A stretch of DNA of 64,000 nucleotides, taken from assembly GCF_024198235.1 (NCBI RefSeq), contig NZ_JAKCFB010000010.1, positions 186,001-250,000 on the forward strand. Direction: 5' to 3'. This DNA comes from Myxococcus dinghuensis (lineage in GTDB: Bacteria > Myxococcota > Myxococcia > Myxococcales > Myxococcaceae). The notes under the pieces are model-generated. The model did not search any database. It was not told the DNA's origin and was given only the letters and a program-made list of their open reading frames with translations. Made by a program: the position numbers and the translations under genes. Shown here in pieces: positions 1 through 64,000 of this stretch; position 1 is the stretch's first letter; each line of letters starts with the position of its first letter.

Positions 1-1
1 G

Positions 2-1099
2 GAGAAGTACAAGCCGCTCTACGACGTGGTGGGCGGCAAGGACCGCTTCGTCGAGGGCATGGAGGCACTCAAGCACGTCGAGAATTCAAAGCAGCCTTGG
101 ACCGCGCTCGAGCGACTCAAGCAACTGTCCGCTCCCGGGGTCCCCGAGGCTGCGGGAGATCTGTCTCCCGTCGGACCCGAAACCACGGGCGCACTGGCCG
201 CTGGCTTCAGCGGAGCGGGTGTCATTTTCGGTGCTGCCTTCGCGGCCAAGGAGCAGCGCGACGGCGAGTACCAGAAGGCGCTCAAGGAGACCTTCGGAGT
301 CGGCAGGGACTCGCTGGAGCTGTACTCGGCCGTCTCAGGCTCGCTCGCCAATCAAGGGAAGCTCGCGCGCTTCGGTGTGACGTCCTCGGACGACCTCGTG
401 CGCACCGCGAAGCTGACTCGCCTCGCCCCCGGGCTGGGCGTCGCGGCGAGCTTCCTGTCCGCGAGCATCCGTGTCGAGGACCTGAAGGACTCCAAGGACC
501 CTGGCCAGGCCATCGCGCTCATGGGCGACACGCTGAGCGCGCTGGGGAGCGCGGCGGAGGTCTTCCCCCTCTCCGCTCCCGCCGGACTGCTCATCAACGG
601 CGCGGGCGCGGTGGTGACGGCGGGAGGAGAGGCCGTCAGCAACTGGTGGAAGGGAGACCAGCTCGAGAAGGACCAGAAGAAGTACCTCCAGGCCGCCGGC
701 ATCGACGACCAGGTCGGTTCGGCGCTCGTCGACTCCAGCCCCGAGCAGTTGAAGCTCCTCCGGGACGCGCTCGGCATGTCGCCCGCCAAGCTCCAGGAGC
801 TGGTGAAGCTGGCCCCCGACCTCGTCCAGTCCGAGGTGACGAAGGACATGACGCAGCGGTTCGTGTCGCTGATGCTGAGCCACAGCGTCTCGGGAGACCA
901 GGTGGTCACGGCGATGGAGAAGCTCAAGCAGGGAGGCAAGTATGACTACAGCGACCTGCGCGGCTTCCTGTACGACCGGGGCGAGGGCTTCAAGACGCAG
1001 AAGGAGTGGGGACAGGAGCTGGAGGACTACAAGAACAGGCGCGTCGATGCCCCCAAGCCAGGGTTCATCGACGCGCTCCGACAGGCGCTCCAGCCCTGA
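2..1099 (+). CDS. Hypothetical protein, C-terminal part (cut by left edge)
   Basis: I do not recognise a family. The frame is open back to base 2, so about 365 residues of a longer protein are visible and the GTG at 26 need not be the start. The visible part has two Gly/Ala-rich hydrophobic stretches, near visible residues 62-81 and 194-211, separated by charged helical sequence. The C-terminal third is rich in Lys, Glu and Asp. There is no cysteine. It ends with a TGA ten bases before the convergent stop of the next gene. The two small-residue hydrophobic stretches could be membrane-inserting hairpins, but this is speculation. Coding status is well supported by codon bias; function is unknown. 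Confidence 0.75.
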   Translation, partial: EKYKPLYDVVGGKDRFVEGMEALKHVENSKQPWTALERLKQLSAPGVPEAAGDLSPVGPETTGALAAGFSGAGVIFGAAFAAKEQRDGEYQKALKETFGVGRDSLELYSAVSGSLANQGKLARFGVTSSDDLVRTAKLTRLAPGLGVAASFLSASIRVEDLKDSKDPGQAIALMGDTLSALGSAAEVFPLSAPAGLLINGAGAVVTAGGEAVSNWWKGDQLEKDQKKYLQAAGIDDQVGSALVDSSPEQLKLLRDALGMSPAKLQELVKLAPDLVQSEVTKDMTQRFVSLMLSHSVSGDQVVTAMEKLKQGGKYDYSDLRGFLYDRGEGFKTQKEWGQELEDYKNRRVDAPKPGFIDALRQALQP

Positions 1100-1108
1100 C
1101 CCCGTCCA

Positions 1109-2605
1109 TCAGCGAACGGCGCGGAAGGTGACGCGATAGACCGACGGCGCCACGGGCTGCACGTGCTGGACCTCGCCCGAGTAGAAGTAGGGACGCACGG
1201 CCCGCGGAGCGGACTCCGCGGGCTGGAAGGCGTAGTGGAGCACCACCGGCTCGCCATGGAGCTGTCGCGCCGTGATGTAGCCCACCAGCGCGTGCTCGAA
1301 GGAGTGATACCCGTTCTTCCAGGGCCACTGCTTGGGGAGGACCGGCAACGGCTGGTGCGTGGCGCCATCCAGGAAGGTCCACACCTCGCCGTGCGCCGGG
1401 TCCACGAAGCGGCGCATCCAGAAGTCCACCGTGGCTGGCAGGTACTGGCCCGCCGACGGCGTCGTCAGCGCCAGCGACGCCGCGAACTGGTCCAGCTCCG
1501 CGTGGATGAACCAGTCCCTCGTCTTGTCCAGGCTCCCATCCGGCAACGGACGGGATGTCCATGCGCCCGTGTCCGAATCGAAGGCTCTCCGCAACACCTG
1601 GGGCCCGTGCGTCTCCGCGAAGCGCACCAGCTTCGGCTCCTTCGTGAGCTGGCCCACCATGCGGAGCATCCACAGCGCCTTGATGGTGTGCCCGAAATCC
1701 GCCTCCGAGTTCCCCACCTTGCGCTCCTCTGGCGGCAGCAGGTCGCGGAAGAAGAGGTTCTCCGAAGGCGAATAGAACCCGTCGACGAGCTGGCGCGACA
1801 ACGCCTGCATGTCCCGCTCCCAGGCCTTCCGTTGCCGGGGCGGCAGCGTCGGGGTGAGCAGCACGAGGAAGGTATTGAGCGGGTCGAGCGTGTCCATGAC
1901 GCGCACCGGACCCTGGCCCCCAGGTGACTGCCGGAGCGGCGGAGGCCCGTACGCCTGGAAGAGGTACTCCTTGCCCGCGACGAGGTCCTGGAGCACGGCC
2001 TCGTCCCGCGTGAGGTAGTAGTAGAAGGCCAGTCCGAGGAGCGCGTAGGACTGTTCCTGGGGGTTGCGTTGGGAGACGTCGGGTCCCCACGCCCCCGCCG
2101 CATTGTCCCGCCAGGAGAACGCCCCGCCGTGTTCGCGGTCGAAGGCGTGCTGGCGCAGATGGTCCACGCCCGCGCGAGCCAAGGCCAGATAGCGAGGCTC
2201 TCCGGTCAGATGGAACGCGACCCCATAGGCATACGTCTGCCGGGAGAGGGCAACCACATACGTGACATCCGCCAGCAGCCAGTCGTTGCCCCGAAGCTCC
2301 GGGCAGGGATTGCTCCGGTCGAGCAGCGAGCCGTCATTGCAACGCACCGAAGGGAATGCCCCCAACGGCTCGCCCAGCGCGGAGGGCATCGTCCAGAAGG
2401 GAAGCAGCTCCTGGCGCAGATGCTCCTGCCAGCGCTCGCCCTTCGGCAGCCGCGCCAACCACTCCGGGGCCGGGGCACGGGCCTCCGAGGCGCCTCGAGC
2501 GCTCCGAGGCCGGGCCGCCGCGCCCCCACCGAGGAGGAGGACGGTCAGCAACAGGAGACCTGGCGGCAACGAGGACGGGGATGGGCGGGAAGCGCTCATG
2601 GGCAT
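1109..2605 (-). CDS. Secreted AGE/six-hairpin (N-acylglucosamine 2-epimerase-like) protein
   Basis: A 498-residue protein with a probable signal peptide: an Arg/Ser-rich start followed by a Leu/Gly-rich hydrophobic stretch around residues 16-32. The mature part has the repeating aromatic helical pattern of (alpha/alpha)6 barrels in the N-acylglucosamine 2-epimerase/cellobiose epimerase superfamily. Examples are YAYGVAFHLTGEPRYLALA near residue 125, a segment rich in Tyr near 185-200, and late Trp/His motifs such as WPWKNGYHSFEHALVGY. Members isomerise or hydrolyse sugars, and the export signal suggests a role on extracellular saccharides. Substrate and catalytic activity cannot be read from the sequence. 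ATG at 2605 is used; an in-frame ATG two codons later is equally possible. It lies downstream of and co-oriented with the YciI gene. Confidence 0.72.
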   Translation of the reverse strand: MPMSASRPSPSSLPPGLLLLTVLLLGGGAAARPRSARGASEARAPAPEWLARLPKGERWQEHLRQELLPFWTMPSALGEPLGAFPSVRCNDGSLLDRSNPCPELRGNDWLLADVTYVVALSRQTYAYGVAFHLTGEPRYLALARAGVDHLRQHAFDREHGGAFSWRDNAAGAWGPDVSQRNPQEQSYALLGLAFYYYLTRDEAVLQDLVAGKEYLFQAYGPPPLRQSPGGQGPVRVMDTLDPLNTFLVLLTPTLPPRQRKAWERDMQALSRQLVDGFYSPSENLFFRDLLPPEERKVGNSEADFGHTIKALWMLRMVGQLTKEPKLVRFAETHGPQVLRRAFDSDTGAWTSRPLPDGSLDKTRDWFIHAELDQFAASLALTTPSAGQYLPATVDFWMRRFVDPAHGEVWTFLDGATHQPLPVLPKQWPWKNGYHSFEHALVGYITARQLHGEPVVLHYAFQPAESAPRAVRPYFYSGEVQHVQPVAPSVYRVTFRAVR

Positions 2606-2724
2606 GAATGGCTCGTCGGAGTCCGGATGTTACGTCGCTCTCCTCCTACCCTCAGCCCTTTCTTCCTTCGCCCACCTGTTCGGGCTTCCCAGCCGATGCC
2701 TCGGGAGCGCGCCTTCGACCAGGG

Positions 2725-3165
2725 CTATGTCGCCTTCTGCCGCTGCTCCATCTGCGCGCGGAGCCCCTCTTCCTGAGCGCGGAGCTCGGGGGTGAAGGTC
2801 TCTCCGAGGTCCGCCATGTCGTAGACCGGGCGGATCTCGATCACCCCCTCCTGACCGGGCATCGGGTTCGGGCAGCGGCGCGCCCACTCGAGCGCCTCCT
2901 CCATCGACCGCACCTGCCACAGCCAGTAGCCGGCGATCAGCTCCTTGGTCTCCGTGAAGGGGCCGTCGAGGACGCTCGGCTTCTTCCCGTCCTGGAAGAC
3001 CACCCGCTTGCCCTTGCTGCTGGGCTGGAGGCCCTCGGCGGCGAGCATGATGCCCGCCTTGACCAACTGCTCGTTGTACCTGCCCATCTCCGCGAACATC
3101 TCTTCCGTGGGCATGGCGCCCGTCTCGGAGTGGGGGGTCGCCTTCACGAAGACCATCACGCGCAT
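2725..3165 (-). CDS. YciI-like (DGPF domain) protein
   Basis: A 146-residue cytosolic protein of the YCII-related/DGPF family. It opens with a beta strand (MRVMVFVKA), has an 'EMGRYNEQLVKAGIM' helix and the family motif VLDGPFTETKELIAGYWLWQV around residues 85-105, followed by 'EALEWARRCP'. These ferredoxin-like-fold proteins often sit beside ECF sigma factors, but none is adjacent here. Their reaction is poorly defined. The start is supported by AGGAG six bases upstream of the ATG. It is transcribed divergently from the respiratory operon across a 310-base gap. Confidence 0.85.
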   Translation of the reverse strand: MRVMVFVKATPHSETGAMPTEEMFAEMGRYNEQLVKAGIMLAAEGLQPSSKGKRVVFQDGKKPSVLDGPFTETKELIAGYWLWQVRSMEEALEWARRCPNPMPGQEGVIEIRPVYDMADLGETFTPELRAQEEGLRAQMEQRQKAT

Positions 3166-3475
3166 GTTCGGCTCCTGGTTCGTGGGCGGGTCTGTTCCCG
3201 CCCTTCATCCAGGCAACGAGTAGCGGGTCGTCAGATCGACATGCCTCGCGCATTTTTCGGAAGCCGTGTGGTTCCGAGGGCTTGCGCGAGCGGTCGGGAG
3301 AGCAGGCCCCGGGTCGCGGCCGTCCGTCCACCTCCCATCCATTCGCTCGTTCCGCTGTGGCGTGAACGACAGGGGCCTCGCCCCCGCGGCGGCTAATCGA
3401 CAATCCCTCTCTCGTCGCGCCCTCCCATCCTCGTGGCTCCTGTAGTCGGGGGGCCTGACTCCGAGCGGCGGGTGA
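3166..3475. promoter_or_regulatory. Divergent intergenic region upstream of the act/cox operon
   Basis: 310 bases with no convincing gene, lying between the starts of the YciI gene (leftward) and actA (rightward). It must hold the promoter of the eleven-gene respiratory operon and of the YciI gene. I see no clear consensus -35/-10. The only symmetry I note is an imperfect inverted repeat, CGGAAGCC (3258-3265) against GGTTCCG (3270-3276), just after a short T run. Its role as an operator is a guess. Confidence 0.4.
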
Positions 3476-4123
3476 ATGGGCCTCTTCCCTCCAGGGACCG
3501 ACGAGGTATTGCGTGGCGGACTGGCCTTGCTGGCCGGGGTGCCCGTGCTGGGCGTCGTCGTCCTGATGCTGCTGGCCCGCAGCCCGCTGGGGACCGCGAC
3601 CTTCGAGCCGGTGGAGCAGCCCGTGCAATTCGATCATCGCCACCACAGTGGGGATGAGGGCATTGGCTGCCGCTACTGCCACGAGGGCGCCTGGGAGGGG
3701 GCCTACGCGGGAGTACCTCCGACCAGCCGCTGCATGGGGTGTCACGCCCAGGTCTGGAACGAGAGCCCGCGGCTCGCGCCCGTGCGGGAGAGCTACTTCC
3801 AGGACCGCCCCATCCCCTGGAACCGCGTCCACCGCCTCCCGCACTTCGTCTTCTTCAACCACGCCATCCACGTCCACAAGGGGGTGGGGTGCGTGAGCTG
3901 CCATGGCCGCGTGGACCAGATGGCGCTGGTGGAGAAGGTGGCGCCGCTCACCATGGGGTGGTGCCTGGAGTGTCACCGGGATCCCACGCCCCATCTCCGC
4001 CCGCCGGAGCGCGTCGCGGACATGACGTGGCGCCCCCCGGTCGATGCCCTGGAGACGGGCCGACGGGTGCGCCAGGCCCTCCACGTCGCCCCCCGAACGG
4101 AGTGCAACACATGCCACCGTTGA
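3476..4123 (+). CDS. actA: Alternative complex III subunit ActA, pentahaem cytochrome c
   Basis: A 215-residue protein with one N-terminal membrane anchor (about residues 15-36) and a periplasmic part with five CxxCH haem c sites at residues 65, 86, 139, 163 and 210. This matches ActA of Alternative Complex III, the pentahaem subunit that carries electrons from the iron-sulfur subunit ActB toward the oxidase. The last CxxCH lies almost at the C-terminus. The gene starts the operon, and its 3' end overlaps actB by 13 bases. The ATG at 3476 follows a G/A-rich stretch but has no strong ribosome site. Identification rests on haem count, anchor and the gene order actABCDEF. Confidence 0.92.
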
Positions 4124-7058
4124 AGGAGCGCTTTCCGCTGCCGGTGCTGAGGAGCGCCTCGCCTCCCGCGTGGCGGAGCCTGGAGTCGCGTCGACGGCAG
4201 GAGGCCCCGGGCCCGGAGGAGGAGTTCCCTCCCGGTGCCTCGCGTCCACCCGAGGGCCTGTCGCGCAGGGCCTTGTTGGAGCTGGCCGCGTTCGGCGCCG
4301 CGGCGAGCACCGCCGGTTGCTTCCGGCAGCCACCCGAGAAGGTGATGCCGTACTCGCGGCAGCCACCCGAGGTGACGCCCGGCGTACCGCTCCACTATGC
4401 GACGGGCCTGACGTTGGAGGGCCACGTGCGAGGCCTCGTGGTGCGCAGCCACGAGGGGCGGCCCACGAAGGTGGAGGGGAACGTCGCCCATCCCGAGAGC
4501 CTGGGGGCGGCGGGCCTGCAGGAGCAGGCATCACTGGTGGGACTCTATGACCCGCATCGCGCGAAGCTCGTGCGGCACCGGGGCCAACCCTCCAGTCGTG
4601 AGGCTCTCTTCGCGCGACTGCTCCAGCTCGCGGCGCGAAAGGACGCGGGCGAGGGGCTGCGGCTGTTGGTGGACCCCACGGGGTCACCCCTCTGGGCCCA
4701 TACCTGGGGGCGGATCCTGGAGCGCTTCCCTCGCGCGAAGGTCGTGCCCTTCTGTGCCGCCGACACCGGCGCGTCACTCGAGGGCGCCCGGATCGCGTAT
4801 GGCCGACCGCTGACCACGCTCCCCCGGTTCGACACCGCCCGCGCCGTGCTCTCGCTGGACGACGACTTCCTCTCCACGTTGCCCGGCAGCCTCCGCGCGG
4901 CGCGGGAGTTCAGCGCCTCGCGCGCGCTCCCCGACATGAGCCGGCTGTGGGTGGTGGAGAGCCACCTGTCCGTCACGGGGGCCTTCGGCGACCACAGGCT
5001 CCGGGCGAGGCCCACCCGTGTGCCCCACGTGGCTCGGCACATCGGCGCGGAGGTGGGGCGGCGGCTGAAGCGCAGCGACCTGGCCACGCTGGCCGACGGT
5101 GCCATGTCCACCACCGAGTCCGAGCGGCGGTGGATCGCCGCGGTCGCGGCGGACCTGGTGGCGCGGAAGGACCAGGCGCTGGTCGTCGTCGGCGCCCGGC
5201 AGCCCGCGGCGGTGCATGCGCTCGCGCACCTCCTCAATGACGCTTTAGGCGGACACGTGGCGAAGGTGGCGCCGACGTTGACGCCGGCGCCGGACCCGGG
5301 GGCGCTGCCCGCGCTCGTGGAGGAGCTGCGTGGTGGCGGGGTGGACACGCTGCTCATCACCGCGTGGAACCCCGTCTACCGCGCGCCCGCGGACGTGCCG
5401 CTCGCGTTGGCGATGGGCCGGGTGGAGGACAGCGTGTACTGCACGCTCCACGAGGACGAGACGTCCATCGCCTGCACCTGGAGCGTCCCCTCCACGCACG
5501 CCTACGAGCACTGGGAGGACGGGCGCGCCAGCGACGGGACCGCGACCATCCTCCAGCCGCTCATCGCGCCCTGGCTCGAGGAGGTGGTGGCCCCGCTGGA
5601 GGTCGCGGCGGCCTTCTCCGGCGCGCTGGCGGAAACGTCCTATCAGCGGCTCCGCGCGTTGTGGCGCGAGCACGACGGGGGAGGAGGGCGGGCCTGGGAG
5701 GGCTGGCTCGCGGAGGGAGTGATTCCCGGCACGCGATTGCCGGAGGTGGCCGCGCGGGTGGACGCGCCCGCCGTGCTCGCGGCCGTGCGCGCCTTGCCCC
5801 CGGCGTCGGACTCCGGCCTCGAGGTCCAGTTCATCCTCGACGCCCGGGTCCAGGACGGACGCTTCGGGGCGAACCCCTGGTTGCAGGAGCTGCCGGACCC
5901 CATCACCAAGCTGACGTGGGACAACGCCGCGCTGGTGAGCCCGGCCACGGCCGCGCGCCTGGGGCTGGCGCGGGGCGCCCGCGTCCGGCTGGCGGCGCGG
6001 GACGGCGCGGTGGAGGCGCCCGTGCTGGTGCTGCCGGGACAGGCGGATGACACCGTCACGCTGCCGCTCGGCTACGGGCGCGCGAGCGGCGGGCCGGTGG
6101 CGGAGGACGTGGGCTTCGATGCCAACGAGCTGCGCTTCCAGGACGCGCCCTGGGTCCTTCCGGGCGTGAGCCTCACCCTCCTGGAGGGACACCACGACTT
6201 CGCCCTCACGCAGGAGCACTGGCGCATGGAGGAGCGGCCCCTGGCCCTCCAGACCTCGCGCGAGACCTTCGAGGCCCACGCGCGGACCCTGCTGGAGGGG
6301 CTCCAGGCGCCGCGGGAACACCTGTATCCCCCCGTCCCGCACCCGGTGACGCCGCCTCACCGCTGGGGGATGGCCATCGACCTGAACCGTTGCACCGGCT
6401 GCAGCGCCTGCGTGGCGGCGTGCCAGGCGGAGAACAGCATCCCCTCGGTGGGGAAGGAGCAGGTGCGCAAGGGGCGGGAGATGCACTGGCTGCGCATCGA
6501 CCGGTACTTCCTCGGGGACGAGGACGACCCCGGGGTCATCACCCAGCCGGTGATGTGCGTGCATTGCGAGTACGCGCCCTGCGAATACGTCTGTCCGGTG
6601 GCGGCCACCGTCCACTCGGACGAGGGCCTCAACCAGATGGTCTACAACCGCTGCATCGGCACGCGGTACTGCTCCAACAACTGCCCCTACAAGGTCCGTC
6701 GCTTCAACTACCTGGACTACACGGGGAAGAACCCGCTGGCGCGCATGCTGCGCAACCCCGACGTGTCGGTGCGCTCGCGCGGGGTGATGGAGAAGTGCAC
6801 GTACTGCGTGCAGCGCATCGAGGCGGCGCGCATCCGGGCGCGGGTGGAGCTGCGTGAGATACGCCCGGGGGACGTGGACACCGCGTGTGCGCAGACCTGT
6901 CCCACGCGCGCCATCACCTTCGGAGACCTGGACGCGCGCGACTCGGCGGTGGCGCGCCTGCACGGCGACCCTCGGCACTACGCGCTGCTGAACCATCTGG
7001 GGACGCGACCGCGCACGGTCCACCTGCTGAGGTTGAAGAACCCCTCGGAGGCGCTCTC

Positions 7059-7062
<4 letters not shown>
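4111..7062 (+). CDS. actB: Alternative complex III subunit ActB, molybdopterin-like/iron-sulfur protein
   Basis: A 983-residue protein. A Tat-like signal (SRRALL) ends in a Cys that could be lipidated (STAGC, about residue 70). Then comes a molybdopterin-oxidoreductase-like domain (about residues 90-740), which in this family lacks the cofactor. The C-terminal ferredoxin-like domain has four cysteine clusters beginning at residues 761 (CTGCSAC), 816 (CVHCEYAPC), 848 ([11 protein letters not shown]) and 896/926 (CTYC...CAQTC). In known ACIII this subunit carries three 4Fe-4S and one 3Fe-4S clusters and passes electrons from quinol to ActA. An in-frame extension upstream of 4111 is open but overlaps actA, so the ATG inside the actA 3' end is chosen. 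The stop overlaps the next start as ATGA. Confidence 0.93.
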
Positions 7063-8488
<1,426 letters not shown>

Positions 8489-8492
<4 letters not shown>

Positions 8493-9019
8493 GCCGGTGG
8501 CTCCTGGGCGAGTTCCGCACCTCCCAGCAGCTGCTGGAGGCGGCGCGAGGGCTGCGCGCGCGCGGCTTCACGCGGATGGACGCGCTGACGCCGTTTCCGG
8601 TGGAGGGCATCGACGAGGTGCTGTCGCTGCCTCCCTCGCGGCTGCCGCTGCTGGGGCTCGTCGCCGGGGTGGGGGGCGCGGGTGGCGCGTACCTCGTGCA
8701 GTGGTTCACCCAGGCGGTGGACTGGCCCCTCGACGTGGGCGGCCGGCCACTGCACTCGGGGCCAGCCTTCATCCCCATCGTCTTCGAGTCCGCGGTGCTC
8801 TCGGCCGCGGGAGCGCTCTTCCTGGGGGTGCTCGTGGCCTGCGGGCTGCCGCGGGTGACGCACCCGTTCTTCGACCTGGAGGACTTCCGCAGCGCCAGCA
8901 TCGATGGGTTCTGGCTGGCGGTGACGGTGGTGGACGACGCCGGGCGCGACGCGGCGGACGCGGCCCTTCGCGCGCTGGGCGCGGCCCAGGTGTCCCTGGT
9001 GGACGAGGCGCGGCGATGA
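8489..9019 (+). CDS. actD: Alternative complex III subunit ActD (DUF3341)
   Basis: A 176-residue protein of the DUF3341 family. It has an N-terminal cytosolic alpha/beta portion (LLGEFRTSQQLLEAARGLRARGF), two transmembrane helices forming a hairpin (about residues 53-70 and 97-118), and a C-terminal soluble tail ending in a ferredoxin-like 'FWLAVTVVDD'. ActD is a structural membrane subunit of ACIII without known cofactors. The GTG start is fixed by the four-base GTGA overlap with the actC stop; no other start gives comparable coupling. Confidence 0.88.
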
Positions 9020-9702
9020 GCGCGCGGAGCCTGTGGGCGGTCGCGCTGGTCGTGAGCGGGTGCAACGACCTGGACCCGATGCAGGTGCAGGCGCGCGACA
9101 ATCCCTACTCGGAGGACGAGAACTTCGCGGACGCGCGCGCCATGCGGCCCACGGTGCCGGGCACGATGCCGCGCGAGTGGTACCTGCGCCAGGCGGCCTA
9201 CGTGCCGCTGGCGATTCCGGACGGGGGGCTGGTCGACCCCTGGAGTTTCCCGCTGCCGCTCACCCGCGAGGTGTTGCTGCGAGGCCGCGACCAGTTCGAG
9301 ACCTGGTGCGCGCCGTGCCACGGCCTGCTCGCGGATGGTCGGAGCATCGTCGCCCGGAACATGCGGCTGCGCGCGCCTCCCGCCTTGTATGGGCCCGGGC
9401 ACGAGCGCCACCCTCCCAGGGGCGTGGAGGAGGGACTCCCGGACGCGGGGACCGGCGCCCTGGAACCCGCGTCCCCCGGCTGGGCGGCGCTGCCGCATCC
9501 CCCCGGCTTCTACTACCAGGCCATCACCGAGGGGTATGGACTCATGCCCTCGTACGCGCCGCAGATACCGCCGGAGGAGCGCTGGATGGTGGTGGCCTGG
9601 CTGCGGGTGCTGGCCTACAGCCAGCTCGCGCCGCTGTCCGCCGCGCCGCCAGACGTCCGCGACCAACTCCAGCGTTCCAGCGGCACGCGAGGTGCGCCAT
9701 GA
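9016..9702 (+). CDS. actE: Alternative complex III subunit ActE, monohaem cytochrome c lipoprotein
   Basis: A 228-residue lipoprotein (lipobox VSGC, Cys at residue 16) with a single haem c site CAPCH at residues 98-102. Met 181 or a nearby methionine (YGLMPSYAPQIP) is a candidate axial ligand. ActE is the monohaem cytochrome of ACIII and probably mediates transfer to the caa3 oxidase encoded downstream. Start and stop both lie in four-base overlaps with actD and actF. An alternative upstream in-frame start would lie inside actD and would remove the lipobox. Confidence 0.9.
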   Translation: MSARSLWAVALVVSGCNDLDPMQVQARDNPYSEDENFADARAMRPTVPGTMPREWYLRQAAYVPLAIPDGGLVDPWSFPLPLTREVLLRGRDQFETWCAPCHGLLADGRSIVARNMRLRAPPALYGPGHERHPPRGVEEGLPDAGTGALEPASPGWAALPHPPGFYYQAITEGYGLMPSYAPQIPPEERWMVVAWLRVLAYSQLAPLSAAPPDVRDQLQRSSGTRGAP

Positions 9703-10904
9703 GCCGGGTGGTCCTTCCTCGGTACGACGGCGGGCGGCGGGCCATGGTGGGGGCGGGGGGCGGCGGGGTGCTCGCGCTGCTCGCCACGCTCGTGGGGGGA
9801 TGGGGGGCGCCGCGTGAGGCGGCGCATGGCTACCTCTTCGCGTTCGCGTGGTGGCTGTCGCTCTGCCTGGGCGCGCTGCTCATCCTCGCGGCCTTCCACG
9901 CGTCCCGGGCCCGCTGGCCCACGGTGCTGCGCAGGCCGTTGGAGATCATGGCCGCGTGCGGGCCGCTGTTCGCCGTCTTCTTCGTGCCCGTGGCGCTCGC
10001 CATGCCGCAGCTATTCCCCTGGGTGAGCCCGCCGGCGGACCTGGGCGCGCACGGGCTGCACCTGCTCGCGCACAAGCGCCCGTACCTCAACGTGCCCTTC
10101 TTCCTCGCCCGCGCCGTCCTCTACTTCCTCGTCTGGGGCGTGGTGGGCGGGGCCCTGTGGCGCTGGTCCGTGCGTCAGGACGCCGAGGCCGGCATCAGCG
10201 AGCGGGGCATCCATCTCACCCAGCACCAGCGCCGGCTGTCGGCGGGCACGTTGCCGCTCGTGGTGCTGTGCCTGTCCTTCGCCTGCCTGGACTGGCTGAT
10301 GTCGCTGGAGCCGCTGTGGCAGTCCACCGTGTACGCGCTCTCCGTGGGGTGTGGTGGGGTGGTGGCGGCCCTGGCCACGGTGGCGATCCTGGCGGCGGGG
10401 GGGCGCGGGCCCGGGGAGTTCGGCGCGCTCATGGGGCCGCGGCACTTCCGCAGGCTGGGGACGCTGCTGCTGGCCTTCCTGTGTCTGTGGGCCTACTGCG
10501 GCTTCTCGCAGTTCATGCTCATCTGGATCGCGTCGTTGCCGGAAGAGGTGACGTGGTACCGCGCCCGGCTGGACGGTGGCTGGCTCCCGGTGGCCGTGCT
10601 GCTCGCGCTGGGGCACTTCGCCGTGCCCTTCTTCCTGCTGCTCTCGCGGCGCATCAAGGAGCACCCGCGCTCGCTGGCCTGGGTGTCCGCGTGGCTGCTC
10701 CTCATGCGCGTGGTGGACGTCTACTGGCTGGTGCTGCCCGCGCTCCACCCGGGACGGGCGTCCTTCCACTGGACGAGCGTCACCGCGTGGCTCGGGTTGG
10801 GCGGGCTCAGCGTGGCGGTCGTCCTGTGGCTGGCGCGCGGGGGCTACACCGTGCCCGTGAGGGATCCATTCCTGCTCCACTCGCTGCGGGTGCCCGAGCA
10901 ATGA
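9699..10904 (+). CDS. actF: Alternative complex III subunit ActF (membrane subunit paralogous to ActC)
   Basis: A 401-residue polytopic membrane protein with about ten predicted transmembrane helices, matching ActF, which resembles ActC and pairs with it in the membrane. Recognisable features are 'PLEIMAACGPLFAVFF', 'HLLAHKRPYLNVPFFLAR', 'ACLDWLMSLEPLWQST' and 'AYCGFSQFMLIWIASLPEEVTWY'; the last three occur in the quinol:cytochrome c oxidoreductase subunit family. It is the last recognised ACIII core subunit. The stop overlaps the next gene by four bases. Confidence 0.9.
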   Translation: MSRVVLPRYDGGRRAMVGAGGGGVLALLATLVGGWGAPREAAHGYLFAFAWWLSLCLGALLILAAFHASRARWPTVLRRPLEIMAACGPLFAVFFVPVALAMPQLFPWVSPPADLGAHGLHLLAHKRPYLNVPFFLARAVLYFLVWGVVGGALWRWSVRQDAEAGISERGIHLTQHQRRLSAGTLPLVVLCLSFACLDWLMSLEPLWQSTVYALSVGCGGVVAALATVAILAAGGRGPGEFGALMGPRHFRRLGTLLLAFLCLWAYCGFSQFMLIWIASLPEEVTWYRARLDGGWLPVAVLLALGHFAVPFFLLLSRRIKEHPRSLAWVSAWLLLMRVVDVYWLVLPALHPGRASFHWTSVTAWLGLGGLSVAVVLWLARGGYTVPVRDPFLLHSLRVPEQ

Positions 10905-11260
10905 GCCCCGAGTTCACGCCACCGCCGTCCGACGCGGGGCAGCTCCCCAGCGGGCGCATCGCGCTGGTCGCGGGCGGCTGGCTGGTGCTCATTGCCCTCG
11001 CCGTGCTCGCCGCCCATCTCTGGCAGGTGTGGACCCGTCCGGACGAGGAGGCAGGGCGCCCGCCGGGCATGGGCCGCGCGGAGCAGTCCGTCGTCGAGCA
11101 ACGCCCCTTCGCGCTGGAGGACTCGGCGGCGCGGCTGAGGACCACGCAGCACGCGCGGCTGGAGGACTATGGCTGGGTGGACCGGGACGCGGGCGTCATC
11201 CACGTTCCCGTGGAGCGGGCCATGGACGCGATCCTGGCCGAAGAGGGGGCGCGGCCATGA
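10901..11260 (+). CDS. Small membrane-anchored protein linking ACIII and caa3 genes
   Basis: A 119-residue protein with one transmembrane helix (about residues 22-43). It has a short periplasmic or cytosolic tail containing 'LEDYGWVDRDAGVIHVPVERAMDAIL'-type sequence near residues 85-112. Similar 'YGWVDR..GVI.IPIERAM' tails occur in small proteins encoded next to SCO and cytochrome oxidase genes in other bacteria, from memory of the family. No cofactor motif is present. Its overlaps with actF and coxB show it is an integral part of the operon. It may be an assembly or bridging factor between the two complexes; that role is inferred from position only. Confidence 0.75.
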   Translation: MSPEFTPPPSDAGQLPSGRIALVAGGWLVLIALAVLAAHLWQVWTRPDEEAGRPPGMGRAEQSVVEQRPFALEDSAARLRTTQHARLEDYGWVDRDAGVIHVPVERAMDAILAEEGARP

Positions 11261-12279
11261 GCGAGCTGCTCCGGCGCATGCTCTTCCTCCCGGAGGAGGG
11301 CTCCACGCTGGCGTCGCGCGTGGATGGCATCCACTTCTTCATCATCCTCACCACGTTCGTCGTGGGGGCGGCCATCGGCCTCACGGGCTTCGTCTTCCTG
11401 CTGCGCTTCCGGCGGCGCCATGCGCACGCGCTCACCCCGGAGGTCCTCGCGCCCGTGTGGATGGAGGCGCTCTTCGTCTCCGTGCCGCTGTTGTTCTTCC
11501 TGCTGTGGGGGGCGCTGGGCTACCGCGACTACGTCTGGTCCCGCTCGGCGCCACCGGACGCGCTGGATGTCTACGTCACCGGCAAGCAGTGGATGTGGAA
11601 GTTCGCCTATCCGGAGGGCCCGGGCGCGGTGGACGTGCTGCACGTGCCGGCGGGGCGCCCGGTGCGGCTGCTCATCACCTCGCGCGACGTCATCCACTCC
11701 TTCTACGTGCCCGCCTTCCGCCTGAAGATGGACGCCATCCCCGGGCGCTACACGGAGACCTGGTTCGAGGCCGTGCGCCCGGGGCGCTACCCGGTGCTGT
11801 GCGCGGAGTACTGCGGGCTCGACCACTCACACATGCGCGCGGAGGTGGTGGCCCTGTCTCCGGCCGAGTTCGAGGTGTGGCGCACCCAGCAGGGCGGCGA
11901 CCAGGTGGCCTCCGGCGCGGGTGTTGCGGAGCCGCTGGTGGAGCAGGGGCGCGTCGTCGCCACGCGCGCCGGCTGCTTCCAGTGCCACACGGTGGACGGC
12001 ACGCCGCACATCGGCCCCACCTGGAGGGGGCTGTACCTGCGCGAGGAGCCGCTGGACACGGGAGGCACCATCCGGGCGGACGTGGCCTACCTCACCGAGT
12101 CGATGATGGAACCACAGGCGAAGGTGGTCGCGGGCTACGCGCCGGTGATGCCGTCGTTCCAGGGGCGGCTGAGCGCGGGGGACGTGGCCTCGCTCGTCGA
12201 GTTCATCCAGTCGTTGCGGCCGGAGCGCCCCGTGCCTCCCACCGTGCAGGAGCCCCGGTATGAGCTTCGAGGTCGCTGA
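11257..12279 (+). CDS. coxB: caa3-type cytochrome c oxidase subunit II (CuA and haem c)
   Basis: A 340-residue subunit II with two N-terminal transmembrane helices (about residues 25-48 and 65-87) and a periplasmic cupredoxin domain. CuA ligands are visible as CAEYCGLDHSHM (Cys182, Cys186, His190, Met193) and the upstream His in DVIHSFYVPAF. A C-terminal cytochrome c domain has CFQCH at residues 240-244 and a late Met (PVMPSF) as likely axial ligand. The fused haem c defines a caa3 oxidase. There is no lipobox, and the N-terminus begins directly in a cytosolic segment. The gene overlaps coxA by 20 bases. Confidence 0.95.
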   Translation: MSELLRRMLFLPEEGSTLASRVDGIHFFIILTTFVVGAAIGLTGFVFLLRFRRRHAHALTPEVLAPVWMEALFVSVPLLFFLLWGALGYRDYVWSRSAPPDALDVYVTGKQWMWKFAYPEGPGAVDVLHVPAGRPVRLLITSRDVIHSFYVPAFRLKMDAIPGRYTETWFEAVRPGRYPVLCAEYCGLDHSHMRAEVVALSPAEFEVWRTQQGGDQVASGAGVAEPLVEQGRVVATRAGCFQCHTVDGTPHIGPTWRGLYLREEPLDTGGTIRADVAYLTESMMEPQAKVVAGYAPVMPSFQGRLSAGDVASLVEFIQSLRPERPVPPTVQEPRYELRGR

Positions 12280-13897
12280 GCCGGCGATGCCGCGCGAGCA
12301 CTATCTCAACGCGCGGCGGGGCGCGTGGTCGTGGCTCACCACGCACGACCACAAGCGCATCGGCGTGATGTTCCTGGTGGCGCTGCTGTGCACCTTCCTC
12401 CTGGGCGGAATGTTCGCGCTCGCGCTGCGGCTGGAGCTGCTCACGCCAGGGGAGACGGTGATGGGGCGGCTCGCGTACAACCGCGCCTTCACCCTCCATG
12501 GCGTCATCATGGTGTGGCTGTTCCTCATCCCCTCCATCCCCACGACGTTCGGCAACTTCCTGCTGCCGCTGATGATCGGCGCCCGGGACGTCGCCTTCCC
12601 ACGGCTCAACCTGGCCAGCTTCTACCTGTTCGTGGTGGGCGCGGTGATGACGGTGTGGGCCATCCTCGAGGGCGGCGTGGACACGGGCTGGACCTTCTAT
12701 ACGCCCTACAGCACCGCCACCGGCACGGACGTGCTGCCCGTGCTGATGGGCGTGTTCGTGGTGGGCTTCTCCACCATCCTGTCCGGCCTGAACTTCATCA
12801 CCACCGTCCACACCATGAGGGCCCCTGGCATGGGGTGGATGCGGCTGCCCCTCTTCGTGTGGGCCATCTACGGGACCTCCATCATCCAGGTGCTGGCGAC
12901 GCCGGTGCTGGGCATGGTGCTGCTGCTCGTCGCGTTGGAGCGGGTGGTGGGGGTGGGGCTGTTCGACCCGGCGCGCGGCGGAGACCCGCTGCTGTACCAA
13001 CACCTGTTCTGGTTCTACAGCCACCCGGCCGTCTACATCATGATCCTCCCCGGCATGGGCGTCATCAGCGAGGCGGTGAGCGCCTTCTGCCGGAAGAACC
13101 CCATCAGCTACCGCGTGCTGGTGTGGAGCACGGTGGGCATCGCCTTCGTCGGCTTCCTCACCTGGGGCCATCACATGTTCGTGTCCGGCCAGTCCGTGCT
13201 GGGGGCGGGGACGTTCAGCATCCTGTCCATGCTGGTGGCCATCTTCACGGCGCTGAAGATCTTCACGTGGACGAGCACGATGTACCGGGGGAGCATCTGG
13301 ATGTGCACGCCGTTCACGTACGTGCTCGGCTTCATCTTCCTGCTCTTCTTCGGTGGCATGAGCGGCGTGGCGGTGGCCGTGACGTCCGCGGACCTGCACT
13401 GGCACGACACGTACTTCGTGGTGGCGCACTTCCACTTCATCATGGTGGGGGCGTCGCTGATGGCGTTCCTCGCGGGCCTGCACTACTGGTTCCCGAAGAT
13501 GTTCGGCCGGTGCTACCCGGAGGGGCTGGGCGTGGGCACGGCCGTGCTCATCATCTTCGGCTTCATCACCACCTTCCTGCCGCAGTTCCTGCTGGGGAAC
13601 ATGGGCATGCCGCGGCGCTACGCGGACTACCCGGAGCACTTCCAGCCGCTGCACGTGGCGTCCACCGCGGGCGCGTCACTGCTGGGGTTCGGCTTCCTCA
13701 TCATCGCCGCGTACCTGGGCTGGTCCCTGCGTCATGGCCGGGTGGCGGGGAGGAACCCCTGGGGCAGCCGCGGCTACGAATGGCACAGCGACTCGCCTCC
13801 ACCGGAGGCCAACTTCCACGAGCCGCCCGTGTTCCCCTATCGGCCGCACGACTACTCGCGGCCGGACCTCCAGCCGGAGGTGGGCCATGCGGCCTGA
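12260..13897 (+). CDS. coxA: caa3-type cytochrome c oxidase subunit I, A2-type
   Basis: A 545-residue, about twelve-helix haem-copper oxidase subunit I. It reduces oxygen and pumps protons. Ligands seen are the low-spin haem His in FTLHGVIMVW, the CuB His255 in WFYSHPAVY, the His pair in TWGHHMF, and the two haem His in VAHFHFIM. The usual HPEV glutamate is replaced: Tyr253-Ser254 precede His255, and Ala257 stands where Glu occurs in A1 oxidases. This is the YSHP signature of A2-type oxidases such as the Rhodothermus marinus enzyme. ATG at 12260 lies inside the coxB 3' end. Confidence 0.95.
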   Translation: MSFEVAEPAMPREHYLNARRGAWSWLTTHDHKRIGVMFLVALLCTFLLGGMFALALRLELLTPGETVMGRLAYNRAFTLHGVIMVWLFLIPSIPTTFGNFLLPLMIGARDVAFPRLNLASFYLFVVGAVMTVWAILEGGVDTGWTFYTPYSTATGTDVLPVLMGVFVVGFSTILSGLNFITTVHTMRAPGMGWMRLPLFVWAIYGTSIIQVLATPVLGMVLLLVALERVVGVGLFDPARGGDPLLYQHLFWFYSHPAVYIMILPGMGVISEAVSAFCRKNPISYRVLVWSTVGIAFVGFLTWGHHMFVSGQSVLGAGTFSILSMLVAIFTALKIFTWTSTMYRGSIWMCTPFTYVLGFIFLLFFGGMSGVAVAVTSADLHWHDTYFVVAHFHFIMVGASLMAFLAGLHYWFPKMFGRCYPEGLGVGTAVLIIFGFITTFLPQFLLGNMGMPRRYADYPEHFQPLHVASTAGASLLGFGFLIIAAYLGWSLRHGRVAGRNPWGSRGYEWHSDSPPPEANFHEPPVFPYRPHDYSRPDLQPEVGHAA

Positions 13898-14537
13898 GGC
13901 CTCCCTGCCACCCGTGGTGCCACAGGCCGGGCACTTCGGTGACGAGGCCTCGCGCCAGGACGCCGCGCACCTGGGCATGTGGATCTTCATCGCGTCCGAG
14001 GTGATGCTCTTCACGGCCCTCTTCACCGCCTACGCGTTCTACCGGTACGCGTACCCGGACGCGTTCCATCAGGGGCGCCTGCACATGGAGGTGGGGTTGG
14101 GGACCCTCAACACCTATGTGCTGGTGACGAGCAGCATCCTGGTGGCGCTGGCGATCTCTGCGGTGCGCGCGGGGCGGGACCTGCGCGCCGGGGGGTTGTT
14201 GCTGGGGGCGTTGGCGCTGGGGGTGGTCTTCCTGTTCATCAAGGGCGCGGAGTACACGCAGCATGCCCACGACGGCGCATTGCCCGGCGCCTGGTATGAC
14301 TTCGAGGCGTTCTCCATGCCCGGCGCGAGCCTCTTCTTCACCCTGTATTGGGTGATGACGGGCGTCCACGCCGTCCACGTGCTGGTGGGGATGGGCGTCC
14401 TGTCCACCCTGGCCGTGCGCGCGCTGTCGGGGCATTTCAGCGTCGCGTACCACACGCCGCTGGAGCTGGGCGGCATGTACTGGCACCTGGTGGACATCGT
14501 CTGGTTGTTCCTCTGGCCGCTGTTGTACCTGGCCTGA
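13887..14537 (+). CDS. coxC: Cytochrome c oxidase subunit III
   Basis: A 216-residue membrane protein with five predicted helices, of the CoxC/CtaE family. It has 'AAHLGMWIFIASEVMLF' at residues 26-42, the 'GAEYTQHAHDG' loop, 'SLFFTLYWVMTGVHAVHVLVG' around residue 150 and 'LGGMYWHLVDIVWLFLWPLLYL' at the C-terminus. It stabilises subunit I and aids proton uptake. The ATG lies within the last codons of coxA (11-base overlap). Upstream in-frame codons are open but would duplicate coxA sequence in another frame. Confidence 0.95.
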   Translation: MRPEASLPPVVPQAGHFGDEASRQDAAHLGMWIFIASEVMLFTALFTAYAFYRYAYPDAFHQGRLHMEVGLGTLNTYVLVTSSILVALAISAVRAGRDLRAGGLLLGALALGVVFLFIKGAEYTQHAHDGALPGAWYDFEAFSMPGASLFFTLYWVMTGVHAVHVLVGMGVLSTLAVRALSGHFSVAYHTPLELGGMYWHLVDIVWLFLWPLLYLA

Positions 14538-14551
14538 GGGGAGGCGCGCGC

Positions 14552-14923
14552 ATGGCGGGCTCGCTGAAGATGCTGGGGGTGGGGCTGGGGCTGCTCGTGC
14601 TCACGACGTTGTCCTTCGCGTTGTCGCGATTGCACACCGGGACCCTGGGGCTGGTGGTCGCGCTCGTCATCGCCGCGGCGAAGGTGGGGCTCATCGCGTT
14701 CTTCTACATGCACCTGTCGGAGCGGCAGGGTGGGCCCCGCCTGGTGATCGCCACGGCGTTCGTCTTCGTCGCCATCCTCATGGGGCTGGTGCTGGTCGAG
14801 GCAGGTGACCGCGCGGCGCCGACGATGCCGCCCGGTCCCTTCCAGCCGCTGCTCCTGCCGGGGCGGTCCACGGTCCCGAAGGTGGCGCCTCCCCGGGCCA
14901 GCCCCGGAGAGGGGAGCCCCTGA
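14552..14923 (+). CDS. coxD: Cytochrome c oxidase subunit IV (CtaF/CoxD-like)
   Basis: A 123-residue membrane protein with three transmembrane helices. The second carries 'VIAAAKVGLIAFFYMHLSE', the hallmark of prokaryotic cytochrome oxidase subunit IV proteins. The C-terminal 40 residues are Pro-rich and probably disordered. It closes the respiratory operon after a 14-base gap containing GAGG, a plausible ribosome site, seven bases before the ATG. The downstream neighbour is convergent, so transcription probably ends near 14925. No SCO, haem A synthase (ctaA) or haem O synthase (ctaB) gene accompanies the operon in this window. Confidence 0.88.
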   Translation: MAGSLKMLGVGLGLLVLTTLSFALSRLHTGTLGLVVALVIAAAKVGLIAFFYMHLSERQGGPRLVIATAFVFVAILMGLVLVEAGDRAAPTMPPGPFQPLLLPGRSTVPKVAPPRASPGEGSP

Positions 14924-14930
14924 GGTCGCG

Positions 14931-15461
14931 TCAGGAGCGCGCGCCCTCGGACACGTGACGACGCGGGCCCGCCACCAGGGTCAGCATCCGCCGGACGGGA
15001 ACGACGAGCGCGAGCGACGCGCCGAACGCCAGGTGGAGCAGGAGGAACGCCCCATTCGGAGAGGCCCTCGCCAGCGGTGGGGAAGCGAAGGGCACCACCA
15101 GCGAGGGCATGAGCGCTTGGAGCCCCAGGGCCATCAGCAGCCCGAGGAAGAGGGCGGTCACCGCCGTACCCCCGCGTGGTAGCAGCAGTGCGAACGCGGT
15201 GCCCAGTCCTCCGGCCAGGGCAAAGTGCAGGAGCAGTCCCAGCACCACCGCCCAGGCTCCGCCGGGCGCGGCGCGGAAGAAGAGGCCTCCCGCCAGCCGC
15301 GCCCCGTACCAGACGTCGCCGTGCGAGAGCGCACCCAGGGGCATCGAGAGCGCCACCATGAGGACGGCCCCTATCAGGCCGGCGAACGCTCCCGGCAGGA
15401 ACACGTCACGAAGAAGGCTCCAGGACGACGGAGAGGCTTCGGTCGTGTGCGTTCGAGCCAT
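14931..15461 (-). CDS. Integral membrane protein of unknown function
   Basis: A 176-residue protein with four or five hydrophobic helices: residues 21-39 (GAFAGLIGAVLMVALSMPLG), 62-85, 90-105, 108-125 and 140-160. Charged tails flank them. No known motif is seen. ATG 15461 is chosen because the sequence upstream (open to 15626) is Arg/Pro-rich and does not look like a continuation of the membrane domain. Only seven bases separate its stop from that of coxD on the other strand. A role near respiration is suggested by proximity alone. Confidence 0.6.
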   Translation of the reverse strand: MARTHTTEASPSSWSLLRDVFLPGAFAGLIGAVLMVALSMPLGALSHGDVWYGARLAGGLFFRAAPGGAWAVVLGLLLHFALAGGLGTAFALLLPRGGTAVTALFLGLLMALGLQALMPSLVVPFASPPLARASPNGAFLLLHLAFGASLALVVPVRRMLTLVAGPRRHVSEGARS

Positions 15462-15650
15462 GACCACCGCATGCGGGGCGCGCTTTCCAGAGGCCCCAGG
15501 GGCTCGGCCGATGGCGACACGCCTCGGGGGGAGCACGCCCTGTGCCCCTCGCGAAGGGAGGGGATGGGGCGCCTCGGGTGCAAGGCCCCCACGAGGGCGA
15601 GGGGAGTACGCGCGTTCGACATTCATCGTCCTTGCCGCGGCAGAGAAGGC

Positions 15651-18050
15651 TCAACCTTCGGCCCGCAGCGCCTCGTCTGGCGGGATGCGCAGGGCCCGGC
15701 GGACGGGCACCCAACTTGCCAGCAGGGTCACCACACCGAGCAGCGTCGGCACGGTCACGAAGGTGACTGGGTCGAACGTCTGCACGCCGTAGAGCATGCC
15801 GCCGAGACTCCGGGCGAAGAGGGCCGCGCCCACCAACCCGGCGACGACTCCCAAGCCCGCGAGCCGCATACCCTGACCCATCACGAGCCCCACGACCTGG
15901 GCGTCCGTTGCTCCAAGCGCGACTCGGATGCCGAGTTCGCGGGTGCGCTGGCTCACGGAGTATGCAAGGACTCCGTAGAGACCCACCGCCGCCAGGGTCA
16001 AGCCCAGCATGGCCAGCGCGGTGAACAGGCTGCCCATCACCTCCGTCCACCCGTAGCTTTGCTGCACCACTTCCGCCAGGGGACGCACCTGGACGAGCGG
16101 CAGCGCAGGGTCCACCGCGCTCAATTGTTCGCGCAAGCCCGGGGCCAGTGCCGCGGTTCCGCTCCGCGCGCGGACCGCCAGGTACATCCTGGGGAGCAGG
16201 AACTGCTCCACGGGCATGTACACCTCGGTGGCGGGTGCTTCCGTCAGACTGCCGTGATGGATGTCTCCCACGACTCCGACGATCTCGCGGAAGGGTTGCT
16301 CGTCGAAATCCAGCCGCACCTGCTGCCCCACGGCGCTTCTTCCCGGAAAGTAGCGCTTGGCGAACGCTTCATTGACGATCAGGACGGGGGGCGCTCCCTC
16401 GACATCCTCCGGGCCGAACGCCCGCCCATCGCGCAGGGACATGCCCACGGAGGCGAAATAGTCGGCGCTCACAGCGCGGAAGTTCACAGGTGTGCGCGCC
16501 GACCTTGCATCGACGGACTCACCCCAGAGCACGACGGGGGTGAACGCATTGCGCCCGCTGAGTGGGACCGCGCTGGTAAGACCCGCCGCGTCGACCCCCG
16601 GCAGTGCCCGCACTCGCGTCAGCAACTCCGAAAGGACACGGCGCCGGCTCGCATCGTCCTGATAGGTCGCTCCCGACAGGAACATCTCTGCCACGGTGAC
16701 GCCCTGCGGCTGGAAGCCAAGCGGCACGGCCTGCAATGCATGGAGGGTGCGCAGCATCAGCCCGGCCCCCACGAGCGGCACGAGCGACAAGGCGACCTGG
16801 GCCACCACCAGCGCGGCGCGCAGCGCGCCACGGCCTCCTGTGGCGCCACGGCCTCCACGCAAGCCTCCCAGGGCCATGCGTCCGTCGTTGTGCGCGGCCC
16901 GGATGGCTGGAATCAATCCCGACAGGAAGCAGGTGGTCAGTGACAGGCCCGCGGCAATGGTCAGGACGTGCGGCTCGAGCCGGAGCTGCTCCGGCAACAG
17001 TCCCTCTGGCACCAGCGTCCGCATCATCTTCATGCCCCACAATGCCAGCATCAGGCCCGTGGCCGCGCCAGCGAATGCGAGAACCGCGCTCTCCACGAGG
17101 AACTGACGCGCGAGCTGCCAGCGATTGGCTCCCAGTGCCACGCGGATCGACACCTCTCGTTCACGGGTGGTGGCGCGGGCGAGCAGCAGATTGGCGACGT
17201 TGGCGCAGGCAACGAGAAGCACCAGGGCAACCACCCCGGCCAGCAGCAAGAGCCGCGTGCGCGCTCCCTCTACGAGCTGCTCATGCCAGGGCGCAACGCT
17301 GACGCCGAAGTTCTCGCCTGGGAAGTCCTGGGCCAGCTCGGCGGAGACTCGCTGCAGGTCTGCGAGTGTCTTGTCGTAGGTGAGCCCAGGTCGCATGCGC
17401 CCGACCACCCGGAGGATGCGGACCTTGTTGTCGTGCTCCTCCGTCGGCTTTCGCGCCAGGGGCTTCCATATCTCCACACCGGGCGCGAACTGGAAGCCGG
17501 GGGGGAGGACACCCACGACCGTGTGGGGCTGGCCGTCGAGCGTCAAGGCCCGGCCGAGGAGCGCCGAATCTCCCCCGAAGCGGCGCAGCCATAGCTCATG
17601 GGAGAGGACGATGACGCCGTCTCGTCCCGGGACCTCTGCGTCCGTCTCCCACGCATGGCCCAGGATGGGTCTTACTCCAAGCAGGTTGAACAGGCCCGCC
17701 GTCGCGCGGGCGGTATGCAGTCGCTCGGCGGTTCCCTCTCCCGTGAGCGTCAAGTCCGCGAAGCCCATTCCCTCCAGACCCGAGAACGTGTGGGTCCGCT
17801 CGCGCCACGCCGCCAGTGCTGGCCAGGAGACCATGGTGCGATCCCTCCCTGGTTCCTGCTGCCAGACACGGACCAGCTGGTCTGGTTCGGGGTAGGGCAA
17901 CGGTTGCAGCAGGACCTGGTAGATGATGCTGAAGACCGCGGTCGTGGCGCCCACGGCCAGCGCGAGGGTCGTCACGACCATCACCGTGAAGACTCGTTCG
18001 CGCAGCAGCAGGCGCAGCGCCAGGCGGAAATCTTGGAGGAGGGCGTTCAT
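15651..18050 (-). CDS. ABC-type transport permease, ADOP/MacB-like duplicated permease
   Basis: A 799-residue membrane protein with two MacB-type halves. Each has a periplasmic MacB_PCD domain after a transmembrane helix (helix 1 near residues 20-42, helix at about 420-445) and an FtsX-like three-helix core. The second core sits at about residues 670-790, with the 'TRELGIRVALGATDAQV' coupling motif. The first half contains the matching 'REVSIRVALGANRWQL'. This duplicated form of about 800 residues is the acidobacterial duplicated orphan permease (ADOP) type. No ATP-binding gene lies next to it, consistent with 'orphan'. Start at ATG 18050 (MNALLQDFRLALRLL), typical for the family; the longer frame to 18185 is Arg-rich and unlikely. 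Substrate unknown. Confidence 0.85.
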   Translation of the reverse strand: MNALLQDFRLALRLLLRERVFTVMVVTTLALAVGATTAVFSIIYQVLLQPLPYPEPDQLVRVWQQEPGRDRTMVSWPALAAWRERTHTFSGLEGMGFADLTLTGEGTAERLHTARATAGLFNLLGVRPILGHAWETDAEVPGRDGVIVLSHELWLRRFGGDSALLGRALTLDGQPHTVVGVLPPGFQFAPGVEIWKPLARKPTEEHDNKVRILRVVGRMRPGLTYDKTLADLQRVSAELAQDFPGENFGVSVAPWHEQLVEGARTRLLLLAGVVALVLLVACANVANLLLARATTREREVSIRVALGANRWQLARQFLVESAVLAFAGAATGLMLALWGMKMMRTLVPEGLLPEQLRLEPHVLTIAAGLSLTTCFLSGLIPAIRAAHNDGRMALGGLRGGRGATGGRGALRAALVVAQVALSLVPLVGAGLMLRTLHALQAVPLGFQPQGVTVAEMFLSGATYQDDASRRRVLSELLTRVRALPGVDAAGLTSAVPLSGRNAFTPVVLWGESVDARSARTPVNFRAVSADYFASVGMSLRDGRAFGPEDVEGAPPVLIVNEAFAKRYFPGRSAVGQQVRLDFDEQPFREIVGVVGDIHHGSLTEAPATEVYMPVEQFLLPRMYLAVRARSGTAALAPGLREQLSAVDPALPLVQVRPLAEVVQQSYGWTEVMGSLFTALAMLGLTLAAVGLYGVLAYSVSQRTRELGIRVALGATDAQVVGLVMGQGMRLAGLGVVAGLVGAALFARSLGGMLYGVQTFDPVTFVTVPTLLGVVTLLASWVPVRRALRIPPDEALRAEG

Positions 18051-18111
18051 CAGGGGCTCACGAGGGAGTGACCTGCCAGGATGCTGCGGGCGACTGCTCC
18101 GAACCTGTCGG

Positions 18112-19635
18112 CTACCTCCGTGACGCCGCGTCCGGGTGGCGTCCTTGCTCACCTGACGTGACCAGGACCTCGGAAAGCGCGGCACGGGCGCCCTTCATCA
18201 GGTCGGTGAGCTCCACGGGGGCGCGCAGGCTCCTCGCCGTCAGCGTCAACGTCGAGAGGTCGAGCCGCCGGTCCGACGGAACCGCGAGGTGGTCCGACAC
18301 ATGTCTCAGCGCGACCCCGAAATCGTATCCCACGCGCGGAGAGAAGACGCTCGTGGGGGTCGCCCGGCGCGTGTTGCTCAGGCACCAGAGCGTGAGCTGA
18401 TAGGACATGATCCGCTTGGGGCCGGTCGGTTGTCGTCCCAGGGTGAGCCGCACCTGCTCGCCCCGCGCGTTCGGCGAGGCGAACCGGACGTCGAACCCGA
18501 TGCCCTTGGCCTTGGTCATCAGCCTGTCGAACGCCCTGCACGCGGCGCCGGGTTTTCCGCCCGGCGGCGGACGGTGGTTCCTGGCGCCCTCCAGCTTCGC
18601 CTTGTCGGCCTGCTCCCGCGGAATCAAGGCGTTCGCGAGGTTGGCGTCCTTGAAGATGGCGCCCTTGAGGTTGCACGACAGGAACCTCGCGTGGCGGAGG
18701 TCTGCCTGGGTGAAGTCGCAGTCACGCAGATCGCAAGCCTCGAACTCGACCCGGAACAGCTTCGCGCCTCGGAACGACGAGCCCTTCAGCTTCCAGCCCT
18801 GGATGCTCGTCGGTTCCTTCCACGGTGGCGCGCGCGTGAGCCGGGCCTCGGTGAAGTCACTCTTCAGCGCCTTCACGCCGCTCACGTAGCCAGCACCCAC
18901 GAGATTCGCCCGCTGGAAGGAGGACCCACTCACGTCCGGCACGTCCACGGAGGCCGAGTCCCAGAACGAGGGCGTCAGGCGCGCACCGGAGAAGTCCCCC
19001 TTGCGCCGGGCGACCCGCGGCGGCTTCGCCTCCTTCACGGGCTTCGATTTCCTCGCAGGCTCCTTCTTCGGAGGAGGTAGCCGCTTTTCGTCCCAGGCTT
19101 CGAAGGCCGTCGTCCCGAAGACGTGCCCCTCCACGAGATGCTGGAGGTATCTTTCGTCCGTCACCTTCACCGAGAGGTCGAAGTGATGAAGACGCTTCCA
19201 CGCGGCGTCGAGGAAGGCTCCCATGCCCTTGTCCTCGAGCGGAGACAGTTCGCGCCGGGCCTTGTACAGCAACCCGTCGCTGGCCCCGTTGTGTCGCGCG
19301 AGGAGGCGCGAGCGCGCCACGAAGCGCGGCGTGTGTTCGGCGTGCCACCGGTCATCCCAGACCGCGGCAGCGCCCACCTCCGAATGAAGAGGTGACTCGG
19401 CCTTTCCTGCCTTCTTCGCCAAGGCGACCTGCTTCTTCGCCACCGCCTTCGGTGCCCCCCTCACCAGATAATCGATGTCACTCGCGCGGCGCTTCGCATC
19501 CAGGAGCAGCATCAAGGCGAAGGCCCTGCCTGTGCCGAAGTCCCTTGGGCCGCCAGCAAACCCCGTCAGGCAGTGCAGGGTGACTTCCCGTCCCGCCTTC
19601 TTTCCCACCCGCACATAGAACGTATCCGTGGACAC
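18112..19635 (-). CDS. Pentapeptide-repeat protein
   Basis: A 507-residue protein. The N-terminal half (1-215) is unrecognised, ending in a Lys/Pro-rich linker. Around residues 220-350 there is a pentapeptide-repeat region with A(D/N)LXX-like steps: FSGARL, SFQRANL, DFTEARL, SFRGAKL, CDLRDCDF, ADLRHARF, CNLKGAIF, ANLANALI. Such repeats form a right-handed quadrilateral beta-helix, usually a protein-binding scaffold. The C-terminal 150 residues are again unrecognised. GTG 19635 is chosen because GGAGG lies five bases upstream; the frame runs on to 19701 into transposon-derived DNA. It sits between the IS remnant and the permease, 61 bases from the latter. Confidence 0.72.
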   Translation of the reverse strand: MSTDTFYVRVGKKAGREVTLHCLTGFAGGPRDFGTGRAFALMLLLDAKRRASDIDYLVRGAPKAVAKKQVALAKKAGKAESPLHSEVGAAAVWDDRWHAEHTPRFVARSRLLARHNGASDGLLYKARRELSPLEDKGMGAFLDAAWKRLHHFDLSVKVTDERYLQHLVEGHVFGTTAFEAWDEKRLPPPKKEPARKSKPVKEAKPPRVARRKGDFSGARLTPSFWDSASVDVPDVSGSSFQRANLVGAGYVSGVKALKSDFTEARLTRAPPWKEPTSIQGWKLKGSSFRGAKLFRVEFEACDLRDCDFTQADLRHARFLSCNLKGAIFKDANLANALIPREQADKAKLEGARNHRPPPGGKPGAACRAFDRLMTKAKGIGFDVRFASPNARGEQVRLTLGRQPTGPKRIMSYQLTLWCLSNTRRATPTSVFSPRVGYDFGVALRHVSDHLAVPSDRRLDLSTLTLTARSLRAPVELTDLMKGARAALSEVLVTSGEQGRHPDAASRR

Positions 19636-19852
19636 GAGGTCCTCCCCTCGAAGCTGTTGTCGACGACCGACCCATCTGGCCACCGAACGCCCGAGACTCA
19701 AAGCGGCATCTCCGATGAAGATGCAATCCGATCACCGTTGACGGATGCGGGCCCTCGAGCGGCGCGCGCAGCGCCGCGGGCACGTGCTCGCGGCTGGGGA
19801 GTAGAGGCAGGAAGCCAGGGAAGTGCCGCCTTCGCGTGGTGGCGCTCACCCT

Positions 19853-20107
19853 TTTTGCTTGGACCTCCTTCAGCACCTCGATGTCCAAGTCCCGCTCAGC
19901 CAGCAGCTTCTTCAGTCGGGCATTCTCCGCCTCCAACTGCTTCAGCCGCTTCGTGTCGTTGGCGTCCATCCCCCCGAAGCGCTTGCGCCACGCGTAGAGC
20001 GTCGGCTCGCTCACCCCGTGCTTCTTCGCCGTCTCTGGCACGGACGATCGCTCCGCCTCGCGCAGAATCGCGACCAGCTGCTCTTCGCTGAACCGACTCT
20101 TCTTCAC
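19853..20107 (-). pseudogene. IS3-family transposase OrfA remnant
   Basis: From GTG 20107 the translation is a normal IS3-type OrfA of about 85 residues. It has a helix-turn-helix (SRFSEEQLVAILREAE ... KKHGVSEPTLYAWRKRFGG) followed by a leucine-zipper-like coiled coil (DTKRLKQLEAENARLKKLLAERDLD) and 'VLKEVQAK'. Normally this leads to a stop or a programmed frameshift into orfB, the catalytic DDE transposase. Here the frame runs on into unrelated sequence down to 19478 with no stop, and no orfB is present. The element is therefore broken and cannot transpose by itself. Confidence 0.8.
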
Positions 20108-20180
20108 CGCCTGCCTCCGTCGTGCCCGGAGACGGCATCTTCTCAAGCTTCACGTGGTCCGAAGATCCCAGGGCGTGTCA
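19853..20180. mobile_element. Fragment of an IS3-family insertion sequence
   Basis: Contains the orfA remnant plus its upstream region. Read leftward, a possible outer end begins TGACACGCCC at 20180; IS3 ends begin with TG. No matching inverted repeat is visible at the other side, where orfB and the right end should be, so only the left part survives. The end position is inferred. Confidence 0.5.
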
Positions 20181-20760
20181 CCCCCTTCGAATGCGCCTTC
20201 ATCATGGATCGATGGGCATTCGGGAGTCCAACCGGCGAACTCGTTCATGCGTCGTTCCAGGAGACTCCTGCGACGTCTGCAGGGGGCATGCAGCGATTGC
20301 CTCGTCCATGGCCCGAGGTGATGCAAAGTCAGCACGAAGGGCTGGCGCCACGAAGCGAGATGGCGCTGGCATTCGGGTTGCTCGAGGGCTGTCCGCCGGG
20401 CGGCGTCGGAGGCCGACCGGAAACAGGAGAAGACCCTTGAGAATCCGAACCTGGCTGTGGCTCGTCGCCCTGTTGTTCGTCCAGGTCCCGCTCACCGCGG
20501 CGGCGCAGGACATCGATGTTCCCTACTGCGGCACGCCTCCCTTGCCGCATTGGTAATGGCTTTGAGCTGCGGGTGTGGCCACGTGCGACACCGTGTGGGG
20601 GTCCTGAGTCTTGAATTCAATGAACAGACTGAATGCATATGGGCATCGTCTGGTGGGGCATTCGCGACTTCATCGCGAACGGGCCATGGCCAGACAGGAG
20701 CACTTTCGGCGGGAAGATTCGCGAGCGTCGTCGTTCATCCAGACACAACCCGGAGGTCTC
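20108..20760. other. Gene-poor region between IS remnant and secreted nuclease gene
   Basis: 653 bases. Apart from the IS left end and the short signal-peptide ORF at 20437-20556, I see nothing convincing. Codon bias is weaker than in the neighbours and frames are short, as expected of decayed or inserted DNA. The last 100 bases presumably hold the promoter of the gene at 20761. Confidence 0.45.
20437..20556 (+). CDS. Possible 39-residue secreted peptide or truncated gene start
   Basis: A TTG at 20437 with GGAG seven bases upstream opens a 39-codon frame. It gives a textbook signal peptide (LRIRTWLWLVALLFVQVPLTAAA) followed by QDIDVPYCGTPPLPHW and a TAA. The mature part would be only about 16 residues with one Cys. 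It may be a real small exported peptide. More likely it is the surviving 5' end of a secreted protein gene truncated by the rearrangement that left the IS fragment about 260 bases upstream. Confidence 0.35.
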   Translation: MRIRTWLWLVALLFVQVPLTAAAQDIDVPYCGTPPLPHW

Positions 20761-23355
20761 ATGCAGCGCGGTGCATTCCTGTTGGCATTCGCCAGTCTCC
20801 TCCCCACCTGGGCCGCGGCAGCGCCCCACGTCACGAGGCTTCCTCCGCAGAACGCGGAGGTCCATTGCCGTCCCGGCGCGCCGTGTACCCAGCCCACGAC
20901 GGACGGCTGGGTCGCGCCGATGGAGTACGCCGACGGCAAGAAGTTCCCGATGCAGGACTATGTGAACGGAGGGCCCAACGGCGAGCTGTACCTGCTCGTC
21001 AGTGACAACGCCGAGTACACCTCGGAGGAGTGCAATTTCGGAGTGCCCCAGGCCGGCGGGATTCCCTCGGCCCAGACGAACCCTTGTCTCTCGCAGACGC
21101 TGTTCATCGGCCTGCGCCTGCCCCGGCCGAAGGACGCCAACGGGAACTTCCTGGACGCGTCTGGTTTCATCGACGTCTGGCTCGATGCCCAGCGCGACGC
21201 CACCATCGACCTGGTGCCCGGGGCGAGCGGGCCCCGCTCCGAGGACCGTCACCTCCGGCTCCGCTACTCCACCGGCCCCAACGCGAGCACCTCGCTGACG
21301 CAGGAGATGGGCAACAACGCGAACGGCTGGACGGGGCTGTCGGCCCCCAACCAGGCCTGGGCCACCACCGCCGTGGTGACGACGCCGGGCGCGGACCCCG
21401 CTCGTGTGCACATCGAGTTCTCGGTGAAGCTGCGCAGCAGCGTGCCACCCATCGTCGGCAGCGAGCCGTTGTCCTCGGCGGTCCGGAAGCTGGGCTTCGC
21501 CCTCCAGAGCGCCCCCGCGATGACGGCGGGCGCCACGCAGCGGGTGGGCGGCGGCACCTTCAACAACGCGAAGAACCAGCCCCCCGCCGACACCCTGACC
21601 GGGACCTGGGAGACGCTCGAGCTGAAGGACCCCCTCTCCATCCCGCTCGCCTTCACGATGTGGAACGTGGGGCAGATGCCCGACGCGACGTTCTGGGTCG
21701 GCGACGGAGGCTCCGGGGAGATCGACACCGTCGCCGCCCAGATCTTCAGGAAGGAGGTCGTCTGCGTCTCCGAGATCTGGATGTCGTATGAGCGTGGAGA
21801 GCTCGTCGAGAAGGTCAACGAGCTGCGCGCCGCCGAGTCGCTGCCCCCCATGCAGGCCGTCACGGAGCTGAACGACGAGGTCTTCAAGCTGCCCACGGAG
21901 AGCACGGGGCTCGTCCTGCTCTCCTCACGGCAGATTCTCGAGGGAGGCGTGCATCACTTCCCCTCGAGCATGTGCACCGGCAACGACTGCATGCAGGACA
22001 AGGGCGTCATCTGGGCGCGCATCGCCACCCCGGCGGCGACGGCGCCCGTCCTCGTGATGGATGACACCGGCATGCCCAGGGTCTCCACGGCCACGGACTA
22101 CGGCGAGTTCGTCGACGTGTTCTGCACCCACGTCAACGCGGGAGACAACACGCCTGGGTCCGACACCGATGCCCGTGAGGACCAGTTCTTCGACATCAAG
22201 GCCTATGTCCAGCAGGTGAGGAGGGGCGGGCCCCTGGATGCGAACATCTTCCCGTATGTGCTCGGCGACAACGACATCTTCCCCCTGGGGACCTGGCCGA
22301 GCGGCCTGGACCGCCCCGCCTTCCTGCTGGGGGACCTGAACACCATCGGGCCCAAGGCCACCGAGGCCGACTCCAACTTCCCCGCCTATCAAGACATGGT
22401 GGGCCCCAGCTTCCTGGACATCCAACGGCGCACCGAGTTCGAGAAGGCCAACAGCCTCTTCTCCGAGGCTCGTGATCTGGCGCGCACCTCGTCCGGCCCG
22501 GACCCGATGGCGACCGGGACGTGGCTGAGCAGTCATTGCACGGACCTGGTGGCGCAGGAGCTGGGCTCCAAGAACCGGCTCGACTACGTGCTGGTGTTCC
22601 CCGCCGAGGACACCCTGGAGTTCCCCGCCTACGCGCTGCTCAAGGAGCCCACGGCGAGCGTCGAGCCCCACTTCGACCCCGACTCCGGCATCGTCATCGA
22701 GGGCACCAGCTTCCTGTTCTCGCAATGCCTGTCGGACCACGCGATGGTGGACGTGGGCGTGGCCTTGACGAAGGTGAAGGACTTCGTGAAGTACAACCCC
22801 ACCAAGCCGCACCGGATCGAGTACGCGGTGAAGCAGGTGACGGATCTGGAGACGGCGAGCGGCTGCTGCGCGGATTGGTTCACGCCTCGCGTGCACATGA
22901 CGGCGAATGGCTTCTTCCGGGAGAACGCCTTCCTGGACATCGTCGAGGACCAGACCATCTACCCGAACTGGCGCGTGCGCACCGGGCCGGACAATCCCAC
23001 GCAGTTCCCGGACCTGCCCGCCAACTTCACCGGCGTGGTGAACATGACGTCCGCCATCTGGGAGGAGGATGTCGGCCCCAACGACCACTACGACTCCATC
23101 CCCGAGGGGGGCGCCAGCCTGGCGGTGGATGACCGGGACGGCCACTTCAGCTTCTTCGCGGCGTCAGGGCTCGTCCGCCGGGTGAAGGGGGAGTCGAGCG
23201 CCAACGACTGGCTCACGGGACTGGAGCTGATGGGGAGCTTCCTGAACGGGTACGAGAACGGCATGTCCCTGGAGACGGAGGGGACGGACCAGGACACGGG
23301 CAACAACGCCCGGGTGCGGCACTTCATCCAACTGAAGGAGCTGGAGATTCCATGA
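20761..23355 (+). CDS. Secreted endonuclease/exonuclease/phosphatase-fold protein
   Basis: An 864-residue exported protein (signal peptide about residues 1-21). Residues 30-290 form a beta-rich domain that resembles CBM9/DOMON-type modules ('LYLLVSDNAEYT', 'GFIDVWLDAQRD'). Residues 300-670 form an EEP (DNase I-like) domain: FTMWNVGQMPD near 305, the metal/catalytic GDLN at 524-527 and SDH at 658-660. The C-terminal 200 residues are another beta-rich domain. The family cleaves phosphodiesters, so an extracellular nuclease or phosphodiesterase is likely. ATG 20761 has GGAGG five bases upstream and gives the signal peptide. The next gene starts within its stop (ATGA), so the two are coupled. Confidence 0.78.
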   Translation: MQRGAFLLAFASLLPTWAAAAPHVTRLPPQNAEVHCRPGAPCTQPTTDGWVAPMEYADGKKFPMQDYVNGGPNGELYLLVSDNAEYTSEECNFGVPQAGGIPSAQTNPCLSQTLFIGLRLPRPKDANGNFLDASGFIDVWLDAQRDATIDLVPGASGPRSEDRHLRLRYSTGPNASTSLTQEMGNNANGWTGLSAPNQAWATTAVVTTPGADPARVHIEFSVKLRSSVPPIVGSEPLSSAVRKLGFALQSAPAMTAGATQRVGGGTFNNAKNQPPADTLTGTWETLELKDPLSIPLAFTMWNVGQMPDATFWVGDGGSGEIDTVAAQIFRKEVVCVSEIWMSYERGELVEKVNELRAAESLPPMQAVTELNDEVFKLPTESTGLVLLSSRQILEGGVHHFPSSMCTGNDCMQDKGVIWARIATPAATAPVLVMDDTGMPRVSTATDYGEFVDVFCTHVNAGDNTPGSDTDAREDQFFDIKAYVQQVRRGGPLDANIFPYVLGDNDIFPLGTWPSGLDRPAFLLGDLNTIGPKATEADSNFPAYQDMVGPSFLDIQRRTEFEKANSLFSEARDLARTSSGPDPMATGTWLSSHCTDLVAQELGSKNRLDYVLVFPAEDTLEFPAYALLKEPTASVEPHFDPDSGIVIEGTSFLFSQCLSDHAMVDVGVALTKVKDFVKYNPTKPHRIEYAVKQVTDLETASGCCADWFTPRVHMTANGFFRENAFLDIVEDQTIYPNWRVRTGPDNPTQFPDLPANFTGVVNMTSAIWEEDVGPNDHYDSIPEGGASLAVDDRDGHFSFFAASGLVRRVKGESSANDWLTGLELMGSFLNGYENGMSLETEGTDQDTGNNARVRHFIQLKELEIP

Positions 23356-24185
23356 GCGCAATGACCCTGAAGTCCGCGGTGCTCGTGCTGCTCCTCGGTG
23401 GGACGGCCCACGCCGTCGAGCCGATGGTGCCCTACGACAACTTCAACCCCACGGAGTCCGACCCGCCTCGCGCGACGAAGGTGCGAGGCATCGACCCGGC
23501 GCGCTGGGCCAGCGAGCAGACCGGGACCCGGCAGCAGGAGTTGCGGGCGCTGGCCTTCACCCGACTGCGGCTCCTCAGCCGGGCCAATTCGGGCACGGGG
23601 CGCTACGGCTTGCACTTCATCCAGCCGTCGGCCGTGACGGCCATCGAGGCGAAGGTCCGTGTGAACAACGCCCGGAGCACGGGGTGCGAGGCGCCGGGAA
23701 TCGGAGTCTCCGAGGGGGCGGCGGAGCTGTCCGGTCACTTCTTCAACTCCTCCACGCCGAGCCGGGGCAGCGCGAAGGATGACATCACCGCGTCCATCCG
23801 CATCGTCTCCCGGTCCACGGACCCGGTGGGCTCCCAGCTCCTGCGGGTGGAGGCGCTCATCGAGCGGTGCAGGGATTCGACGTGCACGGCGCGAAACTCG
23901 CTCTTCACGGCGGACCTGGGACCGGTCCACCAGGGAGAGCTGGCCCGGCTGAGGGTCCAATGGGACGCGGCGAACGACCGCTTCGTGTTCCAGCGCGACA
24001 GCCAGCCGGAGGTGTACGGCGCGTACACCGTCACGGACACCCGTGCTCCTGGCATCGCCAACAAGGAGTTGGTGGTGACCCATTCCCTGCCCACCTGCAC
24101 GAGTGGCAGTCCCAGTCCGCTGGGGTATGTGAATGCGTACTTCCACGATGTCTGGGTGAACTCCTCGGCGGCCCCCGCGCCCTGA
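23352..24185 (+). CDS. Secreted hypothetical protein coupled to the EEP protein
   Basis: A 277-residue exported protein with a signal peptide (residues 1-21, ending AHA). No family is recognised. It is predominantly beta, with 'RYGLHFIQPSAVTAIEAKVRV', 'SAKDDITASIRIVSR' and 'ELARLRVQWDAANDRFVFQRD', a pattern like jelly-roll or concanavalin-type domains. Its C-terminal 'PLGYVNAYFHDVWVN' is reminiscent of laminin-G/lectin-like folds in other secreted proteins (weak). Four cysteines in the mature chain could form disulfides. Translation is coupled to the upstream EEP gene by ATGA, so the two products probably act together outside the cell. Confidence 0.65.
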   Translation: MSAMTLKSAVLVLLLGGTAHAVEPMVPYDNFNPTESDPPRATKVRGIDPARWASEQTGTRQQELRALAFTRLRLLSRANSGTGRYGLHFIQPSAVTAIEAKVRVNNARSTGCEAPGIGVSEGAAELSGHFFNSSTPSRGSAKDDITASIRIVSRSTDPVGSQLLRVEALIERCRDSTCTARNSLFTADLGPVHQGELARLRVQWDAANDRFVFQRDSQPEVYGAYTVTDTRAPGIANKELVVTHSLPTCTSGSPSPLGYVNAYFHDVWVNSSAAPAP

Positions 24186-24198
24186 CGTCGCCGCTCGC

Positions 24199-24230
24199 TG
24201 GACGCCCGCCCTGGTGCGGCAGGGCGTCCA
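24199..24230 (+). terminator. Hairpin downstream of the secreted pair
   Basis: TGGACGCCC (24199-24207) pairs perfectly with GGGCGTCCA (24222-24230) around a 14-base loop, 14 bases after the stop at 24185. There is no clear T tract, so it may be a Rho-assisted or 3'-stabilising hairpin. Confidence 0.45.
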
Positions 24231-24314
24231 TGCTGACTCTGGCTGGGAGGCCCGGGTATCCTCCTCGGGCCCCGAACGCCTCGTCGGCGGGGGCCATCCG
24301 GAGTTTCCCGAACC

Positions 24315-24521
24315 ATGAAGATCCTGCTGATCATCTCCGGTGCGCTGGTCGCGATGGCCGCGCTTCTCTTCTACGGCTACCTCGTGCCTCTTGCCTGCGC
24401 GATGAACACCACGGGATGCCACGAGTCCTTCGGCTTCTTCACCGAGAAGGCCGCGGTCCTCTTCTGGCCTGCGTTCCTGGTGGGCGTCGCCCTGGGCGGG
24501 TACGGCATCGCGCGGAAGTGA
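24315..24521 (+). CDS. Small membrane protein, 68 residues
   Basis: A 68-residue protein with two hydrophobic helices (about residues 3-23 and 46-64) separated by a short loop with two cysteines (LACAMNTTGC). No known family. The sequence begins MKILLIISGALVAMAALLF and could also be read as a signal anchor plus one helix. The ribosome site is weak. Its stop lies 27 bases from the convergent stop of the next gene. It is too short for firm assignment, but codon use and the coherent hydrophobic pattern support it as real. Confidence 0.55.
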   Translation: MKILLIISGALVAMAALLFYGYLVPLACAMNTTGCHESFGFFTEKAAVLFWPAFLVGVALGGYGIARK

Positions 24522-24548
24522 CCGCCGACCTCGCCGTGGCGATGGGGC

Positions 24549-25796
24549 TCAGCGAGACCAGATGCGCCGCGGCCTCCTTGGATAGCCGAGCAGAAGCCCT
24601 TCCGCGACGACCTCCTGTGACTCCTTGGGATATCCCCACAGCGTCTCGTGTCCACACTCCAAGCGGAGTGCCCGGTCCAGGAGCGTCATCCCTCGCATGA
24701 CAGGCCGTTCGACGCGGAACACCTCCGAGCGGCTCCAACGCCTGCCGTGTGTCGCGGTCAGCACGCGGTCCAACGCGGAGTCGAACGCCTCGTCCGGGAG
24801 CCATCGCAGCAGGTCCACGAGTCGATCCACGTCGAAGGTCGCGAGTTCCATGGCCCCGCCCGTGATGGCTCCGAGCGCATGGGGGCCCGTCCCACGGGAG
24901 ATGAAGCACAACTGCTCGGGGCCCAGGATGCAGTGCCCTGGTACTCCCCCGAGTCTCGCTGGAAAGAGGGCCCGGCGCTCCGAACGCCTCCCGGCTCGGA
25001 GTGCCTGTCTCAGGGGGGCCCAGCGCACCAACTCCACCAGCGCGGCCAGGTTCGAGGCGTCGGCGGGCCGTCGGACCAAGACACCCCAGTCCTCGTTCGC
25101 GCGAAGCTCGAGCGTGTCCGGGACGAGCCGGAGCCCCTCATCGCCCATGCTGTCCAGGTGCGTGCTCCGGGGCTCAGCGAAGGCGGAGCGCCAGAGCAGC
25201 CGCTCGCTGGTGAGGCGCATCCGTCCGGAGCCGGGGAGCCATCTCCGCCAGGGGGCCCTGGGCTCGAACAAGGACATGCGTCGACCCGGGTCGCCGCGCA
25301 CGGCCTCCGCATGAGGGCTCCATCGCGCCTCGGCCTCGAAGACGAGCACCTCGCCCGCGTGCAGCTCCCACCGTGGGGTCTGTCCCGCCACCGTCGCCAG
25401 TCGCGTCAGCGCCGTCGCGAGCGGCTCATCCCTGGGCGCCACTCCCAGCGCCCTCAACCTGCGCCGCGCCAACGCACGGAGCCGATCGCGCCGCGCCGCC
25501 ACCTCCCGCGCCAGGCGCAGGACGGGAGTCTCCTCGGGCCACGCATCCAGCGTCGCTCGTCGCCGCACCCGCGCCAGGGACTCCTCCAGCGCCTCCATTC
25601 CTGCCACGAACGTGGATATCGACTCCGGGCCTCGCGTCAGCCCGCGCCGCCATCCCCAGCCCGACAGCCGTTTCTCCCACTCCGCGAGGGATTGCCGGGC
25701 CGCCGCGAGGACCTCCGCGCGGCCCTCCAACTGGCGTTCGGCGTCAGACGGCTGGAAGTCCTTGGCGGGACCGCGGGGGAGGGAAGGGTCGGACAT
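24549..25796 (-). CDS. Hypothetical protein, 415 residues
   Basis: I do not recognise a family. The N-terminal 150 residues are Arg/Glu/Leu-rich and helical (EVLAAARQSLAEWEKRL, ALARRRLRALGVA). The middle contains short beta-like stretches ('WELHAGEVLVFEAEARW', 'GRMRLTSERLLWRS') that resemble a PH/GRAM-like half, a weak impression. The C-terminus carries 'RPVMRGMTLLDRALRLECGHETLWGYP'. There is no signal peptide or membrane helix, so it is probably cytosolic. ATG 25796 (MSDPSLPRGPAKDFQ) is chosen; upstream in-frame sequence to 26054 shows no start with a ribosome site. It is divergent from the beta-helix gene. Confidence 0.6.
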   Translation of the reverse strand: MSDPSLPRGPAKDFQPSDAERQLEGRAEVLAAARQSLAEWEKRLSGWGWRRGLTRGPESISTFVAGMEALEESLARVRRRATLDAWPEETPVLRLAREVAARRDRLRALARRRLRALGVAPRDEPLATALTRLATVAGQTPRWELHAGEVLVFEAEARWSPHAEAVRGDPGRRMSLFEPRAPWRRWLPGSGRMRLTSERLLWRSAFAEPRSTHLDSMGDEGLRLVPDTLELRANEDWGVLVRRPADASNLAALVELVRWAPLRQALRAGRRSERRALFPARLGGVPGHCILGPEQLCFISRGTGPHALGAITGGAMELATFDVDRLVDLLRWLPDEAFDSALDRVLTATHGRRWSRSEVFRVERPVMRGMTLLDRALRLECGHETLWGYPKESQEVVAEGLLLGYPRRPRRIWSR

Positions 25797-25951
25797 CGCG
25801 GGTGATTCTTGGCGGGGCACTCGGGAGGCGGGGCGCGTGTCTGGAGAATATGGGGCTTTGCGTTCGCGCCAATCCACGGTAACTCTATCCACCGCAGGGG
25901 CCGCAGCCACGGGATGGACCACGAGTTCATCCCTCGATTGGAAGCACGTCC

Positions 25952-27979
25952 ATGCAATCCCCTCCGTTGTTCCGTCCTGGGGCGTCGAAGCGCCGCTCCA
26001 TTCCCCTCGTTCGCACCCTGTCCCTGTCCATCCTCCTGGGCGCAGGATTCGCACACGCCGCCGGCTCGCAGTCCGTCTCCAGTTCGAGCCCCGCGCCCCT
26101 GGCGTCCCTGCTGCCGACGATGTGTGCCCGCGTCCACGATGCCTCGGGCTTCCAGCGCGCCTTCTGTGCCCCAGGCAATGTCGGCGCGACCTGCGTCGGC
26201 GACACCGCCCGGACCTGCACCGATGACGGCAGCGCCATCCATCCGCGCTGGTATCAGGCCGCCATCGATTGGGCGAAGGCCAACGGGCATTCGCGGGTGG
26301 TGTTGGACCCCGGCACCATCACCATCTCCGAGGCGACGAAGATTCCGTGGAGCTGGCCCTGGGGCAACGGCTTCGGCCTGCATGTCCCGGCGGGCATCCA
26401 CCTGGAGGGGACGTCGCTGTTCCCGCCCACGGTCATCAACGTCGACCACGCCACCACGAAGCTCAACGGGTTGATCCTCGTCGCCGGCGCGGGCGCGGAG
26501 GAGGGGCTGCTCACCGACGCCAGTGTGTCCAACCTCACGCTCGTGGGCACCACCAACGCCGGCTACAGCCAGGGCGAGACGTGTCCGGCGCTCGCCCACA
26601 CCCTCAACTCCATCCTGGAGTTGGACGGCCACGAGCCGCCCTCGCCGGCGCCCACGGTGTTCAACACGGGGACCATGCCGCGCCGGTGGACCGTCGGCGT
26701 CCAGGTCAACCACGCGGAGGCCATGACCGGCCCGGCCGTGAACATCCACCACCTGCGCATCGACCATCTGGGGGCGGGCATCGCCTACGGCTGGAACACG
26801 GCCCACGTGAAGGAGGACCCCTCCTGCGAGACGCGGCCCGGCATCAAGATCTCCCTCCAGCCCGCGGCCGCCACGTCGACCGGCCCCGAGAGCCCCATCG
26901 TCTACCACTGCCCCAGCGGCTGGGACCTCAAGGCGCTGAGCCTCCGTCCCGGCAGCGCCGAGTGCCGCCCCACGTCCTGCAACGCGGATGGCTCCATCCC
27001 CTCCGGCCAGTGCCCGGCCCTGCCTCCGCTCGGAGAAGGGGAGAGCGTGCCGAACCAGATGTATTGCATGCGCGTCGACCCCACCACCGAGTTCGGGGCG
27101 CGGCGGTACTGCACGAACCAGCCGTTCGAGTTCCAGGGCAACCCCAACGCCCGCTCCCAGGTCCACCACAACTCCATCTGCGACGTGAACGTGGGCATCA
27201 ACATCGTGGGCGGGAACGTCGACGTCTCCAAGAACGTCGTCCTGCGCGCGCCGAACAACACGCCCCTCACCAGCAACTTCGGGCTGAGCACGGACGGGCA
27301 CCTGCCGTACACCAGCAGCACCACGCACACCGAGAACTTCGTCTCCGGCTTCTCGCTCGGCTTCCTCACCGACGGCAGCCAGTACACCGTCGCGCCCCCG
27401 TGCGCGTTCCGGCAGTTGACCGGCCGTGACGTCGGCGACTTCGGCGACTACAACCACGTGCTCGAGCTGCAGCAGCACATGCTCGACGACGCGCAGAAGT
27501 ACTACGCGCTCACCGACCCGATGCGGGGCTTCATCGACCACGTCTACGTGCGGGACAACCGCTTCTACAAGAACCCCATCGGCATCACCTTCTACCGGGT
27601 GAACTGGGGCTTCGTCGGCTTCAACACCATCGACTCCCAGCTGTCCGGCGTGAAGGGGCAGGTCGGCGTCCTCGTCGACAACACCCTCAACAGTTGGGTC
27701 TACGGCAATACCATCCGGGACTTCGGCACCAGCCTCGAGTTCCGCGGGTCGCCGGGCCACCAGTCCACGCTGGGCTCCTGCTACAACGGCAACCACGTCG
27801 TCTGTGACGCGCCGGGCTGCCCCAACTGGGCCAGCTACCCCAACGTGTTCTCCGGGAGCGACGTCGTGGGCGGCACGGCCTGCAACGTGGCGTACACCGC
27901 GAACTACTGCTCCGACCCGACCTCCCTGCCGTCGCCGGCGTTCCCCACGGGCGTCACGCGGCAGTGCTACGCGTACTGA
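25952..27979 (+). CDS. Secreted parallel beta-helix protein
   Basis: A 675-residue protein with an extended signal peptide (hydrophobic core about residues 19-36, ending HAAG). The mature protein looks like a right-handed parallel beta-helix: an opening 'AIDWAKANGHSRVVLDPGTITIS' typical of pectate-lyase-like proteins, then repeated short strands with Asn/Val/Ile ladders such as 'NSICDVNVGINIVGGNVDVSKNVVLRAPNN', 'IDHVYVRDNRFYKNPIGITFYRV' and 'VLVDNTLNSWVYGNTIRDFG'. It has about 17 cysteines, mostly in the first half and the C-terminal 60 residues. Such proteins bind or cleave polysaccharides. No catalytic residues can be assigned. Confidence 0.72.
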   Translation: MQSPPLFRPGASKRRSIPLVRTLSLSILLGAGFAHAAGSQSVSSSSPAPLASLLPTMCARVHDASGFQRAFCAPGNVGATCVGDTARTCTDDGSAIHPRWYQAAIDWAKANGHSRVVLDPGTITISEATKIPWSWPWGNGFGLHVPAGIHLEGTSLFPPTVINVDHATTKLNGLILVAGAGAEEGLLTDASVSNLTLVGTTNAGYSQGETCPALAHTLNSILELDGHEPPSPAPTVFNTGTMPRRWTVGVQVNHAEAMTGPAVNIHHLRIDHLGAGIAYGWNTAHVKEDPSCETRPGIKISLQPAAATSTGPESPIVYHCPSGWDLKALSLRPGSAECRPTSCNADGSIPSGQCPALPPLGEGESVPNQMYCMRVDPTTEFGARRYCTNQPFEFQGNPNARSQVHHNSICDVNVGINIVGGNVDVSKNVVLRAPNNTPLTSNFGLSTDGHLPYTSSTTHTENFVSGFSLGFLTDGSQYTVAPPCAFRQLTGRDVGDFGDYNHVLELQQHMLDDAQKYYALTDPMRGFIDHVYVRDNRFYKNPIGITFYRVNWGFVGFNTIDSQLSGVKGQVGVLVDNTLNSWVYGNTIRDFGTSLEFRGSPGHQSTLGSCYNGNHVVCDAPGCPNWASYPNVFSGSDVVGGTACNVAYTANYCSDPTSLPSPAFPTGVTRQCYAY

Positions 27980-28017
27980 GGGGGGCCGTCGCTGAACCCG
28001 CCTGAGGTTCGCGGGAG

Positions 28018-28055
28018 GGGCGCGGGGCGGCGGTGGGTACCGTCGCCCCGCGCCC
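28018..28055. terminator. Strong bidirectional hairpin between convergent genes
   Basis: A 17-base arm at 28018-28034 (GGGCGCGGGGCGGCGGT) is complementary to 28039-28055 with one G-T wobble, closing a four-base GGGT loop. It sits 39 bases after the beta-helix gene stop and 31 bases after the stop of the leftward Cys-rich peptide gene, so it can serve both. No T tract follows. Confidence 0.65.
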
Positions 28056-28085
28056 ACGACAGGCCACGCGACGGCCTGGCTCAGC

Positions 28086-28331
28086 TCAGCACTCGAAGCA
28101 GTCCGCCGTGTAGAACGGCGTGACGTCCTCGGTGGCGTAACAGTCGGGGTTCGCGCAGGAGCAGTGCAGCGTCAGCACCGGGGTCGAGTACGTCTCGTCC
28201 TCGTAGTACGTGTACGTGCAGGCCTCCCGACCGCGGGGGAGCGCCTCCGCCTCGGGCGTGTACATGAGGTTGCCCGCGAACAGCAGCCCCGGAACGCCCA
28301 GCGCCACCAGCCCCATCAGCAGCTTCTTCAT
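28086..28331 (-). CDS. Small secreted cysteine-rich peptide
   Basis: An 81-residue protein with a signal peptide (MKKLLMGLVALGVPGLLFAG, cleavage near 20-30). The mature peptide has six cysteines at positions 38, 57, 59, 64, 78 and 81, enough for three disulfides. It also has the pattern 'CTYTYYEDETYSTPV', which resembles small secreted DUF6289-type proteins of actinobacteria and myxobacteria (from memory; uncertain). It ends in Cys. Start ATG 28331 gives a perfect signal sequence, although the frame is open further upstream. It is convergent with the beta-helix gene, separated by a strong hairpin. Function unknown; possibly a peptide secreted for signalling or defence. Confidence 0.7.
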   Translation of the reverse strand: MKKLLMGLVALGVPGLLFAGNLMYTPEAEALPRGREACTYTYYEDETYSTPVLTLHCSCANPDCYATEDVTPFYTADCFEC

Positions 28332-28413
28332 GACCGACTCCGTCCATGCAGCGGGTGAGGAGCGCAGTCTGGCGGCTTGATTCAGGAAATCCCAGGGGTC
28401 TGGGAGTCCCGCT

Positions 28414-28445
28414 CCCTCCCCATGTGAGTCAAGACACGGGGAGGG
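28414..28445 (-). terminator. Hairpin downstream of acyl-CoA dehydrogenase gene
   Basis: CCCTCCCC (28414-28421) pairs with GGGGAGGG (28438-28445) around a 16-base loop, about 57 bases beyond the stop at 28502 in the leftward direction. It may separate the dehydrogenase transcript from the Cys-rich peptide gene. There is no T tract. Confidence 0.35.
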
Positions 28446-28501
28446 GAGTAGTCGTTTCCGAGTTGCTGTTGACTCCTCGTTGTTTCGTGAGGCGTCGCGG
28501 G

Positions 28502-30163
28502 TCAGCTCAACAGGCGGGACTCGTCGAGGTCCAGCGTGTCGCGGATGAGGTCGACGCCGTTCTGGGCGAAGCGGCGGGCGGCGGCCTTGGTGCGAGGGCC
28601 GTGGCCGTGGTCCAGGCACCACTGGGCGTGGTCGCTCAGCAGCGCCAGCTCCAGCGTGCGGCCCAGCGTCAGGGAGAAGCGGCGGGCGCCGGCCTCCATG
28701 GTCGCCGGGTTGGACATGGCCCCCGTCACCCAGGCGCGGGCGTGCTCCAGCGCGTCGTGGGCCGTCTGCACGCAGGGGCGCAGGCCCGCGTCCTTGACGT
28801 TGGACAGGCGGCTCTCCACCTCGTGGAAGAAGGAATCCAGCGTGCCCTCCTTGGCGAGCGCGCGCAGCGAGTCCAGCGACAGCACGTTCGTCGTGCCCTC
28901 CCAGATGGACAGCACCTGCGAGTCCGCCTGGAGCCGGGGCACGCCGGTGTCCTCCACGTAGCCGGCGCCGCCGAACGCCTCGGAGACCTCCGACGTGATG
29001 TGCACCACCTGACGGCCCGTGGTCAGCTTCGCCAGCGGGGTGACCAGCCGCTGCAGGAGCAGGTCGCGCTCGGTGGCCGTCTTCGTCTCCAGCTTCCCGA
29101 GCAGCTCCACGCCGCGGAAGGCCAGGAGGAAGCCCGCCTGGAACTCCGCCTCCAGGCCCGCCAGCGTGTCCACGTGCAGCGGCTTCTCCGACAGCGGGGC
29201 GCCGAACTGCACGCGGCGCTTCGCGTAGTCGCGCGCCAGCGCCATGGCCCGGCGCATGCTCCACGTGGCGCCCATGGCGTTCCACGTGCGCGTCACGTTG
29301 AGCATCCACGCCATGTTCTTGATGCCGTCCGTCAGGCCCGCCACCGGCATCGCCAGCGTCCCGTCCAGCGTCAGCTCCGCGGTGGGCACCTTGCGCGTGC
29401 CCAGCTTGTCCTTCAGCCGGTTGATCTGGATGCCGTTGAGCCGGCCGTCCGCGTCGCGCGTCTCGACGTAGAAGATGGCCAGGCCCTTGCCGCCGGGGCC
29501 GTTGCCCTCGGGGCGGGCGAGCGTGAGCGCCATCTGCGCCGTCGTGGCGGAGGTGAACCACTTGGTGCCGTACAGGCGCCAGCCCTCCGGGGTCTGCCGC
29601 GCCACCGTCTGCGTCAGCCCCACGTCCGAGCCGCCGGTGCGCTCGGTCATCCACTGGCCGGAGGTCCAGGCCGTCTTCGGGTCCCTCGAGGTGAGGCGGG
29701 GCAGGGCGCGGTCGATGAGCGCCTGGTTGCCCAGCGAGAGCAGGGAGCGGGCCGCGCCGTCCGTCATCGCCATGGGACAGGAGTACACGTCCAGGGAGGC
29801 CTGGATGAGGTAGTTCATCACGAACTGGTGCACGCGGCTGAGGTCGCCGTTCTTCTGCTCGTACGCCGTCGCGATGAGCCCGCGCTTCGCCGCCAGGGCC
29901 TCGGCCTCCTTCCACAGGGGGGAGACCTCGATGTGGTCGATGCGGTGCCCCCAGGGGTCCCACTGGGTCAGCTCGGGCTCGTTCAGCCGGTCGCGCAACT
30001 GGAACGGATAGAAGTAGTTCCCGCTCAGCTCGCCCAGGTCACGGAGGTCCTCCGTGATGGAGCGCCGGAAGTCTTCCGGCAGCATCCGCGCCAGGTAGCT
30101 CTGCAGCAGCGCGTCGTCGTCGTACTGATTTCCCAGCCTCGGCGGTTCCTGAAAGAAGCTCAT
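28502..30163 (-). CDS. AidB-like acyl-CoA dehydrogenase family protein
   Basis: A 553-residue FAD flavoprotein of the acyl-CoA dehydrogenase family. The extended N-terminus and overall length fit the AidB subgroup rather than the usual form of about 380 residues. Motifs: 'MTERTGGSDVG' (about residue 173, FAD/substrate loop), 'LYGTKWFTSAT' (about 198), 'RRVQFGAPLSEKPLH' (about 320), 'EAFGGAGYVEDTGVPRL' (about 398) and 'SIWEGTTNV' (about 425) carrying the C-terminal catalytic-domain signature. E. coli AidB has weak isovaleryl-CoA dehydrogenase activity and binds DNA during alkylation stress; either role is possible here. A helical C-terminal domain of about 110 residues follows. ATG 30163 is the natural start. 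Confidence 0.88.
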   Translation of the reverse strand: MSFFQEPPRLGNQYDDDALLQSYLARMLPEDFRRSITEDLRDLGELSGNYFYPFQLRDRLNEPELTQWDPWGHRIDHIEVSPLWKEAEALAAKRGLIATAYEQKNGDLSRVHQFVMNYLIQASLDVYSCPMAMTDGAARSLLSLGNQALIDRALPRLTSRDPKTAWTSGQWMTERTGGSDVGLTQTVARQTPEGWRLYGTKWFTSATTAQMALTLARPEGNGPGGKGLAIFYVETRDADGRLNGIQINRLKDKLGTRKVPTAELTLDGTLAMPVAGLTDGIKNMAWMLNVTRTWNAMGATWSMRRAMALARDYAKRRVQFGAPLSEKPLHVDTLAGLEAEFQAGFLLAFRGVELLGKLETKTATERDLLLQRLVTPLAKLTTGRQVVHITSEVSEAFGGAGYVEDTGVPRLQADSQVLSIWEGTTNVLSLDSLRALAKEGTLDSFFHEVESRLSNVKDAGLRPCVQTAHDALEHARAWVTGAMSNPATMEAGARRFSLTLGRTLELALLSDHAQWCLDHGHGPRTKAAARRFAQNGVDLIRDTLDLDESRLLS

Positions 30164-30278
30164 GGAGCGAAGCTAGCACCGGCCTCGCTGGGTGGGCACT
30201 GCTCCGTGAGGCCATGAACCCTCGGAAATCCGGGACCCCGGCGGGACGCAGGTCCTGCGCCTCGCGCCGGGGAGCGGC

Positions 30279-32240
30279 TCACCGCAGGAAGTGCCACAGC
30301 GTGCCGTCTCCCACGTGACCGTAGAGCGGCCGGTCCAGGGCCACGACCTCGCTGTTGAGCAGTCCCAGCAGGTGATACATCGAACGGAGTCGGCCGACCT
30401 TCGTCTCGACGGCGGGGCTGTAGGCGAGGACCTTGAGGTCCTTGTTCTTCACCAGGGGCGCATCGATGCCGCCGAGGCTCTTGTGTGTCTGCCCCATGAT
30501 GGGATTGCCGTCGTCGAAGGCGTCGAACTCCTCCTTCACGGGCAGGAAGCCCCCGGACTCCTCCTGGAGCGTGAGCGTGTGCTGCGTCAGCCACGCGCCC
30601 GTCTCGACACTCCGGTCCACGCCCCCCGGGTTCTCGCTGAGGCTGCGGAAGCCGAGCTCGACCGCGGCGCACCAGGGGCAGGTCTCCTTGGGGCGATTGC
30701 GGAAGAGGCCCGTCTCGTTGAATCCCTCGTAGGGGAAGCAGATGAGGACGTCGCAGCCCTCGTTGAAATACGACGAGGCCGTCATGAGCGCGGCGGGTTC
30801 GGCGCAGCTCAGCGTGTGCCACCCGGCGACCCACAGGTCCACGCCCAGCCCGCCGGGCTGGAGCTCGTCGAGCTTCAGGTCCTTGCTCTTCTTGTTCTCC
30901 CGGAAGGAGACGTAGCTGAAGAGGGCCTGTCGGGAGGGGGTGCGGAGCCCGAGTCGCGAGCGGGCGTGGTAGCCCAGGGTCGCGAGGTTCGTGCGCTCCA
31001 GCATCGTCTCGTAGTTGACCTCGAGCTCGTACTGGATTTGCCTCGCCTTCTTGTACTCGCCATAGGCTTGGCTTTCCTCGCGGACCAGCCGCTCCGTCGT
31101 GGACCGAGCCTCCTTGTAGGTGTTCACGAGCTGCTCTTCCGGCGAGTCGGGCTGCGGCTTGTTCTTGGGCTGCAGGTACGGTCTCGCGCCCTGCTGTGCC
31201 CTCCCCATCAGCGCCCGTTGGGTCTTGAGCTGCTCGCTCTCCTGGTACGGGGCGACGTCGGGGATGTCGGGGTCGGACTTCCAACTCGGCAGCGCCAGGT
31301 GTCGGCAGTACTTCTGGAAGAACGCCGGGGCGGGATCCCGCTCGACGACGCCGGACAGCCCCAGGATGGGGACGTACACGGTCTTCCCCAAGGCCTTGTG
31401 TCGCGTCCACGAGACACACAGACAGCCCACCGCGGACGAGAGCGCGTTGCGCACGGACTTCCAGCGCTCCTCCACGGGGATGAGCAGCCGGGTCAGTGAG
31501 TCCGGGTCGTCGCCGAGCAGGCGATAGCGCTGCACGAGCCCGTCCGTGATGTCCTTGGCGTCCCGCAGGAACGTGGACTCGGGGATGTCCCGGAGCCAGT
31601 CCTTCTCGGGGAACACGCCACCCATGGCGATGCCTCGGGGCGGCACGACGAACCCCATGCTCATCAGCCGGGTGCGGATGGGCTCGTAGTAGACGTTCTT
31701 CGCCTTGTCCTTGGCCTTGGACGCCTCCGGCTCCGACTGGATGAACGAGAAGATGCGCTCCCGCTTCTCGGAGAGGACCTGGCCCTTGTCCACGCGCCCC
31801 GTCATGTGCCAGTCGAGCTGGTCGTTCAGGGAGGCGCGACACTCCTCGATGTAGAGCCGCTCCTCGCCCAGCGTGGTCGCGATGGCGTCGCGGACGTCCT
31901 TCAGCAGCCGCTTCGAGATCTTCCCCCCGCGTTCGATTCCGAGCACCTCGCGGACCAGGTCGTCCGTCACCTGCTGGGCGTCGAGGTGCTCCTCGTAGCC
32001 CTCCAGGTTCTTCAGGGCGATCTTGATGCCCTTGCGCGCGGAGTGGAACCCCTCGATGTCCGCCAGGAACTCCTGCTGCTTGTGGCGGCTGTAGGCCTTG
32101 TCGCGGGAGGCAGAGAACAGGGCGATGCAGGTCTCGTCGATGTGCTCGGGGAGCGCGCCACCCGTCGCGCCGAACCACCTGCGCGCTGCTTCGGCCGTGA
32201 TTTCGCGGAGGCCAGTGCCGTCATCGAGGAGGATCGTCAT
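30279..32240 (-). CDS. Large protein with deaminase-like CxE...CxxC motif near the C-terminus
   Basis: A 653-residue cytosolic protein of no family known to me. The N-terminal 230 residues are helical and charged. Residues 230-400 contain hydrophobic strands (VGCLCVSWTRH, TVYVPILGLSGV). From about 400 a Glu/Arg-rich helical linker leads to a C-terminal domain with Cys479-Ala-Glu481-Pro followed, 40 residues later, by Cys521-Pro-Trp-Cys524. C/HxE plus CxxC with this spacing is the zinc and catalytic signature of the cytidine-deaminase-like fold (YwqJ-like toxin deaminases use Cys in place of the first His). Two-residue spacing between ligand and Glu is preserved. Deaminase function is therefore plausible but unproven. 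ATG 32240 is chosen over an upstream in-frame ATG in Arg-rich sequence. Confidence 0.62.
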   Translation of the reverse strand: MTILLDDGTGLREITAEAARRWFGATGGALPEHIDETCIALFSASRDKAYSRHKQQEFLADIEGFHSARKGIKIALKNLEGYEEHLDAQQVTDDLVREVLGIERGGKISKRLLKDVRDAIATTLGEERLYIEECRASLNDQLDWHMTGRVDKGQVLSEKRERIFSFIQSEPEASKAKDKAKNVYYEPIRTRLMSMGFVVPPRGIAMGGVFPEKDWLRDIPESTFLRDAKDITDGLVQRYRLLGDDPDSLTRLLIPVEERWKSVRNALSSAVGCLCVSWTRHKALGKTVYVPILGLSGVVERDPAPAFFQKYCRHLALPSWKSDPDIPDVAPYQESEQLKTQRALMGRAQQGARPYLQPKNKPQPDSPEEQLVNTYKEARSTTERLVREESQAYGEYKKARQIQYELEVNYETMLERTNLATLGYHARSRLGLRTPSRQALFSYVSFRENKKSKDLKLDELQPGGLGVDLWVAGWHTLSCAEPAALMTASSYFNEGCDVLICFPYEGFNETGLFRNRPKETCPWCAAVELGFRSLSENPGGVDRSVETGAWLTQHTLTLQEESGGFLPVKEEFDAFDDGNPIMGQTHKSLGGIDAPLVKNKDLKVLAYSPAVETKVGRLRSMYHLLGLLNSEVVALDRPLYGHVGDGTLWHFLR

Positions 32241-32497
32241 GGGCACACGAGATAGGCGGGTTCGGTGGGAGTCAACCCAGGCGACCGCTTCCAGACAAGG
32301 ACTCGCCCGGTCTTCGAGGCGCGGGCTCCCACCGGGGCGGGGCGTGGCCACGGGCCCGGCGAGGAGCGCGTACGCCCCGAGGGCACCGTCCCGTGACGGA
32401 GGGTGTGTCCGTCATCGGGTGGACCGGGTCCAACCTGCCTCGTGGACCGTGCAGGATTTGCGGTAGGCTCCCGACTTCAACCTGGAGCGAGCACCGA

Positions 32498-34309
32498 ATG
32501 ACCCTGTTCAGGAGGCCGTCCCCCGCGACGGCGGGCGATTCGAACGACGAGTCGAGCCGCAGCGTGACCCCCACGGAGGCGCCGGTCGTTCCCGAGCCTC
32601 CTGGCTCCGTGCTCAGCGCGCCCCCTCGCCCCCGCACCGGCGCCGCTCCAGCGCTGCCCGAGCGTCGTCCGGCCCCTCCAGGCGCGCCGGCCCGGTCGTC
32701 GGCGTCCGCGGACTCCGACGGTCCCGAGTTCCCCACCGAGCGTCGCCCCGCCGGTCCTGGCGCGCCCGGGCGGCCCCCCGCCGGTCCCCCGCCGTCCGTC
32801 CCCGGTGGCGCGCCGGAGCGCCGCCCCGCCGCCGGTCCCGGGCCGCTGCCTTCCGTCATCGTCAGCGGCCAGGAGTCGCGCCGTCCCGCCGCCGCCGCAG
32901 CGCCTCCTCCGTCGAGCTCGGAGCGCCGCGCCAACCCCCAGCCCCCCTACGGAGGTCCCGAGCGCCGTGCTGGCGTCTCCGGCGCCACCGGCTCGCGCCG
33001 CGCGCTCGACCCGAACCTGGAGCGCTTCTGGCCCGCACAGCCCCGCGCCCTGGATGAAACCGGCCTCACCGCGACGTTCGTCGAGGAGCTGGTCCTCAAG
33101 GCCCTCTTCTTCGCCGGTGAGATGCGCGGCATGGACCTGGCGTCCCGCCTCCAGCTGCCCACCAGCGTCGTCGACGACATCATCGAGGGCTTGCGTCGCC
33201 AGAAGTACGTGGACATCCGCGGCGGCGGCGCGTCCGGCGTGGGCAAGTCGACGATGATCTACCAGCTCACCCCGTTCGTGACGGACGTGCTGCGGCAGAT
33301 CCTCGACCGCAACCGCTACAACGGCCCGGCGCCCATCCCGTTCCAGGAGTACGTCGCCGCGGTGAAGCGGCAGACGGTGCGCGGCAACCGCATCACCCGC
33401 GCGCGGATGCAGGACAAGTTCGGCGACCTCATCATCCGCGACTACATCTACGACGGCATCGGCCCGGCGATGAACTCCGGCCGCGCCATCTTCTTCTACG
33501 GCCCGCCGGGCAACGGCAAGACGGCCATCTGCCAGGGCATGGTGAACTGCTTCGAGGGGGACGTGTTCATCCCCCACGCCATCCTCATCGACGACTTCGT
33601 GGTGCGTGTCTTCGACGCCAACCTCCACAAGCCGGTGGAGGACGACTCGAGCCCGTCGTACGACCGGCGCTGGGTGCGCTGCCGCCGCCCGCTCGTCGTC
33701 GTCGGGGGTGAGCTGACGCTGGAGATGCTCGACCTCGTCTACTCGCCGGAGGTGAAGTACTACGAGGCGCCGTTCCAGATGAAGGCGAGCAACGGAATGC
33801 TCCTCATCGACGACTTCGGCCGGCAGAAGGTCTCCCCCAAGGACCTGCTCAACCGGTGGATCGTCCCGCTGGAGAGCGACATCGACATGCTCACCCTGCA
33901 CACCGGCAAGAAGCTGCAGGTGCCCTTCGACGTGTTCGCCGCGTTCTCCACCAACCTCGACCCCAGCGCGCTCGTGGACGACGCCTTCCTGCGCCGCGTC
34001 CGCTACAAGCTGGAGGTGCGACGCCCGGACGAGGAGCAGTTCCATCAGATCTTCGAGGTGATGTGTCGCAAGCGCGGCGTGGCCTACAACGCCAACGCCG
34101 TCGACTACCTCATCGACGCGCACTACCGGCCCTCCAACAGGCCGTTCGCCGCCTGCCAGCCGCGCGACCTGCTCGACCAGGTCATCGACATGTCCCACTA
34201 CCTGGGCCAGGAGCCGCGGCTGGACCCCGCGCTGCTGGACGCCGCGGTGCGCAGCTACTTCGTGCGCTTCGACAAGCCCGCCGAGCCCACCGCCGCCTCG
34301 GCGGCCTGA
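32498..34309 (+). CDS. AAA+ ATPase with long disordered N-terminus
   Basis: A 603-residue cytosolic protein. Residues 1-165 are Pro/Ala/Arg/Ser-rich and surely disordered, with repeated 'ERRPA' and 'GGPERRAG'-like motifs. About residues 175-280 look like a winged-helix region ('LKALFFAGEMRGMDLASRLQLPTSVVDDIIEGLRRQKYV'). The AAA+ core follows, with Walker A GPPGNGKT at 335-342, Walker B MLLIDDFG at 434-441, sensor-like 'AAFSTNLDP' at about 483 and a 'DDAFLRRVRYKLEV' arginine-finger region. The C-terminal lid has 'CQPRDLLDQVIDMSHYLG'. Such ATPases remodel proteins, but its partner is unknown. Start ATG 32498 has GGAG upstream. Confidence 0.8.
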   Translation: MTLFRRPSPATAGDSNDESSRSVTPTEAPVVPEPPGSVLSAPPRPRTGAAPALPERRPAPPGAPARSSASADSDGPEFPTERRPAGPGAPGRPPAGPPPSVPGGAPERRPAAGPGPLPSVIVSGQESRRPAAAAAPPPSSSERRANPQPPYGGPERRAGVSGATGSRRALDPNLERFWPAQPRALDETGLTATFVEELVLKALFFAGEMRGMDLASRLQLPTSVVDDIIEGLRRQKYVDIRGGGASGVGKSTMIYQLTPFVTDVLRQILDRNRYNGPAPIPFQEYVAAVKRQTVRGNRITRARMQDKFGDLIIRDYIYDGIGPAMNSGRAIFFYGPPGNGKTAICQGMVNCFEGDVFIPHAILIDDFVVRVFDANLHKPVEDDSSPSYDRRWVRCRRPLVVVGGELTLEMLDLVYSPEVKYYEAPFQMKASNGMLLIDDFGRQKVSPKDLLNRWIVPLESDIDMLTLHTGKKLQVPFDVFAAFSTNLDPSALVDDAFLRRVRYKLEVRRPDEEQFHQIFEVMCRKRGVAYNANAVDYLIDAHYRPSNRPFAACQPRDLLDQVIDMSHYLGQEPRLDPALLDAAVRSYFVRFDKPAEPTAASAA

Positions 34310-34313
34310 GTCG

Positions 34314-35126
34314 TCACCCCGCCCGGGGCCCTGGCGCGAAGGGGCCCCACGGCGAGGGCTCCAGCCACCGGCGCACCTCGTCCACGGGGACGTTGGACAA
34401 CACGTCCACGATGGACATCCCCTGCACGAAGCGCCCCTCGCGCCCCTGGGCGTAGTCCGGGGGGCGGAAGCGCTGCCACAGCACGCGCACGTCCACGTCG
34501 CGGAACAGGCTGACCTGGAGATACAGCGACGAGCCCAGGCCGGAGTAGTACGTGTGCGCGCCCAACTGGCGGCAGTACTCCACCAGCCGCGCGGACTTGT
34601 CCGCCCCCCGGCGCTCCAGCGTGGAGGCCAGCACGAGGTGGGGCTTCAGGCCCAGCGGCTCGTGGAACAGCGCCATGCTGGCGAGCAGCACGCGCAGGAG
34701 CGAGCCCGGCCCCGACTCGCGTGACGCCTGGTCGTAGAAGGGCTCCAGCCGTGGCAGCACCTGGGTGGCGAAATGGGGCCGGCGTCCATACAGCGTCACC
34801 AGCGCGCCCAGGTGTTGGCGTGCCCACGGCTGGCGCGTGTCCACCGCGAGCTCCGAGATGAGCTGGTCCCGGTGTGGGTCTTCCAACGGAATGGACAGCC
34901 ACTGGAAGCCCGGTTCGGTGGGGGGCGGTGTGGGCACGTTCGCGGGCAGACTGACGCGGGTGCGACGCTGCCACCCCCTGCGGAGCCACTGGACGTTGTC
35001 CAGCACGACGAACGTGCCCGCGCGCGCCACCTGCTCGTAGAAGTCGACCCAGGGCAGGTAATGCGGCTGCTCGGCGACCACGACTCCCGGGACACCCGAC
35101 GACACGGACACGGCGGACGAGCTCAC
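34314..35126 (-). CDS. WbqC-like family protein
   Basis: A 270-residue protein of the WbqC family. Features are 'VVVAEQPHYLPWVDFYEQVARAGTFVVLDNVQWLRRGWQRRTRV' (residues 14-57), the family's conserved opening with the QPxYLPW motif, then 'WLSIPLEDPHRDQLISEL', 'YSGLGSSLYL' and the final 'FVQGMSIVDVLSNVP'. WbqC-type genes often lie in O-antigen or other surface polysaccharide clusters and are thought to act in nucleotide-sugar or glycolipid modification; the exact reaction is not established. Here the flanking genes are an ATPase (convergent, four bases apart) and a sensor kinase (divergent), not sugar genes. Confidence 0.85.
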   Translation of the reverse strand: MSSSAVSVSSGVPGVVVAEQPHYLPWVDFYEQVARAGTFVVLDNVQWLRRGWQRRTRVSLPANVPTPPPTEPGFQWLSIPLEDPHRDQLISELAVDTRQPWARQHLGALVTLYGRRPHFATQVLPRLEPFYDQASRESGPGSLLRVLLASMALFHEPLGLKPHLVLASTLERRGADKSARLVEYCRQLGAHTYYSGLGSSLYLQVSLFRDVDVRVLWQRFRPPDYAQGREGRFVQGMSIVDVLSNVPVDEVRRWLEPSPWGPFAPGPRAG

Positions 35127-35270
35127 TCTCTACGCGGCGCTTCTCTCCGTTCGAGAGTCGCGGGGGTGGACGTGGCCCCTCACTCGGGGCCGGCGCGGTG
35201 GAACCGCGCGGATGCTAGATTGTAACATCCCGAAGACGGCCAGGACCTTCACCCGGTGGGAAGGGGTTGG

Positions 35271-37328
35271 ATGAAGTATCTGTGTCTCAGCGCTGACCTT
35301 CGTCATCTCGTGGCAGAGGAACTCCGGCGACAGGGCCAGGAGGTCCTCGTGGTCCCGGGAGTCACGGAGGCGGACGCGGCGCTGGCGCACGAGCGGGTGG
35401 ACGTCCTCGTCGTGGAGGCCGCGTCGCTGGGGGGGGATGCCCGCTGGCTGGACGCCTTGCGAGGCCGCGCGCGCCCCGAGGAGCTGTTGGTGCTGGGGCT
35501 GGCGGAGGCGGGCACGGACACGGCGCTGGCGCCGTTGCTGGCGGCGGGGGTGGACGAGTTCCTCCTGGCGCCGTTCCACGCGGAGGAGGTGCGGGCGCGG
35601 CGCGTGCTCCTGGAGCGCAGGAGCGCGGCGCGCAAGCAGTTGCGTCACTCGGAGGCGACCGCGCGCGGGGAGCTGGAGCGGCTGGCGGCCATCATCCAGG
35701 TGCAGTCGGAGGTGGCGCTCGCGGGCTTCGACCTGGACGTGGTGATGGACCTGGTGTGCGAGCGCGCGCGGCGGCTGTGTGGGGCGGACGGCGCGGCGGT
35801 GGCGTTGCTGAGCGGCGACTCCGTCGAGTACCGCGTGGCCACGGGCTTCCTGGCCGCGCACAGGGGCTTCCGCCTGCCCGTGGTGGGGACCCTCACCGGC
35901 GAGAGCCTGCTGCGCGGCGAGGTCATGCGCACGGACGACACGGAGGTCGACGTGCGCGTCAACGGGGCGGCCGCGCGGCGGGTGGGCGTGCGCTCCATGG
36001 TGTGCGTGCCGCTGTGGCGCGAGGCGCGCCCGGTGGGGGCGCTCAACGTGGGTTCGCGCCACGTCAACGCGTTCGACGACCGGGACGTGCGCACGCTGGA
36101 GCTGATGGCGGGGCTGCTGGGCGCGGCCATGGGCAACGCGGCCGAGGTCGACGCGCGCCACGCGGTGATGGCCGAGCGCACCGCCGCGCTGTCGGCCCTG
36201 CAGGAATCCCAGGAGCTGTTCGCGTCCTTCATGAACCACGGTCCCGCCGTGGCGTACATGAAGGATCCACAGGGGCGACGCGTCTGGGTGAACACGCCCT
36301 ACCGGCGGTTCTTCGGCTTGTCGGATGACGCGGACGTGGCCCGGATCGACGACGCGGCGCTGATGCCCACCACCTCCGCGGCGCACGTGCGCCGGGAGGA
36401 CCAGGCGGTGATCGACACCGGGCTGCCGAGCGCCACCGAGGGCATGATTCCGGCGCCGGACGGGACGGAGCGCCACTGGCTCACCTACCGCTTCATCCTG
36501 CAGGAGCGCACGGGGCGGCGGCTCCTGTGTGGCGTGTCGCTGGACATCACCGACCGCAAGGCGATGCAGGCGCAGCTCGTGGTGTCGGACCGGCTGGCCG
36601 CGGTGGGCACCCTCGCGGCGGGCGTGGCGCATGAAATCAACAACCCGCTGGCCTTCGTGCTCTCCAACCTGTCCTTCCTGGCGGTGGAGCTGAAGGCGGT
36701 GGCCCGCGAGCTGCCGATGGGGCGCATCTCCGAGATGGAGGAGGTGCTGCGCGAGGCCGTGGATGGCGCGCACCGGGTGCGGCAGATCGTCCGGGACCTG
36801 AGGACCTTCTCGCGGGGCGACGAGGACGTGGCCACCGCGGTGAACCTCCAGGCGGTGCTGGAGTCCGCCATCACGATGGCGCGCGGCGAGCTGAAGATGC
36901 GCGCGCAGATCATCCGCGACTTCCAGGACGTGCCGCTGGTGGAGGGCAGCGAGGGGCGGTTCGGCCAGGTGTTCCTCAACCTGCTCATCAACGCCGCGCA
37001 CGCCATCCCGGAGGGGCGACCGGAGCACAACGAGGTGCGGATCGTCCTGCGCCCGGAGGGAGCGCGGGTCCTCGTCGAGGTGCACGACACCGGCGTGGGC
37101 ATGACGCCGGAGGTGCGCGCGCGCATCTTCGACCCGTTCTTCACCACGAAGCCCGTGGGGGAGGGCACCGGCCTGGGCCTGTCCATCTGCCACGGCATCG
37201 TCACCGGCTTCGGCGGGGAGATTTCGGTGGAGAGCGAGCCGGGCCGGGGCAGCACCTTCCGGGTGTCGCTGCCGCTGGGCCACCGCGCGCGGGACAGGTT
37301 GCCGCCGCGCCTGCCCCTGGTGGGGTGA
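35271..37328 (+). CDS. Cytosolic sensor histidine kinase with degenerate receiver, GAF and PAS domains
   Basis: A 685-residue soluble kinase. Residues 1-115 have a receiver-like fold, but the phospho-acceptor Asp is Glu49 (DVLVVEAAS) and the conserved Lys is Ala100 (FLLAPF), so it is a pseudo-receiver. A GAF domain (about 130-285) and a PAS domain (about 300-420, ending 'VSLDITDRK') follow. Next comes a HisKA dimerisation domain with His454 in VAHEINNPLAF, then the HATPase domain with N box 'NLLINAAHAI', G1 DTGVGM, F box and G2 GTGLGLSI. There is no transmembrane helix and no partner response regulator gene nearby. ATG 35271 has AAGGGG just upstream; a GTG five codons earlier is less likely. 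Confidence 0.88.
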   Translation: MKYLCLSADLRHLVAEELRRQGQEVLVVPGVTEADAALAHERVDVLVVEAASLGGDARWLDALRGRARPEELLVLGLAEAGTDTALAPLLAAGVDEFLLAPFHAEEVRARRVLLERRSAARKQLRHSEATARGELERLAAIIQVQSEVALAGFDLDVVMDLVCERARRLCGADGAAVALLSGDSVEYRVATGFLAAHRGFRLPVVGTLTGESLLRGEVMRTDDTEVDVRVNGAAARRVGVRSMVCVPLWREARPVGALNVGSRHVNAFDDRDVRTLELMAGLLGAAMGNAAEVDARHAVMAERTAALSALQESQELFASFMNHGPAVAYMKDPQGRRVWVNTPYRRFFGLSDDADVARIDDAALMPTTSAAHVRREDQAVIDTGLPSATEGMIPAPDGTERHWLTYRFILQERTGRRLLCGVSLDITDRKAMQAQLVVSDRLAAVGTLAAGVAHEINNPLAFVLSNLSFLAVELKAVARELPMGRISEMEEVLREAVDGAHRVRQIVRDLRTFSRGDEDVATAVNLQAVLESAITMARGELKMRAQIIRDFQDVPLVEGSEGRFGQVFLNLLINAAHAIPEGRPEHNEVRIVLRPEGARVLVEVHDTGVGMTPEVRARIFDPFFTTKPVGEGTGLGLSICHGIVTGFGGEISVESEPGRGSTFRVSLPLGHRARDRLPPRLPLVG

Positions 37329-37339
37329 GGCCGCGAGGC

Positions 37340-38122
37340 TTATCGCCGGAAGAGGGCGGGGAAGACGCGCGGGGCCTTCTTCTTGCGCACGCAGTGGATG
37401 TCCGCGCTCATGTAGCAGGCGGAGAAGGCCCGGCGACGCAGCCCGGGGCGTCCCCGTCCGGAGCGGTGCCACAGGTGGTTGTGGACCAGGATGACCTCTC
37501 CCGCGACGGCGGGGAGGGGCAGGGCGCGGCGCTCGGCGTCCCCCGCCTCCACGGCGTCCGGGGGGATGACGCCCCCCAGCTCCGTCACCAGCCCACCCCA
37601 GTGGCTGCCGGGGACGACCTCCAGGCAACCGCCGTCCATGGGCGCGTCGTCGAGCGCGGTCCACAACTGGAGCTCCGGCTCGCGCGTGAGGCCCCACAGC
37701 CGGCCCCCGTCCTGGTGCCAGGGCAGGTTGCTGCCTCCCGCCTGGCCCTTGTGGAAGAGGATGGCGCGGTAGAGCACGATGTCGCCGGGGATGCGCGCGC
37801 GCACGACGCGCTCGAACAGCGGGTTCTCCATCCACGCCAGGAAGCGTGGGTCCTTCTCCAGCTTCTCCAGCTTGCGGTAGTCGAGCGAGGGCCCCTGCCA
37901 CCCGAGCCCCAGCGGCGCGTCCTCGTAGCGCCCCGTGGTGGCGTCCGGCTGGAAGAACATGCCGGGATACACCACCCGGCCGAGCATGAGGTCATCCGCC
38001 CGCTCGCGCAGCGCCTCCAGCCCCGCGTCGTCCAGGACCCGGCCCAGGCGGGCATAGCCGTGCTCGACATAATGCGCGAGCACCGCGGCGACATCGATGT
38101 GACGGGCTTCCTCGCGGAGCAT
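37340..38122 (-). CDS. Phytanoyl-CoA dioxygenase (PhyH) family protein
   Basis: A 260-residue Fe(II)/2-oxoglutarate-dependent dioxygenase of the PhyH family. The iron-binding HxD is His136-Gln-Asp138 in NLPWHQDGG, and the distal His is His219 in HNHLWHRSGRG. An Arg-rich segment just after it is positioned to bind 2-oxoglutarate. 'MDGGCLEVVPGSHWGG' is the usual strand-turn of this family. Members hydroxylate diverse small molecules, often in secondary metabolism; the substrate here is unknown. It is convergent with the histidine kinase (11-base gap) and divergent from the alpha/beta hydrolase. Confidence 0.88.
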   Translation of the reverse strand: MLREEARHIDVAAVLAHYVEHGYARLGRVLDDAGLEALRERADDLMLGRVVYPGMFFQPDATTGRYEDAPLGLGWQGPSLDYRKLEKLEKDPRFLAWMENPLFERVVRARIPGDIVLYRAILFHKGQAGGSNLPWHQDGGRLWGLTREPELQLWTALDDAPMDGGCLEVVPGSHWGGLVTELGGVIPPDAVEAGDAERRALPLPAVAGEVILVHNHLWHRSGRGRPGLRRRAFSACYMSADIHCVRKKKAPRVFPALFRR

Positions 38123-38241
38123 GGCCCCTCATACCCCGCCCGCCACGTCACGGGGAGCGCTCCGTCACCTCGTCCCGGAGGCCCGAATGTCCGAACGCAC
38201 ACCTTGCGCGTCCGGCGGGTGCGCCTCATGGTGAGGGTCGC

Positions 38242-39216
38242 ATGCCCTATCGTCGCACCACGCGTTTCGTCGTCGCCCCGGATGGAACCCGGGTGGCCTG
38301 GCATACGCACACCGGAGACCTGCGGGAGGAGTCCGCGGACGGGACGCTGCGTGCCCGGCCCACGGTGCTCCTGAGCAACGGCATCGGCACGTCGGAGAAC
38401 TTCTGGCGCCACATCGTCGCCAGCCTCGAGCAGGACCACCGGGTGGTGCACTGGAACTACCGGGGCCACGGCGGCAGCGAGGTCTCCCGGAGCGGCCATT
38501 ACGGCATCCCCGTCCACGTGGACGACCTGGAGCGCATCACGGAGGAGGTGATGGCACAGGGGGACGGCAGGCCTCCGCACCACATCGCCTTCTCCATGGG
38601 CGTGCGGGTGCTGCTGGAGCTGTATCGCCGCCGGCCGGACCTGGTGCCCGCGATGACGCTCATCGCCGGGACACCCGGCGCCCCGGGCTCCGGCGAGGGC
38701 GCGCCCTTGTCGGGCCGGGCCCTGCTGTCCACCGCGCGCAACGTCTTCCGCCTCACCACGCCCGCGCTGCCCGTGGCCGCGCCCGTGGCGCGCGCGGTGA
38801 TGGCCAGCCGCTTCGCCTATCCCATGGCGCGCGCGGTGGGGGCCCTGCGCGCCCGCGCGCCCCGGCCCGACATCGACGAGTTCCTGTACGCGCTGCGGAC
38901 GATGAGCCCCCAGGCCTACTGGTTCACCCTCCGGGGCCTGGCCGAGGGACACGCCTGGGACGTGCTGCCCCGGATCGCCGTGCCCGTCCTCATCATCGCC
39001 GCGCGCGACGACATCCTCGTCCCGCTCGGGGAGATGGTGCGCATGCGCCGGGCGCTGCCACATGCCCAGTGGCTCCAGGTGGATGACGCCGGCCATGCGG
39101 GCTTGCTGGAGGCGGGCACGGAGATCGCTGACGCGGTGCGCTCATTCTTGGTGCTGCACGGATTCGAAGGGGTGGGCGAGGGTGCGCGGACCGCGCGGCC
39201 TTCGGCGCCTCCCTGA
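38242..39216 (+). CDS. Alpha/beta hydrolase
   Basis: A 324-residue alpha/beta-hydrolase-fold protein. The oxyanion region 'VLLSNGIGTSENFW', then 'WNYRGHGGSE', and the nucleophile elbow AFSMGVR (Ser118) are seen. The usual GxSxG has Ala at its first Gly position. The acid is Asp256 or Asp257 (AARDDILVPL) and the His is His285 (DDAGHAGLL). The C-terminus is Arg/Ala-rich. The enzyme probably cleaves an ester or an activated acyl compound; the substrate is not evident. The GC-rich gap before it (38123-38241) is shared with the divergent dioxygenase gene. Confidence 0.85.
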   Translation: MPYRRTTRFVVAPDGTRVAWHTHTGDLREESADGTLRARPTVLLSNGIGTSENFWRHIVASLEQDHRVVHWNYRGHGGSEVSRSGHYGIPVHVDDLERITEEVMAQGDGRPPHHIAFSMGVRVLLELYRRRPDLVPAMTLIAGTPGAPGSGEGAPLSGRALLSTARNVFRLTTPALPVAAPVARAVMASRFAYPMARAVGALRARAPRPDIDEFLYALRTMSPQAYWFTLRGLAEGHAWDVLPRIAVPVLIIAARDDILVPLGEMVRMRRALPHAQWLQVDDAGHAGLLEAGTEIADAVRSFLVLHGFEGVGEGARTARPSAPP

Positions 39217-39223
39217 GTCCGCG

Positions 39224-39241
39224 TTTGTCATCTGTTTGACA
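39224..39241 (+). promoter_or_regulatory. Direct repeat TTTGTCA/TTTGACA upstream of two-component genes
   Basis: TTTGTCA at 39224-39230 and TTTGACA at 39235-39241 have starts 11 bases apart, about one helical turn. The second overlaps a TTGACA -35-like hexamer. Winged-helix OmpR/PhoB-type regulators usually bind 11-base direct repeats, and the next gene encodes such a regulator, so autoregulation is plausible (inference). Confidence 0.4.
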
Positions 39242-39294
39242 CTGACAAGGTCGCGAAGGGCATGGAAAGCTCGGCCCGCAGGGGGGCTGTGCGC

Positions 39295-39981
39295 ATGAGG
39301 CTATTGCTCGTCGAGGACGAGGAGAAGATGGTGAGCCTGCTCCAGCGGGGGCTGGCGGAAGAGGGGCACTCCGTCGACGTCTGCGCCACGGGGGGCGCGG
39401 CGCTCGAGCGGGGGCTCCAGGATGGCTATGACGTCATCGTCCTCGACTGGGCGCTGCCCGGCGTGGACGGCGTCACGCTCCTCAAGCACTGGCGGGCCGG
39501 CGGGGTCCGCACGCCCGTGCTCATGCTCACCGCGCGGGGCACCACGCCGGAGAAGGTCACCGGCCTGCGGGCGGGCGCGGACGACTACCTCGTGAAGCCC
39601 TTCGACTTCGAGGAGCTGCTCGCGCGGCTCGAGGCGCTGGCCCGCCGTGGCGAGGCGGAGGACGGCCCGGTGCGTCTGGGCGCGCTGGTGTTGGATCCAC
39701 GGCGCCGCGTGCTGCGGCGGGGCGGACGCGAGGAGCCGCTGACGTCGCGCGAGTTCGCGCTCTTCTCCGCCCTGGCTCGCTTCCCGGGTGAGGCGCAGGT
39801 GCGCTCGCGCCTCCTCACCCAGGCGTGGGGGCCGGACTTCGACGGCAACGGCAACGTGTTGGACGTCTACGTGGGCTACCTGCGCACGAAGCTGGAGCGG
39901 CTGGAGGTGACGGACGTCTCCATCCGCTCCGTGCGGGGCGTGGGGTACAAGCTGGCGGTGAGCGGGGACGCGCCCCAGTGA
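39295..39981 (+). CDS. OmpR/PhoB-family response regulator
   Basis: A 228-residue regulator. The receiver domain (residues 1-115) has acidic residues Glu7/Asp8, the phospho-acceptor Asp51 (VIVLDWALPG), Thr79 and Lys101 (YLVKPF), so it looks fully competent. The C-terminal winged-helix DNA-binding domain (about 130-222) carries 'LTSREFALFSALARFPGEAQVRSRLL' and 'VLDVYVGYLRTKLE ... RSVRGVGYKL', the standard OmpR signature. ATG 39295 gives the canonical MRLLLVEDEE start; an in-frame ATG 33 bases earlier lacks this. The following kinase overlaps by four bases (GTGA), so the two are a cognate pair. The pair is convergent with the copper-oxidase cluster. Confidence 0.93.
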   Translation: MRLLLVEDEEKMVSLLQRGLAEEGHSVDVCATGGAALERGLQDGYDVIVLDWALPGVDGVTLLKHWRAGGVRTPVLMLTARGTTPEKVTGLRAGADDYLVKPFDFEELLARLEALARRGEAEDGPVRLGALVLDPRRRVLRRGGREEPLTSREFALFSALARFPGEAQVRSRLLTQAWGPDFDGNGNVLDVYVGYLRTKLERLEVTDVSIRSVRGVGYKLAVSGDAPQ

Positions 39982-41384
39982 CGCTGGCGCGCCGGCTGTG
40001 GTTGCTGGGCGCGCTGGTGCCCGCCCTCGCCGCGTTCGTGGCGCTGTCCATGGCGGGGCAGCTCTTCCGTTACGACCTGGAGCGCTCGTTGGATCGCGCG
40101 CTGCTCGCGCAGGCCGCGGTGGAGAGCGTCAGCCTCTTCGACGGGCCCGGGCAGAAGGTCCATTTGCACATGGCGGTGTCGCCGCTGGTGGAGCAGGTCC
40201 GGCCCTTCGCGCCGCACGGCTACCTGCACGGCCCGGACGGCGAGCTCGTGGTCCGCTATCCACCCGGCCCCGCGCAGGGCGACCCGCTGGCCGTGGAGCG
40301 GCACGTCCCCGGGGAGCCGGGCGGTGAGCCCGTGCTGATGACACACCACCTGCCGGGCGGGGGGCGCTGGCGCGAGGTGCTGGTGAACGTGCGCTCGCCG
40401 CATGGGGAGCGCTACGTGCTGCGCCTCGCCGCGTCGCTGGGGCAGGTGGACGCGTCGGTGCTGACGTATCACCGCATGGCCTTCGCCCTGGCCGCGCTCT
40501 TGGGGGGCGCGCTGCTGGTGGTCCAGACGCAGCAGGCGCGGCGGCTCGCGAAGCGGTTGAGCGCCATCACCGTGCACCTGGGCCAGCTGCGCGAGGGCGA
40601 CTTCTCTCGCGCGCCGGTCGAGGACGCGGAGGCGGACGAGATTGGCCAGTTGCGGGCGGTGCTGGCGGACGCGACGGAGCGGCTGCGGGGCGCACGCGCC
40701 TCGCAGGAGCGGCTCATCGCGGGCGCGGCGCACGAGCTGCGCACGCCGTTGACGCTGATGCGCACCAGCATGGACCTGGCGCTGCGGAGGGACCGGAGCC
40801 CGGAGGAGCTGCGCGCGAGCCTGCTGGAGGCGCGTGGCGAGGTGGACCGGCTCGCCGTGCTCGCGGGCAACATGCTGGACCTGGCCGTGGCGGGGCGGGG
40901 CGCGTGGGACCGGAAGAAGGGCGACCTCACGGTGCTGGTCACCCAGTCGGTGGAGGGGGCTCGCGCGGAGGCCGAGCGACGGGGGCTGCTCATCCGCCTG
41001 GAGTCGACCGGGGCCGCGGAGGCGCACTTCGACGCGGGCGCCCTCCGGCAGGCCATGGACAACCTGCTGTCCAACGCCCTCAAGTTCTCGCCCGCGGGCA
41101 GCGAGGTCGTCGTGCGCGTGTCCCGCGAGGGCGGCCGCCATCAGGTGCGCGTGGCCGACACGGGGCCCGGCATCCCCATCCCCGAGCGCGAGGCCGTGTT
41201 CGAGCCCTTCCACCGGGTGCTCGGGACGCTGCACACGCCGGGGACGGGGCTGGGGCTCGCCATCGTCCGCGAGGTGGCGGAGCAGCATGGCGGTCGGGCC
41301 TATGTGGCGCCGGGCCCGGAGGGCACCGGCACGGAGGTCGTCCTCGAGGTGCCCGCCTCCGAGCCGGCGGAGCGCTCAGGGTGA
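39978..41384 (+). CDS. Membrane sensor histidine kinase, partner of the OmpR-type regulator
   Basis: A 468-residue kinase with transmembrane helices at about residues 8-27 and 165-185 enclosing a periplasmic sensor domain, then HAMP (about 187-240) and HisKA with His252 (AAHELRTPL). The HATPase domain has N box (MDNLLSNALKFS), G1 DTGPGI and G2 GTGLGLAI. The sensor domain contains several His and Met residues (VHLHMAVSP, HGYLHG, MTHHLP), which could bind a metal such as copper; this is inferred. The GTG start overlaps the regulator stop. Its 3' end overlaps that of the convergent cytochrome/binding-protein gene by nine bases. Confidence 0.9.
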   Translation: MTLARRLWLLGALVPALAAFVALSMAGQLFRYDLERSLDRALLAQAAVESVSLFDGPGQKVHLHMAVSPLVEQVRPFAPHGYLHGPDGELVVRYPPGPAQGDPLAVERHVPGEPGGEPVLMTHHLPGGGRWREVLVNVRSPHGERYVLRLAASLGQVDASVLTYHRMAFALAALLGGALLVVQTQQARRLAKRLSAITVHLGQLREGDFSRAPVEDAEADEIGQLRAVLADATERLRGARASQERLIAGAAHELRTPLTLMRTSMDLALRRDRSPEELRASLLEARGEVDRLAVLAGNMLDLAVAGRGAWDRKKGDLTVLVTQSVEGARAEAERRGLLIRLESTGAAEAHFDAGALRQAMDNLLSNALKFSPAGSEVVVRVSREGGRHQVRVADTGPGIPIPEREAVFEPFHRVLGTLHTPGTGLGLAIVREVAEQHGGRAYVAPGPEGTGTEVVLEVPASEPAERSG

Positions 41385-43136
41385 GAGTGGAATCCAGTCG
41401 GACGCGGCGGTGAGCTGTCCGGTGGTGGCGTCGAGCGCGGCCAACTGGCCTCCCTGGACACCCACGCGGCGGTTGACGCCGAAGGTGACGGGAGGGGAGA
41501 CGCCGGTGTCGAAGTCCCGCAGGGCCTCGAGCTGCTGGACGAGCCCCGCGCGGGTGACCTCGGCGCCGGTCCGGGTGAGCGCTTCGACGAGCACGCGCGC
41601 CGCGGCATAGGCCCCCAACTGGAACCCCATGTGGCTCGGCTGCAGCCGATGCTTCTCCATGAAGTCCGCGAACGCCTTCAGGTCGGGCGCGTGGGGCCCC
41701 AACCCCGCGGGATAGAGGAACCGGACGCGGTGCGCGGACGCGCCCACGACCTCCGGGATGGCGAGGCTCGCGGGCGCGAGCACCGGCACCGCGAGGCCCT
41801 TCGCCTCCAGGGCGCGGAGCAGCATGGCCAGTCCCTCCGGGGAGCCCGCGTACAACACCGCCGGGGGCGCCGTCGTGGCCGCGTGGTGGAGGAAGGTCTC
41901 CAGGTCCCATGCGGCTCGTGCCGCATGCGCTTCACCGGGCTGGGGCGGAGCCGGCGCCGGGTGCGTCGAGGGGGGCCGGGTGTCCCCCGCCCGTGGCGCC
42001 GCGTCCTCGACGGTGAGGCGCAGCTCGCGGGGCACGGCGAGCTCCCGCCTCCCGGTCTCGTCGCGCACCGCGTCCACCCACGCGCCCGCGGCGTCGTGGC
42101 CCACGTGCGCGACCACCAGCGGGTTGCGCCGCAGCTCGGTCTCCCGCGTACGGGCCAGCCACTGCACGGCGAGCCGTGCCAGGGCGGGCTCGTCCGGATA
42201 GAGGAAGAACACGGGGCTGTCCTCCGCGCTGGTTCCGCCACGCAGCGCGAGCGGGAGCACCAGGGGCGCGCCCTCGCGGCTCAGCAAGGCGTCGGAGGGG
42301 AGGGGGCCCTGACGGACGCTGGCGGCGAGCGCGAGCACGCCTCGGTCCAGCAGTCGCGCCGTGGCGTCCGTCCGTCCGGCCTCCGGCTGGGATGGGTGCG
42401 CGAGCAGCTCCGCGTCGTCCTCGACCACCAGCGCCAGCTTGCGCCGGAAGACGCCGCCGCTGGCGTTCACGTCCTCGAACACCGCGCGCACGACGGCGGC
42501 GACGTCCTTGCCCAGGGGGCCCAGCCGGCCGGTGAGCGGCAACGCCGCGCCGACGGTGAGCGTGGTGGAGGAGACGCCAGGGTCGGGGTGCTCTCCCAAC
42601 TGGTCCAGGTACGCGAACAGCTCCTCCTGTTCGACGGGGGTGAGCGTGTAGCGGGGCATGGTGACGCCCAGCGCGCGGCCGCTGGAGGACACGCCTTCCG
42701 TCACCGCGCGCACCAGGGTGGCGCGGGTGTACGCGGGGCGGGAGCGGTCCTCCAGCTCCCCCACCGCGCGGGTCCGCGAGTGGCCGAGCGCCCCCGGGGT
42801 GATGTCGGGGACCTCCACGCCTCCTTCCCGGCTCCCGCGTCCGGAAGGCCCGTGGCAACGGGAGCACGCCGCCACCGCGCCGCTCATCTCCACGCGCTCC
42901 GGCGCGAGGTAGCCCAGGAGCGGGGTGTCGCGGACGCTCAGGCCCCGTTGGAAGAGGCTCCGACCGCGCCGCGCCGCCGCCGGGTCGGACGGCACGGGTG
43001 GTGCTTCGGTCCGCTTGCAGGCGGAGAGTCCCAGCACCATCGCGAACAGCACGCTCCAGGCCCACCGGGGCAGGAGACCCGGAGCGGCCGTCTCTCGCTT
43101 CGGCGTCGCGGTGCGCACGGTGCTACCTGGGGTCAT
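41376..43136 (-). CDS. Lipoprotein fusing cytochrome c to an ABC-type solute-binding domain
   Basis: A 586-residue lipoprotein (lipobox LSAC, Cys40). Residues 50-175 are a class I cytochrome c with CSRCH at 91-95 and a Met axial-ligand candidate in VTMPRYTL (about residue 158). Residues 190-580 are a Peripla_BP_6/LivK-like leucine-binding-type domain ('TLTVGAALPLTGRLGPLGKDVAAVVRAVFEDVNASGG', 'GFQLGAYAAARVLVEAL'). No ABC permease or ATPase genes accompany it. The ABC-type domain is thus probably used for sensing or docking, not for import. ATG 43136 overlaps the SCO gene by 14 bases; a GTG at 43118 is an alternative. Confidence 0.85.
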   Translation of the reverse strand: MTPGSTVRTATPKRETAAPGLLPRWAWSVLFAMVLGLSACKRTEAPPVPSDPAAARRGRSLFQRGLSVRDTPLLGYLAPERVEMSGAVAACSRCHGPSGRGSREGGVEVPDITPGALGHSRTRAVGELEDRSRPAYTRATLVRAVTEGVSSSGRALGVTMPRYTLTPVEQEELFAYLDQLGEHPDPGVSSTTLTVGAALPLTGRLGPLGKDVAAVVRAVFEDVNASGGVFRRKLALVVEDDAELLAHPSQPEAGRTDATARLLDRGVLALAASVRQGPLPSDALLSREGAPLVLPLALRGGTSAEDSPVFFLYPDEPALARLAVQWLARTRETELRRNPLVVAHVGHDAAGAWVDAVRDETGRRELAVPRELRLTVEDAAPRAGDTRPPSTHPAPAPPQPGEAHAARAAWDLETFLHHAATTAPPAVLYAGSPEGLAMLLRALEAKGLAVPVLAPASLAIPEVVGASAHRVRFLYPAGLGPHAPDLKAFADFMEKHRLQPSHMGFQLGAYAAARVLVEALTRTGAEVTRAGLVQQLEALRDFDTGVSPPVTFGVNRRVGVQGGQLAALDATTGQLTAASDWIPLSP

Positions 43137-44259
43137 TCAGGTGCTCGACGGCGTAGACGATGTTCTCCACGCGGGCCATCGCCGGAGACTTCACCCACAT
43201 GCCCGTCGTCGCGTCACCGATGAGGAGCGTGGTGTTGTGGGCGTTGGGGTCGTCCACGTAGCCGCCGAGCTTCTTCAGCACGAGGGTGATGTTCTCGCGT
43301 GCCCCCGTGAGGAAGAACCAGCCGGACCTGACGCCCATCTTCTTCGTGAAGGTGCCCAGGCTCTTGGGCGTGTCGTTGGCGGGGTCCACGGAGAGGGTGA
43401 TCATGGTGATGTCCTTGCCCACGCGCTCTCCGAGCTGCGCCTGCACCTCCGCGAGGTGCTTGGTGATGGGCGAGCAGGCGCCCTTGCAGGAGGTGAAGGC
43501 GAAGTTGATGAGCACCTTGCGTCCCCGCACCAGGTCCTCGTAGAAGCGGTGCGTCTTGCCGTGCTGATCCACCAGCTCCGTGTTGGTGAAGTATTTGGCC
43601 GCGGCGGCGTCCTGGGTCGCCACGTCACCCTCCAGGCTCCCCAGTTCGGAAGGGGCCTTCGAGGCGGCCTGCGCCTCGCGGATGGCGGTGAGGATGGTGG
43701 AGGGGCTGCCGAGCCCGTCCACGCGCTGCCAGTGGTTCGCCACGGCGTTGCCCACCAGCACGGTGGGGCGATGGGCCTCCTTGTCGGGCACGTAGCCGCC
43801 GAGCGCCACCAGCGCCTCCTTCACCCGGGCGGGCTCGCCCGTGAGGAAGGACCAGTCCGGTCCGGGCTTGAAGGGCTCCGCGAACTTCGCCATGCGGTCG
43901 GGGGTGTCGTTGGCCACGTCCAGGGTGATGGAGATGAAGCGCACGCCGCTCTTCGCGCCCAGGTCCTTCTGTACGCGCGCCATCGTCGCCGTCATCGGCG
44001 AGCAGATGGTCTTGCAGCGGGTGAAGATGAAGTTGATGGCCACCGTGTGGCCGCGGACGAGGTCCGTCCACAGCTTCACCTTGCGGCCCGTCTGGTCCAC
44101 CAGCTCCACGTCCGGGACCTCCACGTCCAGCGAGGGCGCGGGCGCGCCGCGGGGCGCGGGGGGCGGGACGACCGCCTCCTGGGCGGACGAGGCCGACGCG
44201 AGGGCGACGACCAGGGAGCACAGGAGGGGACGCAGCGCTTGCGCGCGGAGGGCGTTCAT
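43123..44259 (-). CDS. Tandem SCO1/SenC copper-chaperone protein
   Basis: A 378-residue exported protein (signal peptide about residues 1-26) with two complete SCO1/SenC thioredoxin-like domains. Each has a CxxxC copper site: Cys82/Cys86 (TRCKTICSP) with His163 downstream, and Cys258/Cys262 (TSCKGACSP) with His341. The spacing from CxxxC to His is nearly the same in both (77 and 79 residues), which shows an internal duplication. SCO proteins deliver copper to CuA of cytochrome oxidase or act as thiol redox proteins. Its start overlaps the beta-propeller stop (ATGA). No other SCO gene is in this window. Confidence 0.9.
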   Translation of the reverse strand: MNALRAQALRPLLCSLVVALASASSAQEAVVPPPAPRGAPAPSLDVEVPDVELVDQTGRKVKLWTDLVRGHTVAINFIFTRCKTICSPMTATMARVQKDLGAKSGVRFISITLDVANDTPDRMAKFAEPFKPGPDWSFLTGEPARVKEALVALGGYVPDKEAHRPTVLVGNAVANHWQRVDGLGSPSTILTAIREAQAASKAPSELGSLEGDVATQDAAAAKYFTNTELVDQHGKTHRFYEDLVRGRKVLINFAFTSCKGACSPITKHLAEVQAQLGERVGKDITMITLSVDPANDTPKSLGTFTKKMGVRSGWFFLTGARENITLVLKKLGGYVDDPNAHNTTLLIGDATTGMWVKSPAMARVENIVYAVEHLNDPR

Positions 44260-46244
44260 CGGCGGACCTCGGGAGCGGAGATGGCGGTCGGGGTGGCGGC
44301 CTCCGCCACGCCCAGGGTGAAGTGGGGCAGGCGGCCCAGGTCGATGTTGCGGCTCTCCACGCCCAGCACGAACTTGTACTGGCCGGGCGAGGGCGGCGTG
44401 AAGTCCACCTCGAACAGGCCCTGGCCCAGCGCGCGAGGCTCGGTGCGCGACTGCCAGGTGCCGGGCGTCTTGAACAGGAGGACCCGCACCTCCTCCGGCT
44501 GGACGGGAGGGGCGTCGAAGCCCGGGGTGACCTCGAGCTTGAAGCGCAGCGGCGTGGACACGCCCGCGGTGAGGATGACCTTGGGGTCGAACTCCGGCGT
44601 CAGCGTCAGCGGACGCTTCTTGCTGAGCGACGCGTCCTCCGGAACGCCGCCCACCTTCCACTCCGCGCAGATGATGGCGCGCGGGTTGTCGAGCAGGAAC
44701 TGGACGTCGTAGACGCCGTTCTCCCGCACCGTGGTGCCCGCGGTGTACACGCCCGGCTCCACCTCGCGCAGCGAGCGGTCCAGCACCAGCACGGCGCGCG
44801 GCTCGCGGCCGTAGTTCAGGTGCGTCCCACGGGGCGCCATCATGCCCTCCTGGTAGAGGTAGAGCGCGCGGTCCGCGGCGCCCGCGACGATGACGCCGTT
44901 GCCCTCCGGCAGCGCGGCGATGGGGTCGGAGCGGCCGGGGATGCGGCCCTCGGCCGGGGGCCGCTGGCCCATGGTGACCTGCACCACGGAGGGCGTCCCG
45001 GCTCCCTCCAGCGTCCGCAGCTCCACCAGCGAGACACGCCCGCTGGTGGTGTTGCGCACGTAGGCGAAGGCGTCGGTGAAGACGACGGTGTCCGGCTCGG
45101 AGAAGCCGGTGAGCGTGTGGGCCACCTGTCCGCGCGCGGCGTCCAGGATGTCCACGGTGCCGGACTTCGGGTGGAGCAGGAAGGCCCAGCGCCCCGTGCG
45201 GTCGAAGCGCAGCGCGCCCAGCCCGTCCTTCACGGAGATGCGCTGGGTGACCTCGCGGCGCTGCGGGTCCACCACCAGCACCTCGTTCGTCTTGGGCTGC
45301 GCGAGGAAGACGGCGCGGGCCACGGCGCTCCACGCGATGTCGCCCGCGCCCGCGCCCACCTTCACCGTCCCGAGCACGTCGCGCGAGGTGACGTCCACCG
45401 CGGTGAGCACGTCCGCTTCCGTGCTGGTGAGCCAGGCGGTGCGGCCCTCGTCGGCGAAGGCCACCTCGTGACGGCCCGCGCCCACCTCCAGGGCCTCCAG
45501 CTCGGAGTGGCTGGTGGTGTCGAGGACGCTGACGGTGCCATCCGCGTCGTTGCTCACCCACGCGGTGCGCCCGTCCGGCGCGAGGGCGATGCGGCCCGGC
45601 TGCTTGCCCACGGGAATCGTCCGGGTGGCGAGGAAGCGCTCCAGGTCCACCACGGACACGGAGTTGCCGGAGGACACGGTGACGTAGAGCGACGTGCGGT
45701 CCTTCGTGAGCACCCAGTCCTCCGCCGACCCACCCACGGAGACCAGGCTGTGCAGCTTCGTGCGGTCGAAGGCGATCTGCGGGTTGATGACGGAGATGGA
45801 CTGGTCGTGGTTGAGCGTGAGGAACCAGTAGCTGTTGAGGTCCACCTCCGCCCGGGCGGACAGCAGGCCGCCCAGGTAGGTCTTCACGCGCGCCTTGCAG
45901 GCCGCGTCGTCCATGGGGCCATCGCCCGGCCCGCGCAGGGACATCCACCCCAGCGTGCGGCGGCCCTGCAGCGGCGCGCCCGTCTTCGCGTCCGTGAGCG
46001 CGAAGCGCGCGGTGCCCTGGAGCGGCGCGCCCCGCGTGGCCTCGCGTTGACGCGGGTTCAGCGTCAGGTCGAAGGCCACGGACACTCCCTCGCGCTCGAC
46101 GGTGACGGGCTTCGCGACGATGGGCGCGGGTGGGGGCTCCGCGGGCGCTTCGGGGGCCTCTCCGGGGAGCCAGCGCGAACCGACGGCGGCGAGGACGCCC
46201 AGGGATGCGAGTGCGAGGGTGGCGAGCAGGAGGCGCTGGCGCAT
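44256..46244 (-). CDS. Exported YVTN-type beta-propeller protein
   Basis: A 662-residue exported protein, with a signal peptide or anchor at about residues 3-22. Residues 130-460 hold YVTN/NHL-like propeller blades: 'YLGGLLSARAEVDLNSYWFLTLNHDQSISVIN', 'SLYVTVSSGNSVSVVDLERF', 'GRIALAPDGRTAWVSNDADGTVSVLDT', 'GRTAWLTSTEADVLTAVDVT', 'VFLAQPKTNEVLVVD', 'WAFLLHPKSGTVDILD'. The first and last 150 residues are beta-sandwich-like. Such propellers bind redox partners or metals in periplasmic oxidase systems. It lies between the copper oxidase and the tandem SCO gene and is coupled to the latter by ATGA. ATG 46244 is chosen for its signal sequence; the frame is open 45 bases further up. Confidence 0.82.
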   Translation of the reverse strand: MRQRLLLATLALASLGVLAAVGSRWLPGEAPEAPAEPPPAPIVAKPVTVEREGVSVAFDLTLNPRQREATRGAPLQGTARFALTDAKTGAPLQGRRTLGWMSLRGPGDGPMDDAACKARVKTYLGGLLSARAEVDLNSYWFLTLNHDQSISVINPQIAFDRTKLHSLVSVGGSAEDWVLTKDRTSLYVTVSSGNSVSVVDLERFLATRTIPVGKQPGRIALAPDGRTAWVSNDADGTVSVLDTTSHSELEALEVGAGRHEVAFADEGRTAWLTSTEADVLTAVDVTSRDVLGTVKVGAGAGDIAWSAVARAVFLAQPKTNEVLVVDPQRREVTQRISVKDGLGALRFDRTGRWAFLLHPKSGTVDILDAARGQVAHTLTGFSEPDTVVFTDAFAYVRNTTSGRVSLVELRTLEGAGTPSVVQVTMGQRPPAEGRIPGRSDPIAALPEGNGVIVAGAADRALYLYQEGMMAPRGTHLNYGREPRAVLVLDRSLREVEPGVYTAGTTVRENGVYDVQFLLDNPRAIICAEWKVGGVPEDASLSKKRPLTLTPEFDPKVILTAGVSTPLRFKLEVTPGFDAPPVQPEEVRVLLFKTPGTWQSRTEPRALGQGLFEVDFTPPSPGQYKFVLGVESRNIDLGRLPHFTLGVAEAATPTAISAPEVRR

Positions 46245-46273
46245 GGTGCTTCCAGGAGAAGGAGAAGGAGGAA

Positions 46274-46306
46274 CGGGGCGACGCGGCATTCCACCGCGTC
46301 GCCCCG
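46274..46306 (-). terminator. Strong hairpin between multicopper oxidase and beta-propeller genes
   Basis: CGGGGCGACGCGG (46274-46286) and CCGCGTCGCCCCG (46294-46306) form a perfect 13-base stem with a seven-base loop. In the leftward direction it is followed by a pyrimidine-rich tract (TTCCTCCTTCTCC), somewhat like an intrinsic terminator. It may attenuate transcription so that the three downstream genes are made at a lower level than the oxidase. Confidence 0.6.
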
Positions 46307-46334
46307 GGACTGCTCGAGGTGCTCCGGACGTGTG

Positions 46335-49300
46335 CTACTCGACGCGGAACACGCCCCACAGACCGCCGCCGCTCCACAGGAAGCTGGCCTGGTCGCGGTA
46401 GAGGTAGTCACCCGGGATGCCGTCGATGCCTCCGGCGCCGTACTCCGGAATCATCGTGTACGACTGCATCACCGAGGCGCCGCCCTGCGTGGAGATGACG
46501 GGCGACTTCGTGTTGGGGCCCATCACGCGGGACAGGCCGCCCTCCATCCACGGGTTGCGGTGCCACTCCGCGCCGTGGACGGAGATGGCGTGCTGACGCG
46601 AGTGCCCGGAGGGATGTCCGAACCGCCAGCGGACCTTGTCGTTGGCCTTCGCCCGGAACAGCGGCGTGGCCGGGTCGCCGTGCGCGTACGAGCTGAGCAC
46701 GTTCTCCATCGGCAGGTCGTTCATGTCCTCGGGTGACGTCTGGGGCCGCTGGCCGAGCCGGGCCCACAGCGGCTCGGTCCGGTAGTTGATGCCCTTCTGG
46801 CCGGTGTCCTGCGAGTCGTCGATGCCCGCCGTGTTGCGCAGCGCCCGGCCGCTGTCCAGGCCGTCGGTGTCCCAGTACTCGGAGCGGTCGCTGAGCAGGC
46901 CCAGGTCGTCCTGGAACAGGGCCACGAACTCGCGGAACGTCTCCGGCTTGCCGTCCGGCCGCGTGTACTTGATGTAGGCCTGGGCCTCCGTGCCGGTGTC
47001 CGTCGTCCAGAACGCGTCCGCGGGCTCGATGACGAGCGCGCCGATGGCGCCGTGCATGCCGTGGTTCACCACGTCCGCCATGTTGCGCAGGTTGACGATG
47101 CCGAACTCCATGGCCGTCCTGCGGGCCAGGGGGAACGACGTGCCGAAGGGCGAGCTCTTGAACTCGCCGGCGAACCACCGGTACGTGCGGGAGGAGCCCG
47201 GGGCCACCGTCTGCACCGCGTTGAGGCCCACGTTGGCGCCGTCATCCGAGTTCACGTCGTAGGAGACGAGCTGCGGATGCAGCGACACGTGGTTCGACAT
47301 CTGCACCTGATTGACGTTGAAGCCCGGGGTGATGGCCGCGTGGTGCGCCCAGATGGGCGTCTTCGGCAGCGTCGTGGAGGGCAGGCGGTTGGTCAGGGTG
47401 ACCTGGACGCACTCGCCCGCGCGGGCCCGGAGGATGAGCGGCTCCGGCATGCGCTTGCCGGCCTTCAGCGCCGACAGGTGCGCGTCCTGCGCGAAGATGA
47501 TCGCGTCCGGGTCGTAGATCTCCTGGACGTCGTTGTAGACGAGCCGCTGGTTCGGCAGCCAGTTCTTCGCGTCGATGGCGGAGACCCGGTACAGCCGCAC
47601 CGGCGAGCCCCTGGGGCACGAGTCCGACTTGATGGGCTTGATGCCGAACCAGTCGAGGGCCTCGTAGCGGAGCACCAGGTCCTTGTCGATCTTCACCATC
47701 GCCTCGCGGTCCGCCATCAGGTGCTCGACGGTGCGCACCTTCACCTTCTGGCCGGCCTCGTCCACCTCGTACGAGTCCTCGACGGACTCCGCCTCCTTGG
47801 CGAGGTCCATCACCTCGAGGCCCGCCTCGTCCGGCAGGTCGAACAGCTCGAGCGGCGGGTAGGCCTGCACCTCGCCCGGCTCCGCGGCGCCCTTGCGGGT
47901 GACGACCTGGAGCTTGGGGTTCTCGTCCGCGGCCAGCAGCGCCACGTCCGACAGGGTGCGGATGCCGCGCTGCCGGTTCTTGTACGTGCGGAGGATGCCC
48001 CACATGCCGTTCCACAGGTCGCCCGTGGACGCGCTCATGTACATGTAGTCCGCCGTCTCGTACGGCCCGATGATCTGCGGCAGGCCGCTGGTCAGGTTGA
48101 ACTCGAAGTGCTCGGAGATGCCGATGGCCTGCGCGTTGTAGAAGCCGCTGTCCGCGTCGTACATCTCCTTGAGCCACTTGTTGCCGTGCAGGGTGAACGA
48201 GTGCTGCTCCTCCTGCGCGCCCTGGACCAGGCGGATGCGGATGTTGTCGCCCTGGTAGCCGTAGAGCAGCGGCGTGTAGGGGTCGCCGTGGATGTCCGAG
48301 CGGAAGACGTTGGCCATGTCTCCGCGCGCGCCCACGCGCTGGTAGCGGTCCCCGCAGCGCATGCGGCTGGAGATGCGGTGGGGGATGGGCTCGTTGTGGT
48401 AGTTGATGGTCATCCCGCCCGGGTCCGCGGCGCTGATGGCCTCCGGCATGGGCTCGTTCTCGAAGCCGATGGCCTGCGGCAGCTTCACCTCCTTGTAGTT
48501 GGGGGGATTCACCGCCCGGCCACACTCGTCGTAGAGCGGCACGTAGTCGGCGAACGCGAGCGCGAACTCGCGGAAGCTGTTGGCCGGGTTCGCGGTGATG
48601 ACGTCGGCCTTCCAGCTCGTGGGACCGCCGTCCGCCGCGCGCGAGCCGAAGTAGATGCCGCTGCCCATGTCCCGCCACTTGGAGCCCTTGGGCTCCACGA
48701 TGAGCGCGCCGTAGAAGCCGTGCTGCTGGTGCGACGACGGGCCGAAGTGGTCGTGCGTGAACACCGTCTCCAGCGCGTGCGGGTTGCCGCTGGGCAGCAG
48801 CGGATCCGCCCACCAGCGCTGCACGGTCGTCTGCGCCGTGCCGGGCGCGCGGGGGATGCGCGGGTGGGTGGCGGGCGTGGTGAGGTACACGCGCGGCCCC
48901 GTCTCGCCCACGTTGCCGTCGGCGGCGAAGGCGCCGCCCGCCGCGTTGGCCAGGTGGATGCGGTGGGCCACCGTGTCGGAGGACAGCGTGCCGTCCTCGT
49001 AGTTCCAGCCGTTGCCGGCGCCGTCGGACGCCGTCACGTCGAACTTCACCAGGTGGATGTGCTGCCCGATGACGTCCGTGGGCGTGTAGATCTGGAAGTC
49101 GTCCGGCTCCAGGTGCGCGGGGATGATGTTGGTGGCGTAGAAGTTGATGCACTCGCCCGACTCGGCGCGGAAGAAGAAGGGCTCCGGCGGACGCTTGCCG
49201 TCCTGCGTGTTGGCCAGGTCCTCGTTGAGCACCATCAGTCGCGCCTGCGGATCATGCCAGCCGGCGCGGTTCACGCGCTGCATGGCGACCTGCACGTAGG

Positions 49301-51677
49301 TCGCGCGGTAGTTGCGCTTCACCGTGCTCTCCGGACACGGGTCCGCGAAGGGGGCGCCGGCCACCGGCTTGCGGCCGTTGACCAGGAACTTCCCCGTGCC
49401 GCCCAGGGCGGTGTAGGCCGGGTAGTACTTCGCCGTCTCGCCGTAGGTCGGGTCGTTGTGGAGCGCCAGGGTGGCGGGGGCGGTGGCGCCGGCGGAGCTG
49501 GGGAACTCGCCCGCGTGGAAGGACATGGCGGCCTTCTCCATGGGCGTGCCGTCGTGCGGCAGCAGCTTGATGTTGAGCGCTGTGGGGTCCACGTCGAAGC
49601 GCCCGGAGTTGCCGTAGACCACGGGGCCCACCGCGTTGGTCACGATGTGGCGCGGCAGGCCGCCGTCGTACTCCAGGTCCAGCGGCGGCTGCGGCGTGCG
49701 GCGGCCGGGCATGCCCGGGATGTAGAAGGGGAAGCCGGGGAACGCGGGCCGCGTCATGAGGCCGGAGGGCGTGCTCACCGTGGTCGCGGCGTACGTGGGC
49801 ATGGGCGGCATGGCCCGGTTGGGGATGGGGATGACGGCGGGGTTGGGCGTGCCGCCGGAGATCTCCGCGTCCGGGAGGCGGCGGTCCTTGGTGCCGGCCT
49901 CGAACACGTCGTGCACGCGCCACAGCGCCCACATGCCCTGCGCGAAGTGCGGGTACAGGTGGCAGTGGTGGATGGAGTCGCCCGCGGTGAAGTTGCGGTT
50001 GCCGGAGCCGCCGTAGTTGATGTCGTAGGTGAAGGCGGAGCCGGGGCTGACCGTCTGCGAGTCGAGGTAGTTGGAGTTCTCCACGCTCGGCGAGTACTTC
50101 CACTGGTGCGCGTGGAGGTGGAAGACGTGGGTCTCCGCGGGGCCCGCATGGATGTTGCGGATGCGCACCGGGTCGCCCAGGTAGCTGTGGTGGACGTTGG
50201 TCGGGTCGTCCGGGTAGAGCGCGCCCACGGCCTTGCCGCTGGCGTCCTTCTCCACGTTCATCGCCGGGTCGCCGTTGGCCCACGACTCGAGGAAGAACTC
50301 CTCGTATTCGCAGGTGACGCAGTTCTTGGTAGGGCCGATCTTCGAGCGGTTGGCGAGCAGCTCCGCGCCCAGGCCCGCCACGCCGTAGTTGACGCCGAAG
50401 CCGTCACGCACGCTGTGCAGGGTGGGGTTCCACTCCAGCTCGTCGAAGGCCTGAACCGCCTTGACCTCGTCGTGGTAGATGGCGGTCAGCTCGCGGAAGT
50501 GCCCCTGGTCGATGGACGTGCTCGTGCCCACCACCGTGTTCTTGTAGCCGGTGACGATGGCCTCCAGATCGCCGTGACGGATCTGGTTGTTCCCGTCGAG
50601 GATGGCGAGATAGGGCCGGCCGGAGGGGTCCTTCTTCGCGTAGTCGATGACGGGCGTGCCGTCCGGGTTGTTGCTGGTGGTGACGGTCTTCAGCACCGTC
50701 TCGCTCACCTTGGAGCGGTACCAGGTGCTGCCCGCGGGCTCCACGTTCACCGCGCCGAACAGGCCCTGCGCGGTGGAGCCGCCGTCGCCCTCGCCGCCGA
50801 ACGAGGCGCCCATGCTGTAGAAGAAGAAGACGCCCTCGTGGTCCGCGTACCACAGGTAGTCCGTGGAGCCGCCGGACGGGACGAGGCTGCTGGGGTTCAG
50901 GCCGACGTTGGCGCCGTCCGTGAGGATGTCGCGCAGGTACTGCAGGCCCTGGACGTGGAGGGACGCGTGCCGCGTGGCGGGGGAGTTGTCGCGGTGGTCG
51001 TCATCCACCTCCAGCTCCTGGCCCAGCCAGAACCACCTGCCACCCACGGCCTCGCCCTTCACGAGCGACATCACCCGGTCATACGTCGGCGTCAACACCC
51101 AGAGCGGGAGCAGCTTGCGCACGACGGAGATGGTGGTGGAGCCGCCCGCCTTGCTGACACCGGGCTGGGACTGCTCCGCGCTGGGGATGGCCGAGCGGGT
51201 GGGGGCGAGCCAGTTGTGGAACTTGACGCTGAGGCAGTCCCCCACGTTGGCGCGCAGCGTGAGCGGGCGAGGGCGCTTGGTCGGCTTCAGGCGCACGTTG
51301 CCCGGGCCCATGCCCTTGGAGGGGCTGATGGCCTCCACGTCGTCCATCAGCGCATAGACCATCCCGGACGGGTTGAACGAGCCCAGGCGGTTGTAGGTGT
51401 AGACCTGGTCCAGCGCGACCACCTCCGCGAAGACCGTCCGGGTACACGCGGCCGCCGTGCGCGGCTGGGGCTCGGCGGTGACCACCTTGTCCTGCGCGGC
51501 GGCCATGGGCTGTCGGTCCGCGGAGATGGCGTCCGCTCCTCCCGCGCCTTCCGACTGACAGGCGAGCTGCGAGGCCAGCGCCACCGTGGCCAGGGCCCGA
51601 CCCCACCTGGGGATGGGGCGGCCCGTGGCGACCGGCCATGGGCCGTCCCCGGGATGTCGATTCTCGGTTGAAGACAC
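46335..51677 (-). CDS. Giant exported multicopper oxidase (MnxG/copper-oxidase-like)
   Basis: A 1780-residue exported protein (hydrophobic signal about residues 27-39, with Cys40 in a poor lipobox) built of repeated cupredoxin domains. Copper-ligand motifs: HVFHLHAHQW at 517-526 and HHCHLYPHFAQGMW beginning at 570, a full type 1/type 3 HCHxxxH...M set. Further His clusters are at 975 (HDHFGPSSHQQHG), 1159 (HSFTLHGNKW) and 1696 (HAISVHGAEWH). Only the first motif set has HCH. Size and layout recall manganese-oxidising MnxG-type oxidases, though substrate cannot be read. GTG 51677 is chosen because AGGGGG lies just upstream and the signal follows. First gene of the leftward cluster. Confidence 0.85.
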   Translation of the reverse strand: MSSTENRHPGDGPWPVATGRPIPRWGRALATVALASQLACQSEGAGGADAISADRQPMAAAQDKVVTAEPQPRTAAACTRTVFAEVVALDQVYTYNRLGSFNPSGMVYALMDDVEAISPSKGMGPGNVRLKPTKRPRPLTLRANVGDCLSVKFHNWLAPTRSAIPSAEQSQPGVSKAGGSTTISVVRKLLPLWVLTPTYDRVMSLVKGEAVGGRWFWLGQELEVDDDHRDNSPATRHASLHVQGLQYLRDILTDGANVGLNPSSLVPSGGSTDYLWYADHEGVFFFYSMGASFGGEGDGGSTAQGLFGAVNVEPAGSTWYRSKVSETVLKTVTTSNNPDGTPVIDYAKKDPSGRPYLAILDGNNQIRHGDLEAIVTGYKNTVVGTSTSIDQGHFRELTAIYHDEVKAVQAFDELEWNPTLHSVRDGFGVNYGVAGLGAELLANRSKIGPTKNCVTCEYEEFFLESWANGDPAMNVEKDASGKAVGALYPDDPTNVHHSYLGDPVRIRNIHAGPAETHVFHLHAHQWKYSPSVENSNYLDSQTVSPGSAFTYDINYGGSGNRNFTAGDSIHHCHLYPHFAQGMWALWRVHDVFEAGTKDRRLPDAEISGGTPNPAVIPIPNRAMPPMPTYAATTVSTPSGLMTRPAFPGFPFYIPGMPGRRTPQPPLDLEYDGGLPRHIVTNAVGPVVYGNSGRFDVDPTALNIKLLPHDGTPMEKAAMSFHAGEFPSSAGATAPATLALHNDPTYGETAKYYPAYTALGGTGKFLVNGRKPVAGAPFADPCPESTVKRNYRATYVQVAMQRVNRAGWHDPQARLMVLNEDLANTQDGKRPPEPFFFRAESGECINFYATNIIPAHLEPDDFQIYTPTDVIGQHIHLVKFDVTASDGAGNGWNYEDGTLSSDTVAHRIHLANAAGGAFAADGNVGETGPRVYLTTPATHPRIPRAPGTAQTTVQRWWADPLLPSGNPHALETVFTHDHFGPSSHQQHGFYGALIVEPKGSKWRDMGSGIYFGSRAADGGPTSWKADVITANPANSFREFALAFADYVPLYDECGRAVNPPNYKEVKLPQAIGFENEPMPEAISAADPGGMTINYHNEPIPHRISSRMRCGDRYQRVGARGDMANVFRSDIHGDPYTPLLYGYQGDNIRIRLVQGAQEEQHSFTLHGNKWLKEMYDADSGFYNAQAIGISEHFEFNLTSGLPQIIGPYETADYMYMSASTGDLWNGMWGILRTYKNRQRGIRTLSDVALLAADENPKLQVVTRKGAAEPGEVQAYPPLELFDLPDEAGLEVMDLAKEAESVEDSYEVDEAGQKVKVRTVEHLMADREAMVKIDKDLVLRYEALDWFGIKPIKSDSCPRGSPVRLYRVSAIDAKNWLPNQRLVYNDVQEIYDPDAIIFAQDAHLSALKAGKRMPEPLILRARAGECVQVTLTNRLPSTTLPKTPIWAHHAAITPGFNVNQVQMSNHVSLHPQLVSYDVNSDDGANVGLNAVQTVAPGSSRTYRWFAGEFKSSPFGTSFPLARRTAMEFGIVNLRNMADVVNHGMHGAIGALVIEPADAFWTTDTGTEAQAYIKYTRPDGKPETFREFVALFQDDLGLLSDRSEYWDTDGLDSGRALRNTAGIDDSQDTGQKGINYRTEPLWARLGQRPQTSPEDMNDLPMENVLSSYAHGDPATPLFRAKANDKVRWRFGHPSGHSRQHAISVHGAEWHRNPWMEGGLSRVMGPNTKSPVISTQGGASVMQSYTMIPEYGAGGIDGIPGDYLYRDQASFLWSGGGLWGVFRVE

Positions 51678-52081
51678 ACGTCCCCCTGCGTCACCCGGAG
51701 ATCGGGTGAAAACATGATTAATCTGAGGCTGTCGCGATGGGTGTTTCTAAGAAACCTCTCATGAAACACAGACATGCTTTCCGTGTCTCATGTGTCTCAC
51801 TATCGGCGCGATTCGCTGAAAGTAAACACTCCGCGTAAACGCCCGGAGTCTGGGTGCTCCCGGTCCGAAGTGAGGGGTTGTCTGAGAGGTTTCAAAGAAT
51901 CATGTCAGGCACGTGTGTCGAGGCGTCCGGGGGAAGTCTGGGGTCGCGGGATTCCACATGGGGCGAAAACTACCCGGTGGATGGCGTTTTGCTACGCTCC
52001 TGTTGAAATATTGCGGATTGCGAGAGGGACGAGACCTGTGGGATGCCAAGGGGGCGTACGTCCCCCCGGAGTTTCCCAAGC
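51678..52081. promoter_or_regulatory. Divergent promoter region between copper oxidase and amidohydrolase lipoprotein
   Basis: 404 bases without a gene, clearly more AT-rich than its surroundings, as expected for two divergent promoters. Notable elements: the inverted repeat GTTTCT-A-AGAAAC at 51743-51755, and a tandem GTGTCTCA-T-GTGTCTCA around 51783-51799 preceded by ACAGACATG. These could be binding sites for a regulator of both transcripts, for example the nearby OmpR-type protein; unproven. Confidence 0.5.
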
Positions 52082-55000
52082 ATGTCCTGGTCCTTCCGCC
52101 AATTGTTGGCGCCGCTCGCGGCCCTTCTCCTGGTCGTCACCGCCTGCGGCGATGACGATCCTCCTGCCTCCGCGGTCTGTGGCAATGGTGTCGTCGAGCG
52201 CGGCGAGAGCTGTGACGACGGCAACACCACCGACGGTGATGGCTGTAGCAGCACCTGCCAGACGACTCCCAAGCCCGATGCGGGCCGTCCCGACGGTGGC
52301 CCGGGTGACGGGGGTCCCTCGGAGCCGGACGGTGGCCCGGGCAACGACGGTGGTACGGGCAACGACGGTGGTACGGGCAACGACGGTGGTACGGGCAACG
52401 ACGGCGGCACCACGGAGCCCGACGGTGGCCAGGTCGAGACCGACGGCGGCACGACGGAGCCTGACTCCGGCACGGTGACGGACGGCGGCACGACGGAGCC
52501 TGACTCCGGCACGGTGACGGACGGCGGCACGACGGAGCCTGACTCCGGCACGGTGACGGACGGCGGCACGCAGCCGGACTCCGGCACGGTGACGGATGGC
52601 GGCACCCAGCCCGACTCCGGGACGGTCACGGACGGCGGCACCCAGCCGGACTCCGGCACGGTGACGGATGGCGGCTCCGAGCAGCCCGACTCCGGCACGG
52701 TGACGGACGGTGGCACGCAGCCGGACTCCGGCACGGTGACGGATGGTGGCTCCGAGCAGCCCGATGCGGGGCCGGGGGCCCCCGACTCCGGTTCTCCGGA
52801 CTCCGGTACGACGCCTGACGCGGGCTCCGAAGGCCCCATCGTGACGTGCCCCGCGGCGAACCTGCCGCCTCCTCCGACGGGTACGTGCACGGTGACGTCC
52901 GGCAGCGCCGCGCGCCTGTTCACGGGCGTCATCCTGGCGCCGGACAAGGTCTACCGCGGTGGCCAGATGCTGGTGGATGACACGGGTGTCATCCAGTGCG
53001 TCAGTTGCGATTGCTCGCAGGCGGCGGGCGCCGCGGCGGCGACGCAGGTCACCTGCCCGCAGGCCGTCGTCTCTCCGGGCCTCATCAACTCGCACGACCA
53101 CATCACCTTCCAGCAGGCCCCGTACGTGGCGAGCGCGTCGACGGCGGCCGAGCGCTACGAGCACCGCCACGACTGGCGCCGGGGCAACAACGGCCACACG
53201 CTGATCAGCGCCACGGGCAACTCGAGCACGGAGTCCATCCGCTGGGGCGAGCTGCGCCAGCTCATCGCGGGCACCACGTCCGTCGCCGGCTCCGGCGGCG
53301 CGAAGGGCCTGCTGCGCAACCTGGACGCGCCGAACACGTCCACCAGCGGCAGCAACCAGGAGGGCCTGGGCGCGGGCGCGGGCGCGAACTACGAGACGTT
53401 CCCGCTCGACGACAGCAACGGGCGCGAGTTGGCGACGGGCTGTGGCTACGCCAACATCGACACGCCGTCCGCCATCCCCGCGGCGTCCGCCTACCTACCG
53501 CACATCGCCGAGGGCATCGAGGCCTCCGCGCGCAACGAGTTCCTGTGCCTGTCCGGCCAGCAGTCTGGGGGGCAGGACATCCTGAGCTCGCGCACCTCGA
53601 TCATCCACGGCATCGGCCTGCGCGCCAGCGACATCGAGCTGATGGCGACCAAGCGCACCAGCCTGGTCTGGTCGCCGCGCTCCAACGTCGCGCTGTACGG
53701 CGACACGGCCTCCGTCCCGCTCTACAAGTCCATGGGCGTCAACGTGACGCTGGGCACCGACTGGCTGCGCTCCGGCTCCATGAACATCCTGCGCGAGCTC
53801 AAGTGCGCGGATGACCTGGACGCGTTCTATTTCAACAACGCGCTGAGCGACGAAGAGATGTGGGCGATGGTGACGTCCAACGCGGCGCTGGCGTTCCAGG
53901 CGACGCGGGTGGGCGCGCTGGTGAAGGGGAAGGTGGCGGACGTGGCCATCTTCCGCTTCTCCGGCCCGCTGGCCTCGCCTCACCGCGCGGTCATCACCGC
54001 GCAGCCCGCGGACGTGGTGCTCACCATGCGTGGCGGCAAGGCGCTGTACGGTGAGTCGGCGCTCGTCTCCGCGCTGAACACGACGGGCTGCGACACGCTC
54101 GACGTCTGTGGCGAGCAGCGCACGGTCTGCCTCCAGTCCGAGATCGGCGAGAACCTGGCCACGCTGCGCGGGAACAACAGCAGCGCCTACCCCCTGTTCG
54201 CGTGCGGCACGCCGTCGGACGAGCCGGTGTGTCTGCCCAAGCGCACGTCCACCGACTCGCGCTTCCCGGCCTCCGTCTCCGGTTCGACGGTCTACACCGG
54301 CGACCTGACGGGGCTGGACGTGGACGGCGATGGCGTCCCGGATTCCGTGGACAACTGCCCGTCGGTCTTCAACCCTGTGCGCCCGGTCGACCAGGGGCAG
54401 CAGCTCGACTCGGACGGCGACGGCGTTGGTGATGCCTGCGACGTGTGCCCGCTGCTCGCCAACTCCACGCAGTGCTCGCGCCCCACGCCCAACGACGTGG
54501 ATGGTGACGGCGTGATCAACCCGGTGGACAACTGCCCCTCCGTGCCGAACCCGGATCAGGCGGACTCGGACGGCGACGGTCGCGGTGATGCGTGCGACCT
54601 GTGCCCGGCCCCCAATACGGGCGACGAGCCGTGCCCGCTGTCCATCTACGACGTGAAGCAGCCGACGCCGAACGGTGGCTCGGCGTGGGTGGGCATGAAC
54701 GTCACCCTCAACAACGTCACCGTGACGGGCGTGGGACCCACCGGCTTCTTCGTCCAGGTGAACCCGTTGGATCAGGGCTACCACGGCGCCGACTACTCGG
54801 GTCTCTTCGTCTTCACGCGCACGGCGCCCGCGAGCGACGTGGTGCCGGGCACTCGGGTCAACGTCACCGCGACGGTGGCCAGCTACTTCGGGCAGATCCA
54901 GCTCTCCAACCCCACGGTCGCGGTGGCCAGCCAGGGCAGCACCGTGCCGCCGCCGCAGGTGGTGGTGCCGGCCGAGATTGCGACGGGCGGCAGCCGCGCC

Positions 55001-56446
55001 ACGGCGCTGGAGGGCGTGCTGGTGCGCGTCACGCAGGTGCAGGTGACGAACATCGCGCCTCCGCCGGGTGGCGGCGACTCCGCGCCCACCGGCGAGTTCG
55101 AGGTCAACGGCGTGCTGCGCATCAACGACTACCTGACCACCTTCGCGCTGCCCGCGGTGGGGGACCGGTTCGTGTCCATCACCGGCGTGCTGGAGCTGCG
55201 CAACGACCACTCGAAGATCGAGCCCCGCTCCGCGGGTGACTTCGTGAAGGCCGGACAGGGCGAGGTGACGCTCGCGTCGCTGGGTCCCACGGGCCTCTAC
55301 GTGCGGTCGGGCTTCACCGGCCCGACGTTCCCGGAGCGCCTCACGGTGGTGCTCAGCGGCCCCGCGCCCCAGGACACGGTGGTGACGGTGTCGTCGTCCA
55401 CGTCGGCGGTCTCCGTGCCGGGGGGCCAGGTCGTCATCCCCGCGGGCGAGCAGGCCGCCTCGGTCATCCTGAGCGCGGACCAGGCGCGGGATCCGGGCGT
55501 GGGCAAGGCCCTGCTGACGGCCACCCTCGGAGGCACCAGCCTCAACGCGACGGTGAACGTGCTGGCGGTGGACGCTCCGACGTCGCTCGCCATGCTGTCG
55601 CCGGAGCAGGCGGTGGTGCGGGGCGGCGGCACGCACAGCTTCACGCTGACGATGGACGTGCCCCCGGCGACGGACACGACGGTGCAGTTGGCCGTGCAGC
55701 CCGCCTCCCTGGGCGCGGTGGCCTCGCAGGTGGTGGTGGCCGCCGACGCGCTGACGGTCAAGTTCACCTTCACCGCGGCCAACGTGAGCGGCGAGGGCGA
55801 GCTGGTCGCCACGCTGAACGGCAAGTCGGTGGTGGCGAAGCTGCGCGTGGATGCCCCGACGGGCGCCAGCCACATCGTCATCAGCGAGTTCGCGCCCCAG
55901 GGCTCGGGCAGCGCCGACGACGAGTTCGTGGAACTCTTCAACCCGACCTCGAGCGCGGTGGACCTGTCCGGCTGGAAGCTGCAGTACAAGAGCGCGACGG
56001 GTACGGCGTACCGCTCGTTCTCGCTGCCCGCGGGCGCCACCATCGCGCCCCGCGGCTTCTACCTGGTGGCGAGCACCGTCTACTCCGGCACCGCGCCGGA
56101 CACCCGGTGGCCCACCACGGCGTTCGCGATGTCCGCCTCCGCGACGGGCGGCGGCAACCTGCGCATCGGGTCTCCGGAGATGGGCACGGATCCGGGCGAC
56201 CCGAGCGTCGTGGACCAGGTGGGCTATGGCACGGGTGACGACGCCGAGGGCACCCCCATCTCCCCCATGGCCGCCGCCGCGGGCTCCTTCGAGCGCAAGG
56301 CGAACGCCTCCTCCACCGCCGCCACCATGCAGGGCGGGGTGGATGCGGCGCGCGGCAACGGGCACGACTCGGGCAACAACGCGGCGGACTTCATCCTCCG
56401 CACGCTGCGCGAGCCTCAGAACACCTCCAGCGCCGCGGAGCTGTAG
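52082..56446 (+). CDS. Mosaic lipoprotein: Cys-rich repeat, acidic tandem repeats, amidohydrolase, lamin-tail-like domain
   Basis: A 1454-residue lipoprotein (lipobox VTAC, Cys22). Order: a Myxococcota-type Cys-rich repeat ([17 protein letters not shown], about residues 32-62); Gly/Asp/Thr-rich tandem repeats (about 65-255); an amidohydrolase domain (about 270-660). The last has the metal site SHDHITF (His338, His340), [17 protein letters not shown] and [10 protein letters not shown]. Thrombospondin type 3-like calcium repeats ([15 protein letters not shown], from 745 and 805) follow, then an OB-like beta region (about 855-1050), an Ig/Calx-beta-like region, and a lamin-tail-domain-like module from 1260 ([10 protein letters not shown] ... 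[11 protein letters not shown]). Probably a cell-surface hydrolase on an acidic stalk. ATG 52082 gives the lipobox; an upstream in-frame ATG does not begin with the signal. Confidence 0.8.
52340..52411 (+). repeat. Four 18-base tandem repeats (GNDGGT units)
   Basis: Four copies of GGCAACGACGGTGGTACG, the last slightly diverged, encode GNDGGT repeats inside the mosaic lipoprotein. The near-perfect copies suggest recent expansion by slippage or recombination. Confidence 0.85.
52448..52765 (+). repeat. 36-39-base tandem repeats coding (E/Q)[10 protein letters not shown]
   Basis: Eight copies of the peptide unit [10 protein letters not shown] joined by TTE, TQ or SEQ linkers, followed by a diverged PDAG. 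DNA copies are nearly identical, and three consecutive units share the same 36 bases. Copy number may vary between strains. The repeat gives an acidic, flexible, threonine-rich stalk. Confidence 0.85.
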
Positions 56447-56465
56447 CCTCCCGCAGCGCAGGAAT

Positions 56466-56498
56466 GCCCCTACCGGCCGTGGATAGACCGGTAGGGGC
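56466..56498 (+). terminator. Hairpin terminator after the mosaic lipoprotein gene
   Basis: GCCCCTACCGG (56466-56476) and CCGGTAGGGGC (56488-56498) form an 11-base perfect stem with an 11-base loop, 19 bases after the stop at 56446 and before the next gene at 56536. Only a short A/T-poor tail follows. Confidence 0.65.
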
Positions 56499-56535
56499 TG
56501 GAAAACCCGGCCCGGGCGGGCCATAAGCGTTCCCC

Positions 56536-57318
56536 GTGAGAGTCGTCTCGTGGAACGTGAATGGGTTGCGCTCGGTGCACGGCAAGGGCTTCCTGCCGTG
56601 GCTCGCGGGTGCGCGGGCGCAGGTCGTCGCGGTCCAGGAGGTCCGGGCGCGCGCCGACCAGCTCCCCGACGAGGTGCGGACCCCGCCGCGCTGGAAGACG
56701 CACTTCTCGTCCGCGGAGCGCCCCGGTTACAGCGGAGTGGGGCTGTTCTCCCGCGAGGTGCCGGACGCGGTGGAGACGCGCCTGGGCGTGACGGAGATGG
56801 ACGCCGAGGGCCGCGTCCAACTGGCCCGCTTCGGCAAGCTCACGGTGGCCAACGTCTACTTCCCCAACGGCAACGGGAAGGACCGCGACCTGAGCCGCAT
56901 CCCCTTCAAGCTGGCCTTCTACCGGCGTCTGTTCGACACGCTGGACAAGCCCCTGCGCGACGGCCAGCGCGTGCTGGTGGTGGGGGACTTCAACACGGCG
57001 CACCAGGACATCGACCTGGCCCGGCCCCGGGAGAACCGCGAGACGAGCGGCTTCCGCGCGGAGGAGCGCGAGGAGCTGGACCGGTGGCTGCGGGCGGGGT
57101 GGGTGGACACCTTCCGACACTTCGAGAAGGGCGGCGGCCACTATTCGTGGTGGAGCCAGCGTTTCGGCGTGCGGGAGAAGAACATCGGCTGGCGCATCGA
57201 CTACGTGCTCGCCTCACCCGGGGCCATGGCCTACGTGAAGCGCGCGGCCATCCACCCGGAGGTGTCGGGCTCCGACCATTGTCCGGTGAGCGTGGACCTG
57301 GACAACGCGGTCGTCTGA
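56536..57318 (+). CDS. xthA: Exodeoxyribonuclease III
   Basis: A 260-residue EEP-fold AP endonuclease/3'-5' exonuclease for base-excision repair, the expected length for ExoIII. Motifs: WNVNGLRS at 6-13, the metal-binding Glu35 in VQEVRA, GDFNTAHQDIDL with Asp151 and Asn153, and SDHCPV with Asp247 and His248. No signal peptide, so cytosolic. The start is GTG 56536, which gives the family's standard first strand (MRVVSWNVNG). It is followed by the acyltransferase gene after 18 bases, probably in one transcript, though the functions are unrelated. Confidence 0.93.
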   Translation: MRVVSWNVNGLRSVHGKGFLPWLAGARAQVVAVQEVRARADQLPDEVRTPPRWKTHFSSAERPGYSGVGLFSREVPDAVETRLGVTEMDAEGRVQLARFGKLTVANVYFPNGNGKDRDLSRIPFKLAFYRRLFDTLDKPLRDGQRVLVVGDFNTAHQDIDLARPRENRETSGFRAEEREELDRWLRAGWVDTFRHFEKGGGHYSWWSQRFGVREKNIGWRIDYVLASPGAMAYVKRAAIHPEVSGSDHCPVSVDLDNAVV

Positions 57319-57336
57319 AGGACTTCGCGAGGACTC

Positions 57337-58110
57337 ATGAACGCACTGCTCTCCATCTGGACGTGGATCGAGATTGGCCTGGTGGCCCTCATCGGCTTCT
57401 TCGTGCAGCTCACGCTGGTCATCTTCACGCTCCCGTTCGACCGCAAGCGCACCATCGTCGGGCGCTGCTTCCGGCTCGTGGGCGTGACGGCCGCGAAGCT
57501 GACGCCCTACTGGCGCTTCGGGGTGCACGGCGCGGTGCCCGCCTCCGTGGCCCCCAACACCGTCGTGGTGAGCAACCACGAGTCCAACGCGGACCCGTTC
57601 CTCGTCTCGCACCTGCCGTGGGAGATGAAGTGGCTGGGCAAGGCCAGCCTCTTCAAGGTCCCCGTCGTGGGGTGGATGATGTGGTTCGCGGGGGACATCC
57701 CGGTGCACCGCGGGGATCGCGAGTCCGCCACGGGCGCGATGGCGCGGTGCAAGGAGTGGCTGGCCAAGGGGATGCCGGTGATGATCTTCCCGGAGGGCAC
57801 CCGCTCCAAGACGGACGAACTGCTGCCGTTCAAGGACGGCGCGTTCCGGCTCGCCATCGAGACCCAGGCGGACGTGCTGCCGCTGGCGGTGAGCGGCACC
57901 CGCCGGGCGCTGCCGAAGCACTCGTGGCGCTTCGCGACCTCGCGCGGGCTGGTGACGGTGGGCACGCCCATCTCCACCAAGGGCATGACGCTCGACGACG
58001 TGGAGAAGCTCAAGACGCTGGCGCGAGATCAGATCCTCTCGCTGCGCGCCTCGCTCCAGCCGCTCACCCGGGGCGATGACTCGCCCCAGGGTGCCCCCAG
58101 CGCCGTCTAG
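57337..58110 (+). CDS. plsC: 1-acyl-sn-glycerol-3-phosphate acyltransferase (PlsC family)
   Basis: A 257-residue membrane-anchored acyltransferase. An N-terminal hydrophobic helix (residues 10-33) is followed by the catalytic HX4D motif His81-ESNA-Asp86 in VSNHESNADPF. The glycerolphosphate-binding FPEGTRSK is at 151-158, then 'LPLAVSGTRRALP'. It adds the second acyl chain to lysophosphatidate in phospholipid synthesis. Paralogues acting on other lipids are common, so the exact acceptor is presumed. It ends 22 bases before the convergent stop of the bactofilin-like protein. Confidence 0.88.
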   Translation: MNALLSIWTWIEIGLVALIGFFVQLTLVIFTLPFDRKRTIVGRCFRLVGVTAAKLTPYWRFGVHGAVPASVAPNTVVVSNHESNADPFLVSHLPWEMKWLGKASLFKVPVVGWMMWFAGDIPVHRGDRESATGAMARCKEWLAKGMPVMIFPEGTRSKTDELLPFKDGAFRLAIETQADVLPLAVSGTRRALPKHSWRFATSRGLVTVGTPISTKGMTLDDVEKLKTLARDQILSLRASLQPLTRGDDSPQGAPSAV

Positions 58111-58132
58111 CGCGGGGGGGGCGGCGAGGGGC

Positions 58133-58663
58133 TCAGGCGTCCTGGTCGTCGTCGTCGTCGAGGATGTGGCACCCGGGCTCGTCTTCGAGGGCCTCCTCGA
58201 TGATGGAGCGCACCAGGTCCTTGCCGCCGAACTCGAAGGACATGCTGACGCGGTCGCCTTCGACGTGGCCTTCCTTGCCCACGACGAGCTTGCCGCCCAG
58301 GGCCACCGCGTCCCCCTGGACCTCGGCGCCGTCCTGGACGCGGATCTCACCGCCCAGCGAGACGACGTTGCCCTTCACGCGGGCCCCGGGCTCGACGATG
58401 ACGCGGCCCCGGATGGCGACCGCGTCCTCCACCTCCGCGCCCTTGCGGATGATGATGTTGCCCTCCAGGGCGACCACGTCCTTCACCTTCTCGCCCGCCT
58501 CGATGACCAGGTCGGTCCCCTGGACCACGCGGCTGCCGTCCTTCGAGTGGGCGGCGCACACCACCTTCGGGGTGGCGGTCTGCTTCGGCGCCGCGTCCTC
58601 GGCGAAGGCGGGGAAGGAGAGGGTGGTCATGAGGGCCAACGAGGGAATCAGGGACGGGCGCAT
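58133..58663 (-). CDS. Exported bactofilin-like repeat protein
   Basis: A 176-residue exported protein (signal peptide residues 1-22, ending AFA). Residues 50-145 are seven short repeats of the beta-helix type: 'GTDLVIEAGEKVKDVVALEGNIIIRKGAEVEDAVAIRGRVIVEPGARVKGNVVSLGGEIRVQDGAEVQ', each with a valine/isoleucine strand and a Gly turn. This is the polymer-forming bactofilin (DUF583) fold, but exported. The C-terminus is acidic (ILDDDDDQDA). ATG 58663 gives the signal peptide and has GGAG upstream; the frame is open nine codons further. Possibly a periplasmic filament or surface scaffold; not proven. Confidence 0.7.
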   Translation of the reverse strand: MRPSLIPSLALMTTLSFPAFAEDAAPKQTATPKVVCAAHSKDGSRVVQGTDLVIEAGEKVKDVVALEGNIIIRKGAEVEDAVAIRGRVIVEPGARVKGNVVSLGGEIRVQDGAEVQGDAVALGGKLVVGKEGHVEGDRVSMSFEFGGKDLVRSIIEEALEDEPGCHILDDDDDQDA

Positions 58664-58816
58664 GGCGGGCTCCTGGCGCGAGCGGGACAAACCTTCCTAC
58701 GCATCGATCCCACACCCATTGCATGGGTCCGCTTCCCTCGGGTGGGGTGGGTAGAGGCCCATGCCTTGCACTAGCGTGGGGGCGGAAATCCCTCCGCGAG
58801 GTATGTCCTGGCAACG

Positions 58817-59866
58817 ATGCAGACGCCACACGACGACTCCCACGACCTGACCATCTGGGCCTATGCCTTCGGCTACTTCGCGGCCTATGCCCCCTACAGC
58901 GCGCTGACGAAGGCGCTGTCGAGCGGGGCGCTGCCGGAGATGGAGCACGGCATCGTGGGCTTCGCGCTGCTGCCGGTGAGCGCGATGACGTCGATGGTGG
59001 GCATGTTCGTCTTCCTGTCGCTCAAGCGCTGGTGGCGCTACGCGGCTCATCGCCAGGTGTTGGGGTTGCGCGTGCCCGTACCCGGGCCGTGGACGTTCCT
59101 GTCCGGGTTGTGCTCGGCGGCCATCATCGGCACCACGACGCTGGCGTACACGCTGGAGGGCGCCTCCATCGTCTTCATGATGCTGCTGATGCGCGGCGGC
59201 GTGCTGGTGATCGCCCCCGTGGTGGATGCCCTCAGCCGGCGCAAGGTCCGCTGGCCGTCGTGGGTGGCGCTGGCGCTGAGCCTGGGGGCGGTGGTGGTGG
59301 CGTCGGGCACGGAGGCGCGCGCCACGCTCACGCTGGTGGCCGGGCTGGACGTGGGCATCTACCTGGTGAGCTACTTCATCCGCCTGCGGGCGATGAGCCG
59401 GCTGGCCAAGTCCGAGGACAAGTCGCTCTCCATCCGCTACTTCGTGGAGGAGCAGATGGTGGCCACGCCGGTGCTCGTCATCGTCCTCGCGCTGGTGGCG
59501 CTGTGGGGCGGGGCGGGGCCCGCGGCGGACATCCGCGAGGGCTTCGTGGGGGCCTTCTCGCGCGGCACGCTGCTGGAGGAGGTGCTGGTGGGGCTCCTGT
59601 CGCAGGGCACGGGCATCTTCGGCGGCCTCATCCTGCTGGACTCGCGGGAGAACGCCTTCTCCGTGCCGGTGAACCGCGCCTCCAGCGTGCTGGCGGGGGT
59701 GGTGGCCACGCTGGGGTTGTCGTGGTGGCTGGGCATGCGGGGCGTGGGCGGCCGGGAGCTGGCCGGCGCGGTGCTCGTCATGGCCGCCATGTCCGTGCTC
59801 GCCGTGCCCACGGTGCTGGCGGCCCGCCGCCGCGAGGCCGCCGCGCGCGCCGCCCTCGGACGGTAG
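58817..59866 (+). CDS. EamA-like drug/metabolite transporter-type membrane protein
   Basis: A 349-residue membrane protein with about ten hydrophobic helices. It shows the EamA-like alternation of helices and a mid-protein hydrophilic loop (ARATLTLVAG ... LAKSEDKSLSIR). Sequence such as 'LEGASIVFMMLLMRGGVLVIAPVVDALSRRKV' (about 118-149) resembles the second and third helices of DMT exporters, where 'P.D' and charged residues close the cytosolic side. The substrate is unknown. It has only a weak ribosome site before ATG 58817. It is convergent with the universal stress protein gene. Confidence 0.68.
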   Translation: MQTPHDDSHDLTIWAYAFGYFAAYAPYSALTKALSSGALPEMEHGIVGFALLPVSAMTSMVGMFVFLSLKRWWRYAAHRQVLGLRVPVPGPWTFLSGLCSAAIIGTTTLAYTLEGASIVFMMLLMRGGVLVIAPVVDALSRRKVRWPSWVALALSLGAVVVASGTEARATLTLVAGLDVGIYLVSYFIRLRAMSRLAKSEDKSLSIRYFVEEQMVATPVLVIVLALVALWGGAGPAADIREGFVGAFSRGTLLEEVLVGLLSQGTGIFGGLILLDSRENAFSVPVNRASSVLAGVVATLGLSWWLGMRGVGGRELAGAVLVMAAMSVLAVPTVLAARRREAAARAALGR

Positions 59867-59884
59867 GGCGACGCGTCCGGAGCG

Positions 59885-60352
59885 CTACTTCTTCTTCTCC
59901 GGCGAGACGTGCAGCGTCAGCACGGGGCAGGGGGCGCGGGAGACGAGCTTCTGCGCCACGCTGCCCAGCAGCAGCCGGGGCAGGCCGCGTCGCCCGTGTG
60001 TGCCCATGACGATGAGGTCGTAGCCCTCCTTCTCCGCCAGGTCGAGGATGGTGGACGAGGACTCCCCCACCAGCACGCGCTGCTTCACGGGGACGGGTGG
60101 GACCTCCAGGCCCTGCAGCAGCGTGGTCATCTCCTTGCGCGCCGTGTCCACGGCCACCTGCTCCAGGGACATGGCGTTCCAGCCGGGCGCGGCCACCAGG
60201 AGGTCTGGCGCGACGTACTGGGGCGGCTCCCAGACGTGGACGACGTCCACGGTGGCGCCGAAGGGGTGGGCGAGTTGGAGCGCGTAGTCGAGCACGGACC
60301 GGGAGCCCTCGGTCAGGTCGACGGGAACGAGAATGCGGCTGGGCCCGGCCAT
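59885..60352 (-). CDS. Universal stress protein (UspA family)
   Basis: A 155-residue UspA-fold protein. It has 'RILVPVDLTEGSRSVLDYALQLA' (start strand with the ATP-binding Asp), 'ATVDVVHVWEP', and the nucleotide-binding loop GTHGRRGLPRLLLGSVAQ at about 118-135, matching G2xG9xG(S/T). It should bind ATP and be induced under stress. The ATG at 60352 has GAGG eight bases upstream. No partner gene is obvious; it is divergent from the SDR-fold gene. Confidence 0.92.
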   Translation of the reverse strand: MAGPSRILVPVDLTEGSRSVLDYALQLAHPFGATVDVVHVWEPPQYVAPDLLVAAPGWNAMSLEQVAVDTARKEMTTLLQGLEVPPVPVKQRVLVGESSSTILDLAEKEGYDLIVMGTHGRRGLPRLLLGSVAQKLVSRAPCPVLTLHVSPEKKK

Positions 60353-60548
60353 GGATCACCTCGAAGCGGTCGAAGGGGTGTGTGCCCCTGTCTACGGGAA
60401 TGGGGCTGACGGGCTCGCAGTGGAAGTTGCGTGCCAGCGTCCGCCCGGTGGCTGGTGGAGCGGGCGTGCAGGCTTTGCGGAGGGGCGGGCGTCAGGCGCA
60501 GCGGATGCGCAGGATGAACAGCTTACCGGAGCCGAGGAGCCTCTCCCC

Positions 60549-61415
60549 ATGCGTCCTCCCATCGACCAAGGCACAGTCCTCATCACCGGCGCGTCCGAGG
60601 GACTCGGGCGCGAGGTCGCGCGTCAGCTCGCGCGTCGGGTGCGAACCCTGGTGCTCGTGGACCGCTCCAGGGAGCGGCTCAAGCCCTTGCGCGACGAGCT
60701 GCTCGCCCGCTTCCCCACGCTCGGGGTCATCCTCAAGCCCTGCGACGTGTGCGACGCGGGCGAGGTGGACGACCTGCTGGCCTCGCTGGAGGCGCACTTC
60801 GTGAAGGTGGACGTCCTGGTGAACGCCGCGGCCGAGGGCACGCGGGGCCTGTACGCCGAGGAGGGCTGGTCCCGTCTGGAGGGCGTGCTGCGCTCGAACG
60901 TCTGGGTGCCGGCCCTGCTCACGCACCGGCTGCTCGCCGCCATGTTGGAGCGGGGGCGGGGCGGGGTGCTGAACATCGGCTCGGGCGCCGCGCAGCTCTA
61001 CCTGCCGGGGGCGTCCCTGTTCGCCGCCTCCCAGCGTTTCCTCGACGGCTTCACCGAGTCGCTCCGGCTGGAGGTGGAGGGGCGGGGCGTCGTCGTCACG
61101 CGCGTCGCGCCGGGGCCGCTGGCGGGGTTGGACGCCGAGGAGGGCGAGGACGCGGTGCGGCCGTTCTTCCAGATTCCCGTGGCCCGGTGCGCGGCGGAGG
61201 CGCTCGTGGGCTTCGAGCGCGGCGCGGCGCTGGTGTACCCCGGGTGGGGGCATCGCTGGGTGATGCGGCTGTTGCCGCTGCTGCCGCGCGCGCTCAAGCG
61301 GAGCCTGGGGCGGCTGGCGCTCCGGGGCGCCCGGCGCGAGTCGCTGCTGGGGGCGCGGGGGCTGCCCGCGGGGCTCGCCCGGCCGGTGTTGGCCGGCGAG
61401 CCCACGTCGGGGTGA
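60549..61415 (+). CDS. SDR-fold protein with catalytic Tyr and Lys replaced
   Basis: A 288-residue Rossmann-fold protein of the short-chain dehydrogenase family. The cofactor motif TGASEGLG (residues 14-21), an NAG-like 'VNAAAEG', and 'VLNIGSGAAQLYLPGASLFAASQRFLDGF' mark the fold. The active site YxxxK should follow the Ser (SGAAQ) by about 13 residues. That position is Phe158, and the Lys position is Gln162 (FAASQ in place of YxASK). The dinucleotide-binding part looks intact, so this may be a non-catalytic NAD(P)-binding or sensor protein. ATG 60549 is chosen; the frame is open upstream to 60333 in low-quality sequence. Confidence 0.82.
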   Translation: MRPPIDQGTVLITGASEGLGREVARQLARRVRTLVLVDRSRERLKPLRDELLARFPTLGVILKPCDVCDAGEVDDLLASLEAHFVKVDVLVNAAAEGTRGLYAEEGWSRLEGVLRSNVWVPALLTHRLLAAMLERGRGGVLNIGSGAAQLYLPGASLFAASQRFLDGFTESLRLEVEGRGVVVTRVAPGPLAGLDAEEGEDAVRPFFQIPVARCAAEALVGFERGAALVYPGWGHRWVMRLLPLLPRALKRSLGRLALRGARRESLLGARGLPAGLARPVLAGEPTSG

Positions 61416-61429
61416 TGCCGTCGTCCGGA

Positions 61430-62233
61430 CTAGAGGCCGATCTCCGCGAGGCGCGCCTTGACGCGCGTGGCCTTCACGCCGGTGTTGGCCGTGCCGCGGC
61501 CCTGGGAGTTGCCGCCCAGGCCGATGTGGTGCAGGCCCACCACCTGGTGCGTGGAGGAGGACAGCACGGGCGAGCCGGACGAGCCGCCCAGCGTGTCCGC
61601 GTCATAGGAGAGGTCCGTGGTGCTGTAGCTGGCGTTCTTCACGACGCCCGGCGAGGACTTCTTCGTCGGCGAGCAGCTGCTCGTCGTGTAGTAGTCGCAG
61701 TTCTGGTGGACGACGTAGATGCTCGCGTTGGTGGCGGCGTTGGTGGCCGACACCGTCAGCCAGCCGTAGACGTTGCCGGGGAGCTGGCCATTGGTGGCGG
61801 AGCAGCGCACCGCCGTCATGTCGTCACCCGACCACGTCTTGATGAAGGTGTCGCAGTTGTACCAGACGCGCGCCGTCGAGGCGACGCCGTCCTCGTAGTT
61901 GAAGGACGCGCGGGCGCCCACGGCCTGGGACGCGCTGCCGATGCAGTGGTTGTTGGTGATGATGACGTCGGCGGAGACGAGCCACGCCGTGCAGCGGCTG
62001 CCCACCGCGGGGATGGAGAGGTAGCCCACGGCCTGCGAGCGCGTGCGCTGCGTGCCCGTCAGCGACGTGGCGCTCACCCAGTTCACCGAACCCACGATGA
62101 CGTTGGACTCCTGCGACGCCATCGGCTCGTTCGCCTCCACGTCCGGCACGTCCGGCGGCTGCTCGGTACCGCAGGCGGTCAGCGTACCCACCGCACCCAC
62201 CAGACACAGCGCACGGATGCTCTTCGCGTTCAT
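61430..62233 (-). CDS. Secreted trypsin-like serine protease lipoprotein
   Basis: A 267-residue lipoprotein (lipobox LTAC, Cys21) of the trypsin-like fold (S1/glutamyl endopeptidase type). The catalytic triad is His96 (IITNNHCIG), Asp137/138 (GDDMTAVRC) and Ser219 (GGSSGSPVL). Six cysteines occur in the mature chain. It probably cleaves proteins outside the cell or at the outer membrane. The N-terminal 60 residues after the lipid anchor are low-complexity and may be a propeptide. Promoter and start are reasonable: MNAKSIRALCLVG is a clean signal sequence. It lies downstream of the FAD oxidoreductase gene, separated by 344 bases with a terminator. Confidence 0.88.
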   Translation of the reverse strand: MNAKSIRALCLVGAVGTLTACGTEQPPDVPDVEANEPMASQESNVIVGSVNWVSATSLTGTQRTRSQAVGYLSIPAVGSRCTAWLVSADVIITNNHCIGSASQAVGARASFNYEDGVASTARVWYNCDTFIKTWSGDDMTAVRCSATNGQLPGNVYGWLTVSATNAATNASIYVVHQNCDYYTTSSCSPTKKSSPGVVKNASYSTTDLSYDADTLGGSSGSPVLSSSTHQVVGLHHIGLGGNSQGRGTANTGVKATRVKARLAEIGL

Positions 62234-62577
62234 CGGGGGACTCCTCCTCGCGCGGGATCGCGCGCCGTGCCCCCAGGCACTTCGCGTGCCACGCCCACGG
62301 CACGTCGCGCCCGCTCGGGGCGCTCACGCGAGGGCCCCCCGAGGTGGTGCGGACGTGCTCCCGCCATCCCGTTGCGGATGTAAAGGCCCTTCACGTGGGC
62401 CGCGCCAAACCCCCGGTGCTTGCTGGATTTGCCTGGAATTTCGGAATGTGTCGCGTTCGAGGGCAGTCGCCGCGGGCCACTGTCCTCGCGCCGGACAGGG
62501 GCGGAAAAGTACAGGGGCCGCGGTCCCTCCCGATGCGTGGGTGGACGCGGCCCCTGGGGGACGGCGGGCGCGGGCGC
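62234..62577. other. Intergenic region between serine protease and FAD oxidoreductase
   Basis: 344 bases. It holds the terminator of the FAD oxidoreductase gene (hairpin 62512-62556) and the promoter and leader of the leftward protease gene. I see no convincing gene. Confidence 0.5.
62512..62556 (-). terminator. Intrinsic terminator of the FAD oxidoreductase gene
   Basis: CAGGGGCCGCG (62512-62522) and CGCGGCCCCTG (62546-62556) form an 11-base perfect stem with partial pairing in the loop. In the leftward direction it is followed by TACTTTTCC, a T tract rare in this GC-rich window, as in a Rho-independent terminator. It lies 22 bases past the stop. Confidence 0.75.
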
Positions 62578-64000
62578 TCAGCCGATGATCATGTCCTCGC
62601 GCTCGATGCTGCCCTCGGAGAAGCGGCGCAGGTTGAAGCGGGTGAACAGCTCGTCGGACTCGCCGGTGGCCATCCACTGCGCCATCCGCTCCGCGACGGC
62701 GGGGGCCATCATGAAGCCGTGGCCCACGAAGCCGGACATCTGCAGCAGGTTGTCCAGGCCCGGGGTGCGACCGAGGATGGGGTTGTTGTCCGGCGTCACG
62801 TCGTAGCAGCCGGCCCACTGGCGCAGCACCTTCACGTGGCCCACCTGGGGCAGTTGCTCCATGAGGGCCTGGGCGAAGCGCGAGACGAAGCGCAGCGTGC
62901 TGCCCATGTTCAGGCCCGCGGGCTCCTTCGGGTCACCCATGCCGCCGACGATTTCGCCGCGCATGGACTGGCTGAAGTACAGGCCGGAGTCGAGCACGGA
63001 CACCAGCGGCCCCAGGAAGGGCTTGAGGGGTTCGGTGCTGAGGATTTCGTGGCGGTGCGGCTCGTTGGGGAGCTGCACGCCGACGAGCTTCGCCACCTCC
63101 GGGCTCCAGGCGCCGGCGGCGAGCACCACGGTGTCACAGGCGATGTCGCCGCGGTCCGTCTTCACCTTGCGGATCTGTCCGCCGCTGACCTCGAAGCCCT
63201 TGACGTCCGTGTACGTCTCGACGCGGACGCCCTTCTTGCGGCAGCCCTGCGCGTAGCCCCACAGGAAGGGCCAGGGGAAGATGACGCCGTCCTCGGGGTT
63301 GAAGGACGCCGCCACGCAGTTCTTCATCGTCAGGCCGGGGACGATGTCCCGCGCGGCGTCCGGGGTGACCAGCCGCGTGGGTACGCCGAAGCGGTTGTGC
63401 AGGGTGACGTTGCGCTCCAGCTTCCGGGCCACCGCCTCCGTGCGCGCCATGAAGAGGTAGCCGCCCTGGCGCAGCCAGACGTTGATGCCCAGCTCCCGGG
63501 CGAAGCCCTTCATCAGGTCGATGGAGCGCTTGGCCAGCTCCACCAGCGCCGGGGTGCCCCACTGCATGCGCACGCCGCCGCCGTTGCGGCCGGAGGCGCC
63601 CGCGCAGAGGTAGCCGCGCTCGAGCACCACCACGTCCGTCTCGCCCGCGCGCGCCAGGTTGTACGCCAGCGCCAGCCCCATGATGCCGCCGCCGATGATG
63701 ACCACCTTGGCCTTCGCGGGCAGGGGCTCGGTGGGCCGCAGCGCGGAGGCGAAGACCTCCACCTCCTGCGGCACGCCGCCCACGGGGGGGACGGACTCGT
63801 CCACCGGCGCCGTGGCCAGCAGGCGCAGCTCGGTGGGGTAGAGCGGGGGGCGCGGGGTGAAGGGCACCACCGCGTCCGGCGCGAGGGCCTTCTCCTTCTC
63901 CAGCAACGCGGCCACCGCCGACAGGCAGCTCTTGCCCTGGCAGATGCCGGTGCCGAAGCCGGTGTAGCGCTTCACCGACTCCACGTCGCAGTACCCGCGC
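62578..64000 (-). CDS. BFD/FAD-dependent oxidoreductase (sarcosine-oxidase beta-like), cut by right edge
   Basis: About 473 residues visible, open at the right edge, so the N-terminus is missing; the GTG at 63984 is not a reliable start. The first part has a BFD-like 2Fe-2S sequence ([17 protein letters not shown]), as in sarcosine oxidase alpha-type subunits. This leads through a Pro-rich linker ('[14 protein letters not shown]') to a complete FAD-binding DAO domain with GGGIMG (about residue 96 from 63984), '[19 protein letters not shown]', and a C-terminal '[20 protein letters not shown]'. Fusing the two parts on one chain is unusual, because they are separate subunits in classical heterotetrameric sarcosine oxidase. 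The enzyme probably oxidises an N-methylated or imino substrate. Confidence 0.85.

Follow-up and report, generated by a model that had tools for sequence, protein, structure and literature searches.

What task do four tightly packed open reading frames on one strand serve, and is their combination new? The frames encode a multicopper oxidase (MCO), a YVTN propeller, a tandem SCO protein and a cytochrome c/binding fusion. They lie on the reverse strand at positions 41376-51677 of the window, the 64,000-nucleotide stretch that was analysed (C2:186001-250000 of a host genome of 10.4 Mb). A first-pass annotation had described them as a candidate exported copper oxidation cluster of undescribed composition.

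Organisation of the gene cluster

All four leftward frames were located, together with the convergent OmpR-type pair that the annotation had placed directly beside them (Table 1). The MCO and propeller genes are separated by 45 nt. Overlap of the last three genes was confirmed by measurement: the propeller and SCO genes overlap by 4 nt (shared ATGA) and the SCO and cytochrome genes by 14 nt. The four genes may be transcribed as a single RNA. The kinase gene converges on the cytochrome/binding gene with a 9-nt overlap. A divergent gene (52043-56446) encodes an amidohydrolase with TSP3 and lamin-tail domains and contains tandem repeats at 52328-52764, with units of 18, 36/39 and 75 bp among others.

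Table 1 Features of the cluster and its surroundings in the window
Feature	Position	Strand	Evidence
MnxG-like multicopper oxidase, 1780 aa, GTG start at 51677	46335..51677	-	NF041487, PDB 9bxa, 12 inferred copper ligands
YVTN/cd1-type beta-propeller between two beta-rich stretches, 677 aa	44256..46289	-	Pfam, NCBIfam, AlphaFold2, Foldseek
Tandem SCO1/SenC copper chaperone, 378 aa	43123..44259	-	SCO1-SenC in two stretches; CxxxC and His in both
Putative lipoprotein, cytochrome c and branched-chain-amino-acid-type periplasmic-binding domain, 586 aa	41376..43136	-	Peripla_BP_6, CxxCH, M160, AlphaFold2
OmpR-type response regulator, convergent neighbour	39262..39981	+	Domain matches; also adjoins the cluster in related loci
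Sensor histidine kinase, convergent neighbour	39978..41384	+	Domain matches; 18/23 window-side order loci
Conserved blocks upstream of the oxidase gene, candidate promoter/operator	51755..51899	-	Alignment of 17 chosen loci

The oxidase and its copper sites

Pfam revealed generic domains only in the oxidase (Cu-oxidase_3 and Cu-oxidase_2, both above cut-off). MnxG (NF041487) was the sole NCBIfam family matched up to an E-value of 0.01, with E 3e-279 and 929.6 bits, so that the equivalog cut-off of 3100 was not reached; none of the 145 order genomes passed this cut-off. The sole PDB match up to E 1 was Bacillus MnxG (9bxa, E 3e-137).

Conservation was followed in 113 oxidase rows, made up of the window, 32 order loci and 80 pattern-found loci, several of which repeat genomes already present. 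The type 1 residues H517, C572, H577 and M582 as well as H520, H522, H571, H573, H873 and H875 were kept in 113/113 rows and H975 and H977 in 112 (the gene of the remaining locus, L070, is cut by a contig end), a conservation that is partly built in for HCH and HIH because two patterns, containing HCH and HIH respectively, had served to find 80 of the 113 rows. On the basis of standard MCO motifs, we take these 12 residues to be copper ligands. The type 1 ligands and the four HxH pairs of the trinuclear centre are all present in the window oxidase; a degenerate oxidase was thus rejected. Their layout agrees with that of the bacterial six-domain oxidases in the available text of PMC3600357, which have copper sites in domain 2 and between domains 2 and 3. 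The oxidase is probably exported. In chain A of 9bxa an Ala is aligned to H577, which is His in all 113 rows; this chain is possibly an engineered variant.

The three partner proteins

Two Pfam models were at or under their cut-offs in the propeller (YNCE 27.1 of 27.1, Cytochrom_D1 24.6 of 25.5), and the YVTN repeat TIGR02276 was above it (54 vs 27.85). An AlphaFold2 model (mean pLDDT 87.4) was used for a Foldseek search, which returned generic propellers (YVTN S-layer propeller, hydrazine synthase, NirN/NirS/NirF) with TM-scores by query length of 0.20-0.43 in the best 50 of 1846 rows. Among the columns that are invariant in 31 sequences (30 of 33 located rows plus the window) are W115, C131, W244, H274, E481, M483 and C541.

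Each domain of the tandem SCO protein carries a CxxxC motif and a His (C82, C86, H163 and C258, C262, H341). In an alignment with one frame per locus the residues of the second domain were kept in 32/32 rows and those of the first domain in 26/32 rows each. The rest are mostly gaps, because some loci have separate SCO genes: two separate frames were found in L036 and L059-L063, whereas both domains are fused in the window.

In the last protein the cytochrome c domain gave no Pfam match at E 0.01, while its counterpart from Pseudomonas locus L130 does match. Nevertheless the heme motif CxxCH (C91, C94, H95) was kept in 31/32 rows, with one row gapped, and M160 in 32/32. Of 27 located rows 25 were aligned with the window. 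The family profile matches cytochrome subunits in the PDB, and the AlphaFold2 model has a mean pLDDT of 85.6. In one locus (L053:3592-5595) the matches to this gene fall into two segments, separated by a stretch without match, within a single open frame. Extra copies occur away from oxidase genes at G043:C1:3974505-3976052 and G075:C1:8987303-8988826.

Conservation of the gene set and its order

The MnxG family search gave matches in 37/145 order genomes and in 0/14 control genomes. Strong matches (E 7e-98 or better) account for 33 of these genomes, and four with short weak matches (G044, G048, G052, G011) were left out of this count. The same 33 of the 145 genomes have a strong match to the cytochrome/binding profile (>300 bits, a line chosen after seeing the table, with about nine candidates scored per genome). 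At E 1e-30 this profile matched 71/145 genomes, many via the binding domain alone; weaker full-length matches in other order genomes scored 199.7 bits at best (G022). Genome-wide co-occurrence refers to the oxidase and the cytochrome/binding protein, the only two proteins that enter into it.

Gene order was read from 32 order loci, each with 8 kb or more downstream, that represent 29 of the 33 genomes; no locus came from the window's own genome or from G072, G093 and G121, where the genes are distributed among short contigs. In 31/32 loci (22/23 window-side, 2/2 for L032-L033, 7/7 for L057-L063) the oxidase gene is followed by the propeller, SCO and cytochrome/binding genes in this order, in agreement with the annotation, for which a lack of co-conservation of the four genes would have been a refutation. 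The same cluster is also present in Myxococcus, Pyxidicoccus and Corallococcus records. The exception is L034 (genome G085), where the oxidase gene lacks its three neighbours; the cytochrome/binding protein of this genome is encoded on another contig (G085:C3:99221-100705). Upstream of the oxidase gene any of the three partners was found in 0/30 testable order loci and in 3/51 more distant loci. A chance neighbourhood was rejected on account of this difference between downstream (31/32) and upstream (0/30) order, together with the co-occurrence in the same 33 genomes.

The distant set was formed after removal of L064-L071, whose records belong to order genomes or lie close to them, and of L136, which is the same place as L063; it comprises 71 loci, 26 of them without 8 kb downstream. 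In distant loci with enough sequence the full four-gene order was found in 25/45, including Nitrospira L072, Pyrinomonadaceae L074 and Pseudomonas L130, and the propeller in 40/45; some of the 20/45 loci without full order may lack it through divergence. Taken together, the cluster almost certainly belongs to an MnxG-like operon family.

Position of the oxidase within the family

In a midpoint-rooted FastTree tree of 90 rows the window oxidase groups with seven other copies from its own family, and the next group is a set of ten including Polyangiaceae, L034, L036 and L078. Identity between the window oxidase and the Pseudomonas copies found is 32-34% in the best segments, and the midpoint root separates this oxidase from the Pseudomonas MnxG subclade. 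This subclade also holds L057-L063, among them Anaeromyxobacter L063, and three of these loci (L057-L059) come from the window's own family. Genomes G043 and G074 carry both oxidase types. Since both sides of the tree carry the module, it probably predates the split or has been transferred as a whole. MnxG-like oxidases from records labelled Nitrospira or Nitrosomonas (L072, L081, L088, L094, L096, L111, L116, L121) also fall on the window's side of the root; L072, L081 and L088 show matches to all three partners.

In a second reading the window oxidase represents a branch that is sister to MnxG and shares its operon but acts on another substrate, for example Fe(II), Cu(I) or an organic compound; the partner genes would form a general module for loading and coupling six-domain oxidases. 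Its separate branch, its score far under the MnxG equivalog cut-off and the occurrence of relatives of the oxidase, many of them accompanied by partner genes, in nitrifiers, methanotrophs, Acidobacteriota and Nitrospirota are in line with this reading. Nevertheless, conservation of the partner genes and of the presumed copper ligands extends over both halves of the tree and gives no hint of an altered mechanism, and we consider another substrate possible but unlikely. Equally tentative is a more specific version: an old sister branch that has retained the four-gene module in Myxococcota, Acidobacteriota and Nitrospirota, is under OmpR-type control of its own in Myxococcaceae and differs from the Pseudomonas enzyme in role or substrate.

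The neighbouring OmpR-type pair and the upstream region

A kinase like that of the window is convergent downstream of the cluster in 18/23 window-side loci, in 0/9 other order loci and in 0/45 distant loci. The OmpR-type pair probably controls the cluster in this lineage. The several His and Met residues of the sensor domain, to which the annotation had drawn attention, were only partly conserved in 19 aligned kinases: H62 (15), H64 (15), M65 (18) and M167 (14) were mostly kept and H142 in 10, but H80, H84, H109, M121, H123, H124 and H165 were kept in 2 to 6 of 19. As several His and Met residues are not conserved, a strong claim of metal sensing from this composition was rejected.

The upstream region was aligned for 17 chosen loci of 24 window-side ones, the window included. 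The genome contains a single perfect match to the sequence TTTGAANNCTCTYAGA, at the oxidase upstream region (51755-51899), and elsewhere one match with one mismatch; a reversed-pattern control gave one match. As a guess, the OmpR-type pair might bind the conserved upstream blocks.

A copper-tolerance cluster, with the MCO as cuprous oxidase, the SCO protein and the His/Met sensor serving copper and the OmpR-type pair as switch, would explain the SCO proteins, the adjoining pair and the HxHM kept in most of the 19 sensors, but is very improbable, since MnxG is the only NCBIfam match of the oxidase up to E 0.01 (Pfam adding generic oxidase domains only), several sensor His and Met residues are not conserved, and SCO proteins also belong to the Pseudomonas mnxG operon (PMC11409713, Table 4). 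Copper oxidation, named in the heading of the annotation, was rejected as the main task for want of direct support; the SCO proteins fit copper loading of the oxidase.

Proposed function

On the basis of the family, the gene order, the co-conservation and the complete copper, heme and SCO motifs, which were established directly, we favour with reasonable confidence a myxobacterial mnxG-type operon, in which an exported six-domain MCO, supplied with copper by the tandem SCO protein, oxidises a metal, Mn(II) being the likeliest. At the level of sequence the match to MnxG, the match to 9bxa, the order shared with P. putida GB-1 and L130, the co-conservation and the kept copper ligands argue for this operon type, whereas the score of 929.6 of 3100 bits and the position outside the Pseudomonas MnxG subclade argue against it. 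Mn(II) as substrate is suggested by analogy with MnxG and appears more probable than not. The annotation had proposed one exported redox module with Mn oxidation among its tasks, and this proposal is supported by our data, with export itself being predicted.

In the mnxG-type operon the tandem SCO protein would load the exported oxidase with copper, a role suggested by family knowledge. The oxidase would then oxidise Mn(II) to Mn(III/IV) at the type 1 copper in domain 2, and the electrons would pass to the trinuclear centre between domains 2 and 3, where O2 would be reduced. From family knowledge the propeller can be regarded as a dedicated partner, probably a scaffold, and the cytochrome c/binding lipoprotein as another, probably a ligand-dependent electron relay or sensor. 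In this lineage, expression of the operon would probably be under control of the neighbouring OmpR-type pair.

Comparison with known mnxG systems

The window oxidase and Bacillus MnxG (PDB 9bxa) are both MnxG-type MCOs whose HxxHxH, HCH, HIH and HDH motifs align, but 9bxa comprises 1227 aa and the window oxidase 1780 aa. In contrast to the Bacillus MnxGEF complex, as far as its description was available, no MnxE or MnxF genes are found within the four-gene run, and there is no room for them between the genes.

Closer in length is MnxG of Stigmatella aurantiaca (1760 aa), a single computer-annotated protein listed in Appendix 2 of PMC3600357; it very probably belongs to the same family, likened here by description and not by sequence. 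No operon for this protein is given in the available text of that paper. An mnxG gene was also linked to Myxococcota in a deep-sea brine pool, where it served as proxy for Mn oxidation and was expressed in a Myxococcota bin, with neither gene cluster nor activity in the available text (PMC11252502). According to the accessible part of PMC10367259, six bacterial MAGs carry mnxG, and two of these are named as Nitrospirota MAGs. The literature searched, as far as its text was available, contained no description of the operon in Myxococcota and no Mn(II) oxidation test with a cultured myxobacterium.

The composition of the cluster, which the annotation had taken to be undescribed, is in print for Pseudomonas putida GB-1, and its novelty was rejected for this reason. 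Table 4 of PMC11409713 lists the GB-1 mnxG operon as mnxG, YVTN beta-propeller, SCO1/SenC, SCO1/SenC, amino acid ABC substrate-binding/cytochrome c and SurA domain, and the legend of Fig. 2 in PMC8218464 names the same set of parts. The large MCO, propeller, SCO and cytochrome c/ABC-binding genes thus follow each other on one strand in the same order in GB-1, by this table, and in the window. The same succession was found in Pseudomonas guariconensis L130 (MCO, propeller, SCO1-SenC twice, Peripla_BP_6 with Cytochrom_C, SurA_N). Compared with the published GB-1 entries, the two SCO genes, which are separate there, are fused in the window, and the run, which ends with a SurA gene in GB-1, is without SurA and followed by the convergent kinase gene. 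Furthermore, control in GB-1 is described as sigma-54-type (MnxS1/S2/R), whereas an OmpR-type pair adjoins the window cluster.

Since the cluster is a version of the described P. putida mnxG operon, its set of parts is not new, and it adds no new kind of system. Local features are the fused SCO pair, the run without SurA, the adjoining OmpR-type pair and an oxidase outside the Pseudomonas MnxG subclade. What the locus offers is an mnxG-type module, complete and conserved, from soil predators that can be cultured. Propeller, SCO and cytochrome/binding proteins accompany the oxidase in different phyla, and their roles could be examined here in a second model besides Pseudomonas.
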